Positions 1-64,000 of a DNA stretch of 64,000 nucleotides are shown one piece after another. Both the position numbers and the translations under genes were made by a program. Numbering within the stretch: the stretch's first letter is position 1; every line of letters starts with the position of its first letter. The notes beneath the pieces are model-generated. The model ran no database searches and was not told the DNA's origin. It worked only from the letters and a program-made list of their open reading frames with translations. This stretch comes from Elusimicrobiota bacterium. GTDB lineage: Bacteria; Elusimicrobiota; Elusimicrobia; Elusimicrobiales; UBA9959. Location of the stretch: NCBI GenBank assembly GCA_019135865.1, contig JAGVVD010000044.1:1-64000 (forward strand). The letters run 5' to 3'.

Positions 1-51
1 TCCTCAACGGTCTTGGCGTACCTCGTTTTTGTCGGCCTATCCGGTGATGGC

Positions 52-81
52 CTGTCAGACCTCTGTAACAGTGAGTATAAT
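52..81 (+). promoter_or_regulatory. Possible promoter before the 99-227 hairpin
   Basis: A perfect TATAAT lies at 76-81, with a weak CTGTCA 18 bp upstream at 52-57. No coding sequence follows on this strand, so if active it would transcribe the inverted repeat at 99-227. Only the -10 box is convincing. Confidence 0.35.
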
Positions 82-98
82 AAAACCTGGTTATACAA

Positions 99-227
99 GC
101 TTTTTCCCCGAGCGGAATGAAGGGACCGGCACTGCCGGACGACCAAGAATGTTTGAGGCCTAGCGCTATGCGCGACGGCCGAGTTCTTGGTCGGCTGAAT
201 GAAGCGAGGATGTATCCCGGAAAAAGC
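99..227. repeat. Imperfect long hairpin, possible structured RNA
   Basis: The ends pair as GCTTTTTCC (99-107) with GGAAAAAGC (219-227). An inner pair is GACCAAGAA (141-149) with TTCTTGGTC (184-192). The apex carries GCGCTATGCGCG, also seen in the hairpin at 7968-8117. Bases 1-98 and 228-284 show no gene. The element lies just downstream of the RNase D gene end. It could be an RNA gene, a terminator-like structure or a diverged member of the hairpin family; the sequence does not decide. Confidence 0.4.
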
Positions 228-284
228 GAACCGTGACGAGCGTGTGTCCCCCGGGGGAGCCAATGGGGACCCGACTATCGGGGA

Positions 285-1460
285 TTACTTGGACGGTGAC
301 TGCGGCTGGCAGGAGCGGCGGTGCTCTTCGAGAGCGGCCAGCATCTCCGCGCCGTAGGAATCTATCTTGCGTTTGGTAAGCCCCTTGACCTTGGCCAGCG
401 CCTCCAGGGTCTGCGGGTCGGTCTGCGCTATGCGCTCGAGCATGTCGTTATTGAGGATGGACTCGGGCAGCATCCCGCGCACCCCGGCCGCGGCGTTGCG
501 CCAGTTCTTGAGCGCCGCCGCGCGCTTCTTGGACCCCTCGAAATTACAGCCGGCGTCCGGCCGCTCGCGGCGCTCGCGCCTGAGCGGCTTGTATTCCGGG
601 GCCGCCAGGCCGCGCGAGACGGCGTCCTCCAGCCAGTGACCGTGATGCGAGAGCACGTATTCCGTCGCGCCCTTGAAGACCGTCATATCCTTCATCGCCT
701 GCTCCGGGTCCCGGGCCAGCGAACCCAGGAAATCGTCGCCGACCACCTTGAAGGCCGGCCGGTCCAGGTCGCGCGCGCGGCGGTCGCGCTCGGCGAAAAG
801 CTCCTTCAGCACGGCCAGCTGCCGGGGTGAAAGCCCGCGCGACTGGCGCGAGGAGAAGAAAGCGTCGGGATCGTAATGCGGGTCCAGCGGCGAGAGCCGT
901 TCGAGCTTCTCGAACTCGTCCTTGATCTCCTCGAGGCGGCCTTTTTTCGCCAGCTCCTTGGCGAAGATCTTGCGCAGGCGGTAGAGGTACTTCACGTCCC
1001 TGGTGGCGTAGTCCAGCATCTCCGGCGAGATAGGCCGGCGGCCCCAGTCGGCCTTCTGGAACTTCTTATTGAGATCGATGTTGAAATGCTCCTTGACCAG
1101 CGCGTCCAGGCCGCAGCGCTTGAAACCCAGGTACTTCGATGCTATCATCACGTCGAAGACGTTGCGGATCCCGGTATCGAAGGTGGTCTTGAGCATCTTG
1201 ATATCCCACTCGCCGGAGTGGAAGAGCTTCTCTATCGCCGGGTCCTCCAGCAGCGGCTTGAGCGGACTGACGTCCACTCTCAGCGAATCGATGACGGCGT
1301 CCACGCTCTGTGCGGACAACTGCACCAGGCAGAGGCTCTCGCGGTAGGCGTAGAGGCCGTTGGATTCTATGTCGATGGAAAGGTAGGGACTCGAAGAAGC
1401 TTTCGCGAGGACCTTTTCCAGCGCTTTGCGGTCCTCCACCAGGATGTAACCCATATTCAA
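285..1460 (-). CDS. rnd: Ribonuclease D
   Basis: This 391-residue protein is a DEDDy 3'-5' exoribonuclease expected to trim tRNA and other stable RNA precursors in the cytoplasm. The exonuclease domain fills about residues 1-185: D30 and E32 (IDIES), D86 (GEWDIK), and Y151 with D155 (YATRD) are the expected metal ligands and catalytic tyrosine. Two helical HRDC-type segments follow at about 210-290 and 315-385, the arrangement of full-length RNase D. It is divergent from the pseudouridine synthase gene, with only 24 bp between the two starts, so their promoters must overlap. The start at 1460 keeps the whole exonuclease fold. The family assignment is secure. Confidence 0.93.
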   Translation of the reverse strand: MNMGYILVEDRKALEKVLAKASSSPYLSIDIESNGLYAYRESLCLVQLSAQSVDAVIDSLRVDVSPLKPLLEDPAIEKLFHSGEWDIKMLKTTFDTGIRNVFDVMIASKYLGFKRCGLDALVKEHFNIDLNKKFQKADWGRRPISPEMLDYATRDVKYLYRLRKIFAKELAKKGRLEEIKDEFEKLERLSPLDPHYDPDAFFSSRQSRGLSPRQLAVLKELFAERDRRARDLDRPAFKVVGDDFLGSLARDPEQAMKDMTVFKGATEYVLSHHGHWLEDAVSRGLAAPEYKPLRRERRERPDAGCNFEGSKKRAAALKNWRNAAAGVRGMLPESILNNDMLERIAQTDPQTLEALAKVKGLTKRKIDSYGAEMLAALEEHRRSCQPQSPSK

Positions 1461-1484
1461 TATGATAACATTTTAGCCGCCGCT

Positions 1485-2045
1485 ATGCCCCATATCGCCT
1501 TCTACAAGCCCTACGGCGCGGTCTCGCAGTTCACCCCCGAAGCGGGGCACCGCCCGCTGGCCGCTTTCGGCCTGCCGCGCGGCGTCTACCCGGCCGGCCG
1601 GCTGGACGCCGACAGCGAGGGGCTGCTGATACTGACCTCGGACGGCCGCTTCCAGCACCTGGTAGCCGACCCCTCCCACAAGAAGGAGAAGACCTACTGG
1701 GCGCAGGTGGACCGCGTCATAACCGAAGAGGCGCTGGCCGCGCTGCGCGCCGGCGTCACGCTGAACGACGGCCCCACCCGCCCCTGCCGGGCGCGCCTGA
1801 TGGAGGAACCGGCCCTGCCGCCGCGCGTCCCCCCCGTGCGCTTCCGCAGGACCGTGCCCACTTCCTGGGCGGAACTGATCATCACCGAGGGCCGCAACCG
1901 GCAGGTCCGCCGCATGCTGGCCCATGTCGGCTTCCCGGTCCTGCGCCTGGTCCGCCGGGCCGTCGGCGCCGTCACGCTCGACGGCCTCGAGCCCGGCCGC
2001 TGGCGCGAACTGACGCAGGAAGAAGTGAGATCTTTCTCCAAATGA
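1485..2045 (+). CDS. rluE: 23S rRNA pseudouridine synthase, RluE/RsuA family
   Basis: This 186-residue protein should isomerise a uridine in large-subunit rRNA to pseudouridine. The catalytic-Asp motif GRLDADSEGLLILTSDG lies at about residues 36-52, and the family's C-terminal RNRQVRRM motif is at about 140-147. It lacks an N-terminal S4 domain, as RluE does, and its length matches RluE. The reading frame stays open far upstream, but the ATG at 1485 begins directly at the conserved HIAFYKPYG strand. A TATGAT box at 1461-1466 would give a leader of about 12 nt without a Shine-Dalgarno sequence. Target nucleotide specificity is inferred from size and closest family only. Confidence 0.9.
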   Translation: MPHIAFYKPYGAVSQFTPEAGHRPLAAFGLPRGVYPAGRLDADSEGLLILTSDGRFQHLVADPSHKKEKTYWAQVDRVITEEALAALRAGVTLNDGPTRPCRARLMEEPALPPRVPPVRFRRTVPTSWAELIITEGRNRQVRRMLAHVGFPVLRLVRRAVGAVTLDGLEPGRWRELTQEEVRSFSK

Positions 2046-2090
2046 CACGCCCGTTTCCCCGCATTCAAGGAAAAACCATCGGGGTCCTGT

Positions 2091-2206
2091 CGGCGGTTCG
2101 CTCCGAAAAAACAGCGTCGCGCACACCGTGCGCGCGCTTCCGGCTCTCGCCGCTCGCGCTTACGCAAGCTCGCGGCTCCGGACGGTTTTTCTCCGCGAAT
2201 CCGCCG
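2091..2206. repeat. Long hairpin family, copy A
   Basis: This inverted repeat pairs CGGCGGTTCGC on the left with GCGAATCCGCCG on the right. Its inner helix is GCCGC (2149-2153) with GCGGC (2172-2176) around the conserved GCTCGCGCTTACG-type core. It is the most diverged of five copies in the window and is in the same orientation as copy C. It sits between rluE and the dehydrogenase gene and contains no supported gene. Confidence 0.7.
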
Positions 2207-2274
2207 CCACCCCCATTGCCTACCGATAAAAACGCGGGGAAACGCGAACACTTATTCCATGCTGAGGAGATCTC

Positions 2275-3159
2275 ATGACACCGCCGAGAATAGGGTTCAT
2301 AGGCCTGGGCATAATGGGCTCGGCCATGGCCAAAAACCTCGTAAAGGCCGGCTACGACGTCACCGTCTGGAACCGCGACCGCAGGAAGACGGAGGAGTTC
2401 CAGGCCCTGGGCCGCGAAGCCGCCGCCACACCCAAGGACCTCGCCCGGCGCTGCGACGTAGTGATAACCATGGTCACCGGCGACGAGGCTATGGAAGCGG
2501 TGCTCGGCGGCCCCGACGGCCTCTTCGCCGCCCGCTTCGGCGGCTCCACGCTCATCAACATGAGCACCGTCTCCTCCGCCTACTGCGAAAAGCTCGCGGC
2601 CCTCTGCTTCCGGGAGGCCGTGACCTTCCTGGACTGCCCCGTCGCGGGCTCCAAGCCGCTGGCCGGGAACGGCACGCTGATCATCCTGGCCGGCGCGGAG
2701 GAGAAAGCCCTCGAGAAACGCCGCCCCCTCCTCCTTTCGATGGGCAGGACCGTCATCCACGCCGGCCCGCCGACCGCCGGCACGCGGCTCAAACTCTGCG
2801 TGAACCTCCTCCTGGCCCAGATGACCACCGGACTGTGCGAGAGCGCGGCGCTGGCAAAAGCCTTCGGCCTGGACCCGGAACTGATATTCCGGACGGCCGA
2901 GGCCAGCCCGGCGCTGGACTGCGGTTACTTCCGGATGAAGAAAGAGAACATATTAAAAAGGGAATTCCCCCCGGCCTTCGCGCTCAAGGACCTGCTCAAG
3001 GACGTCCGCTATATCCTGTCCGGGGCCGGTTCGCGCGGGCTGGAGCTGCCGGTGACCGCCGCAGTGGAAATGCTGGCGGCCAAAACATATAATAGCGGTG
3101 AAAGGAACAGCGACCTGACCTCGATCCTCAAGTCGCTGGACCCGCGGGAGGAAAGATGA
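2275..3159 (+). CDS. NAD(P)-dependent beta-hydroxyacid dehydrogenase
   Basis: This 294-residue protein belongs to the 3-hydroxyisobutyrate dehydrogenase / glyoxylate (succinic semialdehyde) reductase family. The Rossmann motif GFIGLGIMGSAMAKNL sits at residues 7-22. The substrate-binding signature DCPVAGSKPLAGNGTL is at about 119-134, and the family's catalytic lysine lies in the GTRLKLCVNLLLA helix at about 170-182. Substrates could be glyoxylate, succinic semialdehyde or tartronate semialdehyde; neighbours do not decide. The start has GAGGAG a few bases upstream. The stop overlaps the next small gene (ATGA), suggesting cotranscription. Confidence 0.88.
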   Translation: MTPPRIGFIGLGIMGSAMAKNLVKAGYDVTVWNRDRRKTEEFQALGREAAATPKDLARRCDVVITMVTGDEAMEAVLGGPDGLFAARFGGSTLINMSTVSSAYCEKLAALCFREAVTFLDCPVAGSKPLAGNGTLIILAGAEEKALEKRRPLLLSMGRTVIHAGPPTAGTRLKLCVNLLLAQMTTGLCESAALAKAFGLDPELIFRTAEASPALDCGYFRMKKENILKREFPPAFALKDLLKDVRYILSGAGSRGLELPVTAAVEMLAAKTYNSGERNSDLTSILKSLDPREER

Positions 3160-3332
3160 AAAAACATTTCCAGCAGGCCGCCGCGAGACTTCGCATGATG
3201 CCCCCCTGGATGACGGCCCTCGTCGTGCTGGCCCTTATACTCACGGTCTTCCATGTCGCTTTCGAAATAGAGTACATGCTGGACGTCGCCGAGATGGACA
3301 GGCCCTGCGCCGGCGACTGTCTCCAGGACTGA
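3156..3332 (+). CDS. Small single-span membrane protein
   Basis: A 58-residue reading frame begins at an ATG overlapping the dehydrogenase stop (ATGA), with GGGAGGAAAG upstream as ribosome-binding site. A positively charged N-terminus of about 17 residues precedes one hydrophobic helix (about residues 18-36, TALVVLALILTVFHVAF). The acidic C-terminal tail has two cysteines spaced CAGDC. No family is recognised. Translational coupling and typical codon use support a real gene. The CxxxC tail just before the iron-uptake genes may be a metal or redox site, but that is a guess. Confidence 0.6.
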   Translation: MKKHFQQAAARLRMMPPWMTALVVLALILTVFHVAFEIEYMLDVAEMDRPCAGDCLQD

Positions 3333-3340
3333 CCCCTCCC

Positions 3341-3369
3341 TTGACCGCCCGCGGCATAAATGTTAGAGT
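3341..3369 (+). promoter_or_regulatory. Promoter of the feo regulator gene
   Basis: TTGACC at 3341-3346 is followed 17 bp later by TAGAGT at 3364-3369, inside the operator palindrome. The predicted transcript start is about 3376, so the leader would be about 6 nt and have no Shine-Dalgarno sequence. Confidence 0.55.
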
Positions 3370-3385
3370 TATCTAACATTTATGC
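3354..3385. promoter_or_regulatory. DtxR/MntR-type operator over -10 box and start codon
   Basis: A perfect inverted repeat with 14-bp arms (GCATAAATGTTAGA and its complement) and a 4-bp spacer GTTA. It covers the -10 region and the ATG at 3382. The position directly before a DtxR-family gene predicts autorepression and metal control of the downstream feoAB gene. The palindrome is seen directly; the ligand protein is inferred. Confidence 0.75.
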
Positions 3386-3828
3386 CCGGACACGCCCCGA
3401 TCTCCCCCAAAATGCAGGATTACCTCGAGGCCGTCACCGCGCTCGCCCCGGCCCGCGGCGGCGCCCGCGTCGCCGACATAGCCAGGCGCCTCGGCGTCAG
3501 GATGCCCACCGTCAATTCCGCGCTGCGCGTGCTGCGCGGGGCCGGCATGATCACGCAGGCCCGTTACGGCGCCGTCCATCCCACCCCGCGCGGGCTCAAG
3601 GAGGGCAGGGGAATAGAGCGTTCGCATCTCGGACTGAGGTCCTTTCTCAGGCTCGTCACCGGCGCCGGCGAGCGCGCGGCCGACGCCGAGGCCTGCCGCC
3701 TGGAGCACGCGGTAAGCCCCCGCACCATGTCGGCGATAGAGGCCATGACCGCGTTCTACTCCTCCGCGGCGGGCAGGGCGAGACTGAAGGAGCTCAGGAC
3801 GTTCATCAGGGGGAGACGCCGCCGATGA
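3382..3828 (+). CDS. DtxR-family metal-dependent transcriptional regulator
   Basis: This 148-residue protein has an N-terminal winged helix (about residues 8-70: SPKMQDYLEAV, then VADIARRLGVRMPTVNSALRVL), the typical DtxR/MntR DNA-binding region. A helical dimerisation segment follows with C-A-E-A-C-R-L-E-H-A-V (about residues 97-107), the metal-ligand helix of the family. It has no SH3-like C-terminal domain, so it is of the short MntR type. The stop overlaps the feoAB start (ATGA), making it the first gene of an iron-uptake operon. It likely senses Fe(II) or Mn(II) and represses its own operon through the palindrome over its start codon. Confidence 0.82.
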   Translation: MPGHAPISPKMQDYLEAVTALAPARGGARVADIARRLGVRMPTVNSALRVLRGAGMITQARYGAVHPTPRGLKEGRGIERSHLGLRSFLRLVTGAGERAADAEACRLEHAVSPRTMSAIEAMTAFYSSAAGRARLKELRTFIRGRRRR

Positions 3829-5795
3829 CGCCGAAGACCAGGGAGTTAACCGACCTGCTCTCGGCCCAGGAAGGCGAGCGCGGCTATGTCCAGTCCATCG
3901 AAGGCGGTCCGGGACTCAGGTCCCGCCTGCGCGCCATGGGGATCATCGAAGGCCGCCAGCTGCACAAGGTCTCCCCTCTCTCCGCCCGGGGGCCCGTGAT
4001 AACCGAAGTGCTCGGTACGCGCGTCGCCATCGGCCGCAACATGGCCGGACGCATAAAGCTCAAGGTGCGCGCCCGCTCGGTACTGCTGACCGGCAACCCG
4101 AACGTCGGCAAGAGCGTGGTCTTTTCCCGCCTGACGGGCCTGGACGTGATCTCCTCCAACTATCCCGGCACCACGGTGGAGTACACCAGCGGCTCCACGA
4201 TGCTGGCGGGCCACCGCTTCCAGCTCACCGACGTGCCCGGCGCCTACTCCCTCGAACCCACCAACAAAGCCGAAGAGGCGGCCGCCGGCATCATAAACTC
4301 CTCGCCCGGCGACCTGGTCCTGAACGTGCTCGACGCCACCAACCTGGAGCGCAACCTGTTCTTCGCCATGCAGATGCTCGAGAAAGGCCTGCCGGTCGTC
4401 TTCCTGCTCAACAAATGGGACATGGCCGAGCGCCGCGGCATACATATCGACGTGAAAGGGCTTGAAACGGATCTCGGCGCCCGCTTCATACCGCTGGTGG
4501 CGACCACCGGCGAAGGGCTGAAGGAACTGGACGCCGCCGTCGCCGCTTTCCTGGCCGGCCGTCTGCCCGCGCCGATCTGCCCGCCTCCCGGCCACGACGA
4601 GAAATGGAAACTCATCGGCCGCATCGCCGCCGAGCGCCAGCGCATAGAGCACCGGCATCCCGGCTTCCTCGAAAAGCTGGCGGACCTGACCTCGCGCCCT
4701 TCCACCGGCCTGCCCGCAGCGGCCGCCGTGCTGGCGCTCTCTTTCTATATCATACGCTTCATAGGCGAGGGGCTCATCGGCGTCCTCGAACCTCTCTTCA
4801 ACGACTACTATATGCCGCTGCTGCTGCGCGCGGCGGACCTGGCGCCCGCGCCGGACTGGCTGAAGGCCATGCTGCTGGGCGTAACGCCCGCCCCGATGGA
4901 ATCGTTCGGCCTGCTGACTACCGGCCTGTTCATCCCTTTCATAGTCGTCCTGCCCTATATACTGGCTTTCTACCTCATACTGAGCCTCCTGGAGGACCTG
5001 GGCTACCTGCCGCGGCTGGCGGTGCTGCTCGACGATTTCATGCATCGCCTGGGACTGCACGGCTACGGCACCATCCCCGTGATGCTCGGGCTCGGCTGCA
5101 AGGTGCCCGGCATACTCGCGGCCCGCGTCCTGGAGACCCGGCGCGAACGGGTCATCGCGACGGCCCTGGCCCTGATGGTGGCCCCGTGCATGCCGCAGAG
5201 CGCCATGATACTGAGCCTCCTGGCGCCGCACGGCATGGGCTGGGTTTTCCTGGTCTTCGGGACCATCGCGGCCACCGGCCTGACGGCCGGCGCGGCCCTG
5301 AACCGCTTCATCCGCGGCGAGACGCCCGAACTTTTCGTCGAGATCCCCCCCTACCATCTCCCCCCGCCCGGCCTGGTGGCGCGCAAAGTCTGGATACGGC
5401 TCAAGGATTTCCTCCTCGACGCGGTCCCGATGATCATGCTCGGAGTCTTCCTGGTCAACCTGGCCGACATGAGCGGCGCGCTGACCGCGGTCTCCGGGGC
5501 GTTCAAAGGACCGCTCGAAACCCTCTTCGGCCTGCCCGGCGAGACGGTATCGGTCATGGTGCTCGGCTTCCTGAAAAAGGACATCTCGATAGCCATGCTG
5601 GCGCCTTTCGGCCTCGCCCCGGCGCAGATAGCCGTGGCCAGCGTCTTCCTGGCGCTTTACCTGCCCTGCCTGGCCAGCCTGCTGGTCATGGTAAGGGAAC
5701 TGGGAGCGAAGGAGTCGCTGGGGATCGCTCTGCTGAACCTGGCCGCCGCCTCCGCCGCGGCCGCCCTGCTGCACCTGGCGCTGACGGTCCTGTAA
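3825..5795 (+). CDS. feoB: Fused FeoA-FeoB ferrous iron transporter
   Basis: This 656-residue inner-membrane protein imports Fe(II). Residues 1-75 form an SH3-like FeoA domain (GPGLRSRLRAMGIIEG, then VLGTRVAIGRNMAGRIKL). A G-protein domain follows with G1 GNPNVGKS, G3 DVPG and G4 NKWD, then the FeoB membrane region of about eight spans. The Gate motif LGLGCKVPG and a CMPQSA segment of the second Gate repeat are present. FeoA and FeoB are usually separate genes; here they are one chain, shorter than the 773 residues of E. coli FeoB. The ATG at 3825 overlaps the regulator's stop, so the two are translationally coupled. Confidence 0.93.
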   Translation: MTPKTRELTDLLSAQEGERGYVQSIEGGPGLRSRLRAMGIIEGRQLHKVSPLSARGPVITEVLGTRVAIGRNMAGRIKLKVRARSVLLTGNPNVGKSVVFSRLTGLDVISSNYPGTTVEYTSGSTMLAGHRFQLTDVPGAYSLEPTNKAEEAAAGIINSSPGDLVLNVLDATNLERNLFFAMQMLEKGLPVVFLLNKWDMAERRGIHIDVKGLETDLGARFIPLVATTGEGLKELDAAVAAFLAGRLPAPICPPPGHDEKWKLIGRIAAERQRIEHRHPGFLEKLADLTSRPSTGLPAAAAVLALSFYIIRFIGEGLIGVLEPLFNDYYMPLLLRAADLAPAPDWLKAMLLGVTPAPMESFGLLTTGLFIPFIVVLPYILAFYLILSLLEDLGYLPRLAVLLDDFMHRLGLHGYGTIPVMLGLGCKVPGILAARVLETRRERVIATALALMVAPCMPQSAMILSLLAPHGMGWVFLVFGTIAATGLTAGAALNRFIRGETPELFVEIPPYHLPPPGLVARKVWIRLKDFLLDAVPMIMLGVFLVNLADMSGALTAVSGAFKGPLETLFGLPGETVSVMVLGFLKKDISIAMLAPFGLAPAQIAVASVFLALYLPCLASLLVMVRELGAKESLGIALLNLAAASAAAALLHLALTVL

Positions 5796-5855
5796 AGGCT
5801 CCCCCGTAAAATTGTAATCTGTACTCCGTCAGTTTTTCGCCGAGAGAGGTGTATC

Positions 5856-7178
5856 TTGACCGTCACGACCAGGAGAGCGGCGCCCGCCGCGATGAAAAGA
5901 CTGCTCAGGGAAGTGCTGGACCATGAGGTCTACCCCGCCATGGGCTGCACCGAACCCGTGGCCGTGGCGCTCTGCGCCGCGCGGGCCTCCGCCCTCCTCA
6001 AAAAGCCGCCGGAACGGGTGGAAGTCCGGCTGGACCCGGGCACCTTCAAGAACGGACTGGCCGTAGCCCTGCCCAATACCGGCGGGGAAAAAGGCAACGC
6101 CCTGGCAGCCGCCGTCGGCGCGGTGCTGGCCGTTCACAAGGCCGGCGCGGGCATCTTCAAGGGTCTCTCCGGCAAGAACCTGGAGGCCGCCCGGGCCCTC
6201 CTGCGCTCGGGCGCGGTCTCGCTCAAACCCGATCACTCGAAACGGGGCATTTTCATCTCCGCGCGCGTTTCGGCTGGGAAGGACTCGGCGCTCTGCGTCG
6301 TGGCCGGCGGGCACGGCAGGGTGACCCGGCTGGAACTCAACGGCAGGGCGCTGCGCTCCGGCGCCGGCGGAGCCCCCTCCGAAGGCCTGCTCCCCTACAA
6401 GAGGCTCCTCAAGGTCTCCGATTTCGGCGACCTGGTCGCCGCGGCCGAAAGCGCCGGCCCCGCCGAACTGGCCTACATAGAGAAAGGCGTGAAGATGAAC
6501 CTGCGCGCCTCCGAAGCGGGAATGGAAGCCGGCAAGGTCGGTTATTATCTGAAGGACCTGGTCGATAAAGGTTTCCTGCACCGGGACGTGGTGACCCGGG
6601 TCAAGATGATGGCGGCCTCCGCCACCGACGCCAGGATGGCCGGGATGTCCCTGCCGGTCATGTCCAGCGGCGAATCCGGCAACCAGGGCGTCGTGGCCTC
6701 GCTGGTACCGTGGATAATCGGCAGTGCCTCACGGGTGCCCCGGGCGAGGATCCTGCGCAGCATAGCCCTTTCCCACATGATAAACGCCTACATCAAGGTC
6801 TTCACCGGCGAACTGGCCCCCATCTGCGGCTGCGCCGTGGCGGCCGGCGTCGGCGCGGCGGCGGCCATAGTCTACCAGCGCCGCGGCGGGGACCGCCGGG
6901 CGCTCACGCTGGCGGTCAACACCGTCATAAGCGACATCGGCGGAATGCTCTGCGACGGCGCCAAGAGCGGCTGCGCGCTCAAAGTCGCCTCCTCGGCCGA
7001 CTCGGCCGTGCGCGCGGGCTGGATGGCCGCGGCCGGCGAAGGCATCACCGAGGAGGAGGGCTTCATCGGCGCCACCGCCGAGGAGACCATAAAGAACATC
7101 GCCCATATCTCCAGGGCCGGCATGGGCGGCGTGGACAGGATCATGCTCGACATCATGGCCAGGAAGAATTCCCGCTGA
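5856..7178 (+). CDS. cyuA: L-cysteine desulfidase / CyuA (UPF0597) family
   Basis: This 440-residue cytoplasmic protein is expected to be a [4Fe-4S] enzyme that breaks L-cysteine into sulfide, ammonia and pyruvate, related to the serine dehydratase alpha subunit. Conserved cysteines occur in YPAMGCTEP (near residue 31), ICGCAV (about 324-326), GMLCDGAKSGC (about 367-374). The substrate motif SGNQG is at about 275. The start is taken as TTG at 5856 because GAGAGAGG lies 6-13 nt upstream; the next ATG at 5892 lacks such a site. A sulfide-releasing enzyme beside an iron importer suggests coordinated Fe and S supply, which is inference. Confidence 0.85.
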   Translation: MTVTTRRAAPAAMKRLLREVLDHEVYPAMGCTEPVAVALCAARASALLKKPPERVEVRLDPGTFKNGLAVALPNTGGEKGNALAAAVGAVLAVHKAGAGIFKGLSGKNLEAARALLRSGAVSLKPDHSKRGIFISARVSAGKDSALCVVAGGHGRVTRLELNGRALRSGAGGAPSEGLLPYKRLLKVSDFGDLVAAAESAGPAELAYIEKGVKMNLRASEAGMEAGKVGYYLKDLVDKGFLHRDVVTRVKMMAASATDARMAGMSLPVMSSGESGNQGVVASLVPWIIGSASRVPRARILRSIALSHMINAYIKVFTGELAPICGCAVAAGVGAAAAIVYQRRGGDRRALTLAVNTVISDIGGMLCDGAKSGCALKVASSADSAVRAGWMAAAGEGITEEEGFIGATAEETIKNIAHISRAGMGGVDRIMLDIMARKNSR

Positions 7179-7179
7179 A

Positions 7180-7935
7180 ATGCCGGTGTTCTCGCTCTTC
7201 CCCTCCGACGAAGCCGCCGACAGGGCCCTCTGCCTGAAAGCCGCGGCGGAGTTGCGCCGGACCGGCCCGGCCGAAGCGCTGGAGCGGTGGCGCGCCAGGC
7301 CCGGCGAACTTTTCTCCGCCCCGGCGGCCGCGGCCCTGTCCGAAGCTTCGTCGGCGGCGGCCGGGCTGGGCCTCAGGACCTCCGTCTTCGACGCCGCCGG
7401 TCTGCCGCTCCTCCCCCCGCCCGAAGCGCTGCTCAAGGCCGAGGCCGGGGACGAAGGCGTAAGACTTTACAGAAAAAGCGTCAAGGAATTCTTCCCGTAC
7501 GCGGAGATCGCGGCCTTCGCGGCGGGCGCGGTGGAAGAGACCCCTCCCTCGGCGAACCCGGCGGAACTCTCCGCCGGCCTCGAAGCGGCGATAAAGAGGA
7601 CGCTGGGTCGGGCGTCCGGGACGGCTCCGGGCTCCGCGGCGGAGCGGAAGGAGACCGCCCTGTACCTCGATATTCTCACGACGGCGGGGGCGCGTTACCG
7701 GCTGCGCTGGGACGAGGCGGATTATTCCTGGCTCGGCGCGCGGAAGGAGTATTCCTCGCTGGAGAATTTCCGCCTTACGCTGGAGGAACTGCACGCTTTC
7801 TCGTTCGGCAAGACGCCCGTCACCGCCGCCTTCACGGCGCTGCGCCTCCGCGCTCCCCTGGCCCCGTTCCGCCTCCGGGACCTCGACGCCTTCGACTTCA
7901 ACCTCCGCTGGTTCCTCGCCGTCACCCGCAAGTAA
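7180..7935 (+). CDS. Hypothetical protein
   Basis: This 251-residue protein starts one base after the cysteine desulfidase stop and is therefore probably in its operon. It is alanine-, leucine- and arginine-rich, has no signal peptide and no transmembrane segment, and shows no motif I recognise. The C-terminal half has more ordered composition (YLDILTTAGARYRLRWDEADYSWLGARKEYSSLENF, abbreviated here as a WDEADYSWLG-centred segment), which may be a folded domain. Codon use matches its neighbours and the frame is intact, so it is likely real. Function unknown. Confidence 0.65.
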   Translation: MPVFSLFPSDEAADRALCLKAAAELRRTGPAEALERWRARPGELFSAPAAAALSEASSAAAGLGLRTSVFDAAGLPLLPPPEALLKAEAGDEGVRLYRKSVKEFFPYAEIAAFAAGAVEETPPSANPAELSAGLEAAIKRTLGRASGTAPGSAAERKETALYLDILTTAGARYRLRWDEADYSWLGARKEYSSLENFRLTLEELHAFSFGKTPVTAAFTALRLRAPLAPFRLRDLDAFDFNLRWFLAVTRK

Positions 7936-7967
7936 AGAGTGAGTTTACCCGTTCAGCGTCCCGATAA

Positions 7968-8117
7968 GGAGACAGCCGGGGGAGGCGGCGTGTCAGCTTA
8001 GCAGGACCGCCTCGGAGCTCCGAGCATCGTAAGCGCGAGGAGCGAGAGCCGAGGACCGACGCGCTATGCGCGCGAGTCCGTGTCCTGCGTGCTGACACGC
8101 CGACATGCCCCCGGCAT
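7968..8117. repeat. Long hairpin family, copy B
   Basis: The outer helix pairs GGCGTGTCAGC with GCTGACACGCC. The inner covarying helix is GCTCC (8017-8021) with GGAGC (8039-8043). The copy begins GGAGACAGCCGGGGG and ends in CCCCCGGCAT. It is about 90 % identical to the reverse complement of copy C, so the pair flanks the GH57 gene in inverted orientation. Confidence 0.85.
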
Positions 8118-8134
8118 AGTTATTCCTTCCGCCC

Positions 8135-8163
8135 TTTCACCGGGCGGGCATTGTTTCTATAAT
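8135..8163 (+). promoter_or_regulatory. Leaderless-type promoter of the GH57 gene
   Basis: TATAAT at 8158-8163 ends 6 nt before the ATG at 8170, so transcription should start at or next to the A of the start codon. TTTCAC at 8135-8140 is a weak -35 at 17 bp spacing. There is no Shine-Dalgarno sequence. Confidence 0.7.
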
Positions 8164-8169
8164 ATCCCC

Positions 8170-10623
8170 ATGACGCAACACCGCAAGCCGAAGCGCTACT
8201 TCGCCGTTCACGCCCATTTCTACCAGCCCCCCCGCGAGAATCCCTGGACCGGCGCCGTCACCCCCCAGCCCTCGGCGGCCCCCTACCGCGACTGGAACCG
8301 CCGCATAGCCCGCGAATGCTACCTGCCCAACCTCTTCGCGCGCATCTTCGACTCCAAGGGCAAGGTGCTGGAGTTCGTCAATAATTACGAGTACATGAGC
8401 TTCAACTTCGGCCCGACGCTGGCCGGCTGGCTGGAGAAGGAATACCCCTATTATTACCGCAAGATGCTCGAGACCGCGCGAAGGCACCGGGAGACGCACG
8501 GCGTCCCCAACGCTATCGCGCAGGTCTACAACCACGTCATCATGCCGCTGGCCTCCTTCAACGACCAGCTCACCCAGATGGCCTGGGGCCTGAAGGATTT
8601 CGAGCACCGTTTCGGTTTCCCGGCCGAGGCCATCTGGCTGGCCGAGACCGCCTGCAGCCGCGACACGCTTCGCCTGCTGATCGACCACGGCATGAAGTAC
8701 GTGATCCTCTCCCCCTACCAGGCGGAAAAGGTGCGCGCTCCCGGGGCGGCGGCCTGGACCGGCATCTCCGGCGGGGCCGTGGACCCCAAACGGGCCTATG
8801 TCTGGTACGACAAGGACCATGAGGGCAGGAACATCAGGAACCGTTCGATAGCGGTCTTCTTCTACGACGGCAACCTTTCCAAGGCCGTGGCCTTCGAAGG
8901 GGCGCTGAAGGACTCGGCGTCCTTCGCCGCCCGCGTAGAGGCCTGCTATTCCGGCCCCGAACCGGACCAGCTGGTCTCGGTGGCCGTGGACGGCGAGACT
9001 TTCGGCCATCACCAGAAGTTCGGGGACCTGACGCTGGCCCACGCTTTCCGCCACGAACTGCCGGCCCGCGGCATCGAACCGGTCACTTTCGCGCGCTACC
9101 TGGAGCTGCATCCGCCCTCCTGGGAGACCGAGATACAGGCCGGCCCGGACAACGAGGGCACGGCCTGGAGCTGCGCCCACGGCGTACGCCGCTGGAAAGG
9201 GGGCTGCGACTGCGGCAAGGAAGGGCTCTTCCAGGTCGCCTGGCGGCTGCCGCTGCGGGCCGCTCTGAACTGGCTGCGCGACGCCGCGCTGGAAGTTTAC
9301 AAGGAAGAGGGGCCCAAGTACTTCCGCGACATCTGGGCCGCGCGCAACGCCTTCATCGACCTGATCCTGGACCCGTCCGAAGGCGCCGTCGAGTCCTTCC
9401 TGCGCGCCCACGCGGCCGGGGAACCGGACGCGGAAGCCCGGCGGAAGGCCCTGCGGCTGCTCGAAATGCAGAAGAACGCGCAACTCATGTTCACCAGCTG
9501 CGGCTGGTTCTTCTCCGACATCTCGCGCGGCGAGACCGTGCAGAACCTCAAGTACGCGGCCCGCGTCGCCGAGCTGGCCTCGGAGTTCGGCTTCAAGGGG
9601 CTGGAGCGGGGACTGACCTCCCTGCTGCAGATGGCCCCTTCCAATTTTCCGGATCACGAGAACGGCGGAGCGGTCTACGAGAAGCTGGCGAAGGCCGAAG
9701 CCGTCACTCCCGCCCAGATGGCGGCTTTCTATCTCAAGCTGGCCCTGTCGGGCAGGCTGGAAAAGGGACTGCCCGGCGGCAGGTTTTTCCGCTGGGAACT
9801 GACCCAGGATTCCTCCGACGGCGCCACGCGGCTGGCGCGCGGCAGGGCCGTGTTCAGCGCCCCGGTGCTGGGCGAGACCAGGGACTTTTCCTTCCTCTAC
9901 GCCAGGTTCGACGGCAATCTGCCGCGCGTGCTGGCCGTGGAGAAGGGCGGCGGCGACCTTTTCGCCGGGGCCTTCGCGGAACTGGCCTCCCTGCCCGCGC
10001 GCGAGGCGCGGGAACGCTTCCAGAAACTGGCCCTCTCGACCGGGGCGGCCATGCCGGACCAGAGTTACGCCAACCGCTACGACCTGCTCTCCTGCGCCGT
10101 GGCCGAGGTGAAGGCCCGCCGCGCCGCCGGGCTTTTTTCGGTCATAACCGAGTACGCGGACCTCTTCAGGGGCGACAAGAGGGTCCGCGTCTCCGACTTC
10201 CCTTCGATAAAGAACGAGCTGGAATTCTACGCGGCGGAAACGGCGGAGGTGCTGCTGGGCGACTTCGCCCGCAGGGGCGCCGAGGAATCGCTGGACAAGG
10301 CGCTGGACCTGTCCGAACGTCTCTCCGGCCTCGGACTTTCGCTGGAGGCGGTCAAGGACGCCGAAACGGAACTGGAGCGGGCGGCGCTGGCCGCGGCCGA
10401 GGAACTGGGCAGGGCTCCCTCGCCGGAACTCCTGCACCGCCTGAGCAAGCTGGGACGGGTGGCCTTGAATCTCGGCCTTTCCGACACCCTCTTCCACCTG
10501 CAGAACGCCTGCGCGCCGCTCTGCGGCCGGGACCAGGTCCCCCACCCGGAGAACTTCCTGCCCCTCTGCGGCGTCCTGGGCATACACCCGACCCCGAAAG
10601 TGGCCCACAAAACGGCGGTCTAA
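8170..10623 (+). CDS. GH57-family glycoside hydrolase with DUF3536
   Basis: This 817-residue cytoplasmic protein has an N-terminal GH57 (beta/alpha)7 domain (FAVHAHFYQPPRENPWTG at residues 12-29). The candidate nucleophile Glu is in AIWLAETACS, and the candidate acid/base Asp is in VAVDGETFGHH. DUF3536 follows in the second half (KYFRDIWAARNAFIDLILDP region). Such proteins are presumed amylase- or glucanotransferase-like enzymes of glycogen metabolism; the exact activity is not established. A longer upstream frame exists, but the ATG at 8170 sits 6 nt after a perfect TATAAT, which fixes the start. The gene is bounded by two inverted hairpin repeats. Confidence 0.88.
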   Translation: MTQHRKPKRYFAVHAHFYQPPRENPWTGAVTPQPSAAPYRDWNRRIARECYLPNLFARIFDSKGKVLEFVNNYEYMSFNFGPTLAGWLEKEYPYYYRKMLETARRHRETHGVPNAIAQVYNHVIMPLASFNDQLTQMAWGLKDFEHRFGFPAEAIWLAETACSRDTLRLLIDHGMKYVILSPYQAEKVRAPGAAAWTGISGGAVDPKRAYVWYDKDHEGRNIRNRSIAVFFYDGNLSKAVAFEGALKDSASFAARVEACYSGPEPDQLVSVAVDGETFGHHQKFGDLTLAHAFRHELPARGIEPVTFARYLELHPPSWETEIQAGPDNEGTAWSCAHGVRRWKGGCDCGKEGLFQVAWRLPLRAALNWLRDAALEVYKEEGPKYFRDIWAARNAFIDLILDPSEGAVESFLRAHAAGEPDAEARRKALRLLEMQKNAQLMFTSCGWFFSDISRGETVQNLKYAARVAELASEFGFKGLERGLTSLLQMAPSNFPDHENGGAVYEKLAKAEAVTPAQMAAFYLKLALSGRLEKGLPGGRFFRWELTQDSSDGATRLARGRAVFSAPVLGETRDFSFLYARFDGNLPRVLAVEKGGGDLFAGAFAELASLPAREARERFQKLALSTGAAMPDQSYANRYDLLSCAVAEVKARRAAGLFSVITEYADLFRGDKRVRVSDFPSIKNELEFYAAETAEVLLGDFARRGAEESLDKALDLSERLSGLGLSLEAVKDAETELERAALAAAEELGRAPSPELLHRLSKLGRVALNLGLSDTLFHLQNACAPLCGRDQVPHPENFLPLCGVLGIHPTPKVAHKTAV

Positions 10624-10659
10624 GCCCCGTCCCTCCCAGTTCCATAGTCGAGAATTATT

Positions 10660-10806
10660 CCGGGGGCATGTCGGCGTGCCAGCACGCGGGACACGGACTC
10701 GCGCGCATAGCGCGTCGGTCCTCGGCTCTCGGCGCTCGCGCTTACGATGCTCGCGCCTCCGAGGCGGTCCCGCTTAGCTGGCGCGCCGCCTCCCCCGGCT
10801 GTCTCC
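10660..10806. repeat. Long hairpin family, copy C
   Basis: The outer helix pairs GGCGTGCCAGC with GCTGGCGCGCC. The inner helix is GGCGC (10731-10735) with GCGCC (10753-10757). Its reverse complement matches copy B closely, but where B has TGTCAGC/GCTGACA this copy has TGCCAGC/GCTGGCG, a compensatory change. Confidence 0.85.
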
Positions 10807-10854
10807 TTATGGAACCGGCAGGGAGCGAGAGCTGACCGGAGGGAGCCAGTCAAT

Positions 10855-10885
10855 AAAAAAGCCCCGGGGGAACCGGGGCTTTTTC
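10855..10885. terminator. Bidirectional intrinsic terminator
   Basis: Stem AGCCCCGG with CCGGGGCT is flanked by an A-run on the left and a T-run on the right. It lies between the convergent GH57 genes and can serve both. Confidence 0.85.
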
Positions 10886-10901
10886 ATAGGCGGCTTAAGT
10901 A

Positions 10902-12524
10902 CTAAGCCGCTTCGCGTGCGCGCCGCTCGGCCTCGCTAGAGAAGGCCCTGTAGTCCACCTCGGGGAAGATATTGTCCCTCCACTCGATGTCCTTCAGGTA
11001 GCCCTCTTCCAGCCGGTTGCCCATGATCTGCTCGTAGAGCCCGTTGAAGCGGTGCGTGTGGTCGATGAAGCGCTTGGTCGAGTAGGTCTTGGCCGTCCCG
11101 ACGGTCATCAGAAAAGCCCAGTCCGACGACATGCCGAGCACCACCTCGCGCGCGCACTGGTCCAGCGCGCGCTTGAGCAGGCCGTCGGCGTTCGGGAAGC
11201 GGTTGGCCATGTCCACCATGCGCGAGACCGCCTTGTGCAGGTGGCGGTACATCCAGTCGTTGGTGCCGTTGAGCCAGACCTCGTTGTAGCCCTTGTCCCC
11301 CCACGAGGACATCGAGGGCTGCACCACCTGGTTGTCCGGGTGGCGGCCCAGGTACTCGCTGGGCGTGATAGTCTTGACCGTGTTCTGGTCGTGGTGCATC
11401 TTCTTGAAGAGGAACTCGATGAAGTCCGGGCCCTCGTACCACCAGTGCCCGAACAGCTCGGCGTCGTACATCGACACCAGTATCGGCTTGCGGCCGAGGA
11501 AGCCGTAGAGATGCTCCACCTGCCGCTCGCGGTTGAACATGAAGTTCCCCGCGTGGGAAGCCGCCACTTCGCGCGCCTCGTGCGGGTTGTAGGGCTCTTT
11601 CTCGTTGAGGCCCACCTTGCCGGTGATCCTGCAGTACTTCATGCCGATATTGCGGCGCACCCCGTCCTGGTGCAGGTAGGGCCTGACGTAATCGTAGTCC
11701 AGGTCGTAGCCGAGGTCGCGGTAGAACTCGCGGTAGCGGTGGTCGCCTGGATAGCCCATCTCGGCGCTCCAGACCTGGTGGGCGCTCTCCATGTCGCGGC
11801 CGAAGGCGGCCACGCCCGACGGGCAGTACACCGGCGCGTAGACGCCGTAGCGCGGGCGCGGGCTGCCGTAGATGATGCCGTGGGTCTCGAGGAAGAAATA
11901 GCGGATGCCGTGCGCCTTGAGGTAGATCTCGTCGCCGGGATTGTAGGCGCACTCGGCCAGCCAGATGCCGCGCGGTCCGCGGCCGAAGCGGCGGGTATAG
12001 TCCTGCGCCGCTATCTGGATCTGGGCGTTGACAGCCTCCTTGCGCACCTCGAGCGGCAGGAAGCCGTGGGTGGCGCAGCAGGTGATGATCTCGAGCTTGC
12101 CCATGTCCTGGAACTTCCTGAAGCCGTCCAGGATATTGCAGTGATAGTAGCCCTCGTAGAGCTCGATGATGCGGCGGAACTTGCGCTCGTACATCTCCGC
12201 CACGGGGGCGAAGGCGGTATTGCGGGTGCGGTGCGCCTCTTTCTGCGACAGTTCCAGGCGCTTATGGACGTAGTTCTGGAAACGTTTCTTGAGCAGCTCG
12301 TCGGCCATCATGCCGCAGAGCGGCGGCGTCAGCGACATCGTGACCCGGAAGTCCGTCCCCTCCTGCGCCAGGCGCTCGTAGACGTCGAGCATCGGCAGGT
12401 AGGTCTCGCACATCGCCTCGAAGAACCAGTCTTCCTCCAGGAAGTCCTCGTATTCGGGGTGCCTTATGAACGGGAGGTGCGCGTGGAGCACCAGCGCGAG
12501 GTAGCCTTTCTCGTTATTTTCCAT
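10902..12524 (-). CDS. GH57 family enzyme, probable 1,4-alpha-glucan branching enzyme
   Basis: This 540-residue protein has a GH57 catalytic domain from residue 8 (LALVLHAHLPFIRHPEYEDFLEE). The nucleophile Glu is in IWLAECAYNPG, and the acid/base Asp is in SMYDAELFGHWWYEG. The C-terminal helical part resembles the DUF1957 region of GH57 branching enzymes such as the Thermus and Thermococcus proteins. Predicted role: adding alpha-1,6 branches to glycogen. It overlaps the upstream DUF4912 gene by 11 bp, indicating one transcript. The length agrees with the family. Branching activity rather than amylase activity is inferred from domain architecture. Confidence 0.88.
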   Translation of the reverse strand: MENNEKGYLALVLHAHLPFIRHPEYEDFLEEDWFFEAMCETYLPMLDVYERLAQEGTDFRVTMSLTPPLCGMMADELLKKRFQNYVHKRLELSQKEAHRTRNTAFAPVAEMYERKFRRIIELYEGYYHCNILDGFRKFQDMGKLEIITCCATHGFLPLEVRKEAVNAQIQIAAQDYTRRFGRGPRGIWLAECAYNPGDEIYLKAHGIRYFFLETHGIIYGSPRPRYGVYAPVYCPSGVAAFGRDMESAHQVWSAEMGYPGDHRYREFYRDLGYDLDYDYVRPYLHQDGVRRNIGMKYCRITGKVGLNEKEPYNPHEAREVAASHAGNFMFNRERQVEHLYGFLGRKPILVSMYDAELFGHWWYEGPDFIEFLFKKMHHDQNTVKTITPSEYLGRHPDNQVVQPSMSSWGDKGYNEVWLNGTNDWMYRHLHKAVSRMVDMANRFPNADGLLKRALDQCAREVVLGMSSDWAFLMTVGTAKTYSTKRFIDHTHRFNGLYEQIMGNRLEEGYLKDIEWRDNIFPEVDYRAFSSEAERRAREAA

Positions 12525-13383
12525 CTTTGAGCGTGGAGCGGGTCACCTTGATCTCTATGCTGCGGGTGTCGGAACCGTCGGCCGAGACGGCGGCCACCGG
12601 CAGGTCCATCTTGCCGTCGGGCAGCGCGAAGCGCATCGAGAAGGTCCCGTCGGGATTAAGGTGCACTACGCGGCCGGCCAGCGTGACCTTCGCGTCGGGC
12701 TCGGTGGCCCCGTAGAGTATCAGTTCGCAGTCGGCCACCAGCCAGAACTTCTTTTCGGCCGGCTTGGGCTGCTGGTGGGAGGAGAGCGAGGAGACGCCCC
12801 AGGAGGCGGCGCGCGAGAACACCGAGCGCAGCATCTCCCAGCGCTGGGCCAGGGACTTGGCGACCTCGCCCGAGCCCTTGCCGATATACTCCACGCCGGA
12901 GAGCTGCAGCAGCTTCTCGAAGTCGCCGCTGACCGCCATCCATTTCTCGTCGGTGACGTCCGAGACGCGGCCCGCGGGCAGTTTCACGGCGTTGGTCCTG
13001 ACCAGGCCTATGAACTTGCCGTCGGGCGTGACCAGGCCGAGCTCGCAGCAGTAGGAACGGCCGCTTTCCTGGACGTTCACGTACCAGCTCCGGGCCTCCA
13101 GCCGGACCGGAATGTCGAAATACTTGTGCGGCGCGCCGCCGCCCCCGTCCGCCGCGGTCATATCGTAAACGCGCACGACCTGCAGGGAGGTGTCGAAAAC
13201 GTTCTCGCCGTGGGCTTTGCGGACCCCGGCGCGGGTGGACTCGGTGATCTCCCAGTAGAGATACATCCAGTTGGGATCGCGCGGAAGGAGGACGGCTTCG
13301 GTCTCGCCGTAGCCTTCCGGCAGGGCCTTGTGGCTGGAATCGGGCTGCGCTGAACCCGGCTTTATGTTACCTGACGAAGTCAT
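12514..13383 (-). CDS. DUF4912 domain protein
   Basis: This 289-residue protein contains a DUF4912 region at about residues 25-160 (LLPRDPNWMYLYWEIT, then YFDIPVRLEARSWYVNV and GRSYCCELGLV). A second beta-rich domain lies at about 205-280 (FWLVADCELILYGATEPDAKV...), resembling a carbohydrate-binding or Ig-like fold. There is no signal peptide. Proteins of this family often neighbour GH57 branching enzymes, and here the downstream GH57 start overlaps the stop by 11 bp. It may act as a glucan-binding or accessory factor; no enzymatic residues are visible. A leader of about 95 nt runs from the promoter at 13477-13505. Confidence 0.82.
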   Translation of the reverse strand: MTSSGNIKPGSAQPDSSHKALPEGYGETEAVLLPRDPNWMYLYWEITESTRAGVRKAHGENVFDTSLQVVRVYDMTAADGGGGAPHKYFDIPVRLEARSWYVNVQESGRSYCCELGLVTPDGKFIGLVRTNAVKLPAGRVSDVTDEKWMAVSGDFEKLLQLSGVEYIGKGSGEVAKSLAQRWEMLRSVFSRAASWGVSSLSSHQQPKPAEKKFWLVADCELILYGATEPDAKVTLAGRVVHLNPDGTFSMRFALPDGKMDLPVAAVSADGSDTRSIEIKVTRSTLKDGK

Positions 13384-13405
13384 TTTCTCTCCTAGTAACG
13401 GTTCA

Positions 13406-13505
13406 TTGACAGGGTTTGTCTGTCAAGGCGGCGCGTGCCATGAAGGAGGACTACCCCTGACCCTTAGTACGGGGATATTATATCAAAAAAGCGCGCTCGA
13501 TTGAA
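13406..13505 (-). promoter_or_regulatory. Promoter and inverted-repeat leader of the DUF4912-GH57 operon
   Basis: On the minus strand TTCAAT (13505-13500) and TATAAT (13482-13477) are spaced 17 bp, followed by the ATCCCC discriminator seen at several promoters here. The leader carries the inverted repeat TTGACAG-N7-CTGTCAA at 13406-13426. AGGAGAG precedes the ATG at 13383. The rest of 13384-13544 shows no gene. Confidence 0.6.
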
Positions 13506-13544
13506 GCGCTGCGATTTTTATGATTTTTGCGAGTTTGACGGCCG

Positions 13545-14747
13545 TCAGTCGGCGGCGACACCGGAGCCGTTAAGGTCGAAATGGGCCTGGGTCGGCGTAT
13601 AGGCCCCGGAGAAAAGCCAGTCGAAGTTCTGCCGGTAGGCGGAGACGGCGCCGGGATCGCCCACGAAGATCATGTTCTCGAAGGAATTCGCGCTGGCGTT
13701 CACCGTCCAGTTGAAGGACCCGGTCTGCAGTATCTGCCCGTCCAGTATGGCGTACTTGGAATGCATCGCGCCCTTCTCGTTGCGGCCGCCGCGGAACCTG
13801 ATGTCCACGCCGTTGTCGAGGAGGTACTTGGCCAGGCCGGCCTCGGCGCCGCGCTTCTCGTCGATCATGAAGCGGACGCGCACGCCCCGGTCCCTGGCGC
13901 GGATGACGGCGTCGGCCAGGACCTTGGACGAGAAAGTGTAGGTGACGGCGTCCAGGGACGAACGGCAGGAATCGATGAGCCGCGCCAGTTCCTCCTGCGC
14001 GCCGCCGCCGGGGGAGAAGACATAGGCGGGCACCGGAGAGCCGTTGAGGCTCATCACGGGGGAAGGGTCGGCCGGCGGAGCGCCGTAGCCGCCCTGGGAG
14101 ACCTCCTGCGAAGGGCCCGAGGAGAGCGGCCTGGCGTGCGACCACATCCACTTGAAATAGCGCTTGTAGCCCTCGACATAGATCGGGTGGCGGGCCGCGA
14201 CGGTGTTCTCGTGGCTGGAGAAGGTGGCGCCGAAGGTCCAGTTGTACGAGCCGACCGTGACCAGTTCGCCGTCGTGCAGGGTGATCTTGTTGTGCATGAC
14301 GCCGTAGGAGCGCGTGCCGCGCAGCGTGCGTATCTCGACCCCCTCCTGTATAAGGCGCTTTATCTGGGTGTCCATCCGGGGGTAGACGTGCGATTCGTCG
14401 ATTATCAGGCGGGTCTTCACGCCGCGGGCCCTGGCGCGCACGATGGCGTCGGGAATGTCCTTCATCGTTATGCTGAAGATGGCGCCGTCGAAGCTGCGCG
14501 CGCTGGCGTCGATAGCCTTCACGACCAGGTCGTTGAGGTAGACGAATGAGTACTCGGGAACGGCGGTGAAATTCCCCCTGAAGGAGGCCGCCGGCATGGG
14601 GGCCAGGATCGCGTCCCCCGCGGCCGGGACTTCGGCTGCCGCGCCCCGCGAAAGCAGGGTCTCCAGGGCCGGCGAAGCGGCCGCGGAGAACGGAGCTGAG
14701 AAAAAGAATAGCGGGGCGAGGAGAAGAGCGAGAAGTTTCCTGGTCAT
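13545..14747 (-). CDS. Secreted phospholipase D-like protein with two HKD motifs
   Basis: This 400-residue protein starts with a signal peptide (RKLLALLLAPLFFFSAPFSAAA, about 22 residues after Met-Thr). It has two PLD half-domains: the first ends in MHNKITLHDGELVTVGSYNW (about residues 150-170), the second in MHSKYAILDGQILQTGSFNW (about 330-350). Both have the H-x-K-x4-D layout. It therefore probably hydrolyses a phosphodiester (phospholipid, or nucleic acid as in Nuc-type enzymes) outside the cytoplasm. A TACAAT box (14759-14754) ends 6 nt before the ATG, which implies a leaderless mRNA and supports the start. Substrate unknown. Confidence 0.87.
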   Translation of the reverse strand: MTRKLLALLLAPLFFFSAPFSAAASPALETLLSRGAAAEVPAAGDAILAPMPAASFRGNFTAVPEYSFVYLNDLVVKAIDASARSFDGAIFSITMKDIPDAIVRARARGVKTRLIIDESHVYPRMDTQIKRLIQEGVEIRTLRGTRSYGVMHNKITLHDGELVTVGSYNWTFGATFSSHENTVAARHPIYVEGYKRYFKWMWSHARPLSSGPSQEVSQGGYGAPPADPSPVMSLNGSPVPAYVFSPGGGAQEELARLIDSCRSSLDAVTYTFSSKVLADAVIRARDRGVRVRFMIDEKRGAEAGLAKYLLDNGVDIRFRGGRNEKGAMHSKYAILDGQILQTGSFNWTVNASANSFENMIFVGDPGAVSAYRQNFDWLFSGAYTPTQAHFDLNGSGVAAD

Positions 14748-14753
14748 CGATAT

Positions 14754-14759
14754 ATTGTA
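14754..14759 (-). promoter_or_regulatory. Leaderless-type -10 box of the PLD gene
   Basis: TACAAT on the minus strand ends exactly 6 nt before the ATG at 14747. No Shine-Dalgarno sequence and no clear -35 are seen. Confidence 0.55.
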
Positions 14760-14827
14760 GGGGAAAGCTGGCGGCGGCGATAGAGGCCGAGTGCCCAGCG
14801 GCGCGCGGTCTTAGGGCCTACCCTGCT

Positions 14828-15571
14828 TTAGGCCAACCGGGCGGCGGCTTCCGGGGGCATCGAATAAGCCCGGGCCAGGAGTTCCGGGGCCAGCGCCCCC
14901 CCGGCGGGGCCGTGGAACAGCGCCCGTCCGCCCGAGAGGACGAGGGCGGAGGAGGAATAGGCCGCGGCCAGGCGCAGGTCGTGCGAGACCACGATGGCCG
15001 AGAGGCCGCCTTCGCGCAGCGCCGCGAGCGTCTCGAAGAAGGCCGAGCGGTACTTCAGGTCGAGATGGGAGGTGGGCTCGTCGAGCAGCAGCAGCGGCGC
15101 GCCGCCGGCCAGCGCCTGGGCGAGGAAGGCGAGCTGCCTCTCGCCGCTGGATATCGAATTGATCCCGCGGCCGGCCAGAGCGGCTATGCCGCAGGCGTCC
15201 AGCGCGCGCAGGGCGGCCTCCCTGTCGTCCGGGCGATAGTCCTGCCACCAGCGCAGCAGCGGGGAACGCCCCATCAGCGCTATGTCCAGGGCCGTAAAAT
15301 CGAAGGGGACATAGGGTTCGCTGGGCACATAGGCGGCGAGGGACGCCTGCGCACGCGGCGCCAGGCCGTCCAGGCGGCGGCCGCCCGCCTTTATCGAACC
15401 CGCCCCCGGCCGCAGGGCCCCGCAGGCCAGGCGCAGGAGGGTGGATTTGCCCGAACCGTTCGGCCCGAAGACCGAGAGCAGCTCTCCCCGCCCGACGGAG
15501 AAGCTCAGGCCGTCGATGGCGGGCTTGCCGTTGTAGGAGAAGGAAACCCCCTCGAATCCCAGCAGGCTCAT
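14828..15571 (-). CDS. btuD: ABC transporter ATP-binding protein, BtuD/FecE type
   Basis: This 247-residue ATPase powers cobalamin (or siderophore-like) import. Walker A FGPNGSGKST is at about residues 33-42, the signature motif SSGERQ at about 137-142, Walker B LLLLDEPTSHLDL at about 157-169, and the switch histidine in VVSHD at about 192-196. An in-frame extension upstream of 15571 overlaps the permease gene and encodes low-complexity sequence, so the ATG at 15571, which overlaps the permease stop, is the start. Last gene of the riboswitch-controlled operon btuF-btuC-btuD. Cobalamin as substrate rests on the riboswitch. Confidence 0.88.
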   Translation of the reverse strand: MSLLGFEGVSFSYNGKPAIDGLSFSVGRGELLSVFGPNGSGKSTLLRLACGALRPGAGSIKAGGRRLDGLAPRAQASLAAYVPSEPYVPFDFTALDIALMGRSPLLRWWQDYRPDDREAALRALDACGIAALAGRGINSISSGERQLAFLAQALAGGAPLLLLDEPTSHLDLKYRSAFFETLAALREGGLSAIVVSHDLRLAAAYSSSALVLSGGRALFHGPAGGALAPELLARAYSMPPEAAARLA

Positions 15572-16506
15572 CGCCGGTCCTCCCCCGGCGACCGGCGGAG
15601 CAGGAAAAGGAAGAACGGGGCCCCGGCCAGCGCCGTTATCACGCCGGCGGGAAGTTCCGCCGGCGCCGCCGCCGTCCGGGCGAGGGCGTCGGCCAGCATC
15701 AGGAACCCGGCGCCGCATACCGCCGAATAGAAGGCCAGCCCGGCGTGGCGCGGGCCGAAAAGGCGCCGCGCCGCGTGCGGCACGATGAGTCCGACGAAAC
15801 CCACCGCCCCGGCCACCGCCACGGCCGCCGCGGTCAGCAGCGCCGCCAGGGAGAACAGGACGAGCTTCATGCGCTCGACGGGCACGCCCAGCCGCGTGGC
15901 CCCTTCCTCGCCGGCCGAAAGTATGTCGAGCTGCCGCCCGAGCAGCGCCGCGGCGGCGGAACCGGCCAGGGTCACGGCGGCCAGGGCCGCGAGCGCCGCC
16001 GGCTCGAAGGCCCTCACCGTGCCTAGCAGGAAGGAGATCAGCGGCAGGCCGCGGCTGCGGTCCAGCGAGACCAGCAGCATGACCAGCGCGGCCAGGAAAG
16101 AGCTGACCGCCACGCCGGCCAGCAGCATGGCCACGCCCGAGGTGCGGCCCTTTATCCGCGCCAGGCGATAGGCCGCCGCGGTGGCGCCCAGCCCTCCTCC
16201 TCCGACGAGCAGGTAAAAAAGCGGCGAGAGAGGCCCGAGCCCCAGCCAGGCCGCGCCCGCGGCCCCCGCCATCGCGCCGGAAGAAGTGCCGATGATGTAG
16301 GGATCGGCCAGCGGGTTCTTCAGAACGCCCTGAAGTATGGCCCCGGCCACGCTCAGCGCCGCGCCGACCAGCGCGGCCGCCAGCACGCGCGGCAGCCTTA
16401 TATTGAGGATTATGTCCGGGTCGGCCCCGGCGGGGCCGGATACCAGCGCCAGGGCGGCGCAGGCGGCCAGTGCCAGCAGGGCCGCCGCGGCCTTACCTGA
16501 ACTCAT
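15568..16506 (-). CDS. btuC: ABC transporter permease, BtuC/FecCD type
   Basis: This 312-residue, very hydrophobic protein has about nine to ten predicted spans. FecCD-family landmarks are RLPRVLAAALVGAALSVAGAILQ (about residues 37-59, split here as RLPRVLAAALVGA plus ALSVAGAILQ), then NPLADPYIIGTSSGA and GAVGFVGLIVPHAARRL. The latter is the coupling region for the ATPase. It overlaps btuF by 14 bp upstream and btuD by 4 bp downstream. Together the three make a B12 importer of the inner membrane. An outer-membrane BtuB is not in the window. Confidence 0.9.
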   Translation of the reverse strand: MSSGKAAAALLALAACAALALVSGPAGADPDIILNIRLPRVLAAALVGAALSVAGAILQGVLKNPLADPYIIGTSSGAMAGAAGAAWLGLGPLSPLFYLLVGGGGLGATAAAYRLARIKGRTSGVAMLLAGVAVSSFLAALVMLLVSLDRSRGLPLISFLLGTVRAFEPAALAALAAVTLAGSAAAALLGRQLDILSAGEEGATRLGVPVERMKLVLFSLAALLTAAAVAVAGAVGFVGLIVPHAARRLFGPRHAGLAFYSAVCGAGFLMLADALARTAAAPAELPAGVITALAGAPFFLFLLRRSPGEDRR

Positions 16507-17299
16507 CCAGCGCCTCCCTCAGCGCTTTCACCGCCGACGGCGAGGAAGGAGTGAGCCGCGCGAAAAGATCGCGGTCCAGGCCGCAGAGCACGGCGCCCGA
16601 GCGGACCGCCCGGAGCCTCCCGGCCATGGGCCGGGCCTTTATCTCAGCGGCGTCGCCGCCGGGACAGACGATCACGGCGGGATCGGCTTCGACCACGGTC
16701 TCCCAGGAGGCCTGGAAATACCCGGCCTTCTCCCCGGCGAAGATATTGTCGGCCCCGGCCAGCTCCGCCAGCGAAGAGAGGAAGGAAGCGCCGCCGGCCG
16801 ACCAGCCGCCGGCGTCCACCTCTATATACGCCGTCAGCCGCCGCTTGCCCTTATAGGCGGCCCCGGAAAAATCTTTTTTCAGACGGGCGTTGAGTTTGGC
16901 GCCCTCTTTCGCCAGGTCCAGTTCGTAAGCTATCATCCTGACCGTGCGGTAGAGATCTGAGGCGCGCCGCTCTTCCGGCAGGCGCACCACCTTCAGCCCC
17001 AATGCCGACAGTCTTTCCGAGGCCGCGGAGTTCTTCCAGTCGCCCTCGAAAACGATATCGGGCCTGAGCGCGTAGATGCGCTCTATGTCGGGAGCGAAAT
17101 AATCGCCGACCCTGGGCAGCGCGGCCGCCGCGGCCGGCCTGTTGCAGAAATTGGAGACGCCCACCAGCCTCTCTCCCGCCCCCAGGGCGAATATCGTCTC
17201 CGTATAGGACGGCAGCAGCGAGACCACGCGCTCCGTGGTCTCCCCCGCCGCCGGCAAAGGGGACACAATACCTATTAAAAAAGCGCAGATTATCCTCAT
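16493..17299 (-). CDS. btuF: Periplasmic substrate-binding protein, BtuF type
   Basis: This 268-residue secreted protein carries a BtuF-like fold: RVVSLLPSYTETIFALGAGERLVGV near the N-terminus (about residues 24-48; LLPSYTETIFALG is the core), then PDIVFEGDW. It should deliver cobalamin to BtuCD. A start at 17335 is also open but lies inside the palindromic repeat; the ATG at 17299 gives a proper signal peptide (RIICAFLIGIVSPLPAAGE). The hydrophobic core LIGIVSPL of that signal peptide is encoded by a half-copy of the palindromic repeat (17259-17276). There is no strong Shine-Dalgarno sequence before 17299. Confidence 0.87.
   Translation of the reverse strand: MRIICAFLIGIVSPLPAAGETTERVVSLLPSYTETIFALGAGERLVGVSNFCNRPAAAAALPRVGDYFAPDIERIYALRPDIVFEGDWKNSAASERLSALGLKVVRLPEERRASDLYRTVRMIAYELDLAKEGAKLNARLKKDFSGAAYKGKRRLTAYIEVDAGGWSAGGASFLSSLAELAGADNIFAGEKAGYFQASWETVVEADPAVIVCPGGDAAEIKARPMAGRLRAVRSGAVLCGLDRDLFARLTPSSPSAVKALREALDEFR
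17259..17276. repeat. Half-copy of the 44-bp palindrome inside btuF
   Basis: GGGGACACAATACCTATT is identical to 18 bp of one arm of the palindrome. It lies within the signal-peptide codons of btuF, 51 bp from the complete copy at 17328-17371. Confidence 0.85.
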
Positions 17300-17327
17300 T
17301 TTATACTTACCCGATAGAGATTTTCCG

Positions 17328-17371
17328 GGGGACATAATACCTATTTCAACCGAAATAGGTATTGTGTCCCC
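17328..17371. repeat. 44-bp REP-like palindrome, copy 1
   Basis: Left arm GGGGACATAATACCTATTTC (one mismatch to the other copies), spacer AACC, right arm GAAATAGGTATTGTGTCCCC. It is inserted between the riboswitch terminator and btuF, so it is part of the btuF leader RNA. Confidence 0.9.
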
Positions 17372-17381
17372 GAATTAAGAC

Positions 17382-17411
17382 AAAAAAACCCTTTCTCCGG
17401 GAGAGAAAGGG
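17382..17411 (-). terminator. Intrinsic terminator of the cobalamin riboswitch
   Basis: On the minus strand, stem CCCTTTCTC / GAGAAAGGG with a 5-nt loop is followed by TTTTTTT. It begins at the last bases of the B12-box region, the usual position for a transcription-terminating expression platform. Confidence 0.85.
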
Positions 17412-17530
17412 CGTATCGGACTCCCCTCGGAGACCCCTAGGCGGGGGTTCGCAGTAGACCGGGCTGAGCCTTGCGGCATCACCGTTGCGGGGCAGCCGGG
17501 GATTCGCACCCCGTTCCTTCTGCGTGTACT
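17410..17530 (-). ncRNA. Cobalamin riboswitch
   Basis: Read on the minus strand, the region has the adenosylcobalamin aptamer hallmarks in order. GGTGCGAATCCCCGGCTGCC is followed by CCGCAACGGTGA (17510-17475 together), then a variable hairpin region, then AGTCCGATACGCC (17422-17410), the 3' conserved box. An intrinsic terminator follows at once, then btuFCD. Ligand binding should favour the terminator and switch off the importer. The 5' boundary is approximate and must overlap or abut the fadL stop at 17548. Confidence 0.9.
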
Positions 17531-17547
17531 ATGATATCAAATCGGCG

Positions 17548-18792
17548 TCAGAACCGGTACTTTCCCTCCCCCATGACGTACCAGCCCCGGACGGAATAGT
17601 CCACGCCCCCGGAAGTCCGGCGCCCGCCGCCGGCGAGGGCGGCGAGGGTGGCGTCCAGGGTCTTCCCTTTGCGGGTGACGGCCCCGGAGAAGCGGTGCAT
17701 GGGAACGTCGACGGCGGTGGAGAAGTCCACGCTGTCCTTGTCGATGGCGAAAGTGTCGAAGGCGTAACCGGCCATGGCCTCGTAACGGTCGTTCAGACGC
17801 TTCAGGGCGCCCAGCCTGAACTTGACGGAATTCTCCCACCGGTAGGAATTGGTCCTGTCGGCCAGCAGGGCCGAGGGCGTCGAATAGGTCAGCGCGCTGG
17901 AGAAACCCTTCCACCAGGTCTGGGCGCAGTCGAAGGTCAGCGTCAGCGAATCCGAGGCCCGCCAGAGTACGCCCAGGGCGGTGGTGGCCGGGTGCTTCAC
18001 CGGGTACTCGAAGTCGCTCCTGGCGGAGGGAACACCGTCGATAAAGACCTCCTCCTCGCCCTTGAGCCTTATCGTCGCCCCGCTGCGGGCGACCAGGCCC
18101 ACGGCCCAGTCGCCGTTGACGGCGTAGCGCAAGCCTCCGACGGCCTCCAGGCCGTAGCCGGAAGCGTCGGACTTGTTGATCTGGGTCGCTCCGGTCAGCA
18201 GCCCCATCCCCGAGCCCCAGAGTATCTTGGAATCCGACCCCAGGTCGCCGTAAAGCGCGTTCACGCCGACTCCGGCCGAAAGGCGCTCCGTAAACCGGCG
18301 GGCATAAGAGATATTGCCCACGGCCGCGAGTACGGAACTTTCGTAATCCAACGACTCGGCCACGGGATCGCCGGGTGCCGTATCGCTGAACTTGGACCCC
18401 TGCATCAGCGGCGTATATATACCGGTCCCGATAGCGCTGTCGTCGGTGAGCGGTATGACGGCGCCGAACGAGCCGAAGAAGAAGCCGGAGGAAACGCGCG
18501 TCTTGTCGAAAGGATGCGCCACGCCCCCTCCCGTAAGAGGGATATTAAAAGAGTTCCCGTCCTTGGTGTACATCCTGCCGCCGCGGGCCTCCACGCCCAG
18601 GTGCCGTTCGCCCGCCGAGGCCAGGCCCGCCGGGTTCCAGTACACGGCCGTCCAGTCCGTCGCGGCGGCCGTAACGGCGCCTCCCCGCGCCACCGCGCGG
18701 GCGCCGACGCCGTCGAACTCGTAGCCGGAGGCCCGGACTTGCCCCGGCAGCGAGGCGGCCAGCGCCGCGGCGAATATAAGAGCGTTCCTCAT
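17548..18792 (-). CDS. FadL/OmpP1 (toluene_X) outer-membrane protein
   Basis: This 414-residue protein has a signal peptide (ALIFAAALAASLPGQVRAS). The mature N-terminus has the FadL signature: YEFDGVGARAVARGGAVTAA, then DWTAVYWNPAGLA (about residues 46-58). The remainder is an alternating beta-barrel pattern ending in the aromatic GKYRF, typical of an outer-membrane terminal strand. Members take up long-chain fatty acids or aromatic hydrocarbons. It is the last gene of the coupled operon, with a start overlapping the kinase stop by 4 bp. Its substrate is unknown, but cyclase-like membrane genes upstream suggest a lipophilic molecule. Confidence 0.88.
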   Translation of the reverse strand: MRNALIFAAALAASLPGQVRASGYEFDGVGARAVARGGAVTAAATDWTAVYWNPAGLASAGERHLGVEARGGRMYTKDGNSFNIPLTGGGVAHPFDKTRVSSGFFFGSFGAVIPLTDDSAIGTGIYTPLMQGSKFSDTAPGDPVAESLDYESSVLAAVGNISYARRFTERLSAGVGVNALYGDLGSDSKILWGSGMGLLTGATQINKSDASGYGLEAVGGLRYAVNGDWAVGLVARSGATIRLKGEEEVFIDGVPSARSDFEYPVKHPATTALGVLWRASDSLTLTFDCAQTWWKGFSSALTYSTPSALLADRTNSYRWENSVKFRLGALKRLNDRYEAMAGYAFDTFAIDKDSVDFSTAVDVPMHRFSGAVTRKGKTLDATLAALAGGGRRTSGGVDYSVRGWYVMGEGKYRF

Positions 18793-20102
18793 GCGGCCTC
18801 CGCGACGGCCGCCGGCAGCGTGACCGAGAACTCGGCGCCGCCGCCGGGCCGGTTCGCCGCGGCCGCGGAGCCCCCGTTCTTCCTGGCCAGTTCGCAGACT
18901 ATCAGCAGGCCCACGCCGGTGCCGTCCTTTTTGGTGGTGAACCTGTCCATGAAAAGCCTCGGCAGACGCTGCTGCGGGATGCCGGCCCCCGAATCCGCCA
19001 CGACCACGGTAAGGAGGGCGCCGGAGTGCGCGCGGGCGCTCACCCGGACTTCGCGCCGCGGCAGGCCGGCGGAAGCTTCGAAGCCGTTCTTTATCAGGTT
19101 GAAGAAGATCTGCCTCAGTTCCTTCAGGGAACCGCGCATGGAAAGCCCTTCCATGGAAGCTTCGTCCACTAGCAGGCTGCCGCCGAGAGCGGACGGGTGG
19201 AATCTGACCAGCGCGGCCAGTTCCCTGAAGAAAGGGCTCAGCGGCACTTCGACGGGGCGGTTCTCGTCCGCGCGGCCGTAGCCGCTTATCCCCTTGATCA
19301 GGGCGGCCATATGGAGCAGCGAGGAACGGGACGCCTCGAGACCCTCCCGGGCTTCCCCGGCGAGGCCCTTATCCATCAGGATCAGGTCCAGGCTGCCGAG
19401 AGCGCTGGCTATCGGGGAGTTGAGATCGTGCGCCACGCGGTGGGCCAGCACGCCTATCTGGGAGCAGGAATCCAGATCGGCCAGCTGCTTGAGAAGCCCT
19501 TCCTTGGCGTTGAACTCCCTCTGGACTTCGTGGTGGAGCTTCGTCAGTATTATGCCCGTCAGCGTCGAGCAGATCACCATGAAGGCCATATAGGAGGACA
19601 GCACCCAGAAAGTGGTCAGCGGGCTGGCGTAGATCCTGGCGGCCAGATCGTTAGTGACGGGGAGCAGCCCGCCGGCCTCCGCCAGCACGACGGAGAAGTA
19701 GGAGCCCACGGCGCAGACGGTGGAGTACTGCGCCTTCCCGCCGTAGACGAGCTCCGATATCAGGAACACCAGGTAGAACACCGCGAAAGGGGAGGTTATA
19801 CCGCCGCTCCAGTGTATTATGGGGGCCAGGCCCAGCACGCCCGCGCAGGTCATGACCGAGATGAAGCGCCTGAACAGGGCCGGGGTCACGCGCTCGACGA
19901 CAAGGGCTATGGCGGCGTAGGAGAAGGAATACGCCCCCATCACGTAAAGGAGGCGCTTGTCGAAAGGAAAATCGGGGATCGTCAGACAGAAGACGACTAT
20001 GAGCAGGTTCAGGCCCGCCGAGAACCAGGCCTGCATGCGCACCAGCCCCGCCGAGCCGTGGCTCAGCCTGGCGGTCAGCGAAGGTTCAGCGGCCCGGGTC
20101 AC
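18789..20102 (-). CDS. Membrane sensor histidine kinase
   Basis: This 437-residue protein has about six N-terminal transmembrane helices (residues 20-190) and no periplasmic sensor loop of note. A kinase core follows: H-box RVAHDLNSPIASALG at about 224-238, N-box FFNLIKNGFEAS, G1 ADSGAGIPQ, G2 GTGVGLLIV. HDLNSP replaces the common HELRTP, placing it near the NtrB/RegB/PrrB-like kinases. No response regulator is adjacent. It overlaps the upstream membrane gene by 17 bp and fadL by 4 bp. A sensor embedded in the membrane, cotranscribed with cyclase-like proteins, could respond to a membrane or lipid signal; that is inference. Confidence 0.88.
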   Translation of the reverse strand: MTRAAEPSLTARLSHGSAGLVRMQAWFSAGLNLLIVVFCLTIPDFPFDKRLLYVMGAYSFSYAAIALVVERVTPALFRRFISVMTCAGVLGLAPIIHWSGGITSPFAVFYLVFLISELVYGGKAQYSTVCAVGSYFSVVLAEAGGLLPVTNDLAARIYASPLTTFWVLSSYMAFMVICSTLTGIILTKLHHEVQREFNAKEGLLKQLADLDSCSQIGVLAHRVAHDLNSPIASALGSLDLILMDKGLAGEAREGLEASRSSLLHMAALIKGISGYGRADENRPVEVPLSPFFRELAALVRFHPSALGGSLLVDEASMEGLSMRGSLKELRQIFFNLIKNGFEASAGLPRREVRVSARAHSGALLTVVVADSGAGIPQQRLPRLFMDRFTTKKDGTGVGLLIVCELARKNGGSAAAANRPGGGAEFSVTLPAAVAEAA

Positions 20103-20622
20103 GCTCGAACTCCCCCTCCCAGGTCCTGATGAAAGTCGGCACTATCAGCATAAGAAGCGAGTAACCGGCCATTATCTCCCAGGGCATGCCGAAGAACGGG
20201 ATCAGGCCCCAGTCCCACTGGAGCAGGTCCTGCCGGTAAGACCACACCCCCAGCTTCGCTCCGGCCGTCTCCATCGGGAGAGCGACGAGGGCCGCCGCGG
20301 CGACGTCGAAAAGAAAGATCCTCTTATCCCCCCTGGCGATTCTATCTTTTTTAAGCAGCCTGGTATAGCCTTTTTCGGCTAAAAAAACTATCAGCGTCAG
20401 CATCACCATCCAGCCGGTCACCACGGCCACCGGCGCGTCCTTGTAGAAAGTAACGCGGAAATTATAGTCCCAGAGCGGCTCCGTGGCCATCTCCCACATG
20501 ACGCCGACTATGGCCGCGGCCGTCAGCTCGCCGGTCACGTCGCGCCGCGCGTAACGGCGGAACAGCCACCAGACTACGGGGACCTGCAGGAAGCCCCAGG
20601 CCTCCAGGAGCGCCAGTTTCAC
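20086..20622 (-). CDS. Integral membrane protein, paralogue 2, cyclase-like
   Basis: This 178-residue protein has about five to six spans. It is a clear paralogue of the next gene upstream: both share RR-x-ARR-x-VTGE near residue 25, EMAT/EFAT-x-PLW-x-Y-x-FR near 50, YKD-x-P-x-AVV near 65, DKR-x-FLFDV near 100 and LGVW-x-YR-x-DLL-x-WDWG-x-x-PFF-x-MPWE near 125-150. The last block (LGVW...PWE) resembles the GVWGF...PLEE block of lycopene cyclase domains. No named family is certain. Tandem duplication and 4-bp and 17-bp overlaps with neighbours make it a genuine operon member. Confidence 0.7.
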   Translation of the reverse strand: MKLALLEAWGFLQVPVVWWLFRRYARRDVTGELTAAAIVGVMWEMATEPLWDYNFRVTFYKDAPVAVVTGWMVMLTLIVFLAEKGYTRLLKKDRIARGDKRIFLFDVAAAALVALPMETAGAKLGVWSYRQDLLQWDWGLIPFFGMPWEIMAGYSLLMLIVPTFIRTWEGEFERDPGR

Positions 20623-21152
20623 GGCCGCTCCCCCTCGAAGACGCCCTCCCAGAGCCGCACGAAGCTGGGCCCGACCAGCATCAGCAGGCAGTAGCCGAAC
20701 AGGGCCTCCCAGGGCATATGGAAGAACGGCACGCTGCCCCAGTCCCAGGCCAGCAGGTCGTAGCGGTAGTCCCAGACCCCCAGCTTGAGCGAGAGCGTCT
20801 CCACGGGGAAAGCTATCAGCGCGGCCGCTATGACATCGAAGAGGAAAACGCGCTTATCGCGGATATCGACGCGCTCCTTCTTAAGGAAGAACCGGTAGAG
20901 CGCGCCCGAAAAATGTACCACCAGCGTAAACAGGACGCCCCAGCCGAGCACCACCGCCAGAGGCGTGTCCTTGTAGATATTGAGACGGAAGTGGTAGTTC
21001 CAGAGCGGCTGGGTGGCGAACTCGTTGAAGACGCCTATGATCGTCCCGGCGATCATCTCGCCCGTCACGTTCCGGCGCGCGAAACGCCTGAAGGCCCACC
21101 AGACCAGCGGTATCTGGACGAAGAACCAGATCTCCAGCAGCAGCAGTTTCAT
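20619..21152 (-). CDS. Integral membrane protein, paralogue 1, cyclase-like
   Basis: This 177-residue protein is the tandem paralogue of the gene at 20086-20622, with about five to six spans and the same conserved blocks (RRFARRNVTGE, NEFATQPLWNYHFR, YKDTPLAVV, DKRVFLFDV, FFHMPWEALFGY). Acidic residues are buried in hydrophobic stretches (VTGEMIAG, GVFNEFAT, PVETLSLK). That pattern suits an isomerase- or cyclase-type active site rather than a simple anchor. Starts and stops overlap both neighbours by 4 bp. The relationship to carotenoid cyclases is suggested by motif layout only. Confidence 0.7.
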   Translation of the reverse strand: MKLLLLEIWFFVQIPLVWWAFRRFARRNVTGEMIAGTIIGVFNEFATQPLWNYHFRLNIYKDTPLAVVLGWGVLFTLVVHFSGALYRFFLKKERVDIRDKRVFLFDVIAAALIAFPVETLSLKLGVWDYRYDLLAWDWGSVPFFHMPWEALFGYCLLMLVGPSFVRLWEGVFEGERP

Positions 21153-21526
21153 CCTCCCCCCTTCCGGCCGTCCAGCCGGTTCTTGAGCGCGTGCATCAGC
21201 ACCACCACGAAGAGCGGCGGGAACCAGTAATAGAGCAGCGGCTCCTCCAGCGGGATGCCGAATATGGTCGGCCCGACTATCCTGTCCGGGTTCCAGATCC
21301 AGTGCCCGCGGCTGACCGAGAAGAACTCGGCCGCGAACATCAGCGCCTCGAAGGTAAGTATCATGGCCGCCGCGGCCGCCCAGTCGACGGAATGCCGGGC
21401 GGCCCTGTAGAGCGGTATTATTATGAAAAAGAACGGCGCGGCCAGCAGGACGGTGAACGGGAAACGCCTGGTCGTGGTGAACTTGGGGCCTTCGGGGCCG
21501 GAGAGATGCTTCTTGTCCTCAGGCAT
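21149..21526 (-). CDS. Lycopene cyclase-domain membrane protein (CrtYd-like)
   Basis: This 125-residue protein has about three spans. It carries the lycopene cyclase domain hallmarks RGHWIWNPDRIVGP followed by GIPLEEPLLYYWFPP (about residues 72-100), including the P-x-E-E motif needed in CrtYc/CrtYd and CarR/CarRP-type cyclases. It starts 8 bp before the stop of the companion gene at 21519-21842; two such half-size proteins together resemble heterodimeric CrtYc-CrtYd. No phytoene synthase or desaturase is in the window, so the substrate may be another isoprenoid or lipid. Domain call fairly firm, reaction uncertain. Confidence 0.72.
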   Translation of the reverse strand: MPEDKKHLSGPEGPKFTTTRRFPFTVLLAAPFFFIIIPLYRAARHSVDWAAAAAMILTFEALMFAAEFFSVSRGHWIWNPDRIVGPTIFGIPLEEPLLYYWFPPLFVVVLMHALKNRLDGRKGGG

Positions 21527-21842
21527 CCTTCCTCCCCAGGAGGCGGCGGTAGCCCAGATAGACCGAGAGGCAGAAAGGCGTGGCGCCGAACCAGTAGACG
21601 TACTCCTCCACCGGAGCGCCCAGCACCCACCAGCCCACCAGCGGGTCCACGGCCTCGGAGAAACCCCAGACCTCGAAATACAGGAAGAGCTGTTCCATGA
21701 CGATCGAGACCGCGCCCATGATGAGCGCGGCCAGCCAGAACGGCCGGCGATAGGCCGGCGCGACGCGCGGGAAAAGAAAGAGAACGAAAAGCAGGGACGG
21801 GACCCAGAACAGGCCCGTGTAGGTCAGCAGGTATACCGGAAT
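21519..21842 (-). CDS. Lycopene cyclase-domain membrane protein (CrtYc-like), non-canonical start
   Basis: About 107 residues with three spans. The sequence runs PVYLLTYTGLFWVPSLLFVL, then EVWGFSEAVDPLVGWWVLGAPVEEYVYW, which holds the GVWGF-like and P-V-E-E motifs of lycopene cyclase domains. The frame is closed by a stop at 21858-21860 and has no ATG, GTG or TTG before the first helix. The first ATG (21719) would delete the first helix and half of the second. The most plausible start is ATT at 21842-21840, 4-5 nt after GGGAGGGG. Coordinates therefore rest on an unusual start, or the true start codon has been lost. Confidence 0.6.
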   Translation of the reverse strand: MPVYLLTYTGLFWVPSLLFVLFLFPRVAPAYRRPFWLAALIMGAVSIVMEQLFLYFEVWGFSEAVDPLVGWWVLGAPVEEYVYWFGATPFCLSVYLGYRRLLGRKDA

Positions 21843-21857
21843 AACCCCTCCCGATGC

Positions 21858-22535
21858 TCAGAACAATTTTCTGGTCAGGAACCCCAGTTTCTTCGCGAAA
21901 GCGGTGCGCAGCAGCCTCTCCGGATCGCCCATGGCGGCGTCCAGTTTCGGGTCGTAGGGCACGCCCTTCGGGCTCATGTTCTCGACCAGGCCGGCCACCG
22001 GCACCGTCATCGCCTTGTACACCGCCAGCGAACGGCGCAGCACGTCGCGCGCAACCGGCGACGGAGTGGTGACGGCCAGGATACGGGCCCTGGGGAAGAA
22101 CCGGAGCGCGTCCAGCGCGGCGTCGCCTATACCGGGCGGCATATCGATGATAAGGTGATCGAGTTCCCCCCACAGCGTCACGGCCAGCATCTCGATAACC
22201 GCGTCGGTGACGTCGGCGCCGCGCAGCGGCACGCCCTGCCCTTTGGAGAAGAAGGATATCGACATGAACTTCACGCCGTGCACGAAAGGAGGCACCAGGC
22301 CCATGTCCTCGCGCGGGAAAGCCTTGCCGGAGCCGAGGATGAAATGGCAGGAGGCGCCGGTCAGGTCCAGGTCCAGCAGGCCGGTCTTGTGCCCCTTCTC
22401 GGTCAGCAGCAGCGCCAGCGTGGAAGCGGTGACGCTCTTGCCGATGCCGCCCTTCCAGCCGGTCACGGCGGTTATCTTCCTGACTTTCTTCAGACGGTCG
22501 GCGATGACCGAAGGACGCGGGTCCAGCGCGGTCAT
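21858..22535 (-). CDS. MinD/Mrp-family ATPase, candidate ATPase-type HypB
   Basis: This 225-residue protein is a deviant-Walker ATPase: KGGIGKSVTAST (about residues 28-39) followed by switch I DLDLTGAS and the Walker B region LIIDMPPGIGD. The last is the Mrp/NBP35-type DMPPG motif. It overlaps the hypA stop (ATGA). In Thermococcus kodakarensis the partner of HypA in nickel insertion is an Mrp/MinD-type ATPase rather than the usual GTPase HypB, and this gene pair copies that arrangement. It could alternatively be an Fe-S carrier of the Mrp type, but no C-terminal CxxC is present. The start at 22535 follows from the overlap. Confidence 0.78.
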   Translation of the reverse strand: MTALDPRPSVIADRLKKVRKITAVTGWKGGIGKSVTASTLALLLTEKGHKTGLLDLDLTGASCHFILGSGKAFPREDMGLVPPFVHGVKFMSISFFSKGQGVPLRGADVTDAVIEMLAVTLWGELDHLIIDMPPGIGDAALDALRFFPRARILAVTTPSPVARDVLRRSLAVYKAMTVPVAGLVENMSPKGVPYDPKLDAAMGDPERLLRTAFAKKLGFLTRKLF

Positions 22536-22936
22536 TTCGACCCCTTGATGTGCTTTATGTAGACGCCGCGGCCGGCGGTCATCTCGAAATCGGGGCTCTT
22601 GCACGAAGGGCATTTGATGAAGGAGTGGGCCATCTCCGGCACGAAATGGATGAACTCGGCCTCGTCGCTCTCCTTGCGGAAGCGTTTGAGGTCGAACTCC
22701 GCCGAGCAGGCCCGGCAGCGGAAAGCGGCCGGCTCGTCGATGACGCGGAACCTGGCGGAAGCCATGAGCGGGTGCTTTTTGGCCAGTTCCTTCATGGCGA
22801 AAGGGAAGATCTCCTTGTCTATCGCCTGCAGTTCGCCGAAGACGACGGCGACCTCGCTGACGCGCTTCAGCTTCAGTTCCGCGGCGTGCTGCGCCGCGGC
22901 TTTTATCACGGATTCGGCCAATGCCCATTCGTGCAT
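22532..22936 (-). CDS. hypA: HypA-type hydrogenase nickel-insertion protein
   Basis: This 134-residue protein begins MHEWALAESVI; Met1-His2-Glu3 is the nickel-binding N-terminus of HypA. A zinc-binding domain follows with two CxxC pairs: FRCRAC near residue 75 and KCPSC near residue 110. The spacer between them is longer than usual. The start at 22936 is chosen because HypA must begin MHE and a TATCAT box ends 6 nt upstream; the ATG five codons earlier would mask His2. It heads the eight-gene operon. Expected to serve the [NiFe] hydrogenase at 30.8-34.8 kb. No hypCDEF is in the window. Confidence 0.85.
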   Translation of the reverse strand: MHEWALAESVIKAAAQHAAELKLKRVSEVAVVFGELQAIDKEIFPFAMKELAKKHPLMASARFRVIDEPAAFRCRACSAEFDLKRFRKESDEAEFIHFVPEMAHSFIKCPSCKSPDFEMTAGRGVYIKHIKGSK

Positions 22937-22942
22937 GGGGAA

Positions 22943-22948
22943 ATGATA
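22943..22948 (-). promoter_or_regulatory. Leaderless-type -10 box of the hypA operon
   Basis: TATCAT on the minus strand ends 6 nt (TTCCCC) before the ATG at 22936. The T-run of the preceding terminator lies directly upstream, so any -35 would fall within that hairpin. Confidence 0.5.
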
Positions 22949-22987
22949 CAAAAAAAGCCGGAGCCCCGGCCCGGGGCCCCGGCTTTT
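22949..22987. terminator. Intrinsic terminator after the RcpC-like gene
   Basis: The GC-rich stem AGCCGG-A-GCCCCGG / CCGGGG-C-CCGGCT is followed on the minus strand by TTTTTTT. It closes the sigma-factor operon and insulates the hypA promoter. Confidence 0.82.
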
Positions 22988-23003
22988 CCGCCGCCGTCCT
23001 CCG

Positions 23004-24035
23004 CTACTTGAACAGCTTCTTGAACGACGCTATCTCCATCGGGTGGAGCTCCACGTCGCCCTTGGCCCTCCGGACCAGCGCGAGGCTGCCGCCCTGTACC
23101 AGGCTGAGCGCCGCATACTGCGCCTCGTTGGGATTGACCAGCAGCTGCGCGAGGCCGACGCCGTCGGGGGTCTCGGGCTTGTCCACCTTCAGCACCGACA
23201 CGTTCTGCAGTATCGTGGCCGTCACCTTCTCCTTGCGGTCGTCGGCCATCAGCGCGTCGAAGGTCACCAGCATGTCCACGCGGTCGCCGGGCGAAAGGAA
23301 CATCACCTGGGAACCGCTCAGGGGCAGACTGACGCCGCGGTAGCCGGGCAGCAGCCTGGTCTCGGCCTCGTAGCGGGCGGCCGTCTTCACTTTGGCGGCC
23401 TCCCCGGTCAGCGCGGCGAAGGAACCCCGCGACGCGGCGAGTGCGCCGCCGATGCCCTTGTAAGCCCCATCCACGTCGTTCTCCGACATGGCGGCGGTGG
23501 CCTCGTCCAGGCCTTTCACGGCCTCGCCGAACCGGGTCAAGACCCCGCTGGCGCGGCCCGCGAGCGTCTTCTCCATGCCGGACCTGTACAGCCGGTCCAC
23601 CGCCATTATCAGCCGCAGCCGGATATCCCCGTACTCCTTCTCCAGTTCCAGCGGGGAGACCGCCTTTTCCGACGCGCCCGGCACGGTCCCCCGGGTCTTA
23701 TCGGCCAGCTCGTAGAGTATGGAGAAAGCGTCCTGCCAGAGACGGGCCCCGTCGAGCTCGCCCTCCTCCGGGTCTTTCCAGGCCTTCTTCTCCAGCAGCG
23801 CGGCCCTCTCCTTCTCCAGCCAGCCCGGGAGTTCCAGTTTCCCGCCGCGGCCCGCGCAGCGGGTAACGCGCGACCGGACGCCGGGGTCCAGGTCGGGAGC
23901 CAGCCAGTAATAGGCCGTCTGCATTTCCTCCGCCGCGCAGGAGACTTCTTTCGCCTCCGGGGCCGAAGGGAAGGCCGCGGCCGCCGGAGCGGCGCAGACG
24001 GCGCAGGGGATCAGCAGCATAAGCAAGGTCTTCAT
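23004..24035 (-). CDS. Secreted protein with C-terminal RcpC/CpaB-like domain
   Basis: This 343-residue protein has a signal peptide (TLLMLLIPCAVCAAPAAAA). A helical, charged region covers about residues 25-220. The C-terminal domain (about 235-343) has GDRVDMLVTFD, then TATILQNVSVL and LLVNPNEAQYAALSL. That block is the RcpC/CpaB region of Flp-pilus assembly proteins, here lacking the SAF domain and membrane anchor. Its end, VELHPMEIASFKKL, nearly repeats that of the smaller neighbour. Four conserved-looking cysteines lie in the N-terminal third. No pilus genes are nearby. It is cotranscribed with an ECF sigma factor and is probably a structural or sensory envelope protein. Confidence 0.75.
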   Translation of the reverse strand: MKTLLMLLIPCAVCAAPAAAAFPSAPEAKEVSCAAEEMQTAYYWLAPDLDPGVRSRVTRCAGRGGKLELPGWLEKERAALLEKKAWKDPEEGELDGARLWQDAFSILYELADKTRGTVPGASEKAVSPLELEKEYGDIRLRLIMAVDRLYRSGMEKTLAGRASGVLTRFGEAVKGLDEATAAMSENDVDGAYKGIGGALAASRGSFAALTGEAAKVKTAARYEAETRLLPGYRGVSLPLSGSQVMFLSPGDRVDMLVTFDALMADDRKEKVTATILQNVSVLKVDKPETPDGVGLAQLLVNPNEAQYAALSLVQGGSLALVRRAKGDVELHPMEIASFKKLFK

Positions 24036-24047
24036 ATCTCCTCCGTC

Positions 24048-24491
24048 CTACTTTATCAGCCTGCGGAAGCTGGCCATTTCCATCGGGTGCAGCTCGAAGT
24101 CGCCGGGAGCGCGCACCGAGATATGCACCTTCTGCCCCTGGGCCACGCTCAGCGCCGCGTACTGGGCTTCGTTCGGGTTCAGGAGCAGTTCGATGACGCC
24201 GGCGCCTTCGCGCTTCGCCGGTTTCATCACGTTGAGCACCACCACGTTCTGCAGTATCGTGGCGGTGACCTTCTCCTTCCTGTCGTCCTTCATCAGCGCG
24301 TCGAAAGTGACCAGCACGTCCACCCGGTCTCCTTTCTTCACGTAGAGCAGCTGGTCCCAGCCGACGGTTATCGCGGCGCCGCGGTACCCCTGCGCCACGC
24401 TCCCCTGCCCGCTCTCCCCGTCGGCCGCGCCCAGCGGCCGCGGGGCCAGCATGACCGCCGCCAGGGCGGCCGCCATCATCAACCTCTTCAT
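24048..24491 (-). CDS. Secreted stand-alone RcpC/CpaB-like protein
   Basis: This 147-residue protein consists of a signal peptide (KRLMMAAALAAVMLAPRPLGAA) and one RcpC/CpaB-like domain: KKGDRVDVLVTFDALMKDDR, then TATILQNVVVLNV and LLLNPNEAQYAALSVAQG. The C-terminal half is about 60 % identical to that of the larger neighbour, ending ELHPMEMASFRRL. The ATG at 24491 follows AGGAGG by 6 nt, so the longer frame from 24515 is rejected. Only 12 bp separate it from the next gene. In known pilus systems this domain multimerises in the periplasm; what it does without the rest is unknown. Confidence 0.75.
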   Translation of the reverse strand: MKRLMMAAALAAVMLAPRPLGAADGESGQGSVAQGYRGAAITVGWDQLLYVKKGDRVDVLVTFDALMKDDRKEKVTATILQNVVVLNVMKPAKREGAGVIELLLNPNEAQYAALSVAQGQKVHISVRAPGDFELHPMEMASFRRLIK

Positions 24492-24511
24492 AAGGCCTCC
24501 TTTTACGTCCG

Positions 24512-25183
24512 TCATATGGTCCTCTTGTCGAAAAACTCCTCGTACGAGGTCGCCCGCCGCTCGATGATCAGCACGGCGGACTCCGTCTCCAGCACCAGGT
24601 CGGTCCCCCCGTCCGCCTTCACCTCTCTGGCCGCGGCGGTGACTATGGGGGAACCGGCGCCGGCGCTGCCGATGGGGAAAGCTGCCAGCGGTTCGCCGCG
24701 CGGCGCGGACATCGGTATGGACGCGAACAGGGCCCCGTCTCCGGGAACGGGGGCGGCGGGGACGGGGCGCGGCGCGGCGGGAAAGACCTGCGGCGGCGCG
24801 GGCAGCGCCCGCGGAAGCGCCGCGACGGGCGCGGCGGGCGCCGGCAGCGAAGCCTCCGGCGCGGGCGGCGAAGGAACGCGCCCCGGCCGCCGCGCGACCT
24901 GCGTGACCAGCAGGAGCAGGCAGGCCGCGGCGAAGACCATCTTGAAAGCGGCGCCCGTGAACGCCTCTACGATCAGGGCCAGGACGCCGGTCCCCTCTTT
25001 TCCTCCGGCCAGCCTGGCGCGCAGTTCCTCCCGGATGGCGGACTCGCCGCTGAAATCCGCGGCGGCCAGCGCGGCGGCCGTCCGGATCAGGGCTTCGTCA
25101 TGGCTGGGGAAAGGCGGACGCCCGTCCCGCAGCAGGACGTCGAGCTCACCGTTGAAAAGTTCGGCCGCCTCGTTCTCGCTCAT
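24512..25183 (-). CDS. Single-span membrane protein, candidate anti-sigma factor
   Basis: This 223-residue protein has a cytoplasmic N-terminal helical region (residues 1-75), one transmembrane helix at about 76-94 (FKMVFAAACLLLLVTQVA), and a long periplasmic Pro/Ala-rich linker (about 100-150). A small C-terminal domain with VLETESAVLIIERR follows. It overlaps the ECF sigma gene by 4 bp. That position and topology fit an anti-sigma factor, although no ZAS motif (HxxxCxxC) is present, so the fold would be a different class. The C-terminal LIIERRATSYEEFF segment may be the signal-receiving part. Assignment is from context. Confidence 0.6.
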   Translation of the reverse strand: MSENEAAELFNGELDVLLRDGRPPFPSHDEALIRTAAALAAADFSGESAIREELRARLAGGKEGTGVLALIVEAFTGAAFKMVFAAACLLLLVTQVARRPGRVPSPPAPEASLPAPAAPVAALPRALPAPPQVFPAAPRPVPAAPVPGDGALFASIPMSAPRGEPLAAFPIGSAGAGSPIVTAAAREVKADGGTDLVLETESAVLIIERRATSYEEFFDKRTI

Positions 25184-25680
25184 ATCGCCTTGCTCCCGCC
25201 CAGCAGCTCCTGCATCTTCCTCACCGCGCGGTAGATTATTATCCCTATATTGCTCTCGCCCAGCCCCGTCATCGCCGCTATCTCCCTGTTGCTCATGCCG
25301 GAGGAGAATTTAAGCGCCATGATGTCGCGCGATCTCTCGTCCAGCGCGGCCGCCGCCGCCAGCACCCGTTCCCGCTCCTCCCGGCCCTCCAGTATGTCCT
25401 CGGCCCTGGGGTCGGAGCCCGGCCGCTCGAAGGCCCCGTCCAGCGGGACTTCCGCCCGGCGGCCGCGCGCCCTGCCCCAGTCCGCGACCGCGTTGCGCGC
25501 TATGCCGAAGAGCCAGGTCTGCTCGTTGCCCTTCGCCGGGTCGTAGGTACCGGCCTTGCCCAGCGCCGCCTCGAAGACCCTGGCCGTTATATCGTCCGCC
25601 GCGTCGGCCAGGCGCACGCGGTAGCGCACGTAATTGTAGACCTTGTCGAAATAGCGGTCGTAGATGTCGGCGAAATCCAT
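25180..25680 (-). CDS. ECF-family RNA polymerase sigma factor
   Basis: This 166-residue sigma-70 family protein has region 2 (DIYDRYFDKVYNYVRYRV...ADDITARVFEAAL, with TWLFGIARNAVADW for -10 recognition, residues 5-70). It has region 4 with a helix-turn-helix (LKFSSGMSNREIAAMTGLG, about 123-141). Its length and two-domain build are those of ECF factors. It heads an operon with a membrane protein and two secreted RcpC-like proteins, and probably drives that operon. The start at 25680 has AGAGG 8 nt upstream. Confidence 0.88.
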   Translation of the reverse strand: MDFADIYDRYFDKVYNYVRYRVRLADAADDITARVFEAALGKAGTYDPAKGNEQTWLFGIARNAVADWGRARGRRAEVPLDGAFERPGSDPRAEDILEGREERERVLAAAAALDERSRDIMALKFSSGMSNREIAAMTGLGESNIGIIIYRAVRKMQELLGGSKAI

Positions 25681-25768
25681 ACGCGCGCGCCTCTACCGGT
25701 GTATACGGCGCGCAAAGGAAAGTATTACAAAAAACGAAGGATTCCGAAAGGATGGCGGAACTGAATAA

Positions 25769-25968
25769 GGGGACAGCCGGGGGATGGCAGGGCGTCACTT
25801 AAGCAAAGCCGTCCGAAGCCGCGAGCTTACGGAGTATGCGCCGGAGCTAGCCGGTGGAATCGCATCTCGAGGATGCGTAGGCGCATACGAGCGCGAGCGG
25901 CGAGGTCGGAGCGCGAGCACGGTGTGCGAGCGCGTCTTTGCGTAGTGACGCCCCGCCAGCACCCGGAA
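25769..25968. repeat. Long hairpin family, copy D
   Basis: Begins GGGGACAGCCGGGGGATGGC and ends CAGCACCCGGAAT. The outer pair is GGCGTCACT (25791-25799) with AGTGACGCC (25944-25952). The inner pair is GCCGC (25818-25822) with GCGGC (25897-25901). An extra stem GTATGCGCC / GGCGCATAC forms the apex. About 85 % identical to copy E. It fills the gap between the sigma operon and htrA; nothing else is seen in 25681-25979. Confidence 0.88.
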
Positions 25969-25979
25969 TGATTCTCCGC

Positions 25980-27353
25980 TTACCGCTGGGACTGCACGCT
26001 CAGGTACATCGGCTGACCGTCGCGCACCAGGTCGAAGAGCACGCCCTCCCGCAGGTCCGCCCCGGCCGCCGCCTTCCGGAGCCCGGCCGCGTCCCGCACC
26101 GGCGACCTGTTTATCTCCCTGACCAGGTCCCCCTCGTGCAGGTAGCCGTAAAGCCGCGAATCGGGGCTTACTTTCAGGACCAGCGCGCCGTCGCGCCCGG
26201 CCCCGAAGTCCACCCCCTCCCAGGACGTGCTGGCGCTCCCCGCCGAAGCGCCCCGGGCGGACCGGGCCGGGGCGGTCCCCGCCTCCGTCCGCTCGGCCAG
26301 CGTCACCGAGGCCGACATCTCGCTCCCGTCGCGCAGGAAAACTATCTCGGCCTTGTCCCCCGGCCGGCGGGTATAGATGCGGTGTACCAGGTCCTCGTTG
26401 GTCTCCACCGGGGTGCCGTCGCAGGAAACTATGACGTCGCCGCGGCGGAAGCCGGCCTTCTCCGCCGGCGAACCGGCTATGACCTCGTTGATTATGCCGC
26501 CGGCCCGGCCCCGCACGCCCAGCCGCGCCATCATCACCGGGTCGGCCTGCAGCAGCGAGACCCCCAGCCAGCCGCGCCTCGCCCGCCGCCCGGCCCTGAC
26601 GTCGGCGAACACCCTCGCGGCCTCGGCGGCCGGCACGGCGTAGCTCATGCCGGCGAAGGCGCCGGAAGGCGAGATTATCGCCGTGTTTATGCCGATCACG
26701 TCGCCGTCGATGTCGAGCAGGGCGCCGCCCGAATTGCCCTGGTTGATCGCGGCGTCGGTCTGGATCAGCCCGGAATAGTTGCGGCCCTGTATCTTGAGCG
26801 AGACGCCGCGCGCCGAGACTATGCCGGCGGTGACGGTCTGGCGCAGGCCGAAAGGGAAACCCACCGCTATGGCCCAGTCGCCTACCTTAGGCGTCTTCTC
26901 CGCGGCCAGCCGCAGGTACGGGAACTTCTCCCCGGAGCGCATTTTAAGCACCGCCAGGTCCATCTCGGAGTCGCCGCCGGCGGGCTCGGCGATGAAGGTC
27001 CTCTCGCGCCCCTTCTCGTTGAGCATCTTCACCTTGATCGCCTTGGCGCCCTCCACCACGTGATAATTGGTGAGGATATAGCCGTCGGGGTCCACTATGA
27101 CGCCGGAGCCGACGCCCTCTATGTCGTAGCGGTAAACGCGCTCCGTCGGCATCATATAGCCGAAGAAATACTCCGGCTCCACCACGCGGGCCGCCCCCTC
27201 GCGGACGACCTCTATGCTGACCACGGCCTTGCCAGCCTTGGCGGCGGCGTCGTTGAAAGCCTTCTGCAGCGACCGGGCCGGGTCCTGGGCTCGGGCCGGC
27301 GGAACGGACGATATAAGAAGGAAAGAATAAAGGAGGAAAAAGGCTGTTCTCAT
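25980..27353 (-). CDS. HtrA/Deg-family periplasmic serine protease with PDZ domains
   Basis: This 457-residue secreted protease has a signal peptide (RTAFFLLYSFLLISSVPPARA). The trypsin-like domain carries His in TNYHVV (about 96-101), Asp in SEMDLAVLK (about 130) and Ser in NQGNSGGALL (about 210), the complete catalytic triad. A PDZ domain is at about 260-350 (GWLGVSL...GSPAEKAGFRRGDVIVS). A weaker second PDZ lies at about 380-457 (LKVSPDSRLYGYLHEGDLVREI). Role: degradation and folding quality control in the periplasm. The ATG at 27353 has AAGGAG 7 nt upstream and is preferred over TTG at 27359. Confidence 0.93.
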   Translation of the reverse strand: MRTAFFLLYSFLLISSVPPARAQDPARSLQKAFNDAAAKAGKAVVSIEVVREGAARVVEPEYFFGYMMPTERVYRYDIEGVGSGVIVDPDGYILTNYHVVEGAKAIKVKMLNEKGRERTFIAEPAGGDSEMDLAVLKMRSGEKFPYLRLAAEKTPKVGDWAIAVGFPFGLRQTVTAGIVSARGVSLKIQGRNYSGLIQTDAAINQGNSGGALLDIDGDVIGINTAIISPSGAFAGMSYAVPAAEAARVFADVRAGRRARRGWLGVSLLQADPVMMARLGVRGRAGGIINEVIAGSPAEKAGFRRGDVIVSCDGTPVETNEDLVHRIYTRRPGDKAEIVFLRDGSEMSASVTLAERTEAGTAPARSARGASAGSASTSWEGVDFGAGRDGALVLKVSPDSRLYGYLHEGDLVREINRSPVRDAAGLRKAAAGADLREGVLFDLVRDGQPMYLSVQSQR

Positions 27354-27421
27354 GTCCAAACTCCTTAAAATGACGGTTTTCGGCCGGTTCCAGGCTATTT
27401 TTTACAATTTTCGGCTTTTTT

Positions 27422-27440
27422 CTGTCAAAACTCTTGACAG
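27422..27440. promoter_or_regulatory. Inverted repeat supplying both divergent -35 boxes
   Basis: CTGTCAA-N5-TTGACAG is a perfect 7-bp-arm repeat. Read rightward, TTGACA (27434-27439) is the -35 of the gene at 27637. Read leftward, the other arm gives TTGACA for htrA, with TAAAAA 18 bp away. Confidence 0.6.
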
Positions 27441-27463
27441 CCCCGCGCGGGGTTTGATATGAT
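27434..27463 (+). promoter_or_regulatory. Strong sigma-70-type promoter
   Basis: TTGACA (27434-27439) and TATGAT (27458-27463) are spaced 18 bp. The spacer contains the palindrome CCCCGCGCGGGG. A transcript from about 27470 would have a 165-nt structured leader before the gene at 27637. Confidence 0.72.
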
Positions 27464-27469
27464 CTATGC

Positions 27470-27636
27470 GTACCGTATCTTACAAGCCGTCGCGGTATCC
27501 GCAAAGTCCAACGACTACCCCGACGGTGAAGTCCTTCTGAAGAAGCAGTACTGAAGGCGCGTTAAGTTTCTCCCACCTCTGAAACTTAGCACAAAGTATC
27601 GGGATATAATAGGGATTATATTCGGAGGTTTGTGCT
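27470..27636 (+). other. Structured 5' leader, possible small RNA or regulatory leader
   Basis: Three helices can be seen. GCCGTCG (27487-27493) pairs with the CCGACGG segment downstream. CCTTC / GAAGG brackets TGAAGAAGCAGTACT. A 10-bp stem GTTAAGTTTC / GAAACTTAGC closes a loop with CCCACCTC, which is complementary to a GGAGG-type ribosome-binding site. An ATG at about 27466 would encode only a 24-residue peptide. A second TATAAT lies near 27604. No known riboswitch class is recognised. Confidence 0.4.
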
Positions 27637-28347
27637 ATGAAAAAGTCAGTAAAAACGATGGTTTCCATTATAGCCCTGGCGGCTTTCACCGCCCCGGCTT
27701 TCGCGCAGTACGAGCGGGTCATGGAGGACGTTCTCCGGAACACCGATCCGCAGATAGCCGGTCCGGTCATAGTGGTCGGCGACGGCGACTCCTTCTCCAT
27801 CCCCGAGCCGCTCATTCTCAGGCCCGAGAATAAGGCCCCGGTCACCGAGTTCTTCCCCATGCTGAAGAACCGGATCTACGAGTACGAGTATACCTCCAGC
27901 GAATTCCTCGGCTCCCGCAAACTCACCATCGAGTACCTGGACTATTCCGAGAAGGAAGGCTTCCTTACCGCCCGCCTGACCGCTTATAACCGCACCACCC
28001 CCTGGGTGGAGGATTACAGCCTGCGCTTCAAAGGCGACGGCCTCTACGCCACCTCCAGCCCGCTGGGCGGCCCCCGCCTGGAGATGCCCCTCCCGCTCTA
28101 TCAGAACCGGAGCTGGACCGAAGGCGCCTACTACAACAGGGTCACCAGCCTCAAACACAAGACCACCGTCCCGGCCGGCACCTTCGAGGGCTGCGTCAAG
28201 ATACTCAGCAAGATAGGCGGCGGCGACGCCGGCAGCGCCTACCGCGTCTACGCCCCCGGCGTGGGCCTGGTCGAAGAGGCGCTCAGCGCCGAGGACAGGC
28301 AGGACCATATCCGCCTGGTCTCGATCAAAGAGGTCATAAAACTCTGA
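27637..28347 (+). CDS. Exported hypothetical protein
   Basis: This 236-residue protein has a clear signal peptide (KKSVKTMVSIIALAAFTAPAFA, cleavage after AFA). The mature part is rich in beta-strand-forming sequence (YEYEYTSSEFLGSRKLTIEYLDY; VEDYSLRFKGDGLYA) and ends in a segment reminiscent of lipoprotein-like or DUF-type periplasmic domains (AGTFEGCVKI, then YAPGVGLVEE). The VPAGTFEGC...APGVGLV pattern occurs in several uncharacterised exported bacterial proteins. A GGAGG box precedes the ATG by 9 nt. Function unknown; periplasmic or surface location likely. Confidence 0.75.
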   Translation: MKKSVKTMVSIIALAAFTAPAFAQYERVMEDVLRNTDPQIAGPVIVVGDGDSFSIPEPLILRPENKAPVTEFFPMLKNRIYEYEYTSSEFLGSRKLTIEYLDYSEKEGFLTARLTAYNRTTPWVEDYSLRFKGDGLYATSSPLGGPRLEMPLPLYQNRSWTEGAYYNRVTSLKHKTTVPAGTFEGCVKILSKIGGGDAGSAYRVYAPGVGLVEEALSAEDRQDHIRLVSIKEVIKL

Positions 28348-28366
28348 TCCTGCGCCGCCCGGCCAG

Positions 28367-28406
28367 AAAAAGACCCCCGGCCTGTAAAGCCGGGGGTCTC
28401 TTTTTT
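28367..28406. terminator. Bidirectional intrinsic terminator
   Basis: Stem AGACCCCCGGC / GCCGGGGGTCT is followed by CTTTTTT on the right and preceded by an A-rich run on the left. It serves the exported-protein gene and the convergent ybaB. Confidence 0.87.
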
Positions 28407-28422
28407 GACCGCGGGAAAAGCC

Positions 28423-28716
28423 TCAGGCCTGGCCGCCGAGGGCTCCCAGCCCGCCCAGCTTGTGCATCCGCTCCGCCGCGGTCTTCTGCGACTGCCGGAT
28501 GGCGCGGTTGACCGTATCGGCCACGGACGCCTCCAGTTTCCCCTTGTCCATGGAGGCAGGCTCGCCCTTGATCTCCACTTTTTTTATCTCCTGCGAGGCC
28601 GTAATGGTCACCTTCACCAGGGAGTCCTCGGCCGCCAGCTCCAGCGAATCCAGCTCCCGCTTGAGCTCCTCCATCTTCCGCTTCATCTCCATCAATTCCT
28701 TCATCTTGTCGAACAT
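28423..28716 (-). CDS. ybaB: YbaB/EbfC nucleoid-associated protein
   Basis: This 97-residue protein has the YbaB/EbfC pattern: a charged N-terminal helix (FDKMKELMEMKRKMEELKRELDS; core MKELMEMKRKMEELK), a central sheet (VKVTITASQEIKKVEIKGE), and a C-terminal helix with KTAAERMHKLGG. It binds DNA as a dimer and is often near recR or dnaX, which are absent here. The ATG at 28716 has AGGAG at good distance; the upstream in-frame ATG (28743) lies inside the palindromic repeat and would add nine residues. Confidence 0.87.
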   Translation of the reverse strand: MFDKMKELMEMKRKMEELKRELDSLELAAEDSLVKVTITASQEIKKVEIKGEPASMDKGKLEASVADTVNRAIRQSQKTAAERMHKLGGLGALGGQA

Positions 28717-28733
28717 AGCTTCTCCTTTAATTC

Positions 28734-28777
28734 GGGGACACAATACCTATTTCGGCCGAAATAGGTATTGTGTCCCC
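28734..28777. repeat. 44-bp REP-like palindrome, copy 2
   Basis: A perfect palindrome: arm GGGGACACAATACCTATTTC, centre GGCC, complementary arm. It lies between nhaC and ybaB and would form part of the nhaC-ybaB intergenic RNA. Confidence 0.92.
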
Positions 28778-28781
28778 ACTT

Positions 28782-30233
28782 TTAACAGGCCTCCGGCTCC
28801 TTCTTCAGCGCGCGGATCTTTATGCGGAAAGCGGCGAAGAGCAGCGTCATGAAAGGGCTGATAATATTGAAGAAGGCGTAGGGCAGATAGGTCAGCGTCC
28901 CCACCCCCAGCACCCCGGAATGATAGGCCCCGCAGGTGTTCCAGGGCACCAGCGCCGAGGTGACGGTGCCCGAGTCCTCCAGCGTGCGGCTCAGGTTCTC
29001 GGGAGCCAGCTTCTTGTCGCGGAAAGGCTCGGCGAACATCTTGCCCGGCACCACTATGGCCAGGTACTGGTCGGACGCGGTCAGGTTCACGGCCGCGCAG
29101 CTGGCCACCGTGCTGGCGAAAAGTCCGAAAACGGAATCGGCGGCTTTCAGCAGCGCCGAGCTTATCCTGTGCAGCGCGCCGATAGCCTCCATCACCCCGC
29201 CGAACACCATGGCGCAGATTATCAGCCAGACCGTGCCCAGCATCCCCTCCATACCCTTGGCCGAGAACAGGTCGTTGAGCGCGGCGTCGGGCGTGGCGAT
29301 GGCCGTCTTCACGGTCAGCGCGTTCATCAGCCCCTTGTAGGCCGAAATGAAGTCCAGTCGCTCCGCGCCGGCCAGTTTGGCCAGCACATGCGGCTGGAAG
29401 ACCAGCGCGAAGGCCGCGCCCAGCAGCGCGCCGGCCAGCAGCGCGATGAGCGGCTGGGTCCTGCGCACTATCATGAAAATGACCAGCGCCGGCACGACGA
29501 AAAGCCAGGGCGTCACACGGAACACCGACTCGATGGCCGTCAGCGTGGCCCCGGCCGAGGCCGCGCCGGTCGTCTCGACGGTGAAACCCAGGAAAATAAA
29601 AATCAGCAGCGTCAGGGCGTAGGTCGGGAAGGTGGTATAGGTCATGTACCGCACATGAGTGAACAGGTCGGTGCCGGCCATGGCGGGCGCCAGGTTTGTG
29701 GTGTCCGAAAGAGGGGATATCTTGTCGCCGAAATAGGCCCCGGAGATGACCGCGCCGGCCGTCATGGCCTCGGGCACGCCGACCGCCTTGCCTATGCCGA
29801 TGAGCGCGATGCCGACGGTGGCCGAGGTGGACCAGCTGCTGCCGGTGGCCAGCGACACCACCGAGCAGATGAGCAGCGTCGCCGGCAGAAAAATGTCCGG
29901 GCTCAAAAGTTTCAGGCCGTAGTAGATCATCGCGGGTATGATGCCGCTGACCAGCCAGGCGCCCGACAGCGCGCCCACCATAAGGAGTATCAGTATCGCG
30001 CCCGTCGTGGTCTTGAGGTTGGACGACACATGGTCGAGCATGCAGGCGTAGCTTATCCCGTGCCGGAAGCCCACCAGCGCGGCCACGGCCCCGCCCAGCA
30101 GCAGTATGAACTGGTTGGAGCCGCCTATGGCGTTGTCGCCGTAAACCCAGACGTTCCAGGAGAGCATGCCCACCACGGCCAGCACCGGGAACAACGCCGC
30201 CCATATGCCGACATGTCCTGTCTTGGAAGTCAT
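28782..30233 (-). CDS. nhaC: NhaC-family Na+/H+ antiporter
   Basis: This 483-residue inner-membrane protein has about 11-12 spans. NhaC features include LATGSSWSTSATVGIALIGIG (about residues 128-148; core SSWSTSATVGIA), GAVISGAYFGDKISPLSDTTNLAP (core SGAYFGDKISPLSDTTNLA), and VPWNTCGAYHSGVLGVG near the C-terminus. It exchanges internal Na+ for H+ or, in related forms, couples malate and lactate. The ATG at 30233 follows GGAGG by 8 nt and is preferred over 30263. It lies downstream of the hydrogenase operon on the same strand but is separated by 85 bp. Confidence 0.9.
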   Translation of the reverse strand: MTSKTGHVGIWAALFPVLAVVGMLSWNVWVYGDNAIGGSNQFILLLGGAVAALVGFRHGISYACMLDHVSSNLKTTTGAILILLMVGALSGAWLVSGIIPAMIYYGLKLLSPDIFLPATLLICSVVSLATGSSWSTSATVGIALIGIGKAVGVPEAMTAGAVISGAYFGDKISPLSDTTNLAPAMAGTDLFTHVRYMTYTTFPTYALTLLIFIFLGFTVETTGAASAGATLTAIESVFRVTPWLFVVPALVIFMIVRRTQPLIALLAGALLGAAFALVFQPHVLAKLAGAERLDFISAYKGLMNALTVKTAIATPDAALNDLFSAKGMEGMLGTVWLIICAMVFGGVMEAIGALHRISSALLKAADSVFGLFASTVASCAAVNLTASDQYLAIVVPGKMFAEPFRDKKLAPENLSRTLEDSGTVTSALVPWNTCGAYHSGVLGVGTLTYLPYAFFNIISPFMTLLFAAFRIKIRALKKEPEAC

Positions 30234-30318
30234 CGTGAAAGCCTCCGGGATAGCATGGAACACGCAATATTAATAAATATGCGCGGGGATGTGAAGCGGA
30301 AGTTCACGGGGAAGGATT

Positions 30319-30801
30319 TCAAAGGGAATTGAAATAAGCGGCCAGCTCGTCTGCCGCCGCCTTTACCGCCGGCGAGAGCGCTTCGCGGTGGTCCAGCGAG
30401 GCGGCCTGTACGCCTATGACGGCCAGCTCCGCGCCGGTATCCTCTTTGACGACCGAGAAGGTGACCGAAAGCGGGAAATTATGGGTCGAGACCAGGGTAT
30501 GCTTATTGATGTCCTCGAGAGCGATGACGCGCAGTTCGCCGGGTTCCCCCCCGAAATCGGCGGCGTCCACCAGGATTATCTTGGCGGGTTTCCAGTCTAT
30601 GGCGGTCTGCGCCACGCTCTCGGGTACGGTGCCGGCGTCTATCAGCCGCAGGCCGTCGCGGCGGAACTTCACCAGCGAGGAAAGGTAAGGGCCGACGCCG
30701 TCGTCGGCCCTCAGCTCGCTGCCGAGCGTCATCAGCAGCGTCCGGCCCCCTTGAGCGGGGGCCAGAGCCGCTTTCACCTCGTCACTCCACGAATTTGACA
30801 T
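30319..30801 (-). CDS. Hydrogenase maturation endopeptidase
   Basis: This 160-residue protein is a HycI/HyaD/HoxW-type nickel-dependent protease. It cleaves the C-terminal tail of the hydrogenase large subunit after nickel insertion. Nickel ligands are visible as E/D in GSELRADDGVGP (about residues 27-38), D in LIDAGTVPE (about 53-61) and H in VSTHNFPLS (about 103-111). It overlaps the large-subunit gene by 20 bp, so substrate and protease are coproduced. The tail predicted to be removed is YLDVKFVE. Confidence 0.9.
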   Translation of the reverse strand: MSNSWSDEVKAALAPAQGGRTLLMTLGSELRADDGVGPYLSSLVKFRRDGLRLIDAGTVPESVAQTAIDWKPAKIILVDAADFGGEPGELRVIALEDINKHTLVSTHNFPLSVTFSVVKEDTGAELAVIGVQAASLDHREALSPAVKAAADELAAYFNSL

Positions 30802-32116
30802 CGAGGTAGTGCGCCGAACACGAGATGCACGGGTCGTAGGCCCGCACCAGCATCTCCAGCCTGAGCCGTATATCGTCCTGCTTCAGGTGCAGGATCTCCG
30901 GCAGGAACTTGGAGAAGTCGTGCTCGATGTTGTTGACGTTCTGGTTGGTCGGGATGATGCAGTTGGCCTTCTTTATCGTCCCGTCGGCCTCGGTAACATA
31001 GTTGTGGTGCAGTATGCCGCGCGGCACCTCCACCGACCCCACGCCGTCCCCGGCGCGCACCGGCACGGCGCCCTTCTCGTTCACGCCGACGGTGATCTCC
31101 TGGCTGTAGTCAACGCCGTTCTTCTTAAGGTCCTTCAGGATGCCCAGCGCGTGGTGGTAGCAGTGGATGATCTCCACGACCTGCGCCATCGTGTTCATGA
31201 ACGGGTTGTGGCAGACGGGCTTGAGGCCTATCTCTTTCGCGTAGGCCTTGGCCTTGGGGTGCAGCTTGTCGTAGTTCAGGTTGAAACGGGCCAGCGCGCC
31301 CACGAAGAGGCTGTCGCGGTTCCACTTGGTGAACTTGGCCGAGCTGCGCTGGTCCACGAACTCGTTGGTGGACTTGCGGTACTCCTTGCGGCTGACGCGC
31401 GAGCCGTCGGTGCTGCCGATATCGCCGGAGAGCAGCGGGTACTCGGCGTCGTCCGATACCAGCGCGACGTACTCGGTCTCGCGGGTGAAGTCCGGCAGCT
31501 TGAGGGTCTTGGCCAGTTTGAGCAGGGGCTCGAGCTCGGCGGTCATCCCCTCCATTATCTTTATCTGCGCGTCCAGGTCCTTCGGACGCGGCAGCTTGGT
31601 CCAGCCGCCCACGATGGCCGTGATCGGGTGGATGTGGCGGCCGACCAGGATGTCGCAGCAGTCGTTGACGGCCTTCTTGAGCCGCAGGATCTGGCGCACG
31701 ACGGTGTTGTGCGTCTTGACGAGCGGGATGAAGGACGGCACGCCCAGCGCGTCGGGCGCCACCAGCAGGAAGGCGTGCAGCACGTGGCTGTCGAGGAACT
31801 CGTAGTCCAGCAGAAGCTTGCGCAGCTTTATCGTCTGCTCGGTCGGGACCACGCCCAGGGCGTCCTCGGCCGCGGCCACCGAGGCCAGGGTGTGGCCGCA
31901 GGAACAGATGCCGCAGATGCGGCTGGTGATGTGCTGGGCTTCGAAGATGCTGCGCCCGCGCAGCATACCCTCGAAGAGGCGGGGCGTCTCCACGACGTGG
32001 AACTCGCACTTCTCGATCCTGCCGTTCTTCACGTTGGCCACTATGTTGCCGTGGCCCTCGACGCGGGTGACGTAGTCCACCTTTATATCTATGTTCTTTT
32101 CGGTCGTTTTCGCCAT
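30782..32116 (-). CDS. hydA: [NiFe] hydrogenase large (alpha) subunit, group 3b type
   Basis: This 444-residue catalytic subunit has both Cys pairs that bind the Ni-Fe-(CN)2CO centre: RICGICSCGH (about residues 65-74) and DPCISCSAH at the C-terminus, followed by an 8-residue cleavable tail. It is cytoplasmic, with no Tat signal on its partner. The operon order beta-gamma-delta-alpha matches the soluble NADP-linked sulfhydrogenases of Pyrococcus. It can oxidise H2 with NADP+ or evolve H2. The ATG at 32116 follows GAGG 6 nt upstream and begins at AKTTEKNIDIKVDYVTRVEGHG; the frame continues upstream into the delta gene, which is ignored. Confidence 0.93.
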   Translation of the reverse strand: MAKTTEKNIDIKVDYVTRVEGHGNIVANVKNGRIEKCEFHVVETPRLFEGMLRGRSIFEAQHITSRICGICSCGHTLASVAAAEDALGVVPTEQTIKLRKLLLDYEFLDSHVLHAFLLVAPDALGVPSFIPLVKTHNTVVRQILRLKKAVNDCCDILVGRHIHPITAIVGGWTKLPRPKDLDAQIKIMEGMTAELEPLLKLAKTLKLPDFTRETEYVALVSDDAEYPLLSGDIGSTDGSRVSRKEYRKSTNEFVDQRSSAKFTKWNRDSLFVGALARFNLNYDKLHPKAKAYAKEIGLKPVCHNPFMNTMAQVVEIIHCYHHALGILKDLKKNGVDYSQEITVGVNEKGAVPVRAGDGVGSVEVPRGILHHNYVTEADGTIKKANCIIPTNQNVNNIEHDFSKFLPEILHLKQDDIRLRLEMLVRAYDPCISCSAHYLDVKFVE

Positions 32117-32124
32117 ATTGAGCC

Positions 32125-32934
32125 TCATTTGCCCTTGCCGGGCTTCTGGTCGTTCTCTTTGCACTTGTTGTACATGTCGAACTTGTTCTTGATAAGTTCG
32201 GGCTTCAGGTTGTACTTGGTGATGACGTCCTGCGCGGCCTTGGAGGGGTTGGAGACCTCGCCGCGGCAGCCGTAGCAGATATTGCCGTTGTTGACGCACC
32301 AGCTGTTGCAGCCGGCCTTGGTCCAGGGACCCAGGCAGGCGACGCCGCGCTCGTACATGCAGACGTTCTCGTTGAGCTTGCACTCGGAGCAGACCGGGTT
32401 GTCCGGCACGGTGTAGGGCAGGCCCCGCAGCGCGTGCTTGACCACTTCCAGTATCTCCGGCGCGTAGACGGGGCAGCCGTTGATGAAGTAGTCGACCTTG
32501 ACCACCTGGTGGACGGCCTTCGTAGGCGTGCTGTCGAACCACTTGTAGTCCGGGCCGTAGACGTGCTCGCGTATCTCGTCGAGCTTGAAGGAGTTCTTCA
32601 TTCCGTTGACGCCGCCGGTGCAGGCGCAGGCGCCGTAGGCGATGAGGACCTTGGCCCGGGCGCGGATCTTCTTGAGGCGCTCCTCGGCGTGGTGGTCGCC
32701 GATCGAGCCCTCTATGAAGACCACGTCGTAGTCCTTGTCCCATTTCTCGCTGATGGCCTCGCGGAACTCGACCACGTCGATGGCGCCGAGGATGTCCAGC
32801 AGGGTCTCGCCGAGGTTGGTGATCTGCAGCTGGCAGCCCTCGCACGAGGCGAAGTCGAAGAACGCGACCTTGGGCTTGGCGGCGGCCTTGGGGGCCTTCG
32901 CCGGGGCTTTAGCGGGTTTATTGGCTGTTTTCAT
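32125..32934 (-). CDS. hydD: [NiFe] hydrogenase small (delta) subunit, group 3b type
   Basis: This 269-residue electron-transfer subunit carries Fe-S clusters. The proximal cluster region is FASCEGCQLQ (about residues 28-37) with GACACTGG and NGCPVYAPEI. A C-terminal ferredoxin-like cysteine set follows: CSECKLNENVC, GVACLGPWTKAGC and CYGCRGE. No Tat signal is present, so it is cytoplasmic. Unusually, about 20 N-terminal residues are a Lys/Ala/Pro repeat (KPAKAPAKAPKAAAKPK) before the first strand. It starts 20 nt after the gamma gene. Confidence 0.93.
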   Translation of the reverse strand: MKTANKPAKAPAKAPKAAAKPKVAFFDFASCEGCQLQITNLGETLLDILGAIDVVEFREAISEKWDKDYDVVFIEGSIGDHHAEERLKKIRARAKVLIAYGACACTGGVNGMKNSFKLDEIREHVYGPDYKWFDSTPTKAVHQVVKVDYFINGCPVYAPEILEVVKHALRGLPYTVPDNPVCSECKLNENVCMYERGVACLGPWTKAGCNSWCVNNGNICYGCRGEVSNPSKAAQDVITKYNLKPELIKNKFDMYNKCKENDQKPGKGK

Positions 32935-32953
32935 CGTAGTTCTCCCTTCTCCC

Positions 32954-33805
32954 TCAGAGTTTCGGCGAATCCTTCACCTCGTCGTAGGTGAAGGTGGGGC
33001 CGTCCTTGCAGCAGTAGTAGTTCTTCGGATGGTCGATCTGGCAGTGGCCGCACTTGCCCATGCCGCACTTCATGTGGCGCTCGAGCGAGAGCACGATCTG
33101 CTTCTCCGGCACGCCCTTCTTGAGCAGCTCGGCGATGACGAACTTGTACATGATCGGCGGGCCGACGACCACGGAGAAGGTCCTCTCCGGGTTGATGGTC
33201 ACGCCGGGGATCAGCGTGGTGATCAGGCCGACGTTCCCCTTCCAGTCGGGGTCGGTGCGGTCCACGGTGCAGTTGAAGTTCACGTCCAGGCGCTTCTCCC
33301 AGACCTTGACCTCGTCGCCGAACAGCATGTCCTTAGGCGTGCGGCAGCCCAGCAGGATGTCGACCTTGCCGAACTCCTTGCGGTTGTCCATCACGTAGTT
33401 GATCAGGGAGCGCAGCGGGGCTATGCCCAGGCCTCCGGCGACGAAGAGCAGATCGTTGCCGCTCATCAGCTTCACCGGGAACGGCTTGCCGAACGGCCCG
33501 CGGATCCCGACGACGTCGCCCTTGCCGAGCGAGTGCATGTGCTTCGTCAGGCGGCCGGCGGCGCGCACCGTCAGCTCGAAGGAGCCTTTCCTGGTCGGGC
33601 TGGAGCAGACGGAGATCGGCGCCTCGCCGACGCCGAAGATCTCCACCTGCACGAACTGGCCGGGCTCGTGGTCCAGTTCGCCGTCGTCGAGGGCGATGTC
33701 GAACCATTTCTCGGCGGGGGTCATCTGCTTCGCGGCGATTATCCGCCCCGTGCGCAGCTTCCAGTTGGAGTTCTTTATCTCTTCCTTTACGAGTTGCGTA
33801 GGCAT
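32954..33805 (-). CDS. hydG: Hydrogenase gamma subunit, FAD/NAD(P)-binding reductase
   Basis: This 283-residue protein is of the ferredoxin-NADP reductase type. The FAD-binding barrel includes PGQFVQVEIFGVGEAPISVCS (core GQFVQV...PISVCS, about residues 46-66). The nucleotide site is FVAGGLGIAPLRSLI (about 111-125). A C-terminal cluster MKCGMGKCGHCQ with a later CC binds [2Fe-2S]. It passes electrons between NAD(P)H and the Fe-S chain of the hydrogenase. It is the equivalent of HydG of Pyrococcus sulfhydrogenase I. AGGAG precedes its ATG. Confidence 0.92.
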   Translation of the reverse strand: MPTQLVKEEIKNSNWKLRTGRIIAAKQMTPAEKWFDIALDDGELDHEPGQFVQVEIFGVGEAPISVCSSPTRKGSFELTVRAAGRLTKHMHSLGKGDVVGIRGPFGKPFPVKLMSGNDLLFVAGGLGIAPLRSLINYVMDNRKEFGKVDILLGCRTPKDMLFGDEVKVWEKRLDVNFNCTVDRTDPDWKGNVGLITTLIPGVTINPERTFSVVVGPPIMYKFVIAELLKKGVPEKQIVLSLERHMKCGMGKCGHCQIDHPKNYYCCKDGPTFTYDEVKDSPKL

Positions 33806-33815
33806 TATGGCTCCT

Positions 33816-34850
33816 TTAATTGTGTTCCGCGGCGAGTTCCTTCAAGGTTTCCTTGAGGTTTATCTTCGCCATGCACGTGCGGGTGCAGCGGCCGCAGCCG
33901 GTGCAGAAGAACCTGTTGAACTTGTCCAGCGGGAAGCTGAACTTGCGGAAGTAGCGGTGGCGCTGGCGCTCGGAGCGCTCCTCGCGGAAGTTCTCGTTGC
34001 CCGCGACCTTGGCGAAGGTCTCGAACTGGCAGGAATCCCAGGTGCGGGTCCGCGCGCCGGTCCTGAGGTCGAGCCCGACGGAGTCGGCCATGTCGAAGCA
34101 GTAGCAGGTGGGGCAGACGTTGGTGCAGTTGCCGCAGCTGACGCACCGCTCTCCCACGCCGTGCCAGACCTTGCTCTTCATCGCTTTCGCGAAGATGCCG
34201 GGAAGTTTCTTGGCCTCCACGCCTATCTCGTTCTTGAACACCTCGCGCTTGGCGGCGCGGGCCTGTTCCAGGGCGGCCAGGTCGGCGGCGGAGGCCTTGG
34301 GGAGCCCCATGCCTTCCACCAGGTCCTCGCCCTTCTGGGTGTTGACGTGGATGATCCACTTGTCGCCCAGGTCGGTGAAGAACAGGTCGTAACCGCCGTT
34401 GGGCAGGTGGGAGTTCACCAGCGCGCAGGAGGCGTGCTCGTCGCAGTAGGACAGGCACTCCAGGCCGATGATGAAGAGATGGTCCTTGCGGGTCAGGTAA
34501 TTGTAGTCGCGGGGCCGCTCGGAGAAGACCATGTTCAGGCAGGAGATGCCGGCCAGGTCGCAGGTGTGCACGCCGAAGATGGCCGTTTCCTCGTACTCCA
34601 CGACCGGCTTCTGCGTAAAGCCCTTGGCGTCGGCGCTGAACTCCAGCACTTTCTCGCGGACGGGCATGAAATATTTCTTGGGAGGGAGGATCGTGGGGAC
34701 GTACTTCAGCGCTATCTCGTCCGCGGAAGTCACTTCCGCGAAAGCGAAGTTATCGTAGCCCTTCGCCACGGGCGCGACCACCTTCATGCGTTTGGCGAGC
34801 TTCTTGATGAAGGCGTCGAGTTCCTCTTTCTTCAGTATGTGCTGGTTCAT
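33816..34850 (-). CDS. hydB: Hydrogenase beta subunit, 4Fe-4S dicluster protein
   Basis: This 344-residue protein has an N-terminal HydB/AsrA-like domain (VAPVAKGYDNFAFAEV, ...FGVHTCDLAGI) and two C-terminal [4Fe-4S] motifs: CVSCGNCTNVCPTC (about 237-250) and CTGCGRCTRTC (about 316-326). In sulfhydrogenases this subunit works with the gamma subunit and may reduce polysulfide. It is the first gene of the operon. A TATAAT box at 34906-34901 (minus strand) gives a leader of about 45 nt with GAGGTG before the ATG. Confidence 0.92.
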   Translation of the reverse strand: MNQHILKKEELDAFIKKLAKRMKVVAPVAKGYDNFAFAEVTSADEIALKYVPTILPPKKYFMPVREKVLEFSADAKGFTQKPVVEYEETAIFGVHTCDLAGISCLNMVFSERPRDYNYLTRKDHLFIIGLECLSYCDEHASCALVNSHLPNGGYDLFFTDLGDKWIIHVNTQKGEDLVEGMGLPKASAADLAALEQARAAKREVFKNEIGVEAKKLPGIFAKAMKSKVWHGVGERCVSCGNCTNVCPTCYCFDMADSVGLDLRTGARTRTWDSCQFETFAKVAGNENFREERSERQRHRYFRKFSFPLDKFNRFFCTGCGRCTRTCMAKINLKETLKELAAEHN

Positions 34851-34900
34851 TCAGGCACCTCGCGATGTATTTTGCGGCTGCTGGTAATTCTTGTAGGGAT

Positions 34901-34906
34901 ATTATA
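34901..34906 (-). promoter_or_regulatory. -10 box of the hydrogenase operon
   Basis: TATAAT on the minus strand is followed by the recurring ATCCC discriminator. No -35 match is seen at 17 bp. Regulation is not evident. Confidence 0.5.
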
Positions 34907-35002
34907 TACAAATAACGCGGATGGCTCCCGCCCCCCCGCGCGCCGACATTAACTTTTCTCATATGCTCAGGGGACGCCGCTCCCGCGGAAACCGAAAATA
35001 TA

Positions 35003-35019
35003 TTAGCAAAACTAATAGC
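35003..35019. promoter_or_regulatory. Short inverted repeat upstream of the ferritin-like gene
   Basis: TATTAG-N5-CTAATA. Its arms weakly resemble the TTAGA/TCTAA core of the feo operator. A metal-regulator site upstream of a diiron protein is possible but unproven. TTGACG (35048-35053) and TATAGG (35072-35077) downstream may be the promoter. The rest of 34907-35091 shows nothing. Confidence 0.3.
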
Positions 35020-35091
35020 GTACGGCGAAATCCCCTCCCCACTATCGTTGACGCCGCCTTAACTTGTAGAATATAGGTCCGTTAAGGAACT

Positions 35092-35511
35092 ATGGACCCC
35101 GAACAGCTCATACGGCGGCTGGCTAACGAAGAAAGCGACGACGTCTCCCTCTACGCCAGGGAGGCGGAGCTTTTCGGCCGCAGGACGGTGGACGGCCGGC
35201 GCGTGGCCGAGACCTTCTCGCGCTTCAGCGCCGAAGAGGCCTCGCACCTGAAAGTCCTCTCGTCCATAGCCGGCGGGAGCTTTCCCCCTGGACGCCGCGC
35301 GATAGACGTCGCTCCGTCCCTCGAGCTGGCGCTCAAGCTCCACGAGGAACGCGAAGCGGAGAGCATCAGGCTCTACTCCGATCTTTCGGCCGCGCTGGAG
35401 GACCAGGCCCACAAGCTGATGCTGAAAGGCGTCATCGACCAGGAGAAGTCCCACCTGGAGACCATACGCAAGTACCTCAAGGCCCTCCGGACCTCGAGGC
35501 GCGAGGAATGA
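35092..35511 (+). CDS. Ferritin-like / rubrerythrin-like diiron protein
   Basis: This 139-residue, all-helical protein has the spacing of a four-helix diiron bundle: E13/E14 and YAREAE in helix 1, EEASH (ExxH) near residue 48, HEEREAE in helix 3 and QEKSHLE (ExxH) near 122. No rubredoxin domain follows. It likely handles peroxide or stores iron in the cytoplasm. Its stop overlaps the sixA start. Placement divergent from the hydrogenase operon and the short inverted repeat upstream suggest redox or metal control, which is inference. Confidence 0.75.
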   Translation: MDPEQLIRRLANEESDDVSLYAREAELFGRRTVDGRRVAETFSRFSAEEASHLKVLSSIAGGSFPPGRRAIDVAPSLELALKLHEEREAESIRLYSDLSAALEDQAHKLMLKGVIDQEKSHLETIRKYLKALRTSRREE

Positions 35512-35981
35512 AAGGATATATGGAAATAGTCTTCATGCGTCACGCCAGGGCGCTCCCGGCCTCGGCGGCCGGGGTCGCCACCGACGGGGAAAGGCCGCTC
35601 TCCCCCGAGGGGCTGGCGCAGGCCCGCGCGGCGGCCGGTACCCTGGCTGGGCGCGGCTTCGTCCCGGCCGTCATAATCGCCAGCCCGCTCAGGCGGGCCA
35701 TGCAGACCGCAGAACAGGCCGCCGCCGTCTTCGCGGGCGCCGAGATCCGCGTCGAGCCGGGCCTCGCCTCCCCGGCGGACCCTTCCGCGCTGGCGCGCGC
35801 GCTGGCCGGGTCCGCGACCGGCCACATCCTCGTCATAGGCCATCACCCGGCCATCGGCCTCATGGCCGCCCCCTTCATCGGGAAGGCTTTCTCCTTTTCC
35901 ACGGCCGGGTTCCTGCGCCTGGCGCTCGCCGGCGACGGCCGCGCCGACCTGCTCGATTCCGACGGCTGCGAAGAACTCTGA
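35508..35981 (+). CDS. sixA: SixA-type phosphohistidine phosphatase
   Basis: This 157-residue protein is in the histidine phosphatase superfamily. The catalytic RHA motif is in VFMRHARALP (about residues 8-17). A second conserved arginine is in SPLRRAMQTAE, and the second His is in VIGHHPAIG (about 111-119). SixA removes phosphate from histidine of phosphotransfer proteins. The alternative ATG at 35520 would remove four residues; the ATGA overlap favours 35508. No cognate phosphorelay gene is adjacent. Confidence 0.85.
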   Translation: MKGYMEIVFMRHARALPASAAGVATDGERPLSPEGLAQARAAAGTLAGRGFVPAVIIASPLRRAMQTAEQAAAVFAGAEIRVEPGLASPADPSALARALAGSATGHILVIGHHPAIGLMAAPFIGKAFSFSTAGFLRLALAGDGRADLLDSDGCEEL

Positions 35982-36003
35982 ACCCTCGGAGAACGGGGAC
36001 CGA

Positions 36004-37173
36004 TTGAAGAACTTTCTGCTTATCCCGATGCTCCTGCTCCCCCCCTGCGCCGCCGCGCAGGAGAAAGTGCTGATAGGCGTATATCACGGGCGGAAGATAA
36101 CCCGCCTCACGCTCTCTTCCCACGAGTCCGGCCAGGCCACCGTGCGCCGCGCCCTCCTCAAGGGCAAGGTCTCGCTGACCGCCGCCGGCGGCCGGCTGCG
36201 CTGCGCCGACCGCAAGTCGCTCGACGGACTGAAGGAGATAAAGGTCTCGGCCTACGGCTCCGGTATCTGGCTCTCCGGCCCGGGCCTGCCGCGGCGCCTT
36301 CACAGGGGCGACCTCGCCATCTCCGCCCGGGGAGACCGCATCAGGGTGACCGCCACGGTCCCGCCCGAGATCTACCTGCAGAGCGTGGTCTCCTACGAGG
36401 CCAGGGACCTCGGCAGCCCCGAGGCCTTCAAGGCCCAGGCCGTGGCGGCGCGCACCTACGCGCTGACCAAGGTCAGGAACCACGTGCGCGAGGGGTTCAA
36501 CCTCTGCGACACCCAGCACTGCCAGTTCTACGCCGGCTTCGCCGACATAAATCCCGCCGCCGCCCGGGCCGTCATGCAGACCGCCGGCGAAATTATCACC
36601 CACGGGGGGAAGCCGGTCTCCGCCTTCTACCATTCGGCCTGCGGCGGCTTCACCGACGGGATCTCCGCCGTCTGGCCTTATCCGGACGCGCCGTACCTCA
36701 GGACCGTGCAGGACGGTCCCGCCGCGCGCCCCTACTGCTCGGAGGCGCCCGGCTTCAGGTGGAAGAAGCGGCTGGCCTTCGCGGACCTGGAGCGCGCGCT
36801 GCGCCGGGGCGGCTGGCTGAAGAACGGCGAAAAAATATCGTCCGTTTCGGTGCGCGGCCACGGCCGCTCCGGCCGCCCGCTGAAACTGGCCGTGCGCGCC
36901 GGCGGCCGGACCGTCGAGGTCCCGACCTCGGACTTCTACCACGCCGTCGGCAGGACGCTGGGCTGGACCGCCATGCCGGGCAACCTCTTCGAACTTCACT
37001 CCGGCAAAGATCATATAATACTGGACGGCAAAGGGGCCGGGCACGGCGTCGGCATGTGCCAGTGGGGCGCCGAAGGCATGGCCCGCAAAGGTTTCAATTA
37101 CCGGGAAATACTGGAGCATTATTATCCGGGCGCCCGGATAGAGAAGATACGGGAGGCCGGTAAAAAGAAATGA
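36004..37173 (+). CDS. SpoIID/LytB-domain secreted protein
   Basis: This 389-residue protein has a short signal peptide (KNFLLIPMLLLPPCAAA) and a SpoIID/LytB domain at about residues 115-385. Landmarks are PEIYLQSVVSYEA, AFKAQAVAARTYA (about 142-154), CDTQHCQFYAG and FYHSACGG (about 208-217), and GAGHGVGMCQWGAEGMA (about 340-356). In sporulators SpoIID is a peptidoglycan lytic transglycosylase acting on denuded glycans. Here it probably remodels cell wall. The start is TTG at 36004, the only one giving a full signal peptide. Its stop overlaps uppP, another wall gene. Confidence 0.87.
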   Translation: MKNFLLIPMLLLPPCAAAQEKVLIGVYHGRKITRLTLSSHESGQATVRRALLKGKVSLTAAGGRLRCADRKSLDGLKEIKVSAYGSGIWLSGPGLPRRLHRGDLAISARGDRIRVTATVPPEIYLQSVVSYEARDLGSPEAFKAQAVAARTYALTKVRNHVREGFNLCDTQHCQFYAGFADINPAAARAVMQTAGEIITHGGKPVSAFYHSACGGFTDGISAVWPYPDAPYLRTVQDGPAARPYCSEAPGFRWKKRLAFADLERALRRGGWLKNGEKISSVSVRGHGRSGRPLKLAVRAGGRTVEVPTSDFYHAVGRTLGWTAMPGNLFELHSGKDHIILDGKGAGHGVGMCQWGAEGMARKGFNYREILEHYYPGARIEKIREAGKKK

Positions 37174-37952
37174 GCGATATATTCCAGGCCGTCGTACTCG
37201 GCGCGGTCCAGGGACTGACGGAGTTCCTGCCCGTCTCCAGTTCCGCCCACCTCGTGCTTTTCCCCCGCTTCCTCGGCTGGGAATACAAGGGTCTGAGCTA
37301 CGACGTCATGCTGCACATGGGCACGCTGGGCGCGGTCATCTCGGTGTTCTGGCGCGACTGGCTCCGCCTCATAAAGGACGGCTTCACGCGGCCGGCCGCG
37401 CCGGAGGGCCGCGGCCTGTGGCTGCTGGTCCTCGCCACCGTGCCGGCCGGGCTGGCCGGCATACTGCTGGAGGACATGGCCGAGAACGTTTTCCGCGGCG
37501 AGACCTGGATGGCCGTCAATCTGGCCCTCTTCGCCGGCGTCATGTGGTTCGCCGACAGGCGGGCGGGCGGCGTGAAAAGCCTGGCCGACCTGACGGTGAA
37601 AAGCGCCCTCCTGATCGGCCTCTTCCAGGCGCTGGCCATAATGCCGGGCGCCTCGCGCTCCGGCGTCACCATCACGGCCGCGCTGCTGCTGGGCTTCTCG
37701 CGCGCCGAATCCGCGCGCGTCTCCTTCCTCCTCTCGACGCCCGTCATACTGGGCGCGGGACTGGTGGAGGGCTTCAAGATGGGCTTCGGCGTCCTGGACC
37801 CCGCCACCATCGCGGGGTTCCTCTCCGCCTTCCTGACGGGCTGGGCCGCCATCTCCTTCCTTATGCGCTACCTCAGGACGAACACGCTGACCCCCTTCGT
37901 CGTCTACCGGGTCCTCCTGGCCGCCCTCATCTGCCTCGCCTTCAGGGGCTGA
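37170..37952 (+). CDS. uppP: Undecaprenyl-diphosphate phosphatase
   Basis: This 260-residue inner-membrane enzyme recycles the lipid carrier for peptidoglycan and O-antigen. The two BacA signatures are present: GAVQGLTEFLPVSSSAHL (residues 11-28) with the catalytic Glu, and MPGASRSGVTITAALLLG (about 160-177) with the essential Arg. It has about seven to eight spans. It is coupled to the SpoIID gene by a 4-bp overlap, consistent with a small wall operon. Confidence 0.95.
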   Translation: MSDIFQAVVLGAVQGLTEFLPVSSSAHLVLFPRFLGWEYKGLSYDVMLHMGTLGAVISVFWRDWLRLIKDGFTRPAAPEGRGLWLLVLATVPAGLAGILLEDMAENVFRGETWMAVNLALFAGVMWFADRRAGGVKSLADLTVKSALLIGLFQALAIMPGASRSGVTITAALLLGFSRAESARVSFLLSTPVILGAGLVEGFKMGFGVLDPATIAGFLSAFLTGWAAISFLMRYLRTNTLTPFVVYRVLLAALICLAFRG

Positions 37953-37966
37953 CCCCGCCGTAATGC

Positions 37967-37972
37967 TATAAT
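37967..37972 (+). promoter_or_regulatory. Near-leaderless -10 box of the AI-2E permease gene
   Basis: TATAAT at 37967-37972 ends 7 nt before the ATG at 37980. No Shine-Dalgarno sequence of normal spacing is seen. Confidence 0.6.
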
Positions 37973-37979
37973 TGGACCG

Positions 37980-39086
37980 ATGAACGGGCAGAACGGCGAC
38001 TCCAGGAAAAAATTCTTCAGGCTGGACAAAGGCCTCGTCTTCGGCGTCTTCTTTTCGGCGCTGACCCTGTTCCTGCTCTGGCAGCTCCTCAAGCTGATCT
38101 CCCCCTTCCTGGGCGCTCTCTTCATCTCCGCCATGCTGACCGTGGTCTTCTTCCCGATGCACGCCTGGATACGCCGGAAAATAGTCGCCGACCGCACCGC
38201 GGCCGCCGGCCTCTCCACCCTCACGGTCCTCGTCACCGTGGTCGCCCCGATGCTGTTCTTCGGCTGGCTGCTCTTCAAGGAATCGCGCGACCTCTATCCC
38301 AAGACGCGCGCCTGGGTCGAGACGCTGTCGGTGCAGGAGATAGAGGCGCGCCTCCCGCAGCGGCTGCGCGGCTTCATAGACGCCGACACCAAGACCACGG
38401 TACTGCGCAACTTCGAGAACCTCCAGGAACGCATCGCCCGCTCCGGCGGAAGGGTGCTGCGCAATATCGTCGTCTTCCTTCTGGACCTGTTCGTGATGGT
38501 CTTCACCCTGTTCTTCTTTTTCCGCGACGGCGCCAGGTTCATGCAATGGCTCATAGACGTCGTGCCCATGGACTACGACCACAAGCACCGCCTGGCCTCG
38601 CAGCTCTATACCACCGTCATCGCCGTCGTGCGCGGTATAATCTTCACGGCCTTCGTGCAGGGCGTCGTCGCGGCCGTCGGCTTCACGATAGCCGGCACCC
38701 CGGCGCCGGTGCTGGCTGGCCTGCTGACCTTCCTGGCCGGGCTCATCCCCGTGGGCGGCACGGCCCTGGTCTGGCTGCCGATGGGGCTCTACATGTATTT
38801 CTTCCAGGACCCGGCCTGGGGGGTCTTCGTACTCCTGTGGGGCCTGCTGGTGGTGGGACTGATAGACAATTTCCTGCGGCCCATGCTGATAGGCCGCGAG
38901 ACCAGGCTGCCTTTCTTCCTGCTGTTCCTGGGGATATTCGGCGGGATGCGCGTCTACGGGCCTATGGGGCTTTTCCTGGGGCCGATACTGGTCGCCTGCG
39001 TGGCCGCCGTCATGCAGATATACAAGCACGAAGCCCGGAACCTCATGTCCGGCGGCGCCGCCCAGCCGCAGCCCCCTTTGATGTAG
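37980..39086 (+). CDS. AI-2E family transporter (PerM/TqsA type)
   Basis: This 368-residue membrane protein has about eight spans in the 3+5 arrangement of the family. A large central loop at about 100-160 (VEIEARLPQRLRGF...) is followed by the conserved block FVQGVVAAVGFTIAGTPAPVLAG (core QGVVAAVGFTIAG) and PVGGTALVWLP, then DNFLRPMLIG and PMGLFLGPI. Family members export autoinducer-2 or act as Na+/H+ antiporters; which applies is unknown. The 27-bp gap to uppP contains its own -10 box. Confidence 0.87.
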   Translation: MNGQNGDSRKKFFRLDKGLVFGVFFSALTLFLLWQLLKLISPFLGALFISAMLTVVFFPMHAWIRRKIVADRTAAAGLSTLTVLVTVVAPMLFFGWLLFKESRDLYPKTRAWVETLSVQEIEARLPQRLRGFIDADTKTTVLRNFENLQERIARSGGRVLRNIVVFLLDLFVMVFTLFFFFRDGARFMQWLIDVVPMDYDHKHRLASQLYTTVIAVVRGIIFTAFVQGVVAAVGFTIAGTPAPVLAGLLTFLAGLIPVGGTALVWLPMGLYMYFFQDPAWGVFVLLWGLLVVGLIDNFLRPMLIGRETRLPFFLLFLGIFGGMRVYGPMGLFLGPILVACVAAVMQIYKHEARNLMSGGAAQPQPPLM

Positions 39087-39111
39087 CCTCCCCTGATCGG
39101 GCGATTAATAT

Positions 39112-39155
39112 GGGGACACAATACCTATTTCGACCGAAATAGGTATTGTGTCCCC
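39112..39155. repeat. 44-bp REP-like palindrome, copy 3
   Basis: Arms identical to copy 2 with centre GACC instead of GGCC. It sits between convergent genes and its right end touches the stop of the nuclease gene at 39156. As RNA it would form a very stable hairpin. Confidence 0.92.
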
Positions 39156-39872
39156 CTATTTAACTTCGGACTCGGGGCAGAGGTCCCTGATCGGGCAGGA
39201 GGCGCACCGGCCTTTCCGGTCGCAGGTCCCGGCCAGGATCTTTTCGCCGGTCTCCCTGACCAGCGCCAGGACGGCCGCGTCGCGCGAGCCGTCGCAGGGG
39301 ACCGTGACCTTCTCCAGGCGCGAAAGGTAGAACTTGGACACCGCCGACACCTTGAGACCGAGCCCTTCCCTGACCCCTATCGCGTAGAGCGAGAGCTGCA
39401 GGTCCTCCTCCAGCGGCCCGGGCGGCCGTTCGTCGAAGCCGAGCTTGTAGTCTATGACCTCGTGCGTGCCGTCGGAGAGCCGGTCTATCCGGTCCACCGT
39501 GCCGCGGATGCGCCAGCCGTTGAACCCGAAGACGAAGATCTTCTCGAAGTAGAGGGCCTTCTGGGGCCGTTCCTGGGCGAAGGTCCACCAGCGCTCCATG
39601 ATATCGCGCCCCCGCTCGTAGAACTCCAGCGTCTCCCCCGGCGTGGCGTAGCCTTTGGCCTGCCAGAACTCGTCGTAATAGAGCAGCAGGTCCGAGAGGT
39701 CCCCCCCGTTGGCGTGCCAGCGCGCCAGCGCGCGGTGCACCGTCTGGCCCAGCGACGACCAGGGGTTATGCGGCGCGTAACGGCCCTGCGCGTAAAGATA
39801 GCGGTACAGGAAAGGACAGTCCAGGTAGGCCCTGAGCTTGCTGTAGTTGAGCTCGAAGACCTCAGGAGGCAT
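39156..39872 (-). CDS. PD-(D/E)XK nuclease with cysteine cluster, RecB/Cas4-like
   Basis: This 238-residue protein has the RecB-family nuclease core: GQTVHRALARWH (about 42-53), GTVDRIDRLSDGTHEVIDYKLG (about 123-144; motif II D125, motif III D-Y-K), and a motif QLSLYAIG (about 158-165). Cysteines C19 near the N-terminus and CDRKGRCASCPIRDLC at the C-terminus match the AddB/Cas4 Fe-S cluster layout. It is a stand-alone protein; no helicase, cas genes or CRISPR array is present. It overlaps rsmD by 11 bp. Likely a DNA repair exonuclease. Confidence 0.82.
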   Translation of the reverse strand: MPPEVFELNYSKLRAYLDCPFLYRYLYAQGRYAPHNPWSSLGQTVHRALARWHANGGDLSDLLLYYDEFWQAKGYATPGETLEFYERGRDIMERWWTFAQERPQKALYFEKIFVFGFNGWRIRGTVDRIDRLSDGTHEVIDYKLGFDERPPGPLEEDLQLSLYAIGVREGLGLKVSAVSKFYLSRLEKVTVPCDGSRDAAVLALVRETGEKILAGTCDRKGRCASCPIRDLCPESEVK

Positions 39873-40455
39873 CGGCGGCCCCGGCGCGGCGAACCAGCGA
39901 CACCAGCGTGTCGCCGTATTTCACCTCGCGATAGATCACGTAGCCCGGAGGCGCGGCCACGGGCTCCTTCATATGATGCTGCGCCACGATGAAACCGCCG
40001 GGCGAGAGGATGTTCCCGGCCGCCGCCAGTTCCAGCGTCTTCGAAGTGTAATGGAGAGGCAGGTTCTCCTCGTCGCGGTACGGCGGGCCCATGAAGACGA
40101 TGTCGAAACCCTCGTGGCTGTGGTACTTGAGCCATTCCAGGCCAGAAAGGACGTTGCCGCGCACGACCACGGCCTGCTCGCCGAAGCCCAGGTGCGCCAC
40201 GTTGCGCTCGATGACCCTGACGCAGGCCCGGTCCAGTTCCACGAAGACCGCCTTCTGCGCGCCGCGGGAAAGGGCCTCCAGCCCCGAGGCCCCGGTGCCG
40301 GCGTAGAGGTCCAGGAACACCGAGCCCGTCAGCCACGGCCGCAGCATGTCGAAGACGGACTGCCTTATCCGCGACGAGATGGGCTTCACGCTCGTCTTCT
40401 TCCTGGGAACGGAGAAAAGGGCCCGCCCTTTCCTGGAACCCGCTATTATCCTCAT
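39862..40455 (-). CDS. rsmD: RsmD-type 16S rRNA guanine-N2 methyltransferase, altered motif IV
   Basis: This 197-residue protein fits 16S rRNA G966 methyltransferase: RIIAGSRKGRALF at the N-terminus, SRIRQSVFDML (about 29-39), and SAM motif I FLDLYAGTGASGLEALSRGA (core LDLYAGTGASGLE, about 50-62). Motif IV, normally (D/N)PP(F/Y), reads MGPPYRDE here, so the catalytic Asp/Asn is replaced by Gly. Either activity is lost or another group substitutes. The ATG at 40455 has AGGGA upstream; the longer frame to 40494 lacks family support. Confidence 0.85.
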   Translation of the reverse strand: MRIIAGSRKGRALFSVPRKKTSVKPISSRIRQSVFDMLRPWLTGSVFLDLYAGTGASGLEALSRGAQKAVFVELDRACVRVIERNVAHLGFGEQAVVVRGNVLSGLEWLKYHSHEGFDIVFMGPPYRDEENLPLHYTSKTLELAAAGNILSPGGFIVAQHHMKEPVAAPPGYVIYREVKYGDTLVSLVRRAGAADAS

Positions 40456-40516
40456 CGCATCCCTTTTCCGCCGGTTTTCGTAAAATTCCCGCAATAAATT
40501 TTTAAAGGCCCGGCCT

Positions 40517-40529
40517 TATAATCTATAAT
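40517..40529 (+). promoter_or_regulatory. Tandem -10 boxes before the receiver-MBL gene
   Basis: TATAAT occurs at 40517-40522 and again at 40524-40529. No -35 match is clear. A leader of about 45 nt would precede the ATG at 40579. Confidence 0.45.
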
Positions 40530-40578
40530 GTATTATAGAAAATCCGGCCCTCGCGCGCGATAAAAAGGCATCCTTAAA

Positions 40579-41910
40579 ATGGCTAACCCCGACATAATGA
40601 TCATCGACGACGACCCGATGGTCGGCGAGCTTTCCCGCGACCTGCTGACCGACGCCGGCTGGCAGGTGGACCTCGTACAGGACTCGATGGCCGCCATCCC
40701 CGCCATCAAGGAACGCCGCCCCCGCCTCATCGTCACCGACATCATGATGCCCGGCATAACCGGCATGGACATCTGCAAGGCCGTCAAATCCGACCCCGCG
40801 CTCAAGCACATCAAGATCATCGTGGTCTCGGGCAAATCCTACGAGGTCGAGCGGCAGCGCGCGCTCCAGTTCGGCGCGGATTTTTTCATCCAGAAACCCT
40901 ACGACGTGGCGACCTTCTCCAGGACCGTGAAGGACATCCTCGAATCCGCCGGCGGCGCGCCCGCGGTCCAGGCCCGGCCGGAGACCCCGGAACTCGAGAT
41001 CGTGCAGGAGTCGGACTCGTTCGAGCAGACCAGCGACCTCGATCCCGGGCAGGTGCGCGTCACCGTCTGGGGAGCGCGCGGCCTTCCCGCGACGGTCCCG
41101 AACTCCGTCTCCAAGTACGGCCGGCAGACCTCCTGCGTTTCCGTGGAGACCAAGGAGGAACTCTTCGTCTTCGACGCCGGCACCGGCATCATCCCCCTGG
41201 GCCGCGAGATAATGGAGAAGAAGAAGTACTACAAGCGGATCTGGCTCTTCCTTACCCACTTCCACCTGGACCACATCCTGGGGCTCGGCAACTTCGCCCC
41301 GATGCACGACCCCAAATTCACCGTGCACATAGTCGGCGCCAACGACCCCGAGAGGAGCCTCAAGGAGATGGCGCAGTCCTCGCTCTACAGTTCTTTCGCC
41401 TTCACCCGCCGTCCCCCCGCCGCCAAGGTGGACCTTTACGAGGTGCTGGAGGACAACTACGAACTGCTGCCCGGCGTGAAGATGAGCACGATGTACGCCA
41501 ACCACCCCACCAGCACGCTGATCTACTCGCTGCAGCTGCACGGCAGCAAGATCGTCTACGCCCCCGACAGCGAGGTCTGGGGCGACGCCACCGCCTTCCA
41601 GGACTACGACGAGAAGTTCGGCATTTTCGCCAAAGGGGCCGACCTCCTCATACACGACGCCAACTACAACGACAAGGACTACGAGACCGCCATGAAAGAG
41701 GGCCACTCCAGCCTCTCGGTGACCGTGGACTTCGCCCTTTCGAAGGCGGAGGCGAAGCAGCTCCTGCTCTTCCACCTCAACGCCGATTACAGCGACGAGC
41801 AGCTGGACCGGATGCTGGCCGACGCCAACGCGGCTATCGCCGCGCGCGGGGCGCAAATGGCCTGCCATCTCCCCCTGGAGGGACAGCAGTTCCTCCTGAA
41901 AGGACAGTAG
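40579..41910 (+). CDS. Response-regulator receiver fused to metallo-beta-lactamase-fold domain
   Basis: This 443-residue protein has a receiver domain at residues 4-125 (acidic pair D10/D11, phospho-acceptor D54 in VTDIMMPG, conserved Lys in IQKP near 105). A linker of about 30 residues leads to a metallo-beta-lactamase domain at about 155-440. That domain holds THFHLDH (HxHxDH, about 226-232), the Asp/His of APDSEVWGD and IHDANY, and a late FHLN. The MBL part is most like PhnP/RNase Z-type phosphodiesterases. Phosphorylation could gate a hydrolase acting on a nucleotide or cyclic phosphate signal; that is inference. No kinase is adjacent. Confidence 0.87.
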   Translation: MANPDIMIIDDDPMVGELSRDLLTDAGWQVDLVQDSMAAIPAIKERRPRLIVTDIMMPGITGMDICKAVKSDPALKHIKIIVVSGKSYEVERQRALQFGADFFIQKPYDVATFSRTVKDILESAGGAPAVQARPETPELEIVQESDSFEQTSDLDPGQVRVTVWGARGLPATVPNSVSKYGRQTSCVSVETKEELFVFDAGTGIIPLGREIMEKKKYYKRIWLFLTHFHLDHILGLGNFAPMHDPKFTVHIVGANDPERSLKEMAQSSLYSSFAFTRRPPAAKVDLYEVLEDNYELLPGVKMSTMYANHPTSTLIYSLQLHGSKIVYAPDSEVWGDATAFQDYDEKFGIFAKGADLLIHDANYNDKDYETAMKEGHSSLSVTVDFALSKAEAKQLLLFHLNADYSDEQLDRMLADANAAIAARGAQMACHLPLEGQQFLLKGQ

Positions 41911-41930
41911 GAGCCCATCCCCTCCGGCCG

Positions 41931-41972
41931 TAAACGAAGAGCCCCGGCCGCGCGGCCGGGGCTCTTCGTTTA
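41931..41972. terminator. Bidirectional intrinsic terminator
   Basis: A nearly perfect 42-bp palindrome centred on GGCCGCGCGGCC, flanked by AACGAAGAGCC and its complement. It lies between convergent genes. Confidence 0.85.
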
Positions 41973-41990
41973 CGGCGCCGTCGGACCGGC

Positions 41991-42293
41991 TCAGCTGTGG
42001 CCGTGCGTGGTGGCCACCGCCCTGTCCGAGATCTGGCCGAAGCGCTCCTCGTAGCGCTTGATATTCTCGGTCAGCGCCATCAGGAACCGCTTGGTATGCA
42101 CGGGGCTGGAGACTATCCGGGCCCGCAGCTTGGCCTTGGGCTGGTTGGGCTGCAGGAAGAGGAAATCGAAGATGAACTCCGTCTCGCTGTGCGTCACGCC
42201 GGCCAGGTTGGCGTAGATGCCCTGCGCCGTGGCGTCGTCCATCTCCACCTGCAGCTGTATCGGCTGCGAACCGGTTTCTTTCTTGTCAGACAT
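41991..42293 (-). CDS. DUF3467 protein
   Basis: This 100-residue protein matches the DUF3467 pattern: IQLQVEMDDATAQGIYANLAGV (core DATAQGIYANLA), then SETEFIFDFLFLQP (about 37-50) and ARIVSSPVHTKRFLMALTENI, with a helical end. Small cytoplasmic proteins of this family are widespread and uncharacterised. It is monocistronic between two terminators or promoters. The divergent promoter TATAAT at 42324-42329 serves the other gene. Confidence 0.82.
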   Translation of the reverse strand: MSDKKETGSQPIQLQVEMDDATAQGIYANLAGVTHSETEFIFDFLFLQPNQPKAKLRARIVSSPVHTKRFLMALTENIKRYEERFGQISDRAVATTHGHS

Positions 42294-42354
42294 GTAAGGC
42301 CTCCATTATAGCGGTGCGGATAAATTATAATATATGCGGAAAGGGAGAAAAAGC

Positions 42355-43350
42355 ATGAAAACACCGCTCTTACCGCTGATCCTGGTCCTGGCCGCGCCGG
42401 CCGCGGCGCAGGAGGCCAACCGGGGTTTCGAGGAGATAAAAGGCGGGGTCGCCGTGGTGAAGGTCGTCTACCCCGGCCAGATCAGGCGCGGCGAGGACTG
42501 GACCGACGGCCCCCCCTCGCTGTCCTACGTGAACATCTACGACGACAGGGGCCGCCCGGTGGAGGAGAGCCAGTTCTCCGGCAAACAGCTCTCGCTCAGG
42601 AAGCTCAGCACCTGGCTGGACGCGCCGGAGGCCGGCGCTTTCTGCGCCGCCCTCAGGAAAGGCCTCTCCCCCGACGCCGCCTCCTCCGAAACCGAAGAGA
42701 GCGCTCTTAAGCTCTTCTGCGCCGACAAGGCGAAGAAGAAGTTCACCGCCCGCTTCGAGCACGACGGAACAGTTCCCTCCCGCCCGCTCTCAGAGCGGCT
42801 GATAGGGCGCACCTTCGTCCTCCCCGACAAGAAGGGCCGCCCGGCCGAAGAATGGCGCTTCGACATGACGGACGCCTTCGAGTCGCGCGTGGAGCGCAAG
42901 TACGCCAAGGACGGGACCCTGACGGAGGAGACCGTCTATAATTTCGACGAACTGCCGGTCTCCAGGACCGTCTACGAACGGAACAAGGCCGTGAACGCCG
43001 AGACCGTCTCCGTCTTCAACGACAGGGACCAGCTGGTCTCGCGCACCGTGAAGGTCTTCAGGGAGACCGGGAAGCTCCGCAAGGCGACCGCGACCGCCTT
43101 CGACGAAGGCGAGCAGGAGCGCTGGCGCGACGAGATCTCCTACGACGGGAACGGCTTCCGCGCCGCCGAGGCCCGCTACACCGGCGGGGAACAGAACCCC
43201 GGCCATGAATACGAGTACGCGGTGAAGGCCGACGAGAAGGGCAACTGGGTGCGCGAGAGCCGGACCAAGTTCGTCAACTTCCGCGGCAGGCGCCTGCCGG
43301 CCCCCGGCGAAGCCCCCACCGTGATGGTGCGCGAGATAACCTACCGCTGA
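42355..43350 (+). CDS. Exported hypothetical protein with repeated beta-strands
   Basis: This 331-residue protein has a signal peptide (KTPLLPLILVLAAPAAAQE). The mature sequence contains several short repeats of the kind R-x-Y-x-x-D/N-G-x-L-x-E-E/R (VERKYAKDGTLTEETVYNFD; VSRTVYERNKAVNAETVSVFN; SRTVKVFRETGKLRKATATAFD), reminiscent of YD/MORN-like antiparallel strand repeats. No enzyme motif is seen. The ATG at 42355 follows GGGAG by 8 nt and is preferred over 42334; TATAAT at 42324-42329 gives a short leader. Likely periplasmic; function unknown. Confidence 0.72.
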   Translation: MKTPLLPLILVLAAPAAAQEANRGFEEIKGGVAVVKVVYPGQIRRGEDWTDGPPSLSYVNIYDDRGRPVEESQFSGKQLSLRKLSTWLDAPEAGAFCAALRKGLSPDAASSETEESALKLFCADKAKKKFTARFEHDGTVPSRPLSERLIGRTFVLPDKKGRPAEEWRFDMTDAFESRVERKYAKDGTLTEETVYNFDELPVSRTVYERNKAVNAETVSVFNDRDQLVSRTVKVFRETGKLRKATATAFDEGEQERWRDEISYDGNGFRAAEARYTGGEQNPGHEYEYAVKADEKGNWVRESRTKFVNFRGRRLPAPGEAPTVMVREITYR

Positions 43351-43361
43351 GACGCTCCCCC

Positions 43362-43405
43362 CAAAAAAGAACCGGCCCCGATTCACGTCGGGGCCGGTCT
43401 TTTCG
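43362..43405. terminator. Intrinsic terminator for cspA and the convergent gene
   Basis: Stem ACCGGCCCCG / CGGGGCCGGT with an A-run on the left that becomes TTTTTT for cspA transcripts, and CTTTTCG on the right. Confidence 0.85.
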
Positions 43406-43420
43406 CTTAGAGAAGTAAGC

Positions 43421-43621
43421 TCAGAGCTTGGTGACCTTCACGGCCTTGGGGCCCTTGTCGCTGTTCTCGGTCTCGAACTCCACGTCCTGGTTCTCGGCGA
43501 GGGTCTTGAAGCCGTCGCCCTGAATGGAAGTGTGATGAACGAACAGGTCCTTGGACCCGTCCTCCGGGATGATGAAACCGAAACCTTTCTTGTCGTTGAA
43601 CCACTTCACTTTGCCTTTCAT
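43421..43621 (-). CDS. cspA: Cold-shock protein, CspA family
   Basis: This 66-residue single-domain OB-fold protein has the RNP1 motif KGFGFI and RNP2-type DLFVHHTSI (about residues 25-33). It acts as an RNA chaperone. TATAAT at 43695-43690 (minus strand) gives a leader of about 65 nt with the hairpin GGCCCC-TTGC-GGGGCC. Such leaders control csp expression post-transcriptionally in other bacteria. A GAGAGG box precedes the ATG. It is monocistronic with a strong terminator. Confidence 0.93.
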
Positions 43622-43719
43622 TTGTGACTTACCTCTCTTTATATCGCTATACGTCCCTGCTTTTCCGGCCCCGCAAGGGGCCTGGAAACATTATATATAA
43701 AAACCCGCGCTTTTAACCC

Positions 43720-46269
43720 TCACTCCTCGTTCCACTTTATGAACGGCGGCATGTAGGGATGCGGGATGTCCGCGTGGCGCGGGACCACGCGCGCGGCCAG
43801 GTCGTGGCGTCCGGAACGCGAGAACTTCACCTCGCCCGTGAAGACATAGGCCTCGCCCATGCGGGACTCGTATTCCATCGGGAAGGTCTGGCCGCACCTG
43901 AACGTCGTCTCGGCTTCCGCGACGCCGACGTGCAGCTGCAGCGACACCTCCTCCGGCGTCAGTTCGCCCAGCCAGGCGATCGCCTTCACCGGCACGGCCG
44001 CGCCGGAACGGATCTCCATCTCCGGCTTGAACTGGTCCAGCACCACGCGCACGCGCGGCCAGCTGCGCTCCACCTTCCTCCGCCAGTTCGCGACGGCCAG
44101 CAGCGGCTCGCTTTCGCGGAAACGCACCGAGCTGCGGTGGGCCGGCACGTAGAACTTGCCGTAGTACTCGCGCAGCATGCGGTTGGTGCTGTAGACCGGG
44201 GCCAGCTTCCCGACCGACGCCTTCATCATCTTGATCCAGTTGTGAGGGACGCCGTCGGGGCCGCGGTAGTAATAGAGCGGCGCTATCACCTTCTGCAGCA
44301 GGTTGTAGATAGCCTCCGACTCCACGTAATCGCGTTCGGCCTCGTCGTTGTAGCCTTCCCGTCCGCCGATCGCCCAGCCCACGTCGGCCGAATAGCCTTC
44401 GGCCCACCAGCCGTCGAGGACGGAGAGGTTCAGCACGCCGTTGATCGCGGCCTTCATGCCGCTGGTGCCCGAGGCCTCCAGCGGCCTGATCGGATTGTTG
44501 AGCCAGACGTCCACGCCCTGCACCATGTAGCGCGCGACGTTCATGTTGTAATCCTCGACGAAGATGATGCGGTGCTTGAACCGCGGGTCCAGGCTCATCT
44601 TCGCCACGGCCTTGATGTACTCCTTGCCGTGGGTATCGGCCTGGTGGGCCTTGCCGGCCACCACGAACTGCACCGGCATCTTCTCGTTGTTGACGATCTC
44701 GGCCAGGCGCTCCAGGTTGCGCATGAACAGCGTAGCCCGCTTGTAGGTGGCGAAGCGGCGCGCGAAACCTATCGTCAGGTACTCGGGGTTCAGCACGCCC
44801 TTGACCTCGTCGAGCACCGTGCGGTCGGCGCCCAGGCGCTGATGCTGCCGGCGCAGGCGGTCGCGCACCAGCGCGACGAGCTTGCGCTTGCGTATCAGGT
44901 GCGTCTCCCAGAACTCCCCGTCGTCTATCTCGCCCAGCTTCTTCCAGTCGCAGCTGTCCGGCAGGCCGTTCTCCCCGCCCGGGATAAGGCTCTTCTTGTA
45001 GAGGTTCTGATGCTCGTGGCTGATCCAGGAGCAGGTATGGACGCCGTTGGTGATGCCGCAGATCGGGATCTCGTACTTGGGCAGGCCGGGCCAGACCTTG
45101 CCCCACATGCCGCGCGTGACCTCGCCGTGCAGCTGGCTGACCGCGTTGAGGTGCGCGCAGAGCTTCATGGCCAGTATCGTCATGCAGAAGCCCAGCGATT
45201 CCGGCTCCTCCTTGCCCAGTTCCAGCAGTTCCGGGAAACCGAGGCCCAGTTCCTTGGCGTAGGGCTCCAGGTACTTGCGCACCAGCTCGAAGTCGAAGTA
45301 CTCGTTGCCGGCCATGACGGGCGTGTGGGTGGTGAAGACCGACGAAGCCCAGACCGCCTCGCGCGCCTCCTTGAAGGAGAGGCCGCGGGCCTTCATCATC
45401 AGGCGTATGCGCTCGAGCAGCAGGAAGGCGGAGTGGCCCTCGTTGACGTGATAGACCGTGGGATTGAGGCCCATCGCCTCCAGCGCGCGCACGCCGCCTA
45501 TGCCCAGCACTATCTCCTGGCTGATGCGGTTGGCGCGGTCGCCGCCGTAGAGCTGCTCGGTTATCGCGCGGACCTTGGGCGAGTTCTCGGGGAGATTCGT
45601 ATCCAGGAGGTAAAGGGAGGTGCGGCCCACGGGCACGCGCCAGACGCCCACCTTTATCGTCTCGCCGTCCAGCGGGACCTCCACGCGCAGCGGGCTGCCG
45701 TTGGCGTCGTTCACTATCTGCACCGGCATGTTGTACCAGTCGTTCTCGGGGTAGCGCTCCACCTGCCAGTTGTCGCGGTTGAGCACCTGCTGCACGTAGC
45801 CCTTGCGGTAGAGCAGGCCCACGCCGACCACGGGCATGCCCAGGTCGGAGGAGGACTTCATGTGGTCGCCCGAGAGCATGCCCAGGCCGCCGGAATAGAT
45901 CGGCAGGCCCTCGCCGATGCCGTACTCCATGGAGAAATAGGCCACCAGCATGTCGGCCTCGCTCTGCTCCCGGTTCTTGTTGAACCAGGTGTCCTTGTAG
46001 GAGACGTAGTCGTCGAACTTCTTCTTGATCTCGCCCAGGCGGGAGAGGAAACCGGGATCGCGGGACAGTTCGTTCAGACGTTCGGGAGGGATCGTGCCCA
46101 GTATCCACTTGGGATTGCGGTGCGAACGGTGCCAGAGCTCCTCGCTCATCCCCACGAACATCATGATGGCGTCCCAGTTCCAGGTGAACCACATATTGGT
46201 CGAGAGCTCGTCCAGGGCCTTGAGGTTCTCGGGCAGGTTGGGAATGACGTTGAAAGAGCGTATCTTCAT
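43720..46269 (-). CDS. glgP: Alpha-glucan (glycogen) phosphorylase, DUF3417 type
   Basis: This 849-residue enzyme releases glucose-1-phosphate from glycogen or maltodextrin. The N-terminal DUF3417 region (LDELSTNMWFTWNWDAIMMF, core LSTNMWFTWNWDA, residues 20-40) marks the short bacterial/archaeal GT35 class. The PLP lysine is in ASGTSGMKAAINGVLNLS (about 605-622; core GTSGMKAA), and the phosphate-site WWAEG follows shortly after. With the two GH57 enzymes at 8-12.5 kb it gives a glycogen synthesis/breakdown set. The ATG at 46269 has GGAGG 11 nt upstream and a TAGAAT -10 box near 46310. Confidence 0.94.
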   Translation of the reverse strand: MKIRSFNVIPNLPENLKALDELSTNMWFTWNWDAIMMFVGMSEELWHRSHRNPKWILGTIPPERLNELSRDPGFLSRLGEIKKKFDDYVSYKDTWFNKNREQSEADMLVAYFSMEYGIGEGLPIYSGGLGMLSGDHMKSSSDLGMPVVGVGLLYRKGYVQQVLNRDNWQVERYPENDWYNMPVQIVNDANGSPLRVEVPLDGETIKVGVWRVPVGRTSLYLLDTNLPENSPKVRAITEQLYGGDRANRISQEIVLGIGGVRALEAMGLNPTVYHVNEGHSAFLLLERIRLMMKARGLSFKEAREAVWASSVFTTHTPVMAGNEYFDFELVRKYLEPYAKELGLGFPELLELGKEEPESLGFCMTILAMKLCAHLNAVSQLHGEVTRGMWGKVWPGLPKYEIPICGITNGVHTCSWISHEHQNLYKKSLIPGGENGLPDSCDWKKLGEIDDGEFWETHLIRKRKLVALVRDRLRRQHQRLGADRTVLDEVKGVLNPEYLTIGFARRFATYKRATLFMRNLERLAEIVNNEKMPVQFVVAGKAHQADTHGKEYIKAVAKMSLDPRFKHRIIFVEDYNMNVARYMVQGVDVWLNNPIRPLEASGTSGMKAAINGVLNLSVLDGWWAEGYSADVGWAIGGREGYNDEAERDYVESEAIYNLLQKVIAPLYYYRGPDGVPHNWIKMMKASVGKLAPVYSTNRMLREYYGKFYVPAHRSSVRFRESEPLLAVANWRRKVERSWPRVRVVLDQFKPEMEIRSGAAVPVKAIAWLGELTPEEVSLQLHVGVAEAETTFRCGQTFPMEYESRMGEAYVFTGEVKFSRSGRHDLAARVVPRHADIPHPYMPPFIKWNEE

Positions 46270-46375
46270 CTGGCGCTTGCCTCCGTTGCTTGCGTAAAGT
46301 GCCTCAATTCTACAAAAATAGGATTATGGCCGCCATTGACCTGCGTTAAACGGAACGCCGGCCCCGCGCCGGCAG

Positions 46376-46404
46376 TTGTCACGGAGCCCGCTTTTTTATA
46401 GAAT
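46376..46404 (+). promoter_or_regulatory. Promoter of tRNA-Ala
   Basis: TTGTCA (46376-46381) and TAGAAT (46399-46404) are spaced exactly 17 bp and followed by the ATCCCC discriminator. Transcription should start about 8 nt before the mature tRNA. Confidence 0.8.
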
Positions 46405-46419
46405 ATCCCCGTCAGTTGC

Positions 46420-46495
46420 GGGCGTGTAGCTCAGCTGGGAGAGCGCCTCGATGGCATCGAGGAGGTCGCAGGTTCGATCCCTGTCACGTCCACCA
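46420..46495 (+). tRNA. tRNA-Ala (anticodon GGC)
   Basis: 76 nt including an encoded CCA. Acceptor arm GGGCGTG / CACGTCC contains the G3-U70 pair that identifies alanine tRNAs. The anticodon loop ATGGCAT has anticodon GGC between CCTCG / CGAGG. The T arm contains TTCGATC. All four arms fold. Confidence 0.95.
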
Positions 46496-46502
46496 GATTT
46501 CA

Positions 46503-46527
46503 AAAGCCGCCGACAGGCGGCTTTTTT
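46503..46527 (+). terminator. Terminator of tRNA-Ala
   Basis: Stem AAGCCGCC / GGCGGCTT with loop GACA, followed by TTTT. Confidence 0.8.
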
Positions 46528-46578
46528 AATTGCGGACGAGAAGAGTGCCCCTCCTTTGTTATAATATCCGTGCAACCC

Positions 46579-47724
46579 ATGAGCGCGCCCATCACGGTAT
46601 TCCACATCGACGACGGCAAAGGCCTCCGCGGCGGCCAGCGCCAGATGCTCTACCTCGCTAAGGAGCTTTCCCTCCTCGGCGTCGCCGGCCGCGTCGTCTG
46701 CCGCCGCGGCTCCCAGCTCGAAACGGCCGCCCTGCGCAGGAACTTCGAAGTACTCCCCCTCCCTTTGATCGTCGAACCCTACCCGCTCTCCGCCTTCCTG
46801 CTGCGCCGCGCCGTCAAGCGCGAGCTGAAGGCCGGCCGCCGCGTCGTAGTTCACGCCCACACCAGCCACGCCGTTTCCGCCGCCTGGCTGGCCTCGGCCG
46901 GCCTGCCGGTCCTGCGCGTGGTGCACAGGCGCGTCTACTTCCCCCCCGGCACGGGCCTCTCGCACCGCCTGAAATACGGGCGCGCCCACCTGGTCATCGC
47001 CCTCTCGGAGGCGGTGAAGAACGTCCTCATAGGCAGCGGCGTGCCCGCCGCCAGGATCAAGGTCATAAACAGCACCATCGACCTCGAGGATACCCCCTGG
47101 AAGGAGGAGGAGTACGACCAGTACCGCCTCAGCGCCAAGCGCGAACTCGCCCTCAAGTTCGACCTCCCCTCCGACACCGTCTGGCTCGGCTCCCTTATCG
47201 CCCTCGAGGACTGCAAGGACCCCGTGACGCTTCTCCACGCCGCGGAAACGGTGATCCGGAAGCATCCGGAGGCCCATTACCTGCTGGCCGGCAAGGGCCC
47301 GCTCGAAGGCCAGGTGCGCCGCCTGCTCAGGAAGCTCGGCATCGAGTCCAATTTCCACCTTACCGGCCATTATCCCCGCCCCTACGAGATGCTCGCCGCG
47401 CTGGACATCTTCGTCCTGCCCTCCAGGGAGGAGGGCTTCGGCAGCGTCCTCATCGAGGCGATGAACGCCAGGGCGGCCATAGTCGCCACCCGCGCCGGCG
47501 GCATACCCGACGCGGTGACCGACGGCGACAACGGCCTGCTGGTCCCGCCCGGCGACCCGGAAGAACTGGCCGCGGCGCAGCTGCGCCTCATAGAGGACAA
47601 AGGACTGAGGGAAAGACTGGTGGAAAGCGGGCTGAGGCGCAGGCTGGACCTCTCCTCGCCCCGGATGGCGGAAAAGACGCTGCGAGCCTATGAAAGGGCC
47701 TTTGAAGATACTTTCCGCGATTGA
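46579..47724 (+). CDS. GT4-family glycosyltransferase
   Basis: This 381-residue protein is a GT-B fold glycosyltransferase. The N-terminal acceptor domain has GLRGGQRQMLYLAKEL (about 17-32). The C-terminal donor domain has LLAGKGPLEG (about 235-244) and the E-x7-E retaining motif in SREEGFGSVLIEAMNA (about 285-300). It probably adds a sugar to a lipid-linked surface glycan. TATAAT at 46560-46565 predicts a leader of about 6 nt; GTG at 46570 is an alternative start. It overlaps the next glycosyltransferase by 35 bp. Confidence 0.88.
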   Translation: MSAPITVFHIDDGKGLRGGQRQMLYLAKELSLLGVAGRVVCRRGSQLETAALRRNFEVLPLPLIVEPYPLSAFLLRRAVKRELKAGRRVVVHAHTSHAVSAAWLASAGLPVLRVVHRRVYFPPGTGLSHRLKYGRAHLVIALSEAVKNVLIGSGVPAARIKVINSTIDLEDTPWKEEEYDQYRLSAKRELALKFDLPSDTVWLGSLIALEDCKDPVTLLHAAETVIRKHPEAHYLLAGKGPLEGQVRRLLRKLGIESNFHLTGHYPRPYEMLAALDIFVLPSREEGFGSVLIEAMNARAAIVATRAGGIPDAVTDGDNGLLVPPGDPEELAAAQLRLIEDKGLRERLVESGLRRRLDLSSPRMAEKTLRAYERAFEDTFRD

Positions 47725-48745
47725 CATCCCCTGGTACAGCGCCCTGGCCGCCTACGCGCTGGAACAGGCCCGCGCGCTGCGCGACAGGGGCCACGCCGTC
47801 ACCCTGGCCGCCGCGCCGGGCAGCCGCTCCCACGCCGCCGCCGTCGAAGAAGGATTCCCCTTCTTCCCGATAACCGACCGCAAGCGACCGCTGACCCCGG
47901 CGCTGGTGCTGCGCCTGCGCTCTTTCCTCGCCCGCGAAGGCTTCGACGTCTTCTGCGCCCACACCGGCCGCACCCAGACGCTGGCCGCGCTCTGCGCGCT
48001 GGGGCGCGGCGGCCGCCCGGCCATAATACGCTCCAAGTCCGACGCCTCGCCCTCCTCGGCCGGCCTCTCCTCCCGGCCCGTGGCCGCCTTCATAGCGGCC
48101 TCCGGGGCCGTAAAGAGGTCCTACTCCGGCGTCCCGGAGGACAGGATCTCGGTCGTGCCGCAGGGGATAGAAACGCCGGAATTCGTCCCGCCCCCGGCCG
48201 AAGGTCCGCTGCGCGTCGGCCTGCTGGGCCGCCTCGACCCCGTCAAAGGCCACGCCGTCCTTTTCAAGGCCGCCGCCCGCCTGCTTGAAAAATACCCGGG
48301 GACCCGTTTCATCTGCGCCGGCAAGGACGCCAACCTGACCCGCGGCGAACTCTTCGCCCTCGCCGAGGACCTGGGGATAGCCGCGTCCGTGGAATTTCCC
48401 GGCCAGGTCCCCGACCCTTTCGCCTTCATAAACTCCTGCCATATCGGCGTCGTCGCCTCCACGGGCAGCGAAGCGGTCTCCCGCGCTCTGCTGGAATGGA
48501 TGGCCTGCGGCCGCCCGGCCGCGGCCGCCGCTGTCGGCGGCATACCCGAGATGCTCGGCGCGGAATGGCTGTTCCCCCCGGAGAACGCCGCCCGCCTGGC
48601 GGAGCTGCTGGACCCCCTGCTGGCCGATCCCTCCCTGCGCGAAAGCGCCGGCCGCGCCAACAGGAAGGCCGCGGCCGAAAAATTCAGCCGCGGCCTCTTC
48701 GCCGGCCTCACCGAACAGGTCTTCCTCTCCGCCGTTAAGGCCTGA
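47690..48745 (+). CDS. GT4-family glycosyltransferase
   Basis: This 351-residue paralogue-like GT-B protein has an N-terminal domain with SAIDIPWYSALAAYALEQARAL (core WYSALAAYALEQA) and a C-terminal domain with VGLLGRLDPVKGHAVLFKAA (core LLGRLDPVKGH, about 185-195). The motif SEAVSRALLEWMACG (about 263-277) has Glu-x-x-Ser-x3-Leu-Glu spacing close to E-x7-E. It overlaps the previous gene by 35 bp and converges on the O-antigen ligase with an 11-bp overlap. Likely in LPS core or O-antigen synthesis. Confidence 0.87.
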   Translation: MKGPLKILSAIDIPWYSALAAYALEQARALRDRGHAVTLAAAPGSRSHAAAVEEGFPFFPITDRKRPLTPALVLRLRSFLAREGFDVFCAHTGRTQTLAALCALGRGGRPAIIRSKSDASPSSAGLSSRPVAAFIAASGAVKRSYSGVPEDRISVVPQGIETPEFVPPPAEGPLRVGLLGRLDPVKGHAVLFKAAARLLEKYPGTRFICAGKDANLTRGELFALAEDLGIAASVEFPGQVPDPFAFINSCHIGVVASTGSEAVSRALLEWMACGRPAAAAAVGGIPEMLGAEWLFPPENAARLAELLDPLLADPSLRESAGRANRKAAAEKFSRGLFAGLTEQVFLSAVKA

Positions 48746-49895
48746 GCCCCGCCGTCTTCCGTCCCGACGCTTCGTAGAGCCCCATCAGGAAGGTCATCAG
48801 CGACCAGGTAATGAAAGTGTAGAAATGGGATTCGAATATCCCCGATATCGAAAGGTTCACCAGAGCGGCGAAAAGACCGGCGGCGTAGACTTTGGCCACC
48901 GGCTCGGTCTCGTCGCGGGCCGCCAGGAAATATTTGCGCAGGAAATACCCGAATACGAACAGGATGAGGAGCAGCCCGGGCGTCCCTTCCTCCGCGGCGG
49001 CGTTCAGATACACATTATGAGCGTGGGAGGAGACGTCGGTATAGCCGGAAGCCTTGTAAGGCTCCATGTATTCCGGAAGCTTTCGCGGCCCCAGCCCGAA
49101 AACAGGGTTCTCTCCGTAAGCTTTAAGTGCCACGCTCCAGATATGGAACCGGAGCTGGTGATGGCCCATCGCGAAAGTTCCTCCCACCCTGCTCATCAGC
49201 GGCGGATAGGCCAGCATTACCACGACCACCCCGGCGGCGGCCGCCGCCAGAAGTCGGGCGAAAGCCGCGCGCGACTTAAGGAACGCCAGGGCGCCGCAGG
49301 CGAGCAGGTAGCTGATCAGGTAGGTGCGGGAGCCGGTCAGAAGAACGCCGACCGATATGCCCGCGAAGAAGAAATAAGCCCTGCGGGAATAGAAGAGGCC
49401 GGCTGAAAGCGCCATCAGTCCCACGGTGGAAAGATAGCCGCAATAGCGCAGCGGGTGGCTGGCAAAGCCCCTGAACCGGTCCACCGAGAACATATCCCGG
49501 TAGATCACGGGGAAGCCGGCGTAGCGTTGCAGGAGTCCGTAGGCTATGACGGCGAGGTTGGTCCAGAAAAGTACCCACAGCACGCGTGTCAGGACCGCCC
49601 GGTCCAGTTTCAGGCTTCCCACGGTGAAGTAGGGTGTCTTGTCCCACAGGCTCCTGCCGAACTGCCCCCAGAACCCGTTGGCCAGCGCCGCCAGGGTCTG
49701 CCAGGCGAAGAGCGCCGCGAAGAACAGGAAATCCCCGGGCACGAGGCCATTATCCCTGGAGCGGGCATACCGATAGAAAAAGAGCAGGAGCAGCCCCATC
49801 ATGGCCACCGCCGAAGCCGATATGGAGATCGGGATGGAGAGGGCGTAAAGGTAGACCAGGGTCTCGGGGCGCAGTATGGATCGCAGAAGGGTCAT
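48735..49895 (-). CDS. O-antigen ligase family protein (WaaL-like)
   Basis: This 386-residue inner-membrane protein has about 10-12 spans and a periplasmic loop at about 245-300. The loop has FGLGPRKLPEYMEPYKA and DVSSHAHNVYLNAAAEEGTPG (core SHAHNVYL..AAEEGTPG), the Wzy_C family signature with the catalytic His and an Arg nearby. It transfers O-antigen to lipid A-core or polymerises it. It converges on two glycosyltransferases, forming a surface-polysaccharide locus. TATCAT at about 49937-49932 (minus strand) may be its -10, with a leader of about 30 nt. Confidence 0.87.
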   Translation of the reverse strand: MTLLRSILRPETLVYLYALSIPISISASAVAMMGLLLLFFYRYARSRDNGLVPGDFLFFAALFAWQTLAALANGFWGQFGRSLWDKTPYFTVGSLKLDRAVLTRVLWVLFWTNLAVIAYGLLQRYAGFPVIYRDMFSVDRFRGFASHPLRYCGYLSTVGLMALSAGLFYSRRAYFFFAGISVGVLLTGSRTYLISYLLACGALAFLKSRAAFARLLAAAAAGVVVVMLAYPPLMSRVGGTFAMGHHQLRFHIWSVALKAYGENPVFGLGPRKLPEYMEPYKASGYTDVSSHAHNVYLNAAAEEGTPGLLLILFVFGYFLRKYFLAARDETEPVAKVYAAGLFAALVNLSISGIFESHFYTFITWSLMTFLMGLYEASGRKTAGLRP

Positions 49896-50026
49896 GGACT
49901 AGGGTCCTCGAAAGGCCGGGACCGGACTATGATAGCAAATCCCCGGCTTGAAGGGCTCCGGGACTGGGTCCAAAGACCTATCCCCGCCCTGGGACCTATT
50001 TCACTCCCGCCGGCGGCGCCATCCTA

Positions 50027-50032
50027 TATAAT
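50027..50032 (+). promoter_or_regulatory. Leaderless-type -10 box of the PGRP amidase gene
   Basis: TATAAT at 50027-50032 ends exactly 6 nt before the ATG at 50039; there is no Shine-Dalgarno sequence. Confidence 0.68.
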
Positions 50033-50038
50033 AGATTC

Positions 50039-51172
50039 ATGAGAAACACGAACCGCTTCCTGTCCCTCGCCGCCCTGCTGATTCTCATTTCCGCCGCCCG
50101 TCCCGCTTTCGCCTCCGAAGAGCTGGCCGTATTCTCCAGACCCTACCCCATAACGACGCGGATATCGGCCGCCGAAAAGGCCGGCGCCGTCGTCTTCGAT
50201 ACCGGATTTTCGCGGGAGCCCGCCGCTCCCTACGACCAGGTCATGGTCCAGGGCGAGATGCCTGAGGACAGCCTGGAACTGCAGCTGTCGGTCGGAAGCA
50301 AGTTCCTTTTCTTCGGCACCTCCGACAAGTTCAGCCCCGACACGGTACGGAGGTTCCCCGACGGCAGGTTCTGGGCCCGCTTCTCCCTGCCGGAGGCCTC
50401 CCGCGAGCCGCTGCGCCTCAGGGCCGTCAATAAAGGCGTCGCCAGGGACCACTCCTTCGTCGTATACGAGGTGGAGCCGCTGTCCGCGTCGCGCACCGGC
50501 GACGGCCCCGACGTAACGGGCTCGGTCCCGCCGCGCGACCCCTCAATCTACCTCCCGGCGGGCCTCCCTTTCCCGATAGTGCGCCGCCAGGACTGGAAAG
50601 CCGCGCCGCCCAAGGAGCCCTACGAGGCCCAGCGCCCGGCGAGGATAACCTTCCACCATACCGCCGGCCGCAAGCCCGCGACGGTCGAAGCCGCGTACGA
50701 GGAAGTGCGCTTCATCCAGGATTACCACCAGAACGGCAAGAAATGGAACGACATCGGCTACCACTTCGTGCTGGACCCTTTCGGCACCATCTTCGAGGGC
50801 AGGCCCTTCGGCGCCGTCGGGGCGCATGTCCTGTACCAGAACGCGGACAATATCGGCATCTCGATAATGGGGAACTACCACCCTCCCGCCTCGGACGTCC
50901 CGGAATTCGGGTCCCTCAAGTCCCTGACCGTGATCGCCGCCTGGCTGGCCGGGAACTACGCCATACCCGCGGCGCAATTCTTCGGCCACCGCGACCTGGG
51001 CCCCAGCAGCTGCCCCGGCGACCTCCTCTACGCCCGAAAAGCGGAACTGGCCGACGCCATCTTCGCGCCCGCACCGGCCCCGGTCAGGACTCCGGAGCCG
51101 GCCGGGATCGACTCCCCGGCCCTCACCCAGCTTGAGAACTGGGGACACAATACCAATTTTGACGGCCGATAA
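50039..51172 (+). CDS. PGRP/amidase_2-type N-acetylmuramoyl-L-alanine amidase
   Basis: This 377-residue secreted protein has a signal peptide (NRFLSLAALLILISAARPAFA) and an N-terminal beta domain of about 140 residues. A PGRP domain follows at about 180-340 (VRRQDWKA, ITFHHTAGRKPAT, WNDIGYHFVLDPFGTIFEGRP, FFGHRDLGPSSCPG). The Zn ligands His in FHHT, His in GHRD and Cys in SCPG are present, so it should cleave peptidoglycan stem peptides. The last 10 codons and the stop come from a half-copy of the palindromic repeat starting at 51141, so the native C-terminus has been replaced or extended. Confidence 0.88.
   Translation: MRNTNRFLSLAALLILISAARPAFASEELAVFSRPYPITTRISAAEKAGAVVFDTGFSREPAAPYDQVMVQGEMPEDSLELQLSVGSKFLFFGTSDKFSPDTVRRFPDGRFWARFSLPEASREPLRLRAVNKGVARDHSFVVYEVEPLSASRTGDGPDVTGSVPPRDPSIYLPAGLPFPIVRRQDWKAAPPKEPYEAQRPARITFHHTAGRKPATVEAAYEEVRFIQDYHQNGKKWNDIGYHFVLDPFGTIFEGRPFGAVGAHVLYQNADNIGISIMGNYHPPASDVPEFGSLKSLTVIAAWLAGNYAIPAAQFFGHRDLGPSSCPGDLLYARKAELADAIFAPAPAPVRTPEPAGIDSPALTQLENWGHNTNFDGR
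51141..51168. repeat. Diverged half-copy of the palindrome at the amidase 3' end
   Basis: GGGGACACAATACCAATTTT followed by GACGGCCG matches one palindrome arm with two changes. It encodes the C-terminal residues GHNTNFDGR and reaches the stop codon at 51170-51172. A full copy follows 42 bp later. Confidence 0.75.
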
Positions 51173-51209
51173 AACCCGACAAAATCGTTTGTTTTTCAAT
51201 CAATAATTC

Positions 51210-51253
51210 GGGGACACAATACCTATTTCGGCCGAAATAGGTATTGTGTCCCC
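51210..51253. repeat. 44-bp REP-like palindrome, copy 4
   Basis: A perfect palindrome with centre GGCC, identical to copy 2. It lies between the convergent amidase and CNNM genes and may act as their terminator. Confidence 0.92.
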
Positions 51254-51262
51254 GAATACCTG

Positions 51263-52789
51263 CTATTTCAGGATCTTGTTCTCGAAGGCCTTGATGATGT
51301 CGAAGAGCTGGTCGGGCGTGGAAGCCCCCAGCAGCCGCTTGCGCAGCGTCAGGTTGGAGATAAGGTAGGAAAGCTGCGAGAGGATATTGAGCTGCAGCGT
51401 CGGCTCGTTGAACGGCGTCAGGATCAGGAAGAGCACCCGCACCGGCTGATTGTCGGGCGACGGGAAGAAAATGCCCTGCTTCGACCGCCCCACCGCCAGC
51501 ATCGGCTTGGTCAGCGACTCCAGGCGCGCGTGCGGGAAAGCCACCTGGTGGCCCAGCGCCGTGGAGAAGTTCTTCTCGCGCTTGATGACCGCCTTGAGAG
51601 CCTCGTCCTTGTTGAAGACCGGCTGCGCCTTATGCGCGGCGTCGAGCACCGCCTTTATCGCGTCGAACCGCTCCCCCTCCTGCAGGTCCATCACGCAGCC
51701 CCCGCGGTAGAGGATATTGCTCAGGAACAGCTTGGGCGGCTGCTCGAACTCGTCGCGTATCTCGCCGGTGAGCTCCTCCACGATGTCCTCCATCGTCAGC
51801 AGCCCCGTCAGCTCGCCCCTGGAGTTCTTCACCAGCGCCATGTGCATGCGCTTCTCCTGGAACTCGCGCAGCGCGCGCTCCACGTTCATCTCCTCGGGGA
51901 TATAGTTGAGGTCGCGGCGGAAAGCCGTCAGCTCCGACGGGGCCTGCGAGAGGTCGCAGCGCAGCTCCGCCATCGCGATGTCCTTGAAGTGGACGAAGCC
52001 GTCTATATCGTCGAGCGAGGTCTTCGCCAGCGGGTAGCGAGAGAACTTCTTCTCCTTGACCAGCGCCAGGTTCTCCTTCCAGGGCCGCTCCATGGCCAGG
52101 TAGCAGATGGCGCTGCGCGGCGTCATGACCTCTTTGACCAGCGTCTTGCCGAAATCGAAGAGATTCTCGAACATCATCAGCCTGCCCAGCGAGATGCGCC
52201 CGTGCTCCTGGGACTGGCCCAGGATCATGCGCAGTTCCTCGTCGGAATGAACGCCCTCGCTCTCTTTCGCCTTCACGCGCAGCGCCCTGAGGATCGAATT
52301 AGCCGTCTCGTTGAGTATCCACATCGGCACGAACATGACCGTATGGAAGAACTTGAAAGGATAGGCCACGGCCAGAGCCGCGGTCTCGGGCATCCGTATG
52401 GCCATGTTCTTGGGCACCAGTTCGCCCACCACCACGTGCAGACCGGTGATGATGGTGAAGCCCACCGCCAGGGAGATGGAATGGGTCAGCGCGGAAGTCG
52501 CTGGGATAGCGAACCAGTTCAGCAGCGGCGTGACCACGTGCGCGATGGCCGGCTCGCCTACCCAGCCCAGGCCCAGGCTGGCGATGGTGATGCCCAGCTG
52601 CGCCGTCGAGAGGTAGGCCTCCAGCTGCGAGACTATCTCCTTGGCGGTTTTGGCGGTAAGATTGCCTTTGGCTGCCAGCTCCTCCAGCCGCGTGAAGCGC
52701 ACCTTGACTATGGCGAACTCGGCCAGCACGAAGAAAGCGTTGAGCAGCAGGAAGAAGAGGGCGGCGAAAAGCGCGACGAATTCGTTCAT
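51263..52789 (-). CDS. CNNM/CorC-type transporter fused to a PTS EIIA(Ntr)-like domain
   Basis: This 508-residue protein has a DUF21/CNNM membrane domain at residues 1-190 (four spans, STAQLGITIASLGLGWVGEPA; core TIASLGLGWVGEPA) and a CBS pair at about 205-335 (VMTPRSAICYL; LTGLLTMEDIVEELTGEI). The usual CorC/HlyC C-terminal domain is missing. Residues about 345-508 look like a PTS EIIA-2 (PtsN) domain: STALGHQVAFPHARL with the phosphorylatable His, then VRVLFLILTP and LSQLSYLISN. CNNM proteins move Mg2+ or Na+; EIIA(Ntr) is a phospho-regulator of K+ and other transport. Control of the transporter by phosphorylation is inferred. Confidence 0.87.
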   Translation of the reverse strand: MNEFVALFAALFFLLLNAFFVLAEFAIVKVRFTRLEELAAKGNLTAKTAKEIVSQLEAYLSTAQLGITIASLGLGWVGEPAIAHVVTPLLNWFAIPATSALTHSISLAVGFTIITGLHVVVGELVPKNMAIRMPETAALAVAYPFKFFHTVMFVPMWILNETANSILRALRVKAKESEGVHSDEELRMILGQSQEHGRISLGRLMMFENLFDFGKTLVKEVMTPRSAICYLAMERPWKENLALVKEKKFSRYPLAKTSLDDIDGFVHFKDIAMAELRCDLSQAPSELTAFRRDLNYIPEEMNVERALREFQEKRMHMALVKNSRGELTGLLTMEDIVEELTGEIRDEFEQPPKLFLSNILYRGGCVMDLQEGERFDAIKAVLDAAHKAQPVFNKDEALKAVIKREKNFSTALGHQVAFPHARLESLTKPMLAVGRSKQGIFFPSPDNQPVRVLFLILTPFNEPTLQLNILSQLSYLISNLTLRKRLLGASTPDQLFDIIKAFENKILK

Positions 52790-52802
52790 CGGAGGGTATA
52801 TT

Positions 52803-54008
52803 CTAACATTCTTGCCTGACCAGGTCTAAATCCGTCTCCCGCCGGCGCACGACCTTCCAGGAACGGCCGGCGACCAGGACCTCGGCCGCGCGCGGCCGGG
52901 AATTGTAGTTGGAGCTCATCGACATGCCGTAGGCCCCCGCCGACAGGACCGCCAGCAGGTCGCCCGGCTCCGGCCGCGGCAGGCGAACGTCCGTGCCGAT
53001 GAAATCGCCGCTCTCGCATACCGGCCCGACCACCTCGAACCTGCCCGCGGACCCCCTGCGGGGCCGCAAGGGGACTATCGGGTGCCGCGAGCCATAAAAG
53101 GCAGGCCGCATCAGGTCGTTCATCGCCGCGTCGACCACCAGGAAATCCTTACGCCCGCTCTTCTTGGTATAAAGCACCCGGGCGAGCAGCAGGCCGGCCG
53201 GCGCGGCTATGGACCGCCCGGGCTCTATCACGAGCGTGGCGCCGTCCAGGGCCGCCGCGGGCGCCAGCGCCCGGGCCAGCGCCGCCGGCGGGGCCATCTC
53301 GGCCCCCTCGCGCGCGCCCCAGCCGCCGCCCATGTCCACATAGGAAAGTTTTATCCCCGCGGCCGCCAGCCGCTTTACAAAAGCGGACATGGCCGCCGCG
53401 GCCTGCCGGTAGGGGGCGGCCGAATGTATCTGGGAACCGAGATGCATATGCGCGCCCGACGGAAAGAGCCACTCCGAGGCCGCCGCGCGGCGGAACATGA
53501 TCTCCGCCTCCGCGAAAGAGACGCCGAACTTGGTGCCGGATCTGCCGGTGCTTATGAACTTGTGGGTCTTAGGGTCTATATCCGGATTTATCCGCACCGA
53601 CACGCGCGCCATGACGCCGCGGCGGCGGGCTGCCGCCTCCAGCGCGTCCAGCTCCTGCGCCGACTCCACATTGATCAGCAGGACCTTCCGGGACAGCGCC
53701 AGGTCCAGCTCGGCCGCCGTCTTCCCCACCCCCGAAAAAACGATCCTGTCGGCCCTGAAACCCGCCCGCAACGCCCGGAACAGCTCCCCCCCGGACACCA
53801 CGTCCGCGCCCAGGCCCTCACGGGCCAGCAGCCGGCACAGCGCCCCCGACGAATTGGCCTTCATCGCGTAGCAGATCAGCGCCTCCGGGAAAGCCTTCCT
53901 GTACGCCCGCACCTGCCTCAGCAGAACATCCGCCGAATACACATACACCGGCGTCCCGGCCTTAGCGGCTATCTCTTCCAGAGTTTTAAGAGGAAATTTA
54001 TCCAGCAT
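52803..54008 (-). CDS. lysA: Diaminopimelate decarboxylase
   Basis: This 401-residue PLP enzyme makes L-lysine from meso-diaminopimelate. The PLP lysine is in CYAMKANSSG (about residues 44-53). SGGELFRALRAG and KFGVSFAEAE are alanine-racemase-barrel motifs. HMHLGSQI binds PLP phosphate, and VCESGDFIGTDVRLP (about 325-339) holds the catalytic Cys of the partner subunit. The full-length fold is present. Its stop is 13 bp from the CNNM start, so both may be cotranscribed. No Shine-Dalgarno sequence is obvious at 54008. Confidence 0.93.
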   Translation of the reverse strand: MLDKFPLKTLEEIAAKAGTPVYVYSADVLLRQVRAYRKAFPEALICYAMKANSSGALCRLLAREGLGADVVSGGELFRALRAGFRADRIVFSGVGKTAAELDLALSRKVLLINVESAQELDALEAAARRRGVMARVSVRINPDIDPKTHKFISTGRSGTKFGVSFAEAEIMFRRAAASEWLFPSGAHMHLGSQIHSAAPYRQAAAAMSAFVKRLAAAGIKLSYVDMGGGWGAREGAEMAPPAALARALAPAAALDGATLVIEPGRSIAAPAGLLLARVLYTKKSGRKDFLVVDAAMNDLMRPAFYGSRHPIVPLRPRRGSAGRFEVVGPVCESGDFIGTDVRLPRPEPGDLLAVLSAGAYGMSMSSNYNSRPRAAEVLVAGRSWKVVRRRETDLDLVRQEC

Positions 54009-54022
54009 GTTTTTGTTTATCA

Positions 54023-54220
54023 GGGGACAGCCGGGGGATGGCGGGGCATCACTTAAGCAAAGCCGTCCGAAGGCCCGAGCTTACGGAGTATGCGCCGCAG
54101 CTGACGGTGCTTTGCTTCTCGCGGAGCGGAGGCGCATACGAGCGCGAGGGCCGAGGCCGGAGCGCGAGTACGGTGTATGAGCGCGTCTTTGCGTAGTGAT
54201 GCCCCGGCAGCACCCGGAAT
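54023..54220. repeat. Long hairpin family, copy E
   Basis: Begins GGGGACAGCCGGGGGATGGC and ends CAGCACCCGGAAT, as copy D. The outer pair GGCATCACT (54045-54053) with AGTGATGCC (54195-54203) differs from D by a compensated A-T for G-C. The inner pair GGCCC (54072-54076) with GGGCC (54148-54152) replaces D's GCCGC/GCGGC. It lies upstream of lysA; no gene is seen in 54009-54290. Confidence 0.9.
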
Positions 54221-54243
54221 AAGTATTCCTGTCCTCTTATCTT

Positions 54244-54277
54244 AAAAAAAGAGGGAGGGCCGTTAAAACCCTCCCTC
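54244..54277 (-). terminator. Terminator of tRNA-Leu
   Basis: Stem GAGGGAGGG / CCCTCCCTC with a 9-nt loop; on the minus strand it is followed by TTTTTTT. It lies 14 nt beyond the tRNA 3' end. Confidence 0.85.
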
Positions 54278-54290
54278 TCAGGAAAACTAC

Positions 54291-54372
54291 TGCGCGGGGC
54301 GGGACTCGAACCCGCAAGCCGTTAAGCACACGCCCCTCAAACGTGCGTGTCTACCAGTTCCACCACCCGCGC
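54291..54372 (-). tRNA. tRNA-Leu (anticodon GAG)
   Basis: 82-nt class II tRNA with a long variable arm (TGCTTAACGGCTTGC region). Acceptor GCGCGGG / CCCGCGC, discriminator A, anticodon loop TTGAGGG with anticodon GAG, T loop TTCGAGT. CCA is not encoded, unlike tRNA-Ala in this window. A TATATA box lies just upstream. Confidence 0.95.
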
Positions 54373-54429
54373 GTATATAAAGAACGGACGACCCCTGAAT
54401 TCTATAAAATCCGGGGCCTGCCCCGCCAG

Positions 54430-54762
54430 TTACTTCCCGGCGGGCGCCTGGGCGGGCTGCGCGGGGGCCGGCTTGGCCGGAGCCGCCTGCTGCGGCTGCC
54501 CCATGGGGTTCTCGAACACCACCGACCGGCGCCGCTCCGCGTTGGAGAACACCGTCAGCATGATCGAGGTCGCCGCGAAGGCCACCGCCAGCCACATCGT
54601 GAACTTCTTGATGAACGTCGTCCCGCTGCCCGAAGAGAACAGCGCGTCGCCGCCGCCGCCGAACATCGCCAGCGCGGAACCCTTGCTGCTCTGGAACACC
54701 ACTATGACGATTATCAGCAGGAACGCCAGTATCACGTGCAGTACGGTTATCAGTGTGTACAT
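54430..54762 (-). CDS. secG: Preprotein translocase subunit SecG
   Basis: This 110-residue protein has two transmembrane helices (residues 3-22 and about 56-75) joined by a loop with QSSKGSALAMFGGGGDALFSSGSG (core SSKGSALAMFGGG), the SecG signature. An Ala/Pro/Gln-rich tail follows. It assists SecYEG-driven protein export. It lies 18 bp downstream of pgk, the common gap-pgk-(tpi)-secG gene order. Confidence 0.93.
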   Translation of the reverse strand: MYTLITVLHVILAFLLIIVIVVFQSSKGSALAMFGGGGDALFSSGSGTTFIKKFTMWLAVAFAATSIMLTVFSNAERRRSVVFENPMGQPQQAAPAKPAPAQPAQAPAGK

Positions 54763-54780
54763 TTTCAGTCTCCTAAAAGA

Positions 54781-55986
54781 TCACTTGGACAGCGCCACCA
54801 GCCCGGGCAGCGCCTTCCCCTCTACGAACTCCAGCGACGCGCCGCCGCCCGTGGAGCAATGCGACATCTTCTCGCCCGGCACTTTGGCCGTCTTGAGCAC
54901 GGAGAGCGTGTCCCCGCCGCCCAGTATCGTCGTCGCGCCCGCCTTGGTGGCCTCGGCCATCGCGTTGGCCAGCGCCACGCTGCCGCTCGAGAACGGCGCC
55001 ATCTCGAAAATGCCGACGGGCCCGTTCCAGAAAACCGTTTTGGCTCCCTTCACCTTCTCGGCGAAAAGCAGTTCCGTGCGCGGGCCGATGTCGACCCCGA
55101 TCCAGCCGTCGCCGACGGCCATCGACTGCGTCACTTCTTTGGGCGCCTCCGGCTTTATCTCCTTCACCACGATATGGTCCGCCGGCAGCAGCAGTTCCAC
55201 GTTGTTCTTGAAGGCCTTGAGGATGATCTGCTTGGCCTCCTCCACCTTGTCGGCCTCCAGCAGCGACTTGCCGATATTGGTGTTCTGCGCGGCCAGGAAG
55301 GTATACGCCATGCCGCCGCCGATTATCAGCGTATCCACCTTCTCGATAAGGCTGTAGAGCACCGGCAGCTTGTCCGACACCTTGGCCCCGCCGATCACGG
55401 CGACGAAAGGCCGCGCCGGGTTGGACATCGCCTTGTCGAGGTACTCCAGTTCCTTCTGCACCAGCAGACCGATGGCGCCGGGCAGGAACCTGGTCACCGC
55501 GGCGGTGGAGGCGTGCGCGCGGTGCAGCGCGCCGAAGGCCTCCTGCACGAAGAACTCTCCGTGCACGGAGAGCTTTTTGGCGAAAGCCTCGTCGTTCTTC
55601 TCCTCCTCGGGATGATAGCGCAGGTTCTCCAGCAGCACTATCTCGCCGTTCCCGGCGGCCTTGACGACCTTCTCCGCCTCGGGGCCGACGCAGTCCGGCG
55701 CGAAACGCACCTTGACCCCGGCCAGCTTCTCAAGAGCGGGCGCCACCGGCGCCAGCGTGTACTTGGGGTCCACCTTCCCCTTGGGGCGGCCCATATGGGC
55801 CATCAGAACGACCTTGCAGTTATTGTCGAGCAGGAGTTTGAGCGTTTTGAGCGTTTCGCGGATGCGGGTATCGTCCTTGATGACGCCTTCCTTTATCGGG
55901 ACATTGTAGTCCACCCGCATCAGCACGGCCTTGTCCTTAAGGTCCATGTCCTGGACCTTGGCCAGTTTGAGAACCGTAGTCGCCAT
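54781..55986 (-). CDS. pgk: Phosphoglycerate kinase
   Basis: This 401-residue glycolytic enzyme transfers phosphate from 1,3-bisphosphoglycerate to ADP. The N-terminal signature is VLMRVDYNVPIKEG (about residues 20-33), with substrate-binding VVLMAHMGRPKGKVDP (core AHMGRPKG). The C-terminal nucleotide site is ILGGGDTLSVL (about 350-360), where the family usually has GGGD(S/T)-x-A. Length and domains are normal. It is cotranscribed with the upstream gap and cpgS-like genes and the downstream secG. Confidence 0.95.
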   Translation of the reverse strand: MATTVLKLAKVQDMDLKDKAVLMRVDYNVPIKEGVIKDDTRIRETLKTLKLLLDNNCKVVLMAHMGRPKGKVDPKYTLAPVAPALEKLAGVKVRFAPDCVGPEAEKVVKAAGNGEIVLLENLRYHPEEEKNDEAFAKKLSVHGEFFVQEAFGALHRAHASTAAVTRFLPGAIGLLVQKELEYLDKAMSNPARPFVAVIGGAKVSDKLPVLYSLIEKVDTLIIGGGMAYTFLAAQNTNIGKSLLEADKVEEAKQIILKAFKNNVELLLPADHIVVKEIKPEAPKEVTQSMAVGDGWIGVDIGPRTELLFAEKVKGAKTVFWNGPVGIFEMAPFSSGSVALANAMAEATKAGATTILGGGDTLSVLKTAKVPGEKMSHCSTGGGASLEFVEGKALPGLVALSK

Positions 55987-56044
55987 ATTCCTCCCGCTCC
56001 CGAAATTGTCCGGCGCCCGCTCGCGGCGGGCGCCGGTAACTATA

Positions 56045-57364
56045 TCACTTCTTCAGCATCTTCTCCAGCAGCGACTGCAGGCCCGGCTGCGTCCTCTCCC
56101 GGAGGGAGTAGGTCACGCGCACGGACGGCTTATTGAACTTCAGGTGCGCCGCCAGGTCTATCGGCGTGCCCACTATCACCAGGTCGGCGGGGACGGCGTT
56201 GATGCTGTCCTTGAGCTCGGCCATCTGCTCGTCGCCGTAGCCCATCGCCGGCAGTATGTCCTCAAGCTGGCGGAAGTTCTCGTAGACCTTCTTTATCGTG
56301 CCCACCGCGTAGGCGCGGGGATCGACTATCTCCTTGGCGCCGTACTGCTTGGCGGCCACGTAGCCCGCCCCGTAGTCCATCTCGCCGTGGGTCAGCGTCG
56401 GGCCGTCCTCTACGACCAGCACCTTCTTGTTCTTGATCTTCTCGCCGCCGACCACGCCGACGGGGCTCTCGGCCTCGATGATCTTCGCCTTCGGGTTCAT
56501 CGCCTTGATATTGTCCTTGACGTCCTCGACGGCGTCGGGCTCGGCGGTGTCCACCTTGTTGATGATGACCACGTCGGCCTGGCGCAGGTTGGTGGCGCCG
56601 GGGTAGAACGTCGCCTCGTGGCCGGCCCGCAGCGGGTCGGTCACCACCACGTGCAGGTCCGGGGTATAGAACGGCAGGTCGTTATTGCCGCCGTCCCAGA
56701 GTATCACGTCGGCCTCCTTCTCGGCCTCGGCCAGGATCACGCCGTAGTCCACGCCGGCGTAGACTATCACGCCCTCGGCTATGTGCGGCTCGTACTCCTC
56801 CATCTCCTCGATGGTGCACTTGTGCTTGACCAGGTCCTCCAGCGAGGCGTAGCGCTGGCAGGTCTGGGCCACCAGGTCGCCGTAGGGCATGGGATGGCGT
56901 ATCGCCACCACCTTCTTGCCCATCTTCTTGAGCATGCCGGCTATCGCGCGCGTCGTCTGGCTCTTGCCGCAGCCGGTGCGCACCGCGCAGACCGCGATGA
57001 CGGGCTTCTTCGACTTGATATAGGTATGGTCGCCCGAGAGCAGTTTGAAGTCGGCGCCGCAGGCCAGGGCCAGCGAGCCCTTCGCCATGACGGTATTGAA
57101 ACTCACGTCGGAATAGGCGAAGACCACCTCGTCCACTTTGAACTTCTTTATCAACTCAGGCATGTCCTTCTCTTCGTATATCGGAATGCCGTTGGGGTAG
57201 AGTTTCCCGGAGAGTTCCCTGGGATACTTGCGCCCGGCGATATTGGGTATCTGGTAGGCGGTGAAGGCGACGACCTCGTAGTCCGGGTTGTCGCGGTAGT
57301 ATACATTGAAGTTATGGAAGTCGCGGCCGGCGGCTCCCATGATAAGCACTTTCTTCCTGGCCAT
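56045..57364 (-). CDS. Cyclic 2,3-diphosphoglycerate synthetase-like P-loop protein
   Basis: This 439-residue protein resembles CpgS of thermophilic methanogens. An N-terminal Rossmann-like part (KKVLIMGAAGRDFHNFNVYYRD; core IMGAAGRDFHNFN) is followed by a P-loop RTGCGKSQTTRAI (about residues 130-142) and VILWDGGNNDLPF. An INKVDTAEPDAVEDV block (NKxD base-recognition type) follows, then VEDGPTLTHGEM. CpgS makes cyclic 2,3-bisphosphoglycerate from 2,3-bisphosphoglycerate with ATP. In bacteria the family is common but not tested. Position between gap and pgk ties it to triose-phosphate metabolism. AAGGAG precedes the ATG. Confidence 0.85.
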   Translation of the reverse strand: MARKKVLIMGAAGRDFHNFNVYYRDNPDYEVVAFTAYQIPNIAGRKYPRELSGKLYPNGIPIYEEKDMPELIKKFKVDEVVFAYSDVSFNTVMAKGSLALACGADFKLLSGDHTYIKSKKPVIAVCAVRTGCGKSQTTRAIAGMLKKMGKKVVAIRHPMPYGDLVAQTCQRYASLEDLVKHKCTIEEMEEYEPHIAEGVIVYAGVDYGVILAEAEKEADVILWDGGNNDLPFYTPDLHVVVTDPLRAGHEATFYPGATNLRQADVVIINKVDTAEPDAVEDVKDNIKAMNPKAKIIEAESPVGVVGGEKIKNKKVLVVEDGPTLTHGEMDYGAGYVAAKQYGAKEIVDPRAYAVGTIKKVYENFRQLEDILPAMGYGDEQMAELKDSINAVPADLVIVGTPIDLAAHLKFNKPSVRVTYSLRERTQPGLQSLLEKMLKK

Positions 57365-57406
57365 GGTGTTGCTCCTTGCGCGGCCGGCCCGGGGGCAGGC
57401 GGTACT

Positions 57407-57431
57407 GGGACACCATGCAGCATGGTGTCCC
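57407..57431. repeat. Short palindrome related to the REP-like element
   Basis: GGGACACCATGC-A-GCATGGTGTCCC has 12-bp arms around one base; its ends (GGGACAC / GTGTCCC) match those of the 44-bp palindrome. It lies in the 151-bp gap between gap and the cpgS-like gene, within a larger GC-rich inverted arrangement (GGCGG / CCGCC outside). Confidence 0.8.
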
Positions 57432-57515
57432 CCGCCGATCGGCCGTTTACTGCTCTGCCCGGGGGTCTTAGGGTCCGCGCGCCGTGAGGCGCCACCCGAC
57501 TCCCGGATGAAACTC

Positions 57516-58568
57516 TTAGAGGCCTTTCTTCACCATGTAGTCGATGAGGTCGACCACGCGGTTGGAATAGCCCCACTCATTGTCGTACCAGGCCAGGACC
57601 TTGGCGAAGTTGCCGCCGATGACCTTGGTGCTCTGCGCGTCCACGCTGGAGCTGGCGGGCGAGTGGTTGAAGTCTATGCTGACCAGCGGCTCCTCGACGT
57701 AATCCATGATGCCCTTCATCGGGCCCTCGGCCGCCTTCTTGATCGCCGCGTTGATCTCCTCGGCGGTGGCCGGCCTGGCCAGCTGCACGGTCAGGTCCAC
57801 GACGGAGACGTTGGGGGTGGGCACGCGTATGGCGAAACCGTCGAGCTTGCCCTTGAGCTCGGGCATGACCAGGGCGATGGCCTTGGCCGCGCCCGTCGAG
57901 GTCGGGATCATGCTGACCGCGGCCGCGCGGGCCCGGCGCAGGTCGCTGTGCGCCATATCATGGATCTTCTGATCGTTGGTGTAGGCGTGTATCGTGGTCA
58001 TCAGGCCCTTCTCTATGCCCCAGTTGTCCTGGAGCACCTTGGCGAAAGGCGCCAGGCAGTTGGTGGTGCAGGAGGCGTTGGAGACCACATGATGGTTCTT
58101 CGGATCGTATTTCCCCTCGTTGACGCCCAGCACTATGGTGATGTCCTCGCCCTGCGCCGGGGCCGAAATGATGACCTTCTTCGCCCCGCCCTTGGTGATA
58201 TGGTTCTCGGCGCCCTTTACTTCCTTGCCCTTCTTGTTGACGCCGTCCTTCTTGATGGTGAACAGGCCGGTGGCCTCCACCACTATGTCCACGCCCAGGC
58301 CCTTCCACGGAATGGCGGACGGGTCCTTTTCCTTGAAGACCTTTATCTTCTTCCCGTCCACGGAGATCTCGTCGTCGGCGGTGGCCTTTATCTCGTTGTC
58401 CAGGCGGCCGTGCACCGAGTCGTATTTGAGCAGGTGCGCGTTGGTCCTGGAGTCGGTAAGATCGTTTACCGCCACCAGCTGGATATCCCCGGCCTTGCGG
58501 GCGAGTATAGCGCGCGCCACCAGCCGACCTATGCGTCCGAAACCGTTGATGCCTACCTTGACAGCCAT
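57516..58568 (-). CDS. gap: Glyceraldehyde-3-phosphate dehydrogenase, type I
   Basis: This 350-residue NAD-dependent glycolytic enzyme has [15 protein letters not shown] at the N-terminus and the active-site Cys in [17 protein letters not shown] (about residues 164-180; C168). The phosphate-binding loop is [20 protein letters not shown] (core [12 protein letters not shown]). [14 protein letters not shown] is at the C-terminus. The length is slightly above the usual 335 because of small insertions. It heads the gap / cpgS-like / pgk / secG set. Confidence 0.95.
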
Positions 58569-58691
58569 TTATGTATCTCCTTTTGTCACTGGGAATTGAC
58601 CGCAAAATCAGTCAAAAAACGTCTCTAATGAGTCTTATTATAGCAAAAACCGGGCGGTGGCCGGAAAACCGGCGCGAGGTCCGGCGCGGCG

Positions 58692-59849
58692 TTAGGGCAA
58701 CAGCCTGTCCGCCCACAGGTCCGCGAGGAATTTACGCCACGGGTATATGTTTATCCCGTCCACGCGACGCGGTTCCGGGTCCAGTGAAACAACGGCATAA
58801 TCTCTCACAAGCCCCTCCTCCCGGAGGGCTTTAAGCCCGCGCAAGTGGCGTTCCGTCACCATATCGCTCGACTTGAATTCCAGGGCCAGGAGGTCGCCCA
58901 GCACGCAATCGACCTCGAAACCGGCGGTGCTCCGCCAGTACTGCAACGCGGCGTCGCGGCGGCGGTAGCCCAGATACGCCCGCAGTTCCATAAAGAGAAA
59001 ATGCTCGAAACATTTGCCGAACAACTCGCTGCGCGGGGCGATCACCCCCCGCTGCGCCATGACATTGACCACTCCCACGTCGAAAAGAAAGAACTTGGAA
59101 CGCGCTATCGCTTTGCGCTTTTTAGTGGCCCGGAAGGAATGCACCGGAAAGCCCACGAGCGTTTCCTCCAGTATCTGCACATAATTGTGCAGTGTACGGG
59201 CGGGAACGCCGCAATCCCCGGCTATCCCTTCGTAATTAAGTTCCTCCCCGTTCTGCAGCGCCATAACGTCCAGGAAGCGGGCGAATTGGGAAATGTTCCT
59301 CACCAGGGCCTCGGCGGTGACCTCTTCCCGCAGGTAGAGGTCGCAATAACCGCGCAATTCGTCAATGTAATCCTCGCGGGGCAGTATGCGCGGAATACCG
59401 CCGCGGTTAAGATAGGTTAAAAGGTCGAATTCCGGGATCTCGGTCGAACATAGCGGATACAACCGCGCCTGGCGGGCCCGGCCGCCCAGCAGATTAACGC
59501 CGCCGCGTCTCAACTTGCGCGCGCTGCTGCCGGTCAGAAGGAAACGCGCGTTCCTGGTCTCGATCAGCCTGTGGACCTCGTCCAGCAAAACGGGAAGCTT
59601 CTGGATCTCGTCGATCACCACTATCCGGCCGGGGTCGCCAAGTTCTTCCTCCAGTATTTTGGGGCGCCTGGCTAAACGGCTGAAGGTGTCGGAGTCCAGA
59701 AGGTCATAGAGCTTTGCGTCAGGCAACTGTTGATGTATAAGATACGTTTTGCCGATCGAACGGGGACCAAACAAGAAATGGCTGGACTTCCCGATCAGTT
59801 CCGGTAGAGAAAGGGTTCTCGGATAGTTATTATTCATCATAATCCGCAT
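58692..59849 (-). CDS. AAA_14/DUF4143 ATP-binding protein
   Basis: This 385-residue protein has the AAA_14 P-loop FLFGPRSIGKTYLIHQ (about residues 26-41), Walker B IVVIDEIQKLP (about 76-86), the sensor LLTGSSARKLRRGG, and a C-terminal DUF4143 nuclease-like part. That part has FGKCFEHFLFMEL, then FEVDCVLGDLLALEFKSS (E-x-D...E-x-K). Such proteins are common in accessory regions and vary widely between strains; their function is not settled. It lies in an AT-richer island. Upstream, ATCATAAT / ATTATGAT (59836-59843 and 59864-59871) and a direct repeat TAATCCGCA may be an autoregulatory site. Confidence 0.85.
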   Translation of the reverse strand: MRIMMNNNYPRTLSLPELIGKSSHFLFGPRSIGKTYLIHQQLPDAKLYDLLDSDTFSRLARRPKILEEELGDPGRIVVIDEIQKLPVLLDEVHRLIETRNARFLLTGSSARKLRRGGVNLLGGRARQARLYPLCSTEIPEFDLLTYLNRGGIPRILPREDYIDELRGYCDLYLREEVTAEALVRNISQFARFLDVMALQNGEELNYEGIAGDCGVPARTLHNYVQILEETLVGFPVHSFRATKKRKAIARSKFFLFDVGVVNVMAQRGVIAPRSELFGKCFEHFLFMELRAYLGYRRRDAALQYWRSTAGFEVDCVLGDLLALEFKSSDMVTERHLRGLKALREEGLVRDYAVVSLDPEPRRVDGINIYPWRKFLADLWADRLLP

Positions 59850-59898
59850 ATATTATGCCAAATATTATGATAATCCGCAACAACATCCCGGCACGGCA

Positions 59899-60141
59899 TT
59901 AAGGCAAAAGCGCGGCAAGGCGGGCCAGCACATGCGCCCGGGCCATGGGGTTTTTCACAAAAGCGGCCCAGCCGGCCGCCTCCGGTGCCAGGTACTCCGC
60001 CACCGAATCACGGAACAGGTCGAACCCGGTCCCCAGGATGACCTCTTTAATCGACTCCGGCCCTTCCCCGGGAAGCTCCGCATGAACACCCTTTAAATCC
60101 CCCTCGAACACCTTGAATACCATTGACAAGGAATATCTCAT
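59899..60141 (-). CDS. Small hypothetical protein
   Basis: An 80-residue reading frame (74 if started at the ATG at 60123) with no recognised family. The sequence MVFKVFEGDLKGVHAELPG suggests a small beta start followed by two helices (IKEVILGTGFDLFRDSVAEYLA and MARAHVLARLAALLP). It is divergent from the AbiEi gene; its start region overlaps that gene's -35 box. It could be an intact accessory gene or the remnant of a larger one. Low confidence in the start. Confidence 0.45.
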   Translation of the reverse strand: MRYSLSMVFKVFEGDLKGVHAELPGEGPESIKEVILGTGFDLFRDSVAEYLAPEAAGWAAFVKNPMARAHVLARLAALLP

Positions 60142-60151
60142 CTGCTATAAA
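60123..60151 (+). promoter_or_regulatory. Consensus promoter of the AbiEi antitoxin gene
   Basis: TTGACA (60123-60128) and TATAAA (60146-60151) are spaced exactly 17 bp. The best sigma-70-type promoter in the window; the predicted start is near 60158, inside the adjacent palindrome. Confidence 0.85.
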
Positions 60152-60167
60152 TTTGGTATACACCAAA
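60152..60167. promoter_or_regulatory. Operator palindrome of the AbiE locus
   Basis: TTTGGT-N4-ACCAAA directly follows the -10 box and covers the predicted transcript start. AbiEi antitoxins of other systems bind inverted repeats upstream of their own gene, so autorepression is expected. Confidence 0.65.
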
Positions 60168-60185
60168 CTAAGTATTTCTAAGAAA

Positions 60186-61253
60186 ATGAAAAAACCGGAT
60201 TTCATTGAAAACCATCTAAAGGAACACCTGGCTCAACTTTTCAGCCAGACCGTTTTGTCATGGCGTTTTAACGATCACGCCGCCGGGGGTAATTTCGAAC
60301 TCAGGCTCGGTCAGAACATATTCTCAGGAGAAGTAATCCTGAGCCGCTCCAGCGTCCATTTCAACGAAAAAGTCCGGAGCCTGAAAGCCATCGCGCAGGG
60401 GAAAAAGGAAATACCTCTTCTGGCCGCGCCGTCCTTGAGCCCCCGGCGGCAGGAACTTCTGCGCAACGAGAGAATATCTTTCGTGGACCTTGCGGGCAAT
60501 GCCTGGATCGAGGCTCCGGGTATCAGTATCGACCACCGTTCCAGCGGAAGCCCCCCCCGGGGCTTCCGCGAGGTCAACAGCCCTTTTTCGGACAAATCGT
60601 CCCTTGTGCTGCGCGTCATGATGGACGCCCCGGAACGGGATTGGGGCAACAATGAGATCGCGGCGAAAGCGGGCGTCAGCGCGGGCTGGGTGAGCCAGAT
60701 CTGCCACAGGCTCGAGGACCTGCGCTATGCCGTCCGCGCGAAAAACCGCAAGCTCAGACTATTCCGGCCGCAGGACATTCTCCAGGACTGGGTCGAGTTC
60801 TACCGCCAGCGGAAGCGGGAGCAGTACCGGTTCCGCCTCCCGGCAGGTTCCGTCGAGGACGTTATGAAGGCTCTTAAAAAGTCCGGATCGCTCCGGGAAC
60901 ACAAAGGGTTGCTTTCATTTCAGGCCGGCGCTTCGCTCGCGGCCCCTTACGCCCGGTTCAACGAGGTTCATGTCTATTCGGACGGCCTCCCGGCCAGCAT
61001 CGGGGACTGGAAAAGGGAACTGCGGCTTGAGGAGGCGGACCCTGGCGAATGCAATTTCGTCCTGGCGGATCCTTATTATCGGGTGAGCGGGCGCCATGGG
61101 TCCCGGGAAATAGAAGGGTTTCCCGTCGTATCGGATGTGCAGCTCTACCTGGATCTAAAGCTCTACCCGCTCCGGGGCGGGGAGCAGGCGGACCATCTCT
61201 TCAGGAAACGACTGGCGCCGAAGTGGCGTCCGGGGGCGGCCGATGGCTTCTAA
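60186..61253 (+). CDS. AbiEi-family antitoxin / transcriptional regulator
   Basis: This 355-residue protein fits the AbiEi_2-type antitoxins. An N-terminal region carries a conserved DLAGNAWIEAPGI strand (about 97-109). A winged helix is at about 133-185 (SSLVLRVMMDAPERDWGNNEIAAKAGVSAGWVSQICHRLEDL; core NNEIAAKAGVSAGWVSQI). A C-terminal domain follows (YARFNEVHVYSDGLP, VVSDVQLYLDLKLYP). Antitoxins of type IV pairs neutralise AbiEii nucleotidyltransferases and repress their operon. The ATG at 60186 follows the operator by 18 bp. The partner overlaps its stop by 11 bp but is broken. Confidence 0.78.
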   Translation: MKKPDFIENHLKEHLAQLFSQTVLSWRFNDHAAGGNFELRLGQNIFSGEVILSRSSVHFNEKVRSLKAIAQGKKEIPLLAAPSLSPRRQELLRNERISFVDLAGNAWIEAPGISIDHRSSGSPPRGFREVNSPFSDKSSLVLRVMMDAPERDWGNNEIAAKAGVSAGWVSQICHRLEDLRYAVRAKNRKLRLFRPQDILQDWVEFYRQRKREQYRFRLPAGSVEDVMKALKKSGSLREHKGLLSFQAGASLAAPYARFNEVHVYSDGLPASIGDWKRELRLEEADPGECNFVLADPYYRVSGRHGSREIEGFPVVSDVQLYLDLKLYPLRGGEQADHLFRKRLAPKWRPGAADGF

Positions 61254-61916
61254 GAACGAGGACGGTTTCCTTCTGGCTCTTGAGACGCTCAAGCCTTATC
61301 TGCCGGACATAGTGATCTCGGGAGGCTGGGTACCGTTCGTCTATCACAGGTATCTCGGGACGGCACGGCCTGAACAGCCGCCTTTAGGGACCAAGGACAT
61401 CGATATCACCGTACCCCCCGATCTTTCGTCCGGGACCCGGCCGTCCCTTGGGAAGATCCTCGGTGGAGCCGCGCAAAGCCGCGGCGCGACGCCCCCGGAC
61501 CGCCCAGGAGCGAAAGCCCTGTCCGAAACGATATACGAGTTGGAGAAGGACGGCGTGGAGATAGAAGTTTCCAGAAGGGGCTGAGCTTCGTCGAACGCGC
61601 CGACCCCGGAAAGAAAGGGAAAGACCTCTATTATATCTTCGACCTCCTCTCCAACTATCCGGAACTGCGAACGCGCTGCGAATCCGGGATCCCGAAACTC
61701 AAGGCCGGGTTCCCCCCTAAATGGTACGCGCGTTTCCTGGCCGATCTCGACAGGCATTTCAAGACCCCGGAATCGGAAGGAGCGATCCTCGTTGAGGGCC
61801 AGCGCCCGGGCGGCGGGTCCGATCCCGCTTTTCGCGCTCGAGTATGCGGGGTTTTCCAGGACTTCATCAAAAAACTCAAAGAGGCGGAGGCATCCTCCGC
61901 CTCCGGCCCCTATTAG
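61243..61916 (+). pseudogene. Decayed AbiEii-like nucleotidyltransferase toxin
   Basis: The first frame (61243-61584, 113 residues) has the nucleotidyltransferase start DIVISGGWVPFVYHRYLG followed by GTKDIDITVP, the D-x-D metal site. It stops at TGA after EIEVSRRG. From 61572 another frame continues QKGLSFVERADPGKKGKDLYY and runs to TAG at 61914-61916, matching the C-terminal helical part of the family. The middle, normally about 60-100 residues between these parts, is missing. An internal deletion with frameshift therefore inactivated it, leaving the antitoxin unpaired. Confidence 0.75.
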
Positions 61917-61923
61917 CGCCAAG

Positions 61924-62745
61924 TCAGTCCTTGGTCCAGAAGATGTTGTAGGCCTTGGCCGGAGCGGCCAGGATGCGGCTAAAATCCGCCTCGGACAAAG
62001 TCCCCTGAGCGGAGACCTCGTATCCTTTAAAACCATGCCTGCCGAGTATCTCCGCGTACTCCGCGGGGGCACCTCCGCCGCGGCCCACAAGGGCGGGCGT
62101 AAATTCGGAAAGAATGTTCGCGACGCGCGGCAATGTCCTTTCGGCGCCTTTGAGTATCCTGAGCTCACCGCCCTCGGTATCGATCTTGAGCAATTTGACC
62201 GCCTTCCCCTCCAGCGCATTGCGCGAGATAAAATCGTCGAGAGAGACGGAGGACACTTCCACACTGGAGATATGCTTGGGGGCCTTTATCAGGGAATGCC
62301 GGCCCTGGTTGCAGTCCTTATAGAGGAATAACGGCCTACGTCCCCCGCTCTCGTCGACCGCCATGTTGACGGGAATGACATTTCCCTTGTCATTGAGGAG
62401 GATGTTCTCGGCAAGCAGCCGGTAAGTCTGCGGTGAAGGCTCGAAAGCGTAGACCCTGGGCCGGGCGCCGGTTGAGAGGACCAGCGAGAACCACCCGATA
62501 CTCGCCCCGATGTCCAGGACCAGGTCTTCGTCCTTAAGCCCGAGCCTTCCCAGGAGGAACTGCGTCAGGAAGTCCTCGTAATAGACGCCGTACTTGTAAT
62601 AGATATCCCGGCCGATTATATCGTGTATGTGGAACCTGAACCTGAGGCCGTACTTGGGACAATCGGCCGTCAGGAAGGAGACCGGGGTGAACCAGCGCAG
62701 GAGGAAATGTTTCACCCGGTTAATGAAAAGTCTTATGGCAAGCAT
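61924..62745 (-). CDS. FkbM-family methyltransferase
   Basis: This 273-residue protein is a SAM-dependent O-methyltransferase: motif I DLVLDIGASIGWFSLVL (about residues 77-93), YAFEPSPQTYRLLAENI (acidic post-motif, about 100-116), and LLKIDTEGGELRILKGA (about 186-202), the FkbM hallmark. A hydrophobic N-terminal helix (HFLLRWFTPVSFLTA) may anchor it to the membrane. It probably methylates a sugar of the surface glycan made by neighbouring genes. It is divergent from the glycosylphosphotransferase gene. TATGAT near 62777 (minus strand) may be its -10. Confidence 0.87.
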   Translation of the reverse strand: MLAIRLFINRVKHFLLRWFTPVSFLTADCPKYGLRFRFHIHDIIGRDIYYKYGVYYEDFLTQFLLGRLGLKDEDLVLDIGASIGWFSLVLSTGARPRVYAFEPSPQTYRLLAENILLNDKGNVIPVNMAVDESGGRRPLFLYKDCNQGRHSLIKAPKHISSVEVSSVSLDDFISRNALEGKAVKLLKIDTEGGELRILKGAERTLPRVANILSEFTPALVGRGGGAPAEYAEILGRHGFKGYEVSAQGTLSEADFSRILAAPAKAYNIFWTKD

Positions 62746-62843
62746 CTGAATACGCCGCCCACCCTACATAACCCATCATAGCAAATACCCCCCCACGCGC
62801 GCCGTGACCGCCGTTCTTGTCGGCGTTAAAACCGCACAAATTG

Positions 62844-62849
62844 TATAAT
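62844..62849 (+). promoter_or_regulatory. Near-leaderless -10 box of the glycosylphosphotransferase gene
   Basis: TATAAT ends 9 nt before the ATG at 62859, leaving a predicted leader of only 2-3 nt and no Shine-Dalgarno sequence. Confidence 0.58.
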
Positions 62850-62858
62850 GACACCGCT

Positions 62859-64000
62859 ATGTTCGCCCCCGCCAGGCTCAATAACCGTTTAGGCGTCCTG
62901 CTGCTCTTCCTGGCGGACGCGGCGTCCCTTGTCGCGGTCTTCTACCTGGCCCTGGCCCTTCGCATCCATCTCCTCCCCCGGTTCATAAAGGTCATACCGG
63001 CCTTCTCCGAGAACATCACGGCCTACTGGTGGATCTTCCTTTTCTGGCTGTTCTTCTTTGTCTATGAGGAGGGCTATTCCCGCCGCTTCGCCCTCTGGGA
63101 CGAGGTGAAGTTCCTGTGGAAGTCCTCGTTCTTCGCCCTCGTCGCCGTCTTCACCGTACTGTTCATAAGCAAGAAAGGCCCGGACTTCTCCCGCGTGCTG
63201 GTACTGACCATGGGAGCCATCTCCTTCATGCTTTTCCCCTTTGTACGGCCCGCGGTCAAAAAACTGCTTTACCGGCTGGGGCTCATGAAGCGCAAGGTAC
63301 TCATCGTCGGTTCCGGCGAGGCGGCCCTCAAGGCCAGGGAAGCCGTCGTCAACGAACCCAACCTCGGCTACGAAGTAGTCTCCTTCATAGACGACGAAGG
63401 ACCGGAAGAACTGGAATGCTGCGCGGTACATCGCGGCATAGACAATATCGAGCGTTATATCCGCGCCGGCGGCATACACGATGTCATCATCGCCAAGCCG
63501 GAGCTTCCCCGCGAGCGGCTAACGGACCTCATCAACCACATTCAGCACAAGGCCGAGAACACCCTTATCGTCCCCGACCTGGGCGGCATAGCGGTCTCCG
63601 GCACGGAGATACGCCACTTCTTCCGCGATCGGACGATGATGATAGAGGTGAAGAACAACCTGGCCAACCCGCTGATCTACGGCGCGAAGCGGGCCGTCGA
63701 CTACGCGGCGGGCGTGCTGATCTCCGTCGTGTTCCTGCCGCTCATGGCGTTCATCGCGCTCCTGGTCCGGCTGGACTCCAAAGGCCCCGCCATACTCCGC
63801 CAGAACCGCCTGGGCGGGAACGCCCGCGAGTTCGGCTGCTACAAGTTCCGCACCATGCTCCCCGACGCCGAGGAGCGCCTCCGGCACATACTGGAGACGG
63901 ACCCCGCGGCGAAGGAAGAGTACGAGAAGTTCTGGAAGCTTACCGACGATCCCCGCATCACCCGCCTCGGCGGCTTCCTGCGCAGGACCTCTCTGGACGA
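62859..64000 (+). CDS. Polyprenyl glycosylphosphotransferase (WbaP/WcaJ type), partial
   Basis: The reading frame is open from the ATG at 62859 to the window edge (380 residues), so the 3' end is missing. It has four N-terminal transmembrane helices and a CoA-binding-like domain (KRKVLIVGSGEAALKAREAV, about residues 142-161). A fifth helix (AAGVLISVVFLPLMAFIALLV) follows, then the catalytic bacterial sugar transferase domain: SKGPAILRQNRLGGNAREFGCYKFRTM (core FGCYKFRTM) and DPRITRLGGFLRRTSLDE. It transfers a sugar-1-phosphate to undecaprenyl phosphate, the first step of exopolysaccharide or O-antigen synthesis. Confidence 0.92.
   Translation, partial: MFAPARLNNRLGVLLLFLADAASLVAVFYLALALRIHLLPRFIKVIPAFSENITAYWWIFLFWLFFFVYEEGYSRRFALWDEVKFLWKSSFFALVAVFTVLFISKKGPDFSRVLVLTMGAISFMLFPFVRPAVKKLLYRLGLMKRKVLIVGSGEAALKAREAVVNEPNLGYEVVSFIDDEGPEELECCAVHRGIDNIERYIRAGGIHDVIIAKPELPRERLTDLINHIQHKAENTLIVPDLGGIAVSGTEIRHFFRDRTMMIEVKNNLANPLIYGAKRAVDYAAGVLISVVFLPLMAFIALLVRLDSKGPAILRQNRLGGNAREFGCYKFRTMLPDAEERLRHILETDPAAKEEYEKFWKLTDDPRITRLGGFLRRTSLD

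What the first reader, a model, noticed from the sequence alone, without database searches (positions are those of the whole stretch)
17548..22948. Eight-gene coupled operon: HypA, MinD-type ATPase, four cyclase-like membrane proteins, histidine kinase, FadL
From hypA to fadL, successive genes overlap by 4-17 bp (one 15-bp gap), so they are one transcription-translation unit. It joins nickel-chaperone-type proteins, two lycopene-cyclase-domain half-proteins (P-x-E-E motifs), two tandem paralogues with a similar GVW...PWE block, a six-span histidine kinase without an adjacent regulator, and an outer-membrane hydrophobic-substrate channel. I know of no described system with this composition. A hypothesis is that a lipophilic isoprenoid-like compound is modified in the membrane, sensed by the kinase and moved by FadL.
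Basis: partly seen in the sequence, partly recalled or inferred. Interest (0 to 1): 0.7.

Follow-up and report, generated by a model that had tools for sequence, protein, structure and literature searches.

The report
Carotenoid-cyclase-like membrane module without carotenoid pathway
A set of genes found so far only in Elusimicrobiota bacteria encodes several small membrane proteins related to carotenoid-tailoring enzymes, linked to a membrane sensor kinase and a channel for oily molecules, yet nearly all genomes that carry it lack the genes needed to make carotenoids, so it probably modifies or senses some other, unidentified lipid.

Summary
The eight genes are real and tightly coupled. Two things are joined here. 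hypA plus an ATP-type hypB (best relatives are the Thermococcus HypA/HypB pair) belong to a neighbouring [NiFe]-hydrogenase block. The remaining six genes form a separate module: LcyA-LcyB-Par(-Par)-kinase-FadL. In Elusimicrobiota the LcyB protein and the Par family co-occur almost perfectly (18 genomes with both, 1 LcyB only, 0 with clear Par only, of 295), across several families, and the order is largely kept. Relatives add, inside the module, a two-domain lycopene-cyclase-type protein, a CruF-type protein (PF04240, in this phylum found only here) and a response regulator. De novo carotenoid synthesis is unlikely as the general role: 0 of 17 other carriers has a CrtI-type desaturase over cut-off, and two carriers have no squalene/phytoene synthase match. 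This genome's own crtI pair is unlinked. Par is a new family; its confident model resembles the lipid-binding Insig fold, and so, weakly, does the two-domain lycopene-cyclase relative. Most likely it is an isoprenoid-type lipid-modifying complex coupled to a RegB-like sensor; the ligand is unknown. A purely sensory, Insig-like role is the main rival. I found no description of it.

The parts
22532..22936 (-). HypA, nickel metallochaperone (neighbouring hydrogenase-maturation block, not the core module)
   Evidence: PRK03824 148.5 bits over cut-off 125; PDB 3a43 HypA E=1.9e-30; next to the module in same-family relatives only
21858..22535 (-). ATP-type HypB (Mrp/MinD-like), partner of HypA
   Evidence: PDB 3vx3 and 5aun-5auq (Thermococcus HypB and HypA-HypB complexes) E=4.2e-64; PF10609 E=7.7e-47
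21519..21842 (-). LcyA, lycopene-cyclase-domain half-protein, probable ATT start
   Evidence: TIGR03462 E=1.3e-7, below cut-off; invariant E50, E79, E80 in 10 aligned members; start from relatives
21149..21526 (-). LcyB, second lycopene-cyclase-domain half-protein
   Evidence: PF18916 E=9e-6 at 26.6 vs cut-off 27; homologous to LcyA, hhalign 94.7%; invariant P-x-E-E
20619..21152 (-). ParA, five-helix membrane protein of a new family
   Evidence: no Pfam family over cut-off; 26 invariant columns in 29 sequences; AlphaFold pLDDT 93.9; best fold match MvINS/Insig
20086..20622 (-). ParB, tandem paralogue of ParA (about 60% identical)
   Evidence: in a separate supported clade of the tree
18789..20102 (-). 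Membrane histidine kinase, H225, sensor motif GGITSPF
   Evidence: PF02518 E=1.1e-20; whole-length but sub-cut-off match to ActS/PrrB/RegB NF033792; GG..SP and H225 in 18 of 18 aligned kinase rows
17548..18792 (-). FadL/TodX-type outer-membrane channel
   Evidence: PF03349 75 bits over cut-off 29.7; directly after the kinase in most carriers
22951..22989 (-). Intrinsic terminator upstream of hypA
   Evidence: 18-bp stem with T tail
17391..17579 (-). Cobalamin riboswitch of the next unit (BtuFCD-like), overlaps fadL 3' end
   Evidence: RF00174 33 bits over gathering 31.5

Best explanation
The core module (LcyA, LcyB, one or two Par, kinase, FadL; in relatives also a two-domain Lcy protein, a CruF-type protein and a response regulator) most likely forms an inner-membrane complex that carries out acid-type chemistry (cyclisation, hydration or isomerisation) on terminal isoprene units of a lipid that is not a home-made carotenoid. 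LcyA and LcyB act as a CrtYc/CrtYd-like pair. The RegB-like kinase reads that lipid or the membrane state and controls expression. FadL passes the hydrophobic compound across the outer membrane. HypA and ATP-type HypB are hydrogenase-maturation neighbours in one family. Shown: gene order, co-occurrence, homology of LcyA/LcyB to lycopene-cyclase domains, invariant acidic residues, absence of crtI over cut-off in the other carriers. Inferred: complex formation, catalysis, ligand, sensing, transport.
For: Par and LcyB occur in the same 18 of 295 genomes, with 1 LcyB-only and no clear Par-only genome (Fisher p=7e-28, not corrected for relatedness), in linked order. PF04240 (CruF) occurs in 6 of 295 genomes, all carriers, at places inside the module. 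A PF18916/TIGR03462 two-domain protein lies between Par and kinase in three other families. P-x-E-E acids are invariant in LcyA and LcyB; Par keeps E43, D61, D98, D105, E117 and E148 invariant in 29 sequences. The kinase family has GG..SP in 18 of 18 rows, close to the quinone-binding GGXXNPF of RegB (PMC8191878), and matches the RegB model along its length.
Against: No ligand or activity is known. Menaquinone is not a universal candidate: UbiA was not found in G226 and G088, and futalosine-pathway genes only in G119, G069 and G205. The kinase motif has S where RegB has N and the RegB score is far below cut-off. The Insig-like fold could mean ligand binding without catalysis. FadL is missing or elsewhere in some carriers (L032, L033, L085). 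One genome (G119) has LcyA-LcyB without Par.
Confidence: 0.45

Rival explanations
1. The Lcy, Par and CruF-like proteins are not enzymes but Insig-like lipid receptors that hand a signal to the kinase; the operon is a lipid- or redox-sensing system, with FadL as importer or target.
For: Par's best PDB match is the mycobacterial Insig homologue MvINS (Foldseek prob 0.99, TM 0.48, E 0.029), and the two-domain lycopene-cyclase relative independently retrieves the Scap/Insig complex and MvINS (TM up to 0.55 of target, prob 0.44-0.51). A kinase is part of nearly every carrier locus and a response regulator of several.
Against: All Foldseek E-values exceed 0.001 and the second model is weak (pLDDT 69). 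Catalytic-type acids are invariant, and CruF and CrtYcd relatives are enzymes.
Confidence: 0.25
2. The module tailors carotenoids or other polyenes taken up from the environment through FadL.
For: Carotenoid-tailoring-type proteins without crtB/crtI, plus a channel for hydrophobic compounds.
Against: No rhodopsin seen (whose control did not ring); FadL not in every carrier locus; source of carotenoids unclear.
Confidence: 0.1
3. The module cyclises carotenoids made by the cell itself, as CrtYc/CrtYd do.
For: This genome has two crtI-family genes flanking an aldehyde dehydrogenase and two SQS_PSY genes.
Against: 0 of 17 other carriers has crtI_fam over cut-off (sub-cut-off matches in G143 and G245); G037 (100% complete) and G088 are not among genomes with SQS_PSY; overlap of the crtI ortholog with the module is one genome of 295, no more than chance. 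The SQS_PSY proteins here resemble squalene-route HpnD rather than CrtB, pointing to C30 acyclic products.
Confidence: 0.06
4. The whole eight-gene unit serves the hydrogenase: lipid or redox sensing by the kinase controls hydrogenase expression, as RegB does in Rhodobacter.
For: In this family the module lies beside hydrogenase, HycI, HypA and HypB genes; RegB-like kinase.
Against: No HypA/HypB beside the module in the loci read from families f3, f6, f12 and f21, nor in those of G211, G215 and G226 of the same family.
Confidence: 0.1

Closest known systems
CrtYc/CrtYd (CrtYcd, CrtYef, LitAB) carotenoid cyclases
   Same: Two adjacent small membrane half-proteins with the CarR/lycopene-cyclase domain and P-x-E-E acids; a fused two-domain form exists in relatives.
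   Different: No crtI-type partner in the other carriers; joined to Par, a kinase and FadL; window copies score below family cut-offs.
CruF / Caroten_synth (PF04240) carotenoid hydratase
   Same: CruF-type protein in seven module loci (L092, L094, L095, L096, L031, L035, L037), directly after FadL.
   Different: Not in the window's genome; far below the CruF equivalog cut-off; no carotenoid pathway.
Insig / MvINS
   Same: Predicted fold of Par and, weakly, of the two-domain lycopene-cyclase relative.
   Different: No sequence match to the Insig family; five helices in Par; bacterial operon with a histidine kinase instead of Scap.
RegB/PrrB/ActS redox kinases
   Same: Whole-length similarity and a GGxxSPF motif resembling the quinone motif GGXXNPF.
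   Different: Score far below cut-off, S for N in the motif, no RegA-type partner seen.
Thermococcus HypA / ATP-type HypB
   Same: Both proteins best match the T. kodakarensis pair solved as a complex; they lie near [NiFe]-hydrogenase genes.
   Different: In a bacterium, and followed by an unrelated membrane module.

Membership tests
CrtYc/CrtYd-type lycopene cyclase | Lycopene-cyclase (CarR) domain over curated cut-off | tested here: inconclusive
   LcyB 26.6 vs 27 bits in PF18916, LcyA 32 vs 39.4 in TIGR03462; a two-domain relative is over both cut-offs
CrtYc/CrtYd-type lycopene cyclase | Two half-proteins (or a fusion) with conserved P-x-E-E acids | tested here: met
   Adjacent pair, invariant acids
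CrtYc/CrtYd-type lycopene cyclase | Occurs with phytoene synthase and desaturase | tested here: not met
   0 of 17 other carriers with crtI_fam over cut-off; two carriers without SQS_PSY match
CrtYc/CrtYd-type lycopene cyclase | Cyclises lycopene | not testable with these tools
   Needs expression in a lycopene-making E. coli laboratory strain
HypA / ATP-type HypB pair | HypA family over cut-off and closest to archaeal HypA | tested here: met
HypA / ATP-type HypB pair | Mrp-like HypB next to hypA and [NiFe]-hydrogenase genes | tested here: met
   E=4.2e-64 to 3vx3/5aun; neighbours
RegB/PrrB/ActS kinase | Model score over cut-off and GGXXNPF motif | tested here: not met
   42.6 vs 350 bits; GGITSPF
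FadL/TodX | Toluene_X domain over cut-off | tested here: met
   75 vs 29.7 bits
Insig | Sequence match to Insig family or structures | tested here: not met
   No Insig family in the Pfam scan; no Insig chain in the profile search of PDB
Insig | Fold similarity | tested here: inconclusive
   Par prob 0.99 but E 0.029, TM 0.48; two-domain Lcy prob 0.44-0.51

The most novel reading that the evidence does not exclude
Lycopene-cyclase-type proteins, the new Par family and eukaryotic Insig share one membrane fold for binding isoprenoid lipids, and Elusimicrobiota use several of them together with a RegB-like kinase as a bacterial isoprenoid-lipid sensing and remodelling system outside carotenoid metabolism.
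Probability: 0.25. Interest if true: 0.85.

Novelty: new variant of a known kind. Interest (0 to 1): 0.58.

Why it matters
Proteins annotated as lycopene cyclase or carotenoid hydratase are usually taken as a sign of carotenoid synthesis. Here they are conserved together, with a new companion family and a sensor kinase, in genomes that mostly seem unable to make carotenoids. That warns against annotation by domain and points to an unknown membrane-lipid chemistry or signal. If the fold link to Insig holds, it would give a bacterial setting for the origin of a eukaryotic sterol-sensor fold.

Tried and rejected
Carotenoid pathway reading: rejected as a general role. HypA/HypB as part of the module: rejected, family-specific neighbours. 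Rhodopsin link: no hit in 18 carriers, but the control rang nowhere, so weak. Menaquinone as a common substrate: UbiA and futalosine genes not in all carriers. PDB sequence searches with Par, LcyB, CruF-like and two-domain Lcy profiles gave nothing meaningful. Profile comparison of Par with LcyA/LcyB gave only weak, same-register matches around E..GVW.Y..P.E, so kinship of Par is not claimed from sequence. Viral structure library: nothing useful. Par hits to MptA and FliR models: composition-type matches, ignored. Paper searches found no description of the module and none linking Insig to lycopene cyclases.
Full report
Observation. The junctions are 4 overlap, 15 gap, 8, 4, 4, 17 and 4 overlap. 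hypA begins at ATG 22936. LcyA has no usual start codon: all relatives read begin M- or V-P-x-Y where this gene reads ATT (21842), preceded by GGAGGGG, so an ATT start or a single-base error is likely. A strong terminator (22951-22989) lies just upstream of hypA. A cobalamin riboswitch (17391-17579) overlaps the end of fadL and precedes a BtuF-like and FecCD/BtuC-like transporter. The unit is therefore bounded at both ends.

Identity of the genes. HypA scores over the cut-off of model PRK03824, and the 'MinD-type' ATPase is closest to the ATP-type HypB of T. kodakarensis, solved as a complex with HypA (archaeal HypB homologues that hydrolyse ATP are mentioned in PMC12134894). In same-family relatives they follow the hydrogenase small and large subunits and the HycI protease (the window's HycI). 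This pair is ordinary hydrogenase maturation. LcyA and LcyB carry lycopene-cyclase domains slightly below curated cut-offs and are homologous to each other. ParA and ParB match no Pfam family over cut-off. FadL is a clear Toluene_X protein. The kinase has HATPase and HisKA domains and aligns along its length to the RegB/PrrB model, far below its cut-off; the GG..SP motif and H225 are kept in all 18 aligned kinase rows (the 18 rows include the window's kinase twice and a few loci with two kinases).

Conservation. A search of 295 Elusimicrobiota genomes found Par in 18, not counting two matches at E about 4e-4 (one of them is a second match in a carrier). LcyB was found in the same 18 plus G119, not counting one match at 7e-4. 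Fisher p is 7e-28, not corrected for relatedness. A pattern scan of the 84,980-species genome-contig collection gave 15 loci; 13 records are named Elusimicrobia, Elusimicrobiales or Elusimicrobiota and two are 'bacterium' MAGs. That scan used one pattern, so relatives elsewhere may have been missed. Gene order in 22 loci: HydD-HydA-HycI-EbfC-HypA-HypB-(kinase)-LcyA-LcyB-Par-(Par)-kinase-FadL-(CruF-small TM)-BtuF-BtuC-BtuD in much of the window's family. In families f3, f6 and f12 it is response regulator-LcyA-LcyB-Par-(Par)-two-domain Lcy-kinase, with FadL after it or divergent upstream. In G037 (f21) it is LcyA-LcyB-Par-Par-kinase. In G088 the genes lie on two contigs. HypA and HypB are not beside the module outside the window's family. 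Some members of that family (G211, G215, G226) also lack them in the sequence read. G119 has LcyA-LcyB alone, near HypA.

Carotenoid test. The window's genome has two crtI-family genes flanking an aldehyde dehydrogenase (contig C46) and two SQS_PSY genes on C31. The better SQS_PSY protein is closest to HpnD and not CrtB, which suggests a C30 acyclic route. This is unlinked. The crtI ortholog occurs in 12 of 295 genomes and overlaps with the module only in this genome, which is what chance gives. None of 17 other carriers has a crtI-family match over cut-off; two have sub-cut-off matches, one of which scans as an amine oxidoreductase. G037, 100% complete, and G088 are not among the 179 genomes with SQS_PSY. 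The only PF04240 proteins in these 295 genomes are in six module carriers, at the CruF positions inside the module. So several carotenoid-tailoring-type families travel together in genomes without the pathway.

Structure. Par (29 sequences) gave a confident five-helix model, pLDDT 93.9. Its best PDB match is MvINS, a bacterial Insig homologue (prob 0.99, E 0.029, TM 0.48). The two-domain lycopene-cyclase relative (3 sequences, pLDDT 69) independently retrieved a chain of the Scap/Insig complex first and MvINS fifth and tenth (prob 0.44-0.51, TM up to 0.55 of the target). Neither reaches E 0.001, so this is a lead. Profile comparison of Par with LcyA and LcyB is weak but in the same register.

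Reading. The most likely role is modification of terminal isoprene units of an unidentified lipid by an LcyA/LcyB/Par membrane complex, read out by a RegB-like kinase and moved by FadL. The main rival is a purely sensory, Insig-like role. Quinones are a tempting ligand because of the RegB motif (PMC8191878), but quinone genes were not found in all carriers. Catalysis, ligand and complex formation are inferred. CrtYcd-type cyclases are described from Actinobacteria, Archaea and Bacteroidetes within carotenoid pathways (PMC2889829); this module differs in partners and in pathway context.

Limits. Genomes are MAGs, so absences are statistical. The phylum sample is related by descent and the Fisher values do not correct for that. 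No protein was tested. What Insig binds (oxysterols, PMC8549280) and that CruF hydrates carotenoids rest on published or established knowledge of those families, not on tests here.

Noticed in passing
window 21842: LcyA appears to start at ATT; all relatives read have ATG or GTG there. Rare start codon or a sequence error.
   Followed up: partly
window 17391-17579 (-): Cobalamin riboswitch overlapping the fadL 3' end, upstream of a BtuFCD-like transporter (15568-17335 and beyond).
   Followed up: yes
L058:8786-13273 (G000:C46:46785-51272): crtI-like, aldehyde dehydrogenase, crtI-like cluster suggesting C30 carotenoid acids; the first crtI's ortholog is in 12 of 295 Elusimicrobiota.
   Followed up: partly
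window 30319-32845 (-) and relatives L031, L036: [NiFe] hydrogenase with an FAD/NAD-binding subunit in relatives (group 3b-like by gene content) and HycI protease upstream of hypA.
   Followed up: partly
window 23004-25680 (-): Two related RcpC/SAF-like secreted proteins (23004-24035, 24048-24515) after what looks like a sigma/anti-sigma pair; the two proteins also lie near HypA in L084, L093 and L095.
   Followed up: no
L084:3253-3952: G119 has LcyA-LcyB alone, between EbfC and HypA, without Par or adjacent kinase.
   Followed up: yes
L031:7983-9245, L034:7990-9261, L036:7988-9262: A second kinase of the same family directly upstream of LcyA in some carriers.
   Followed up: partly
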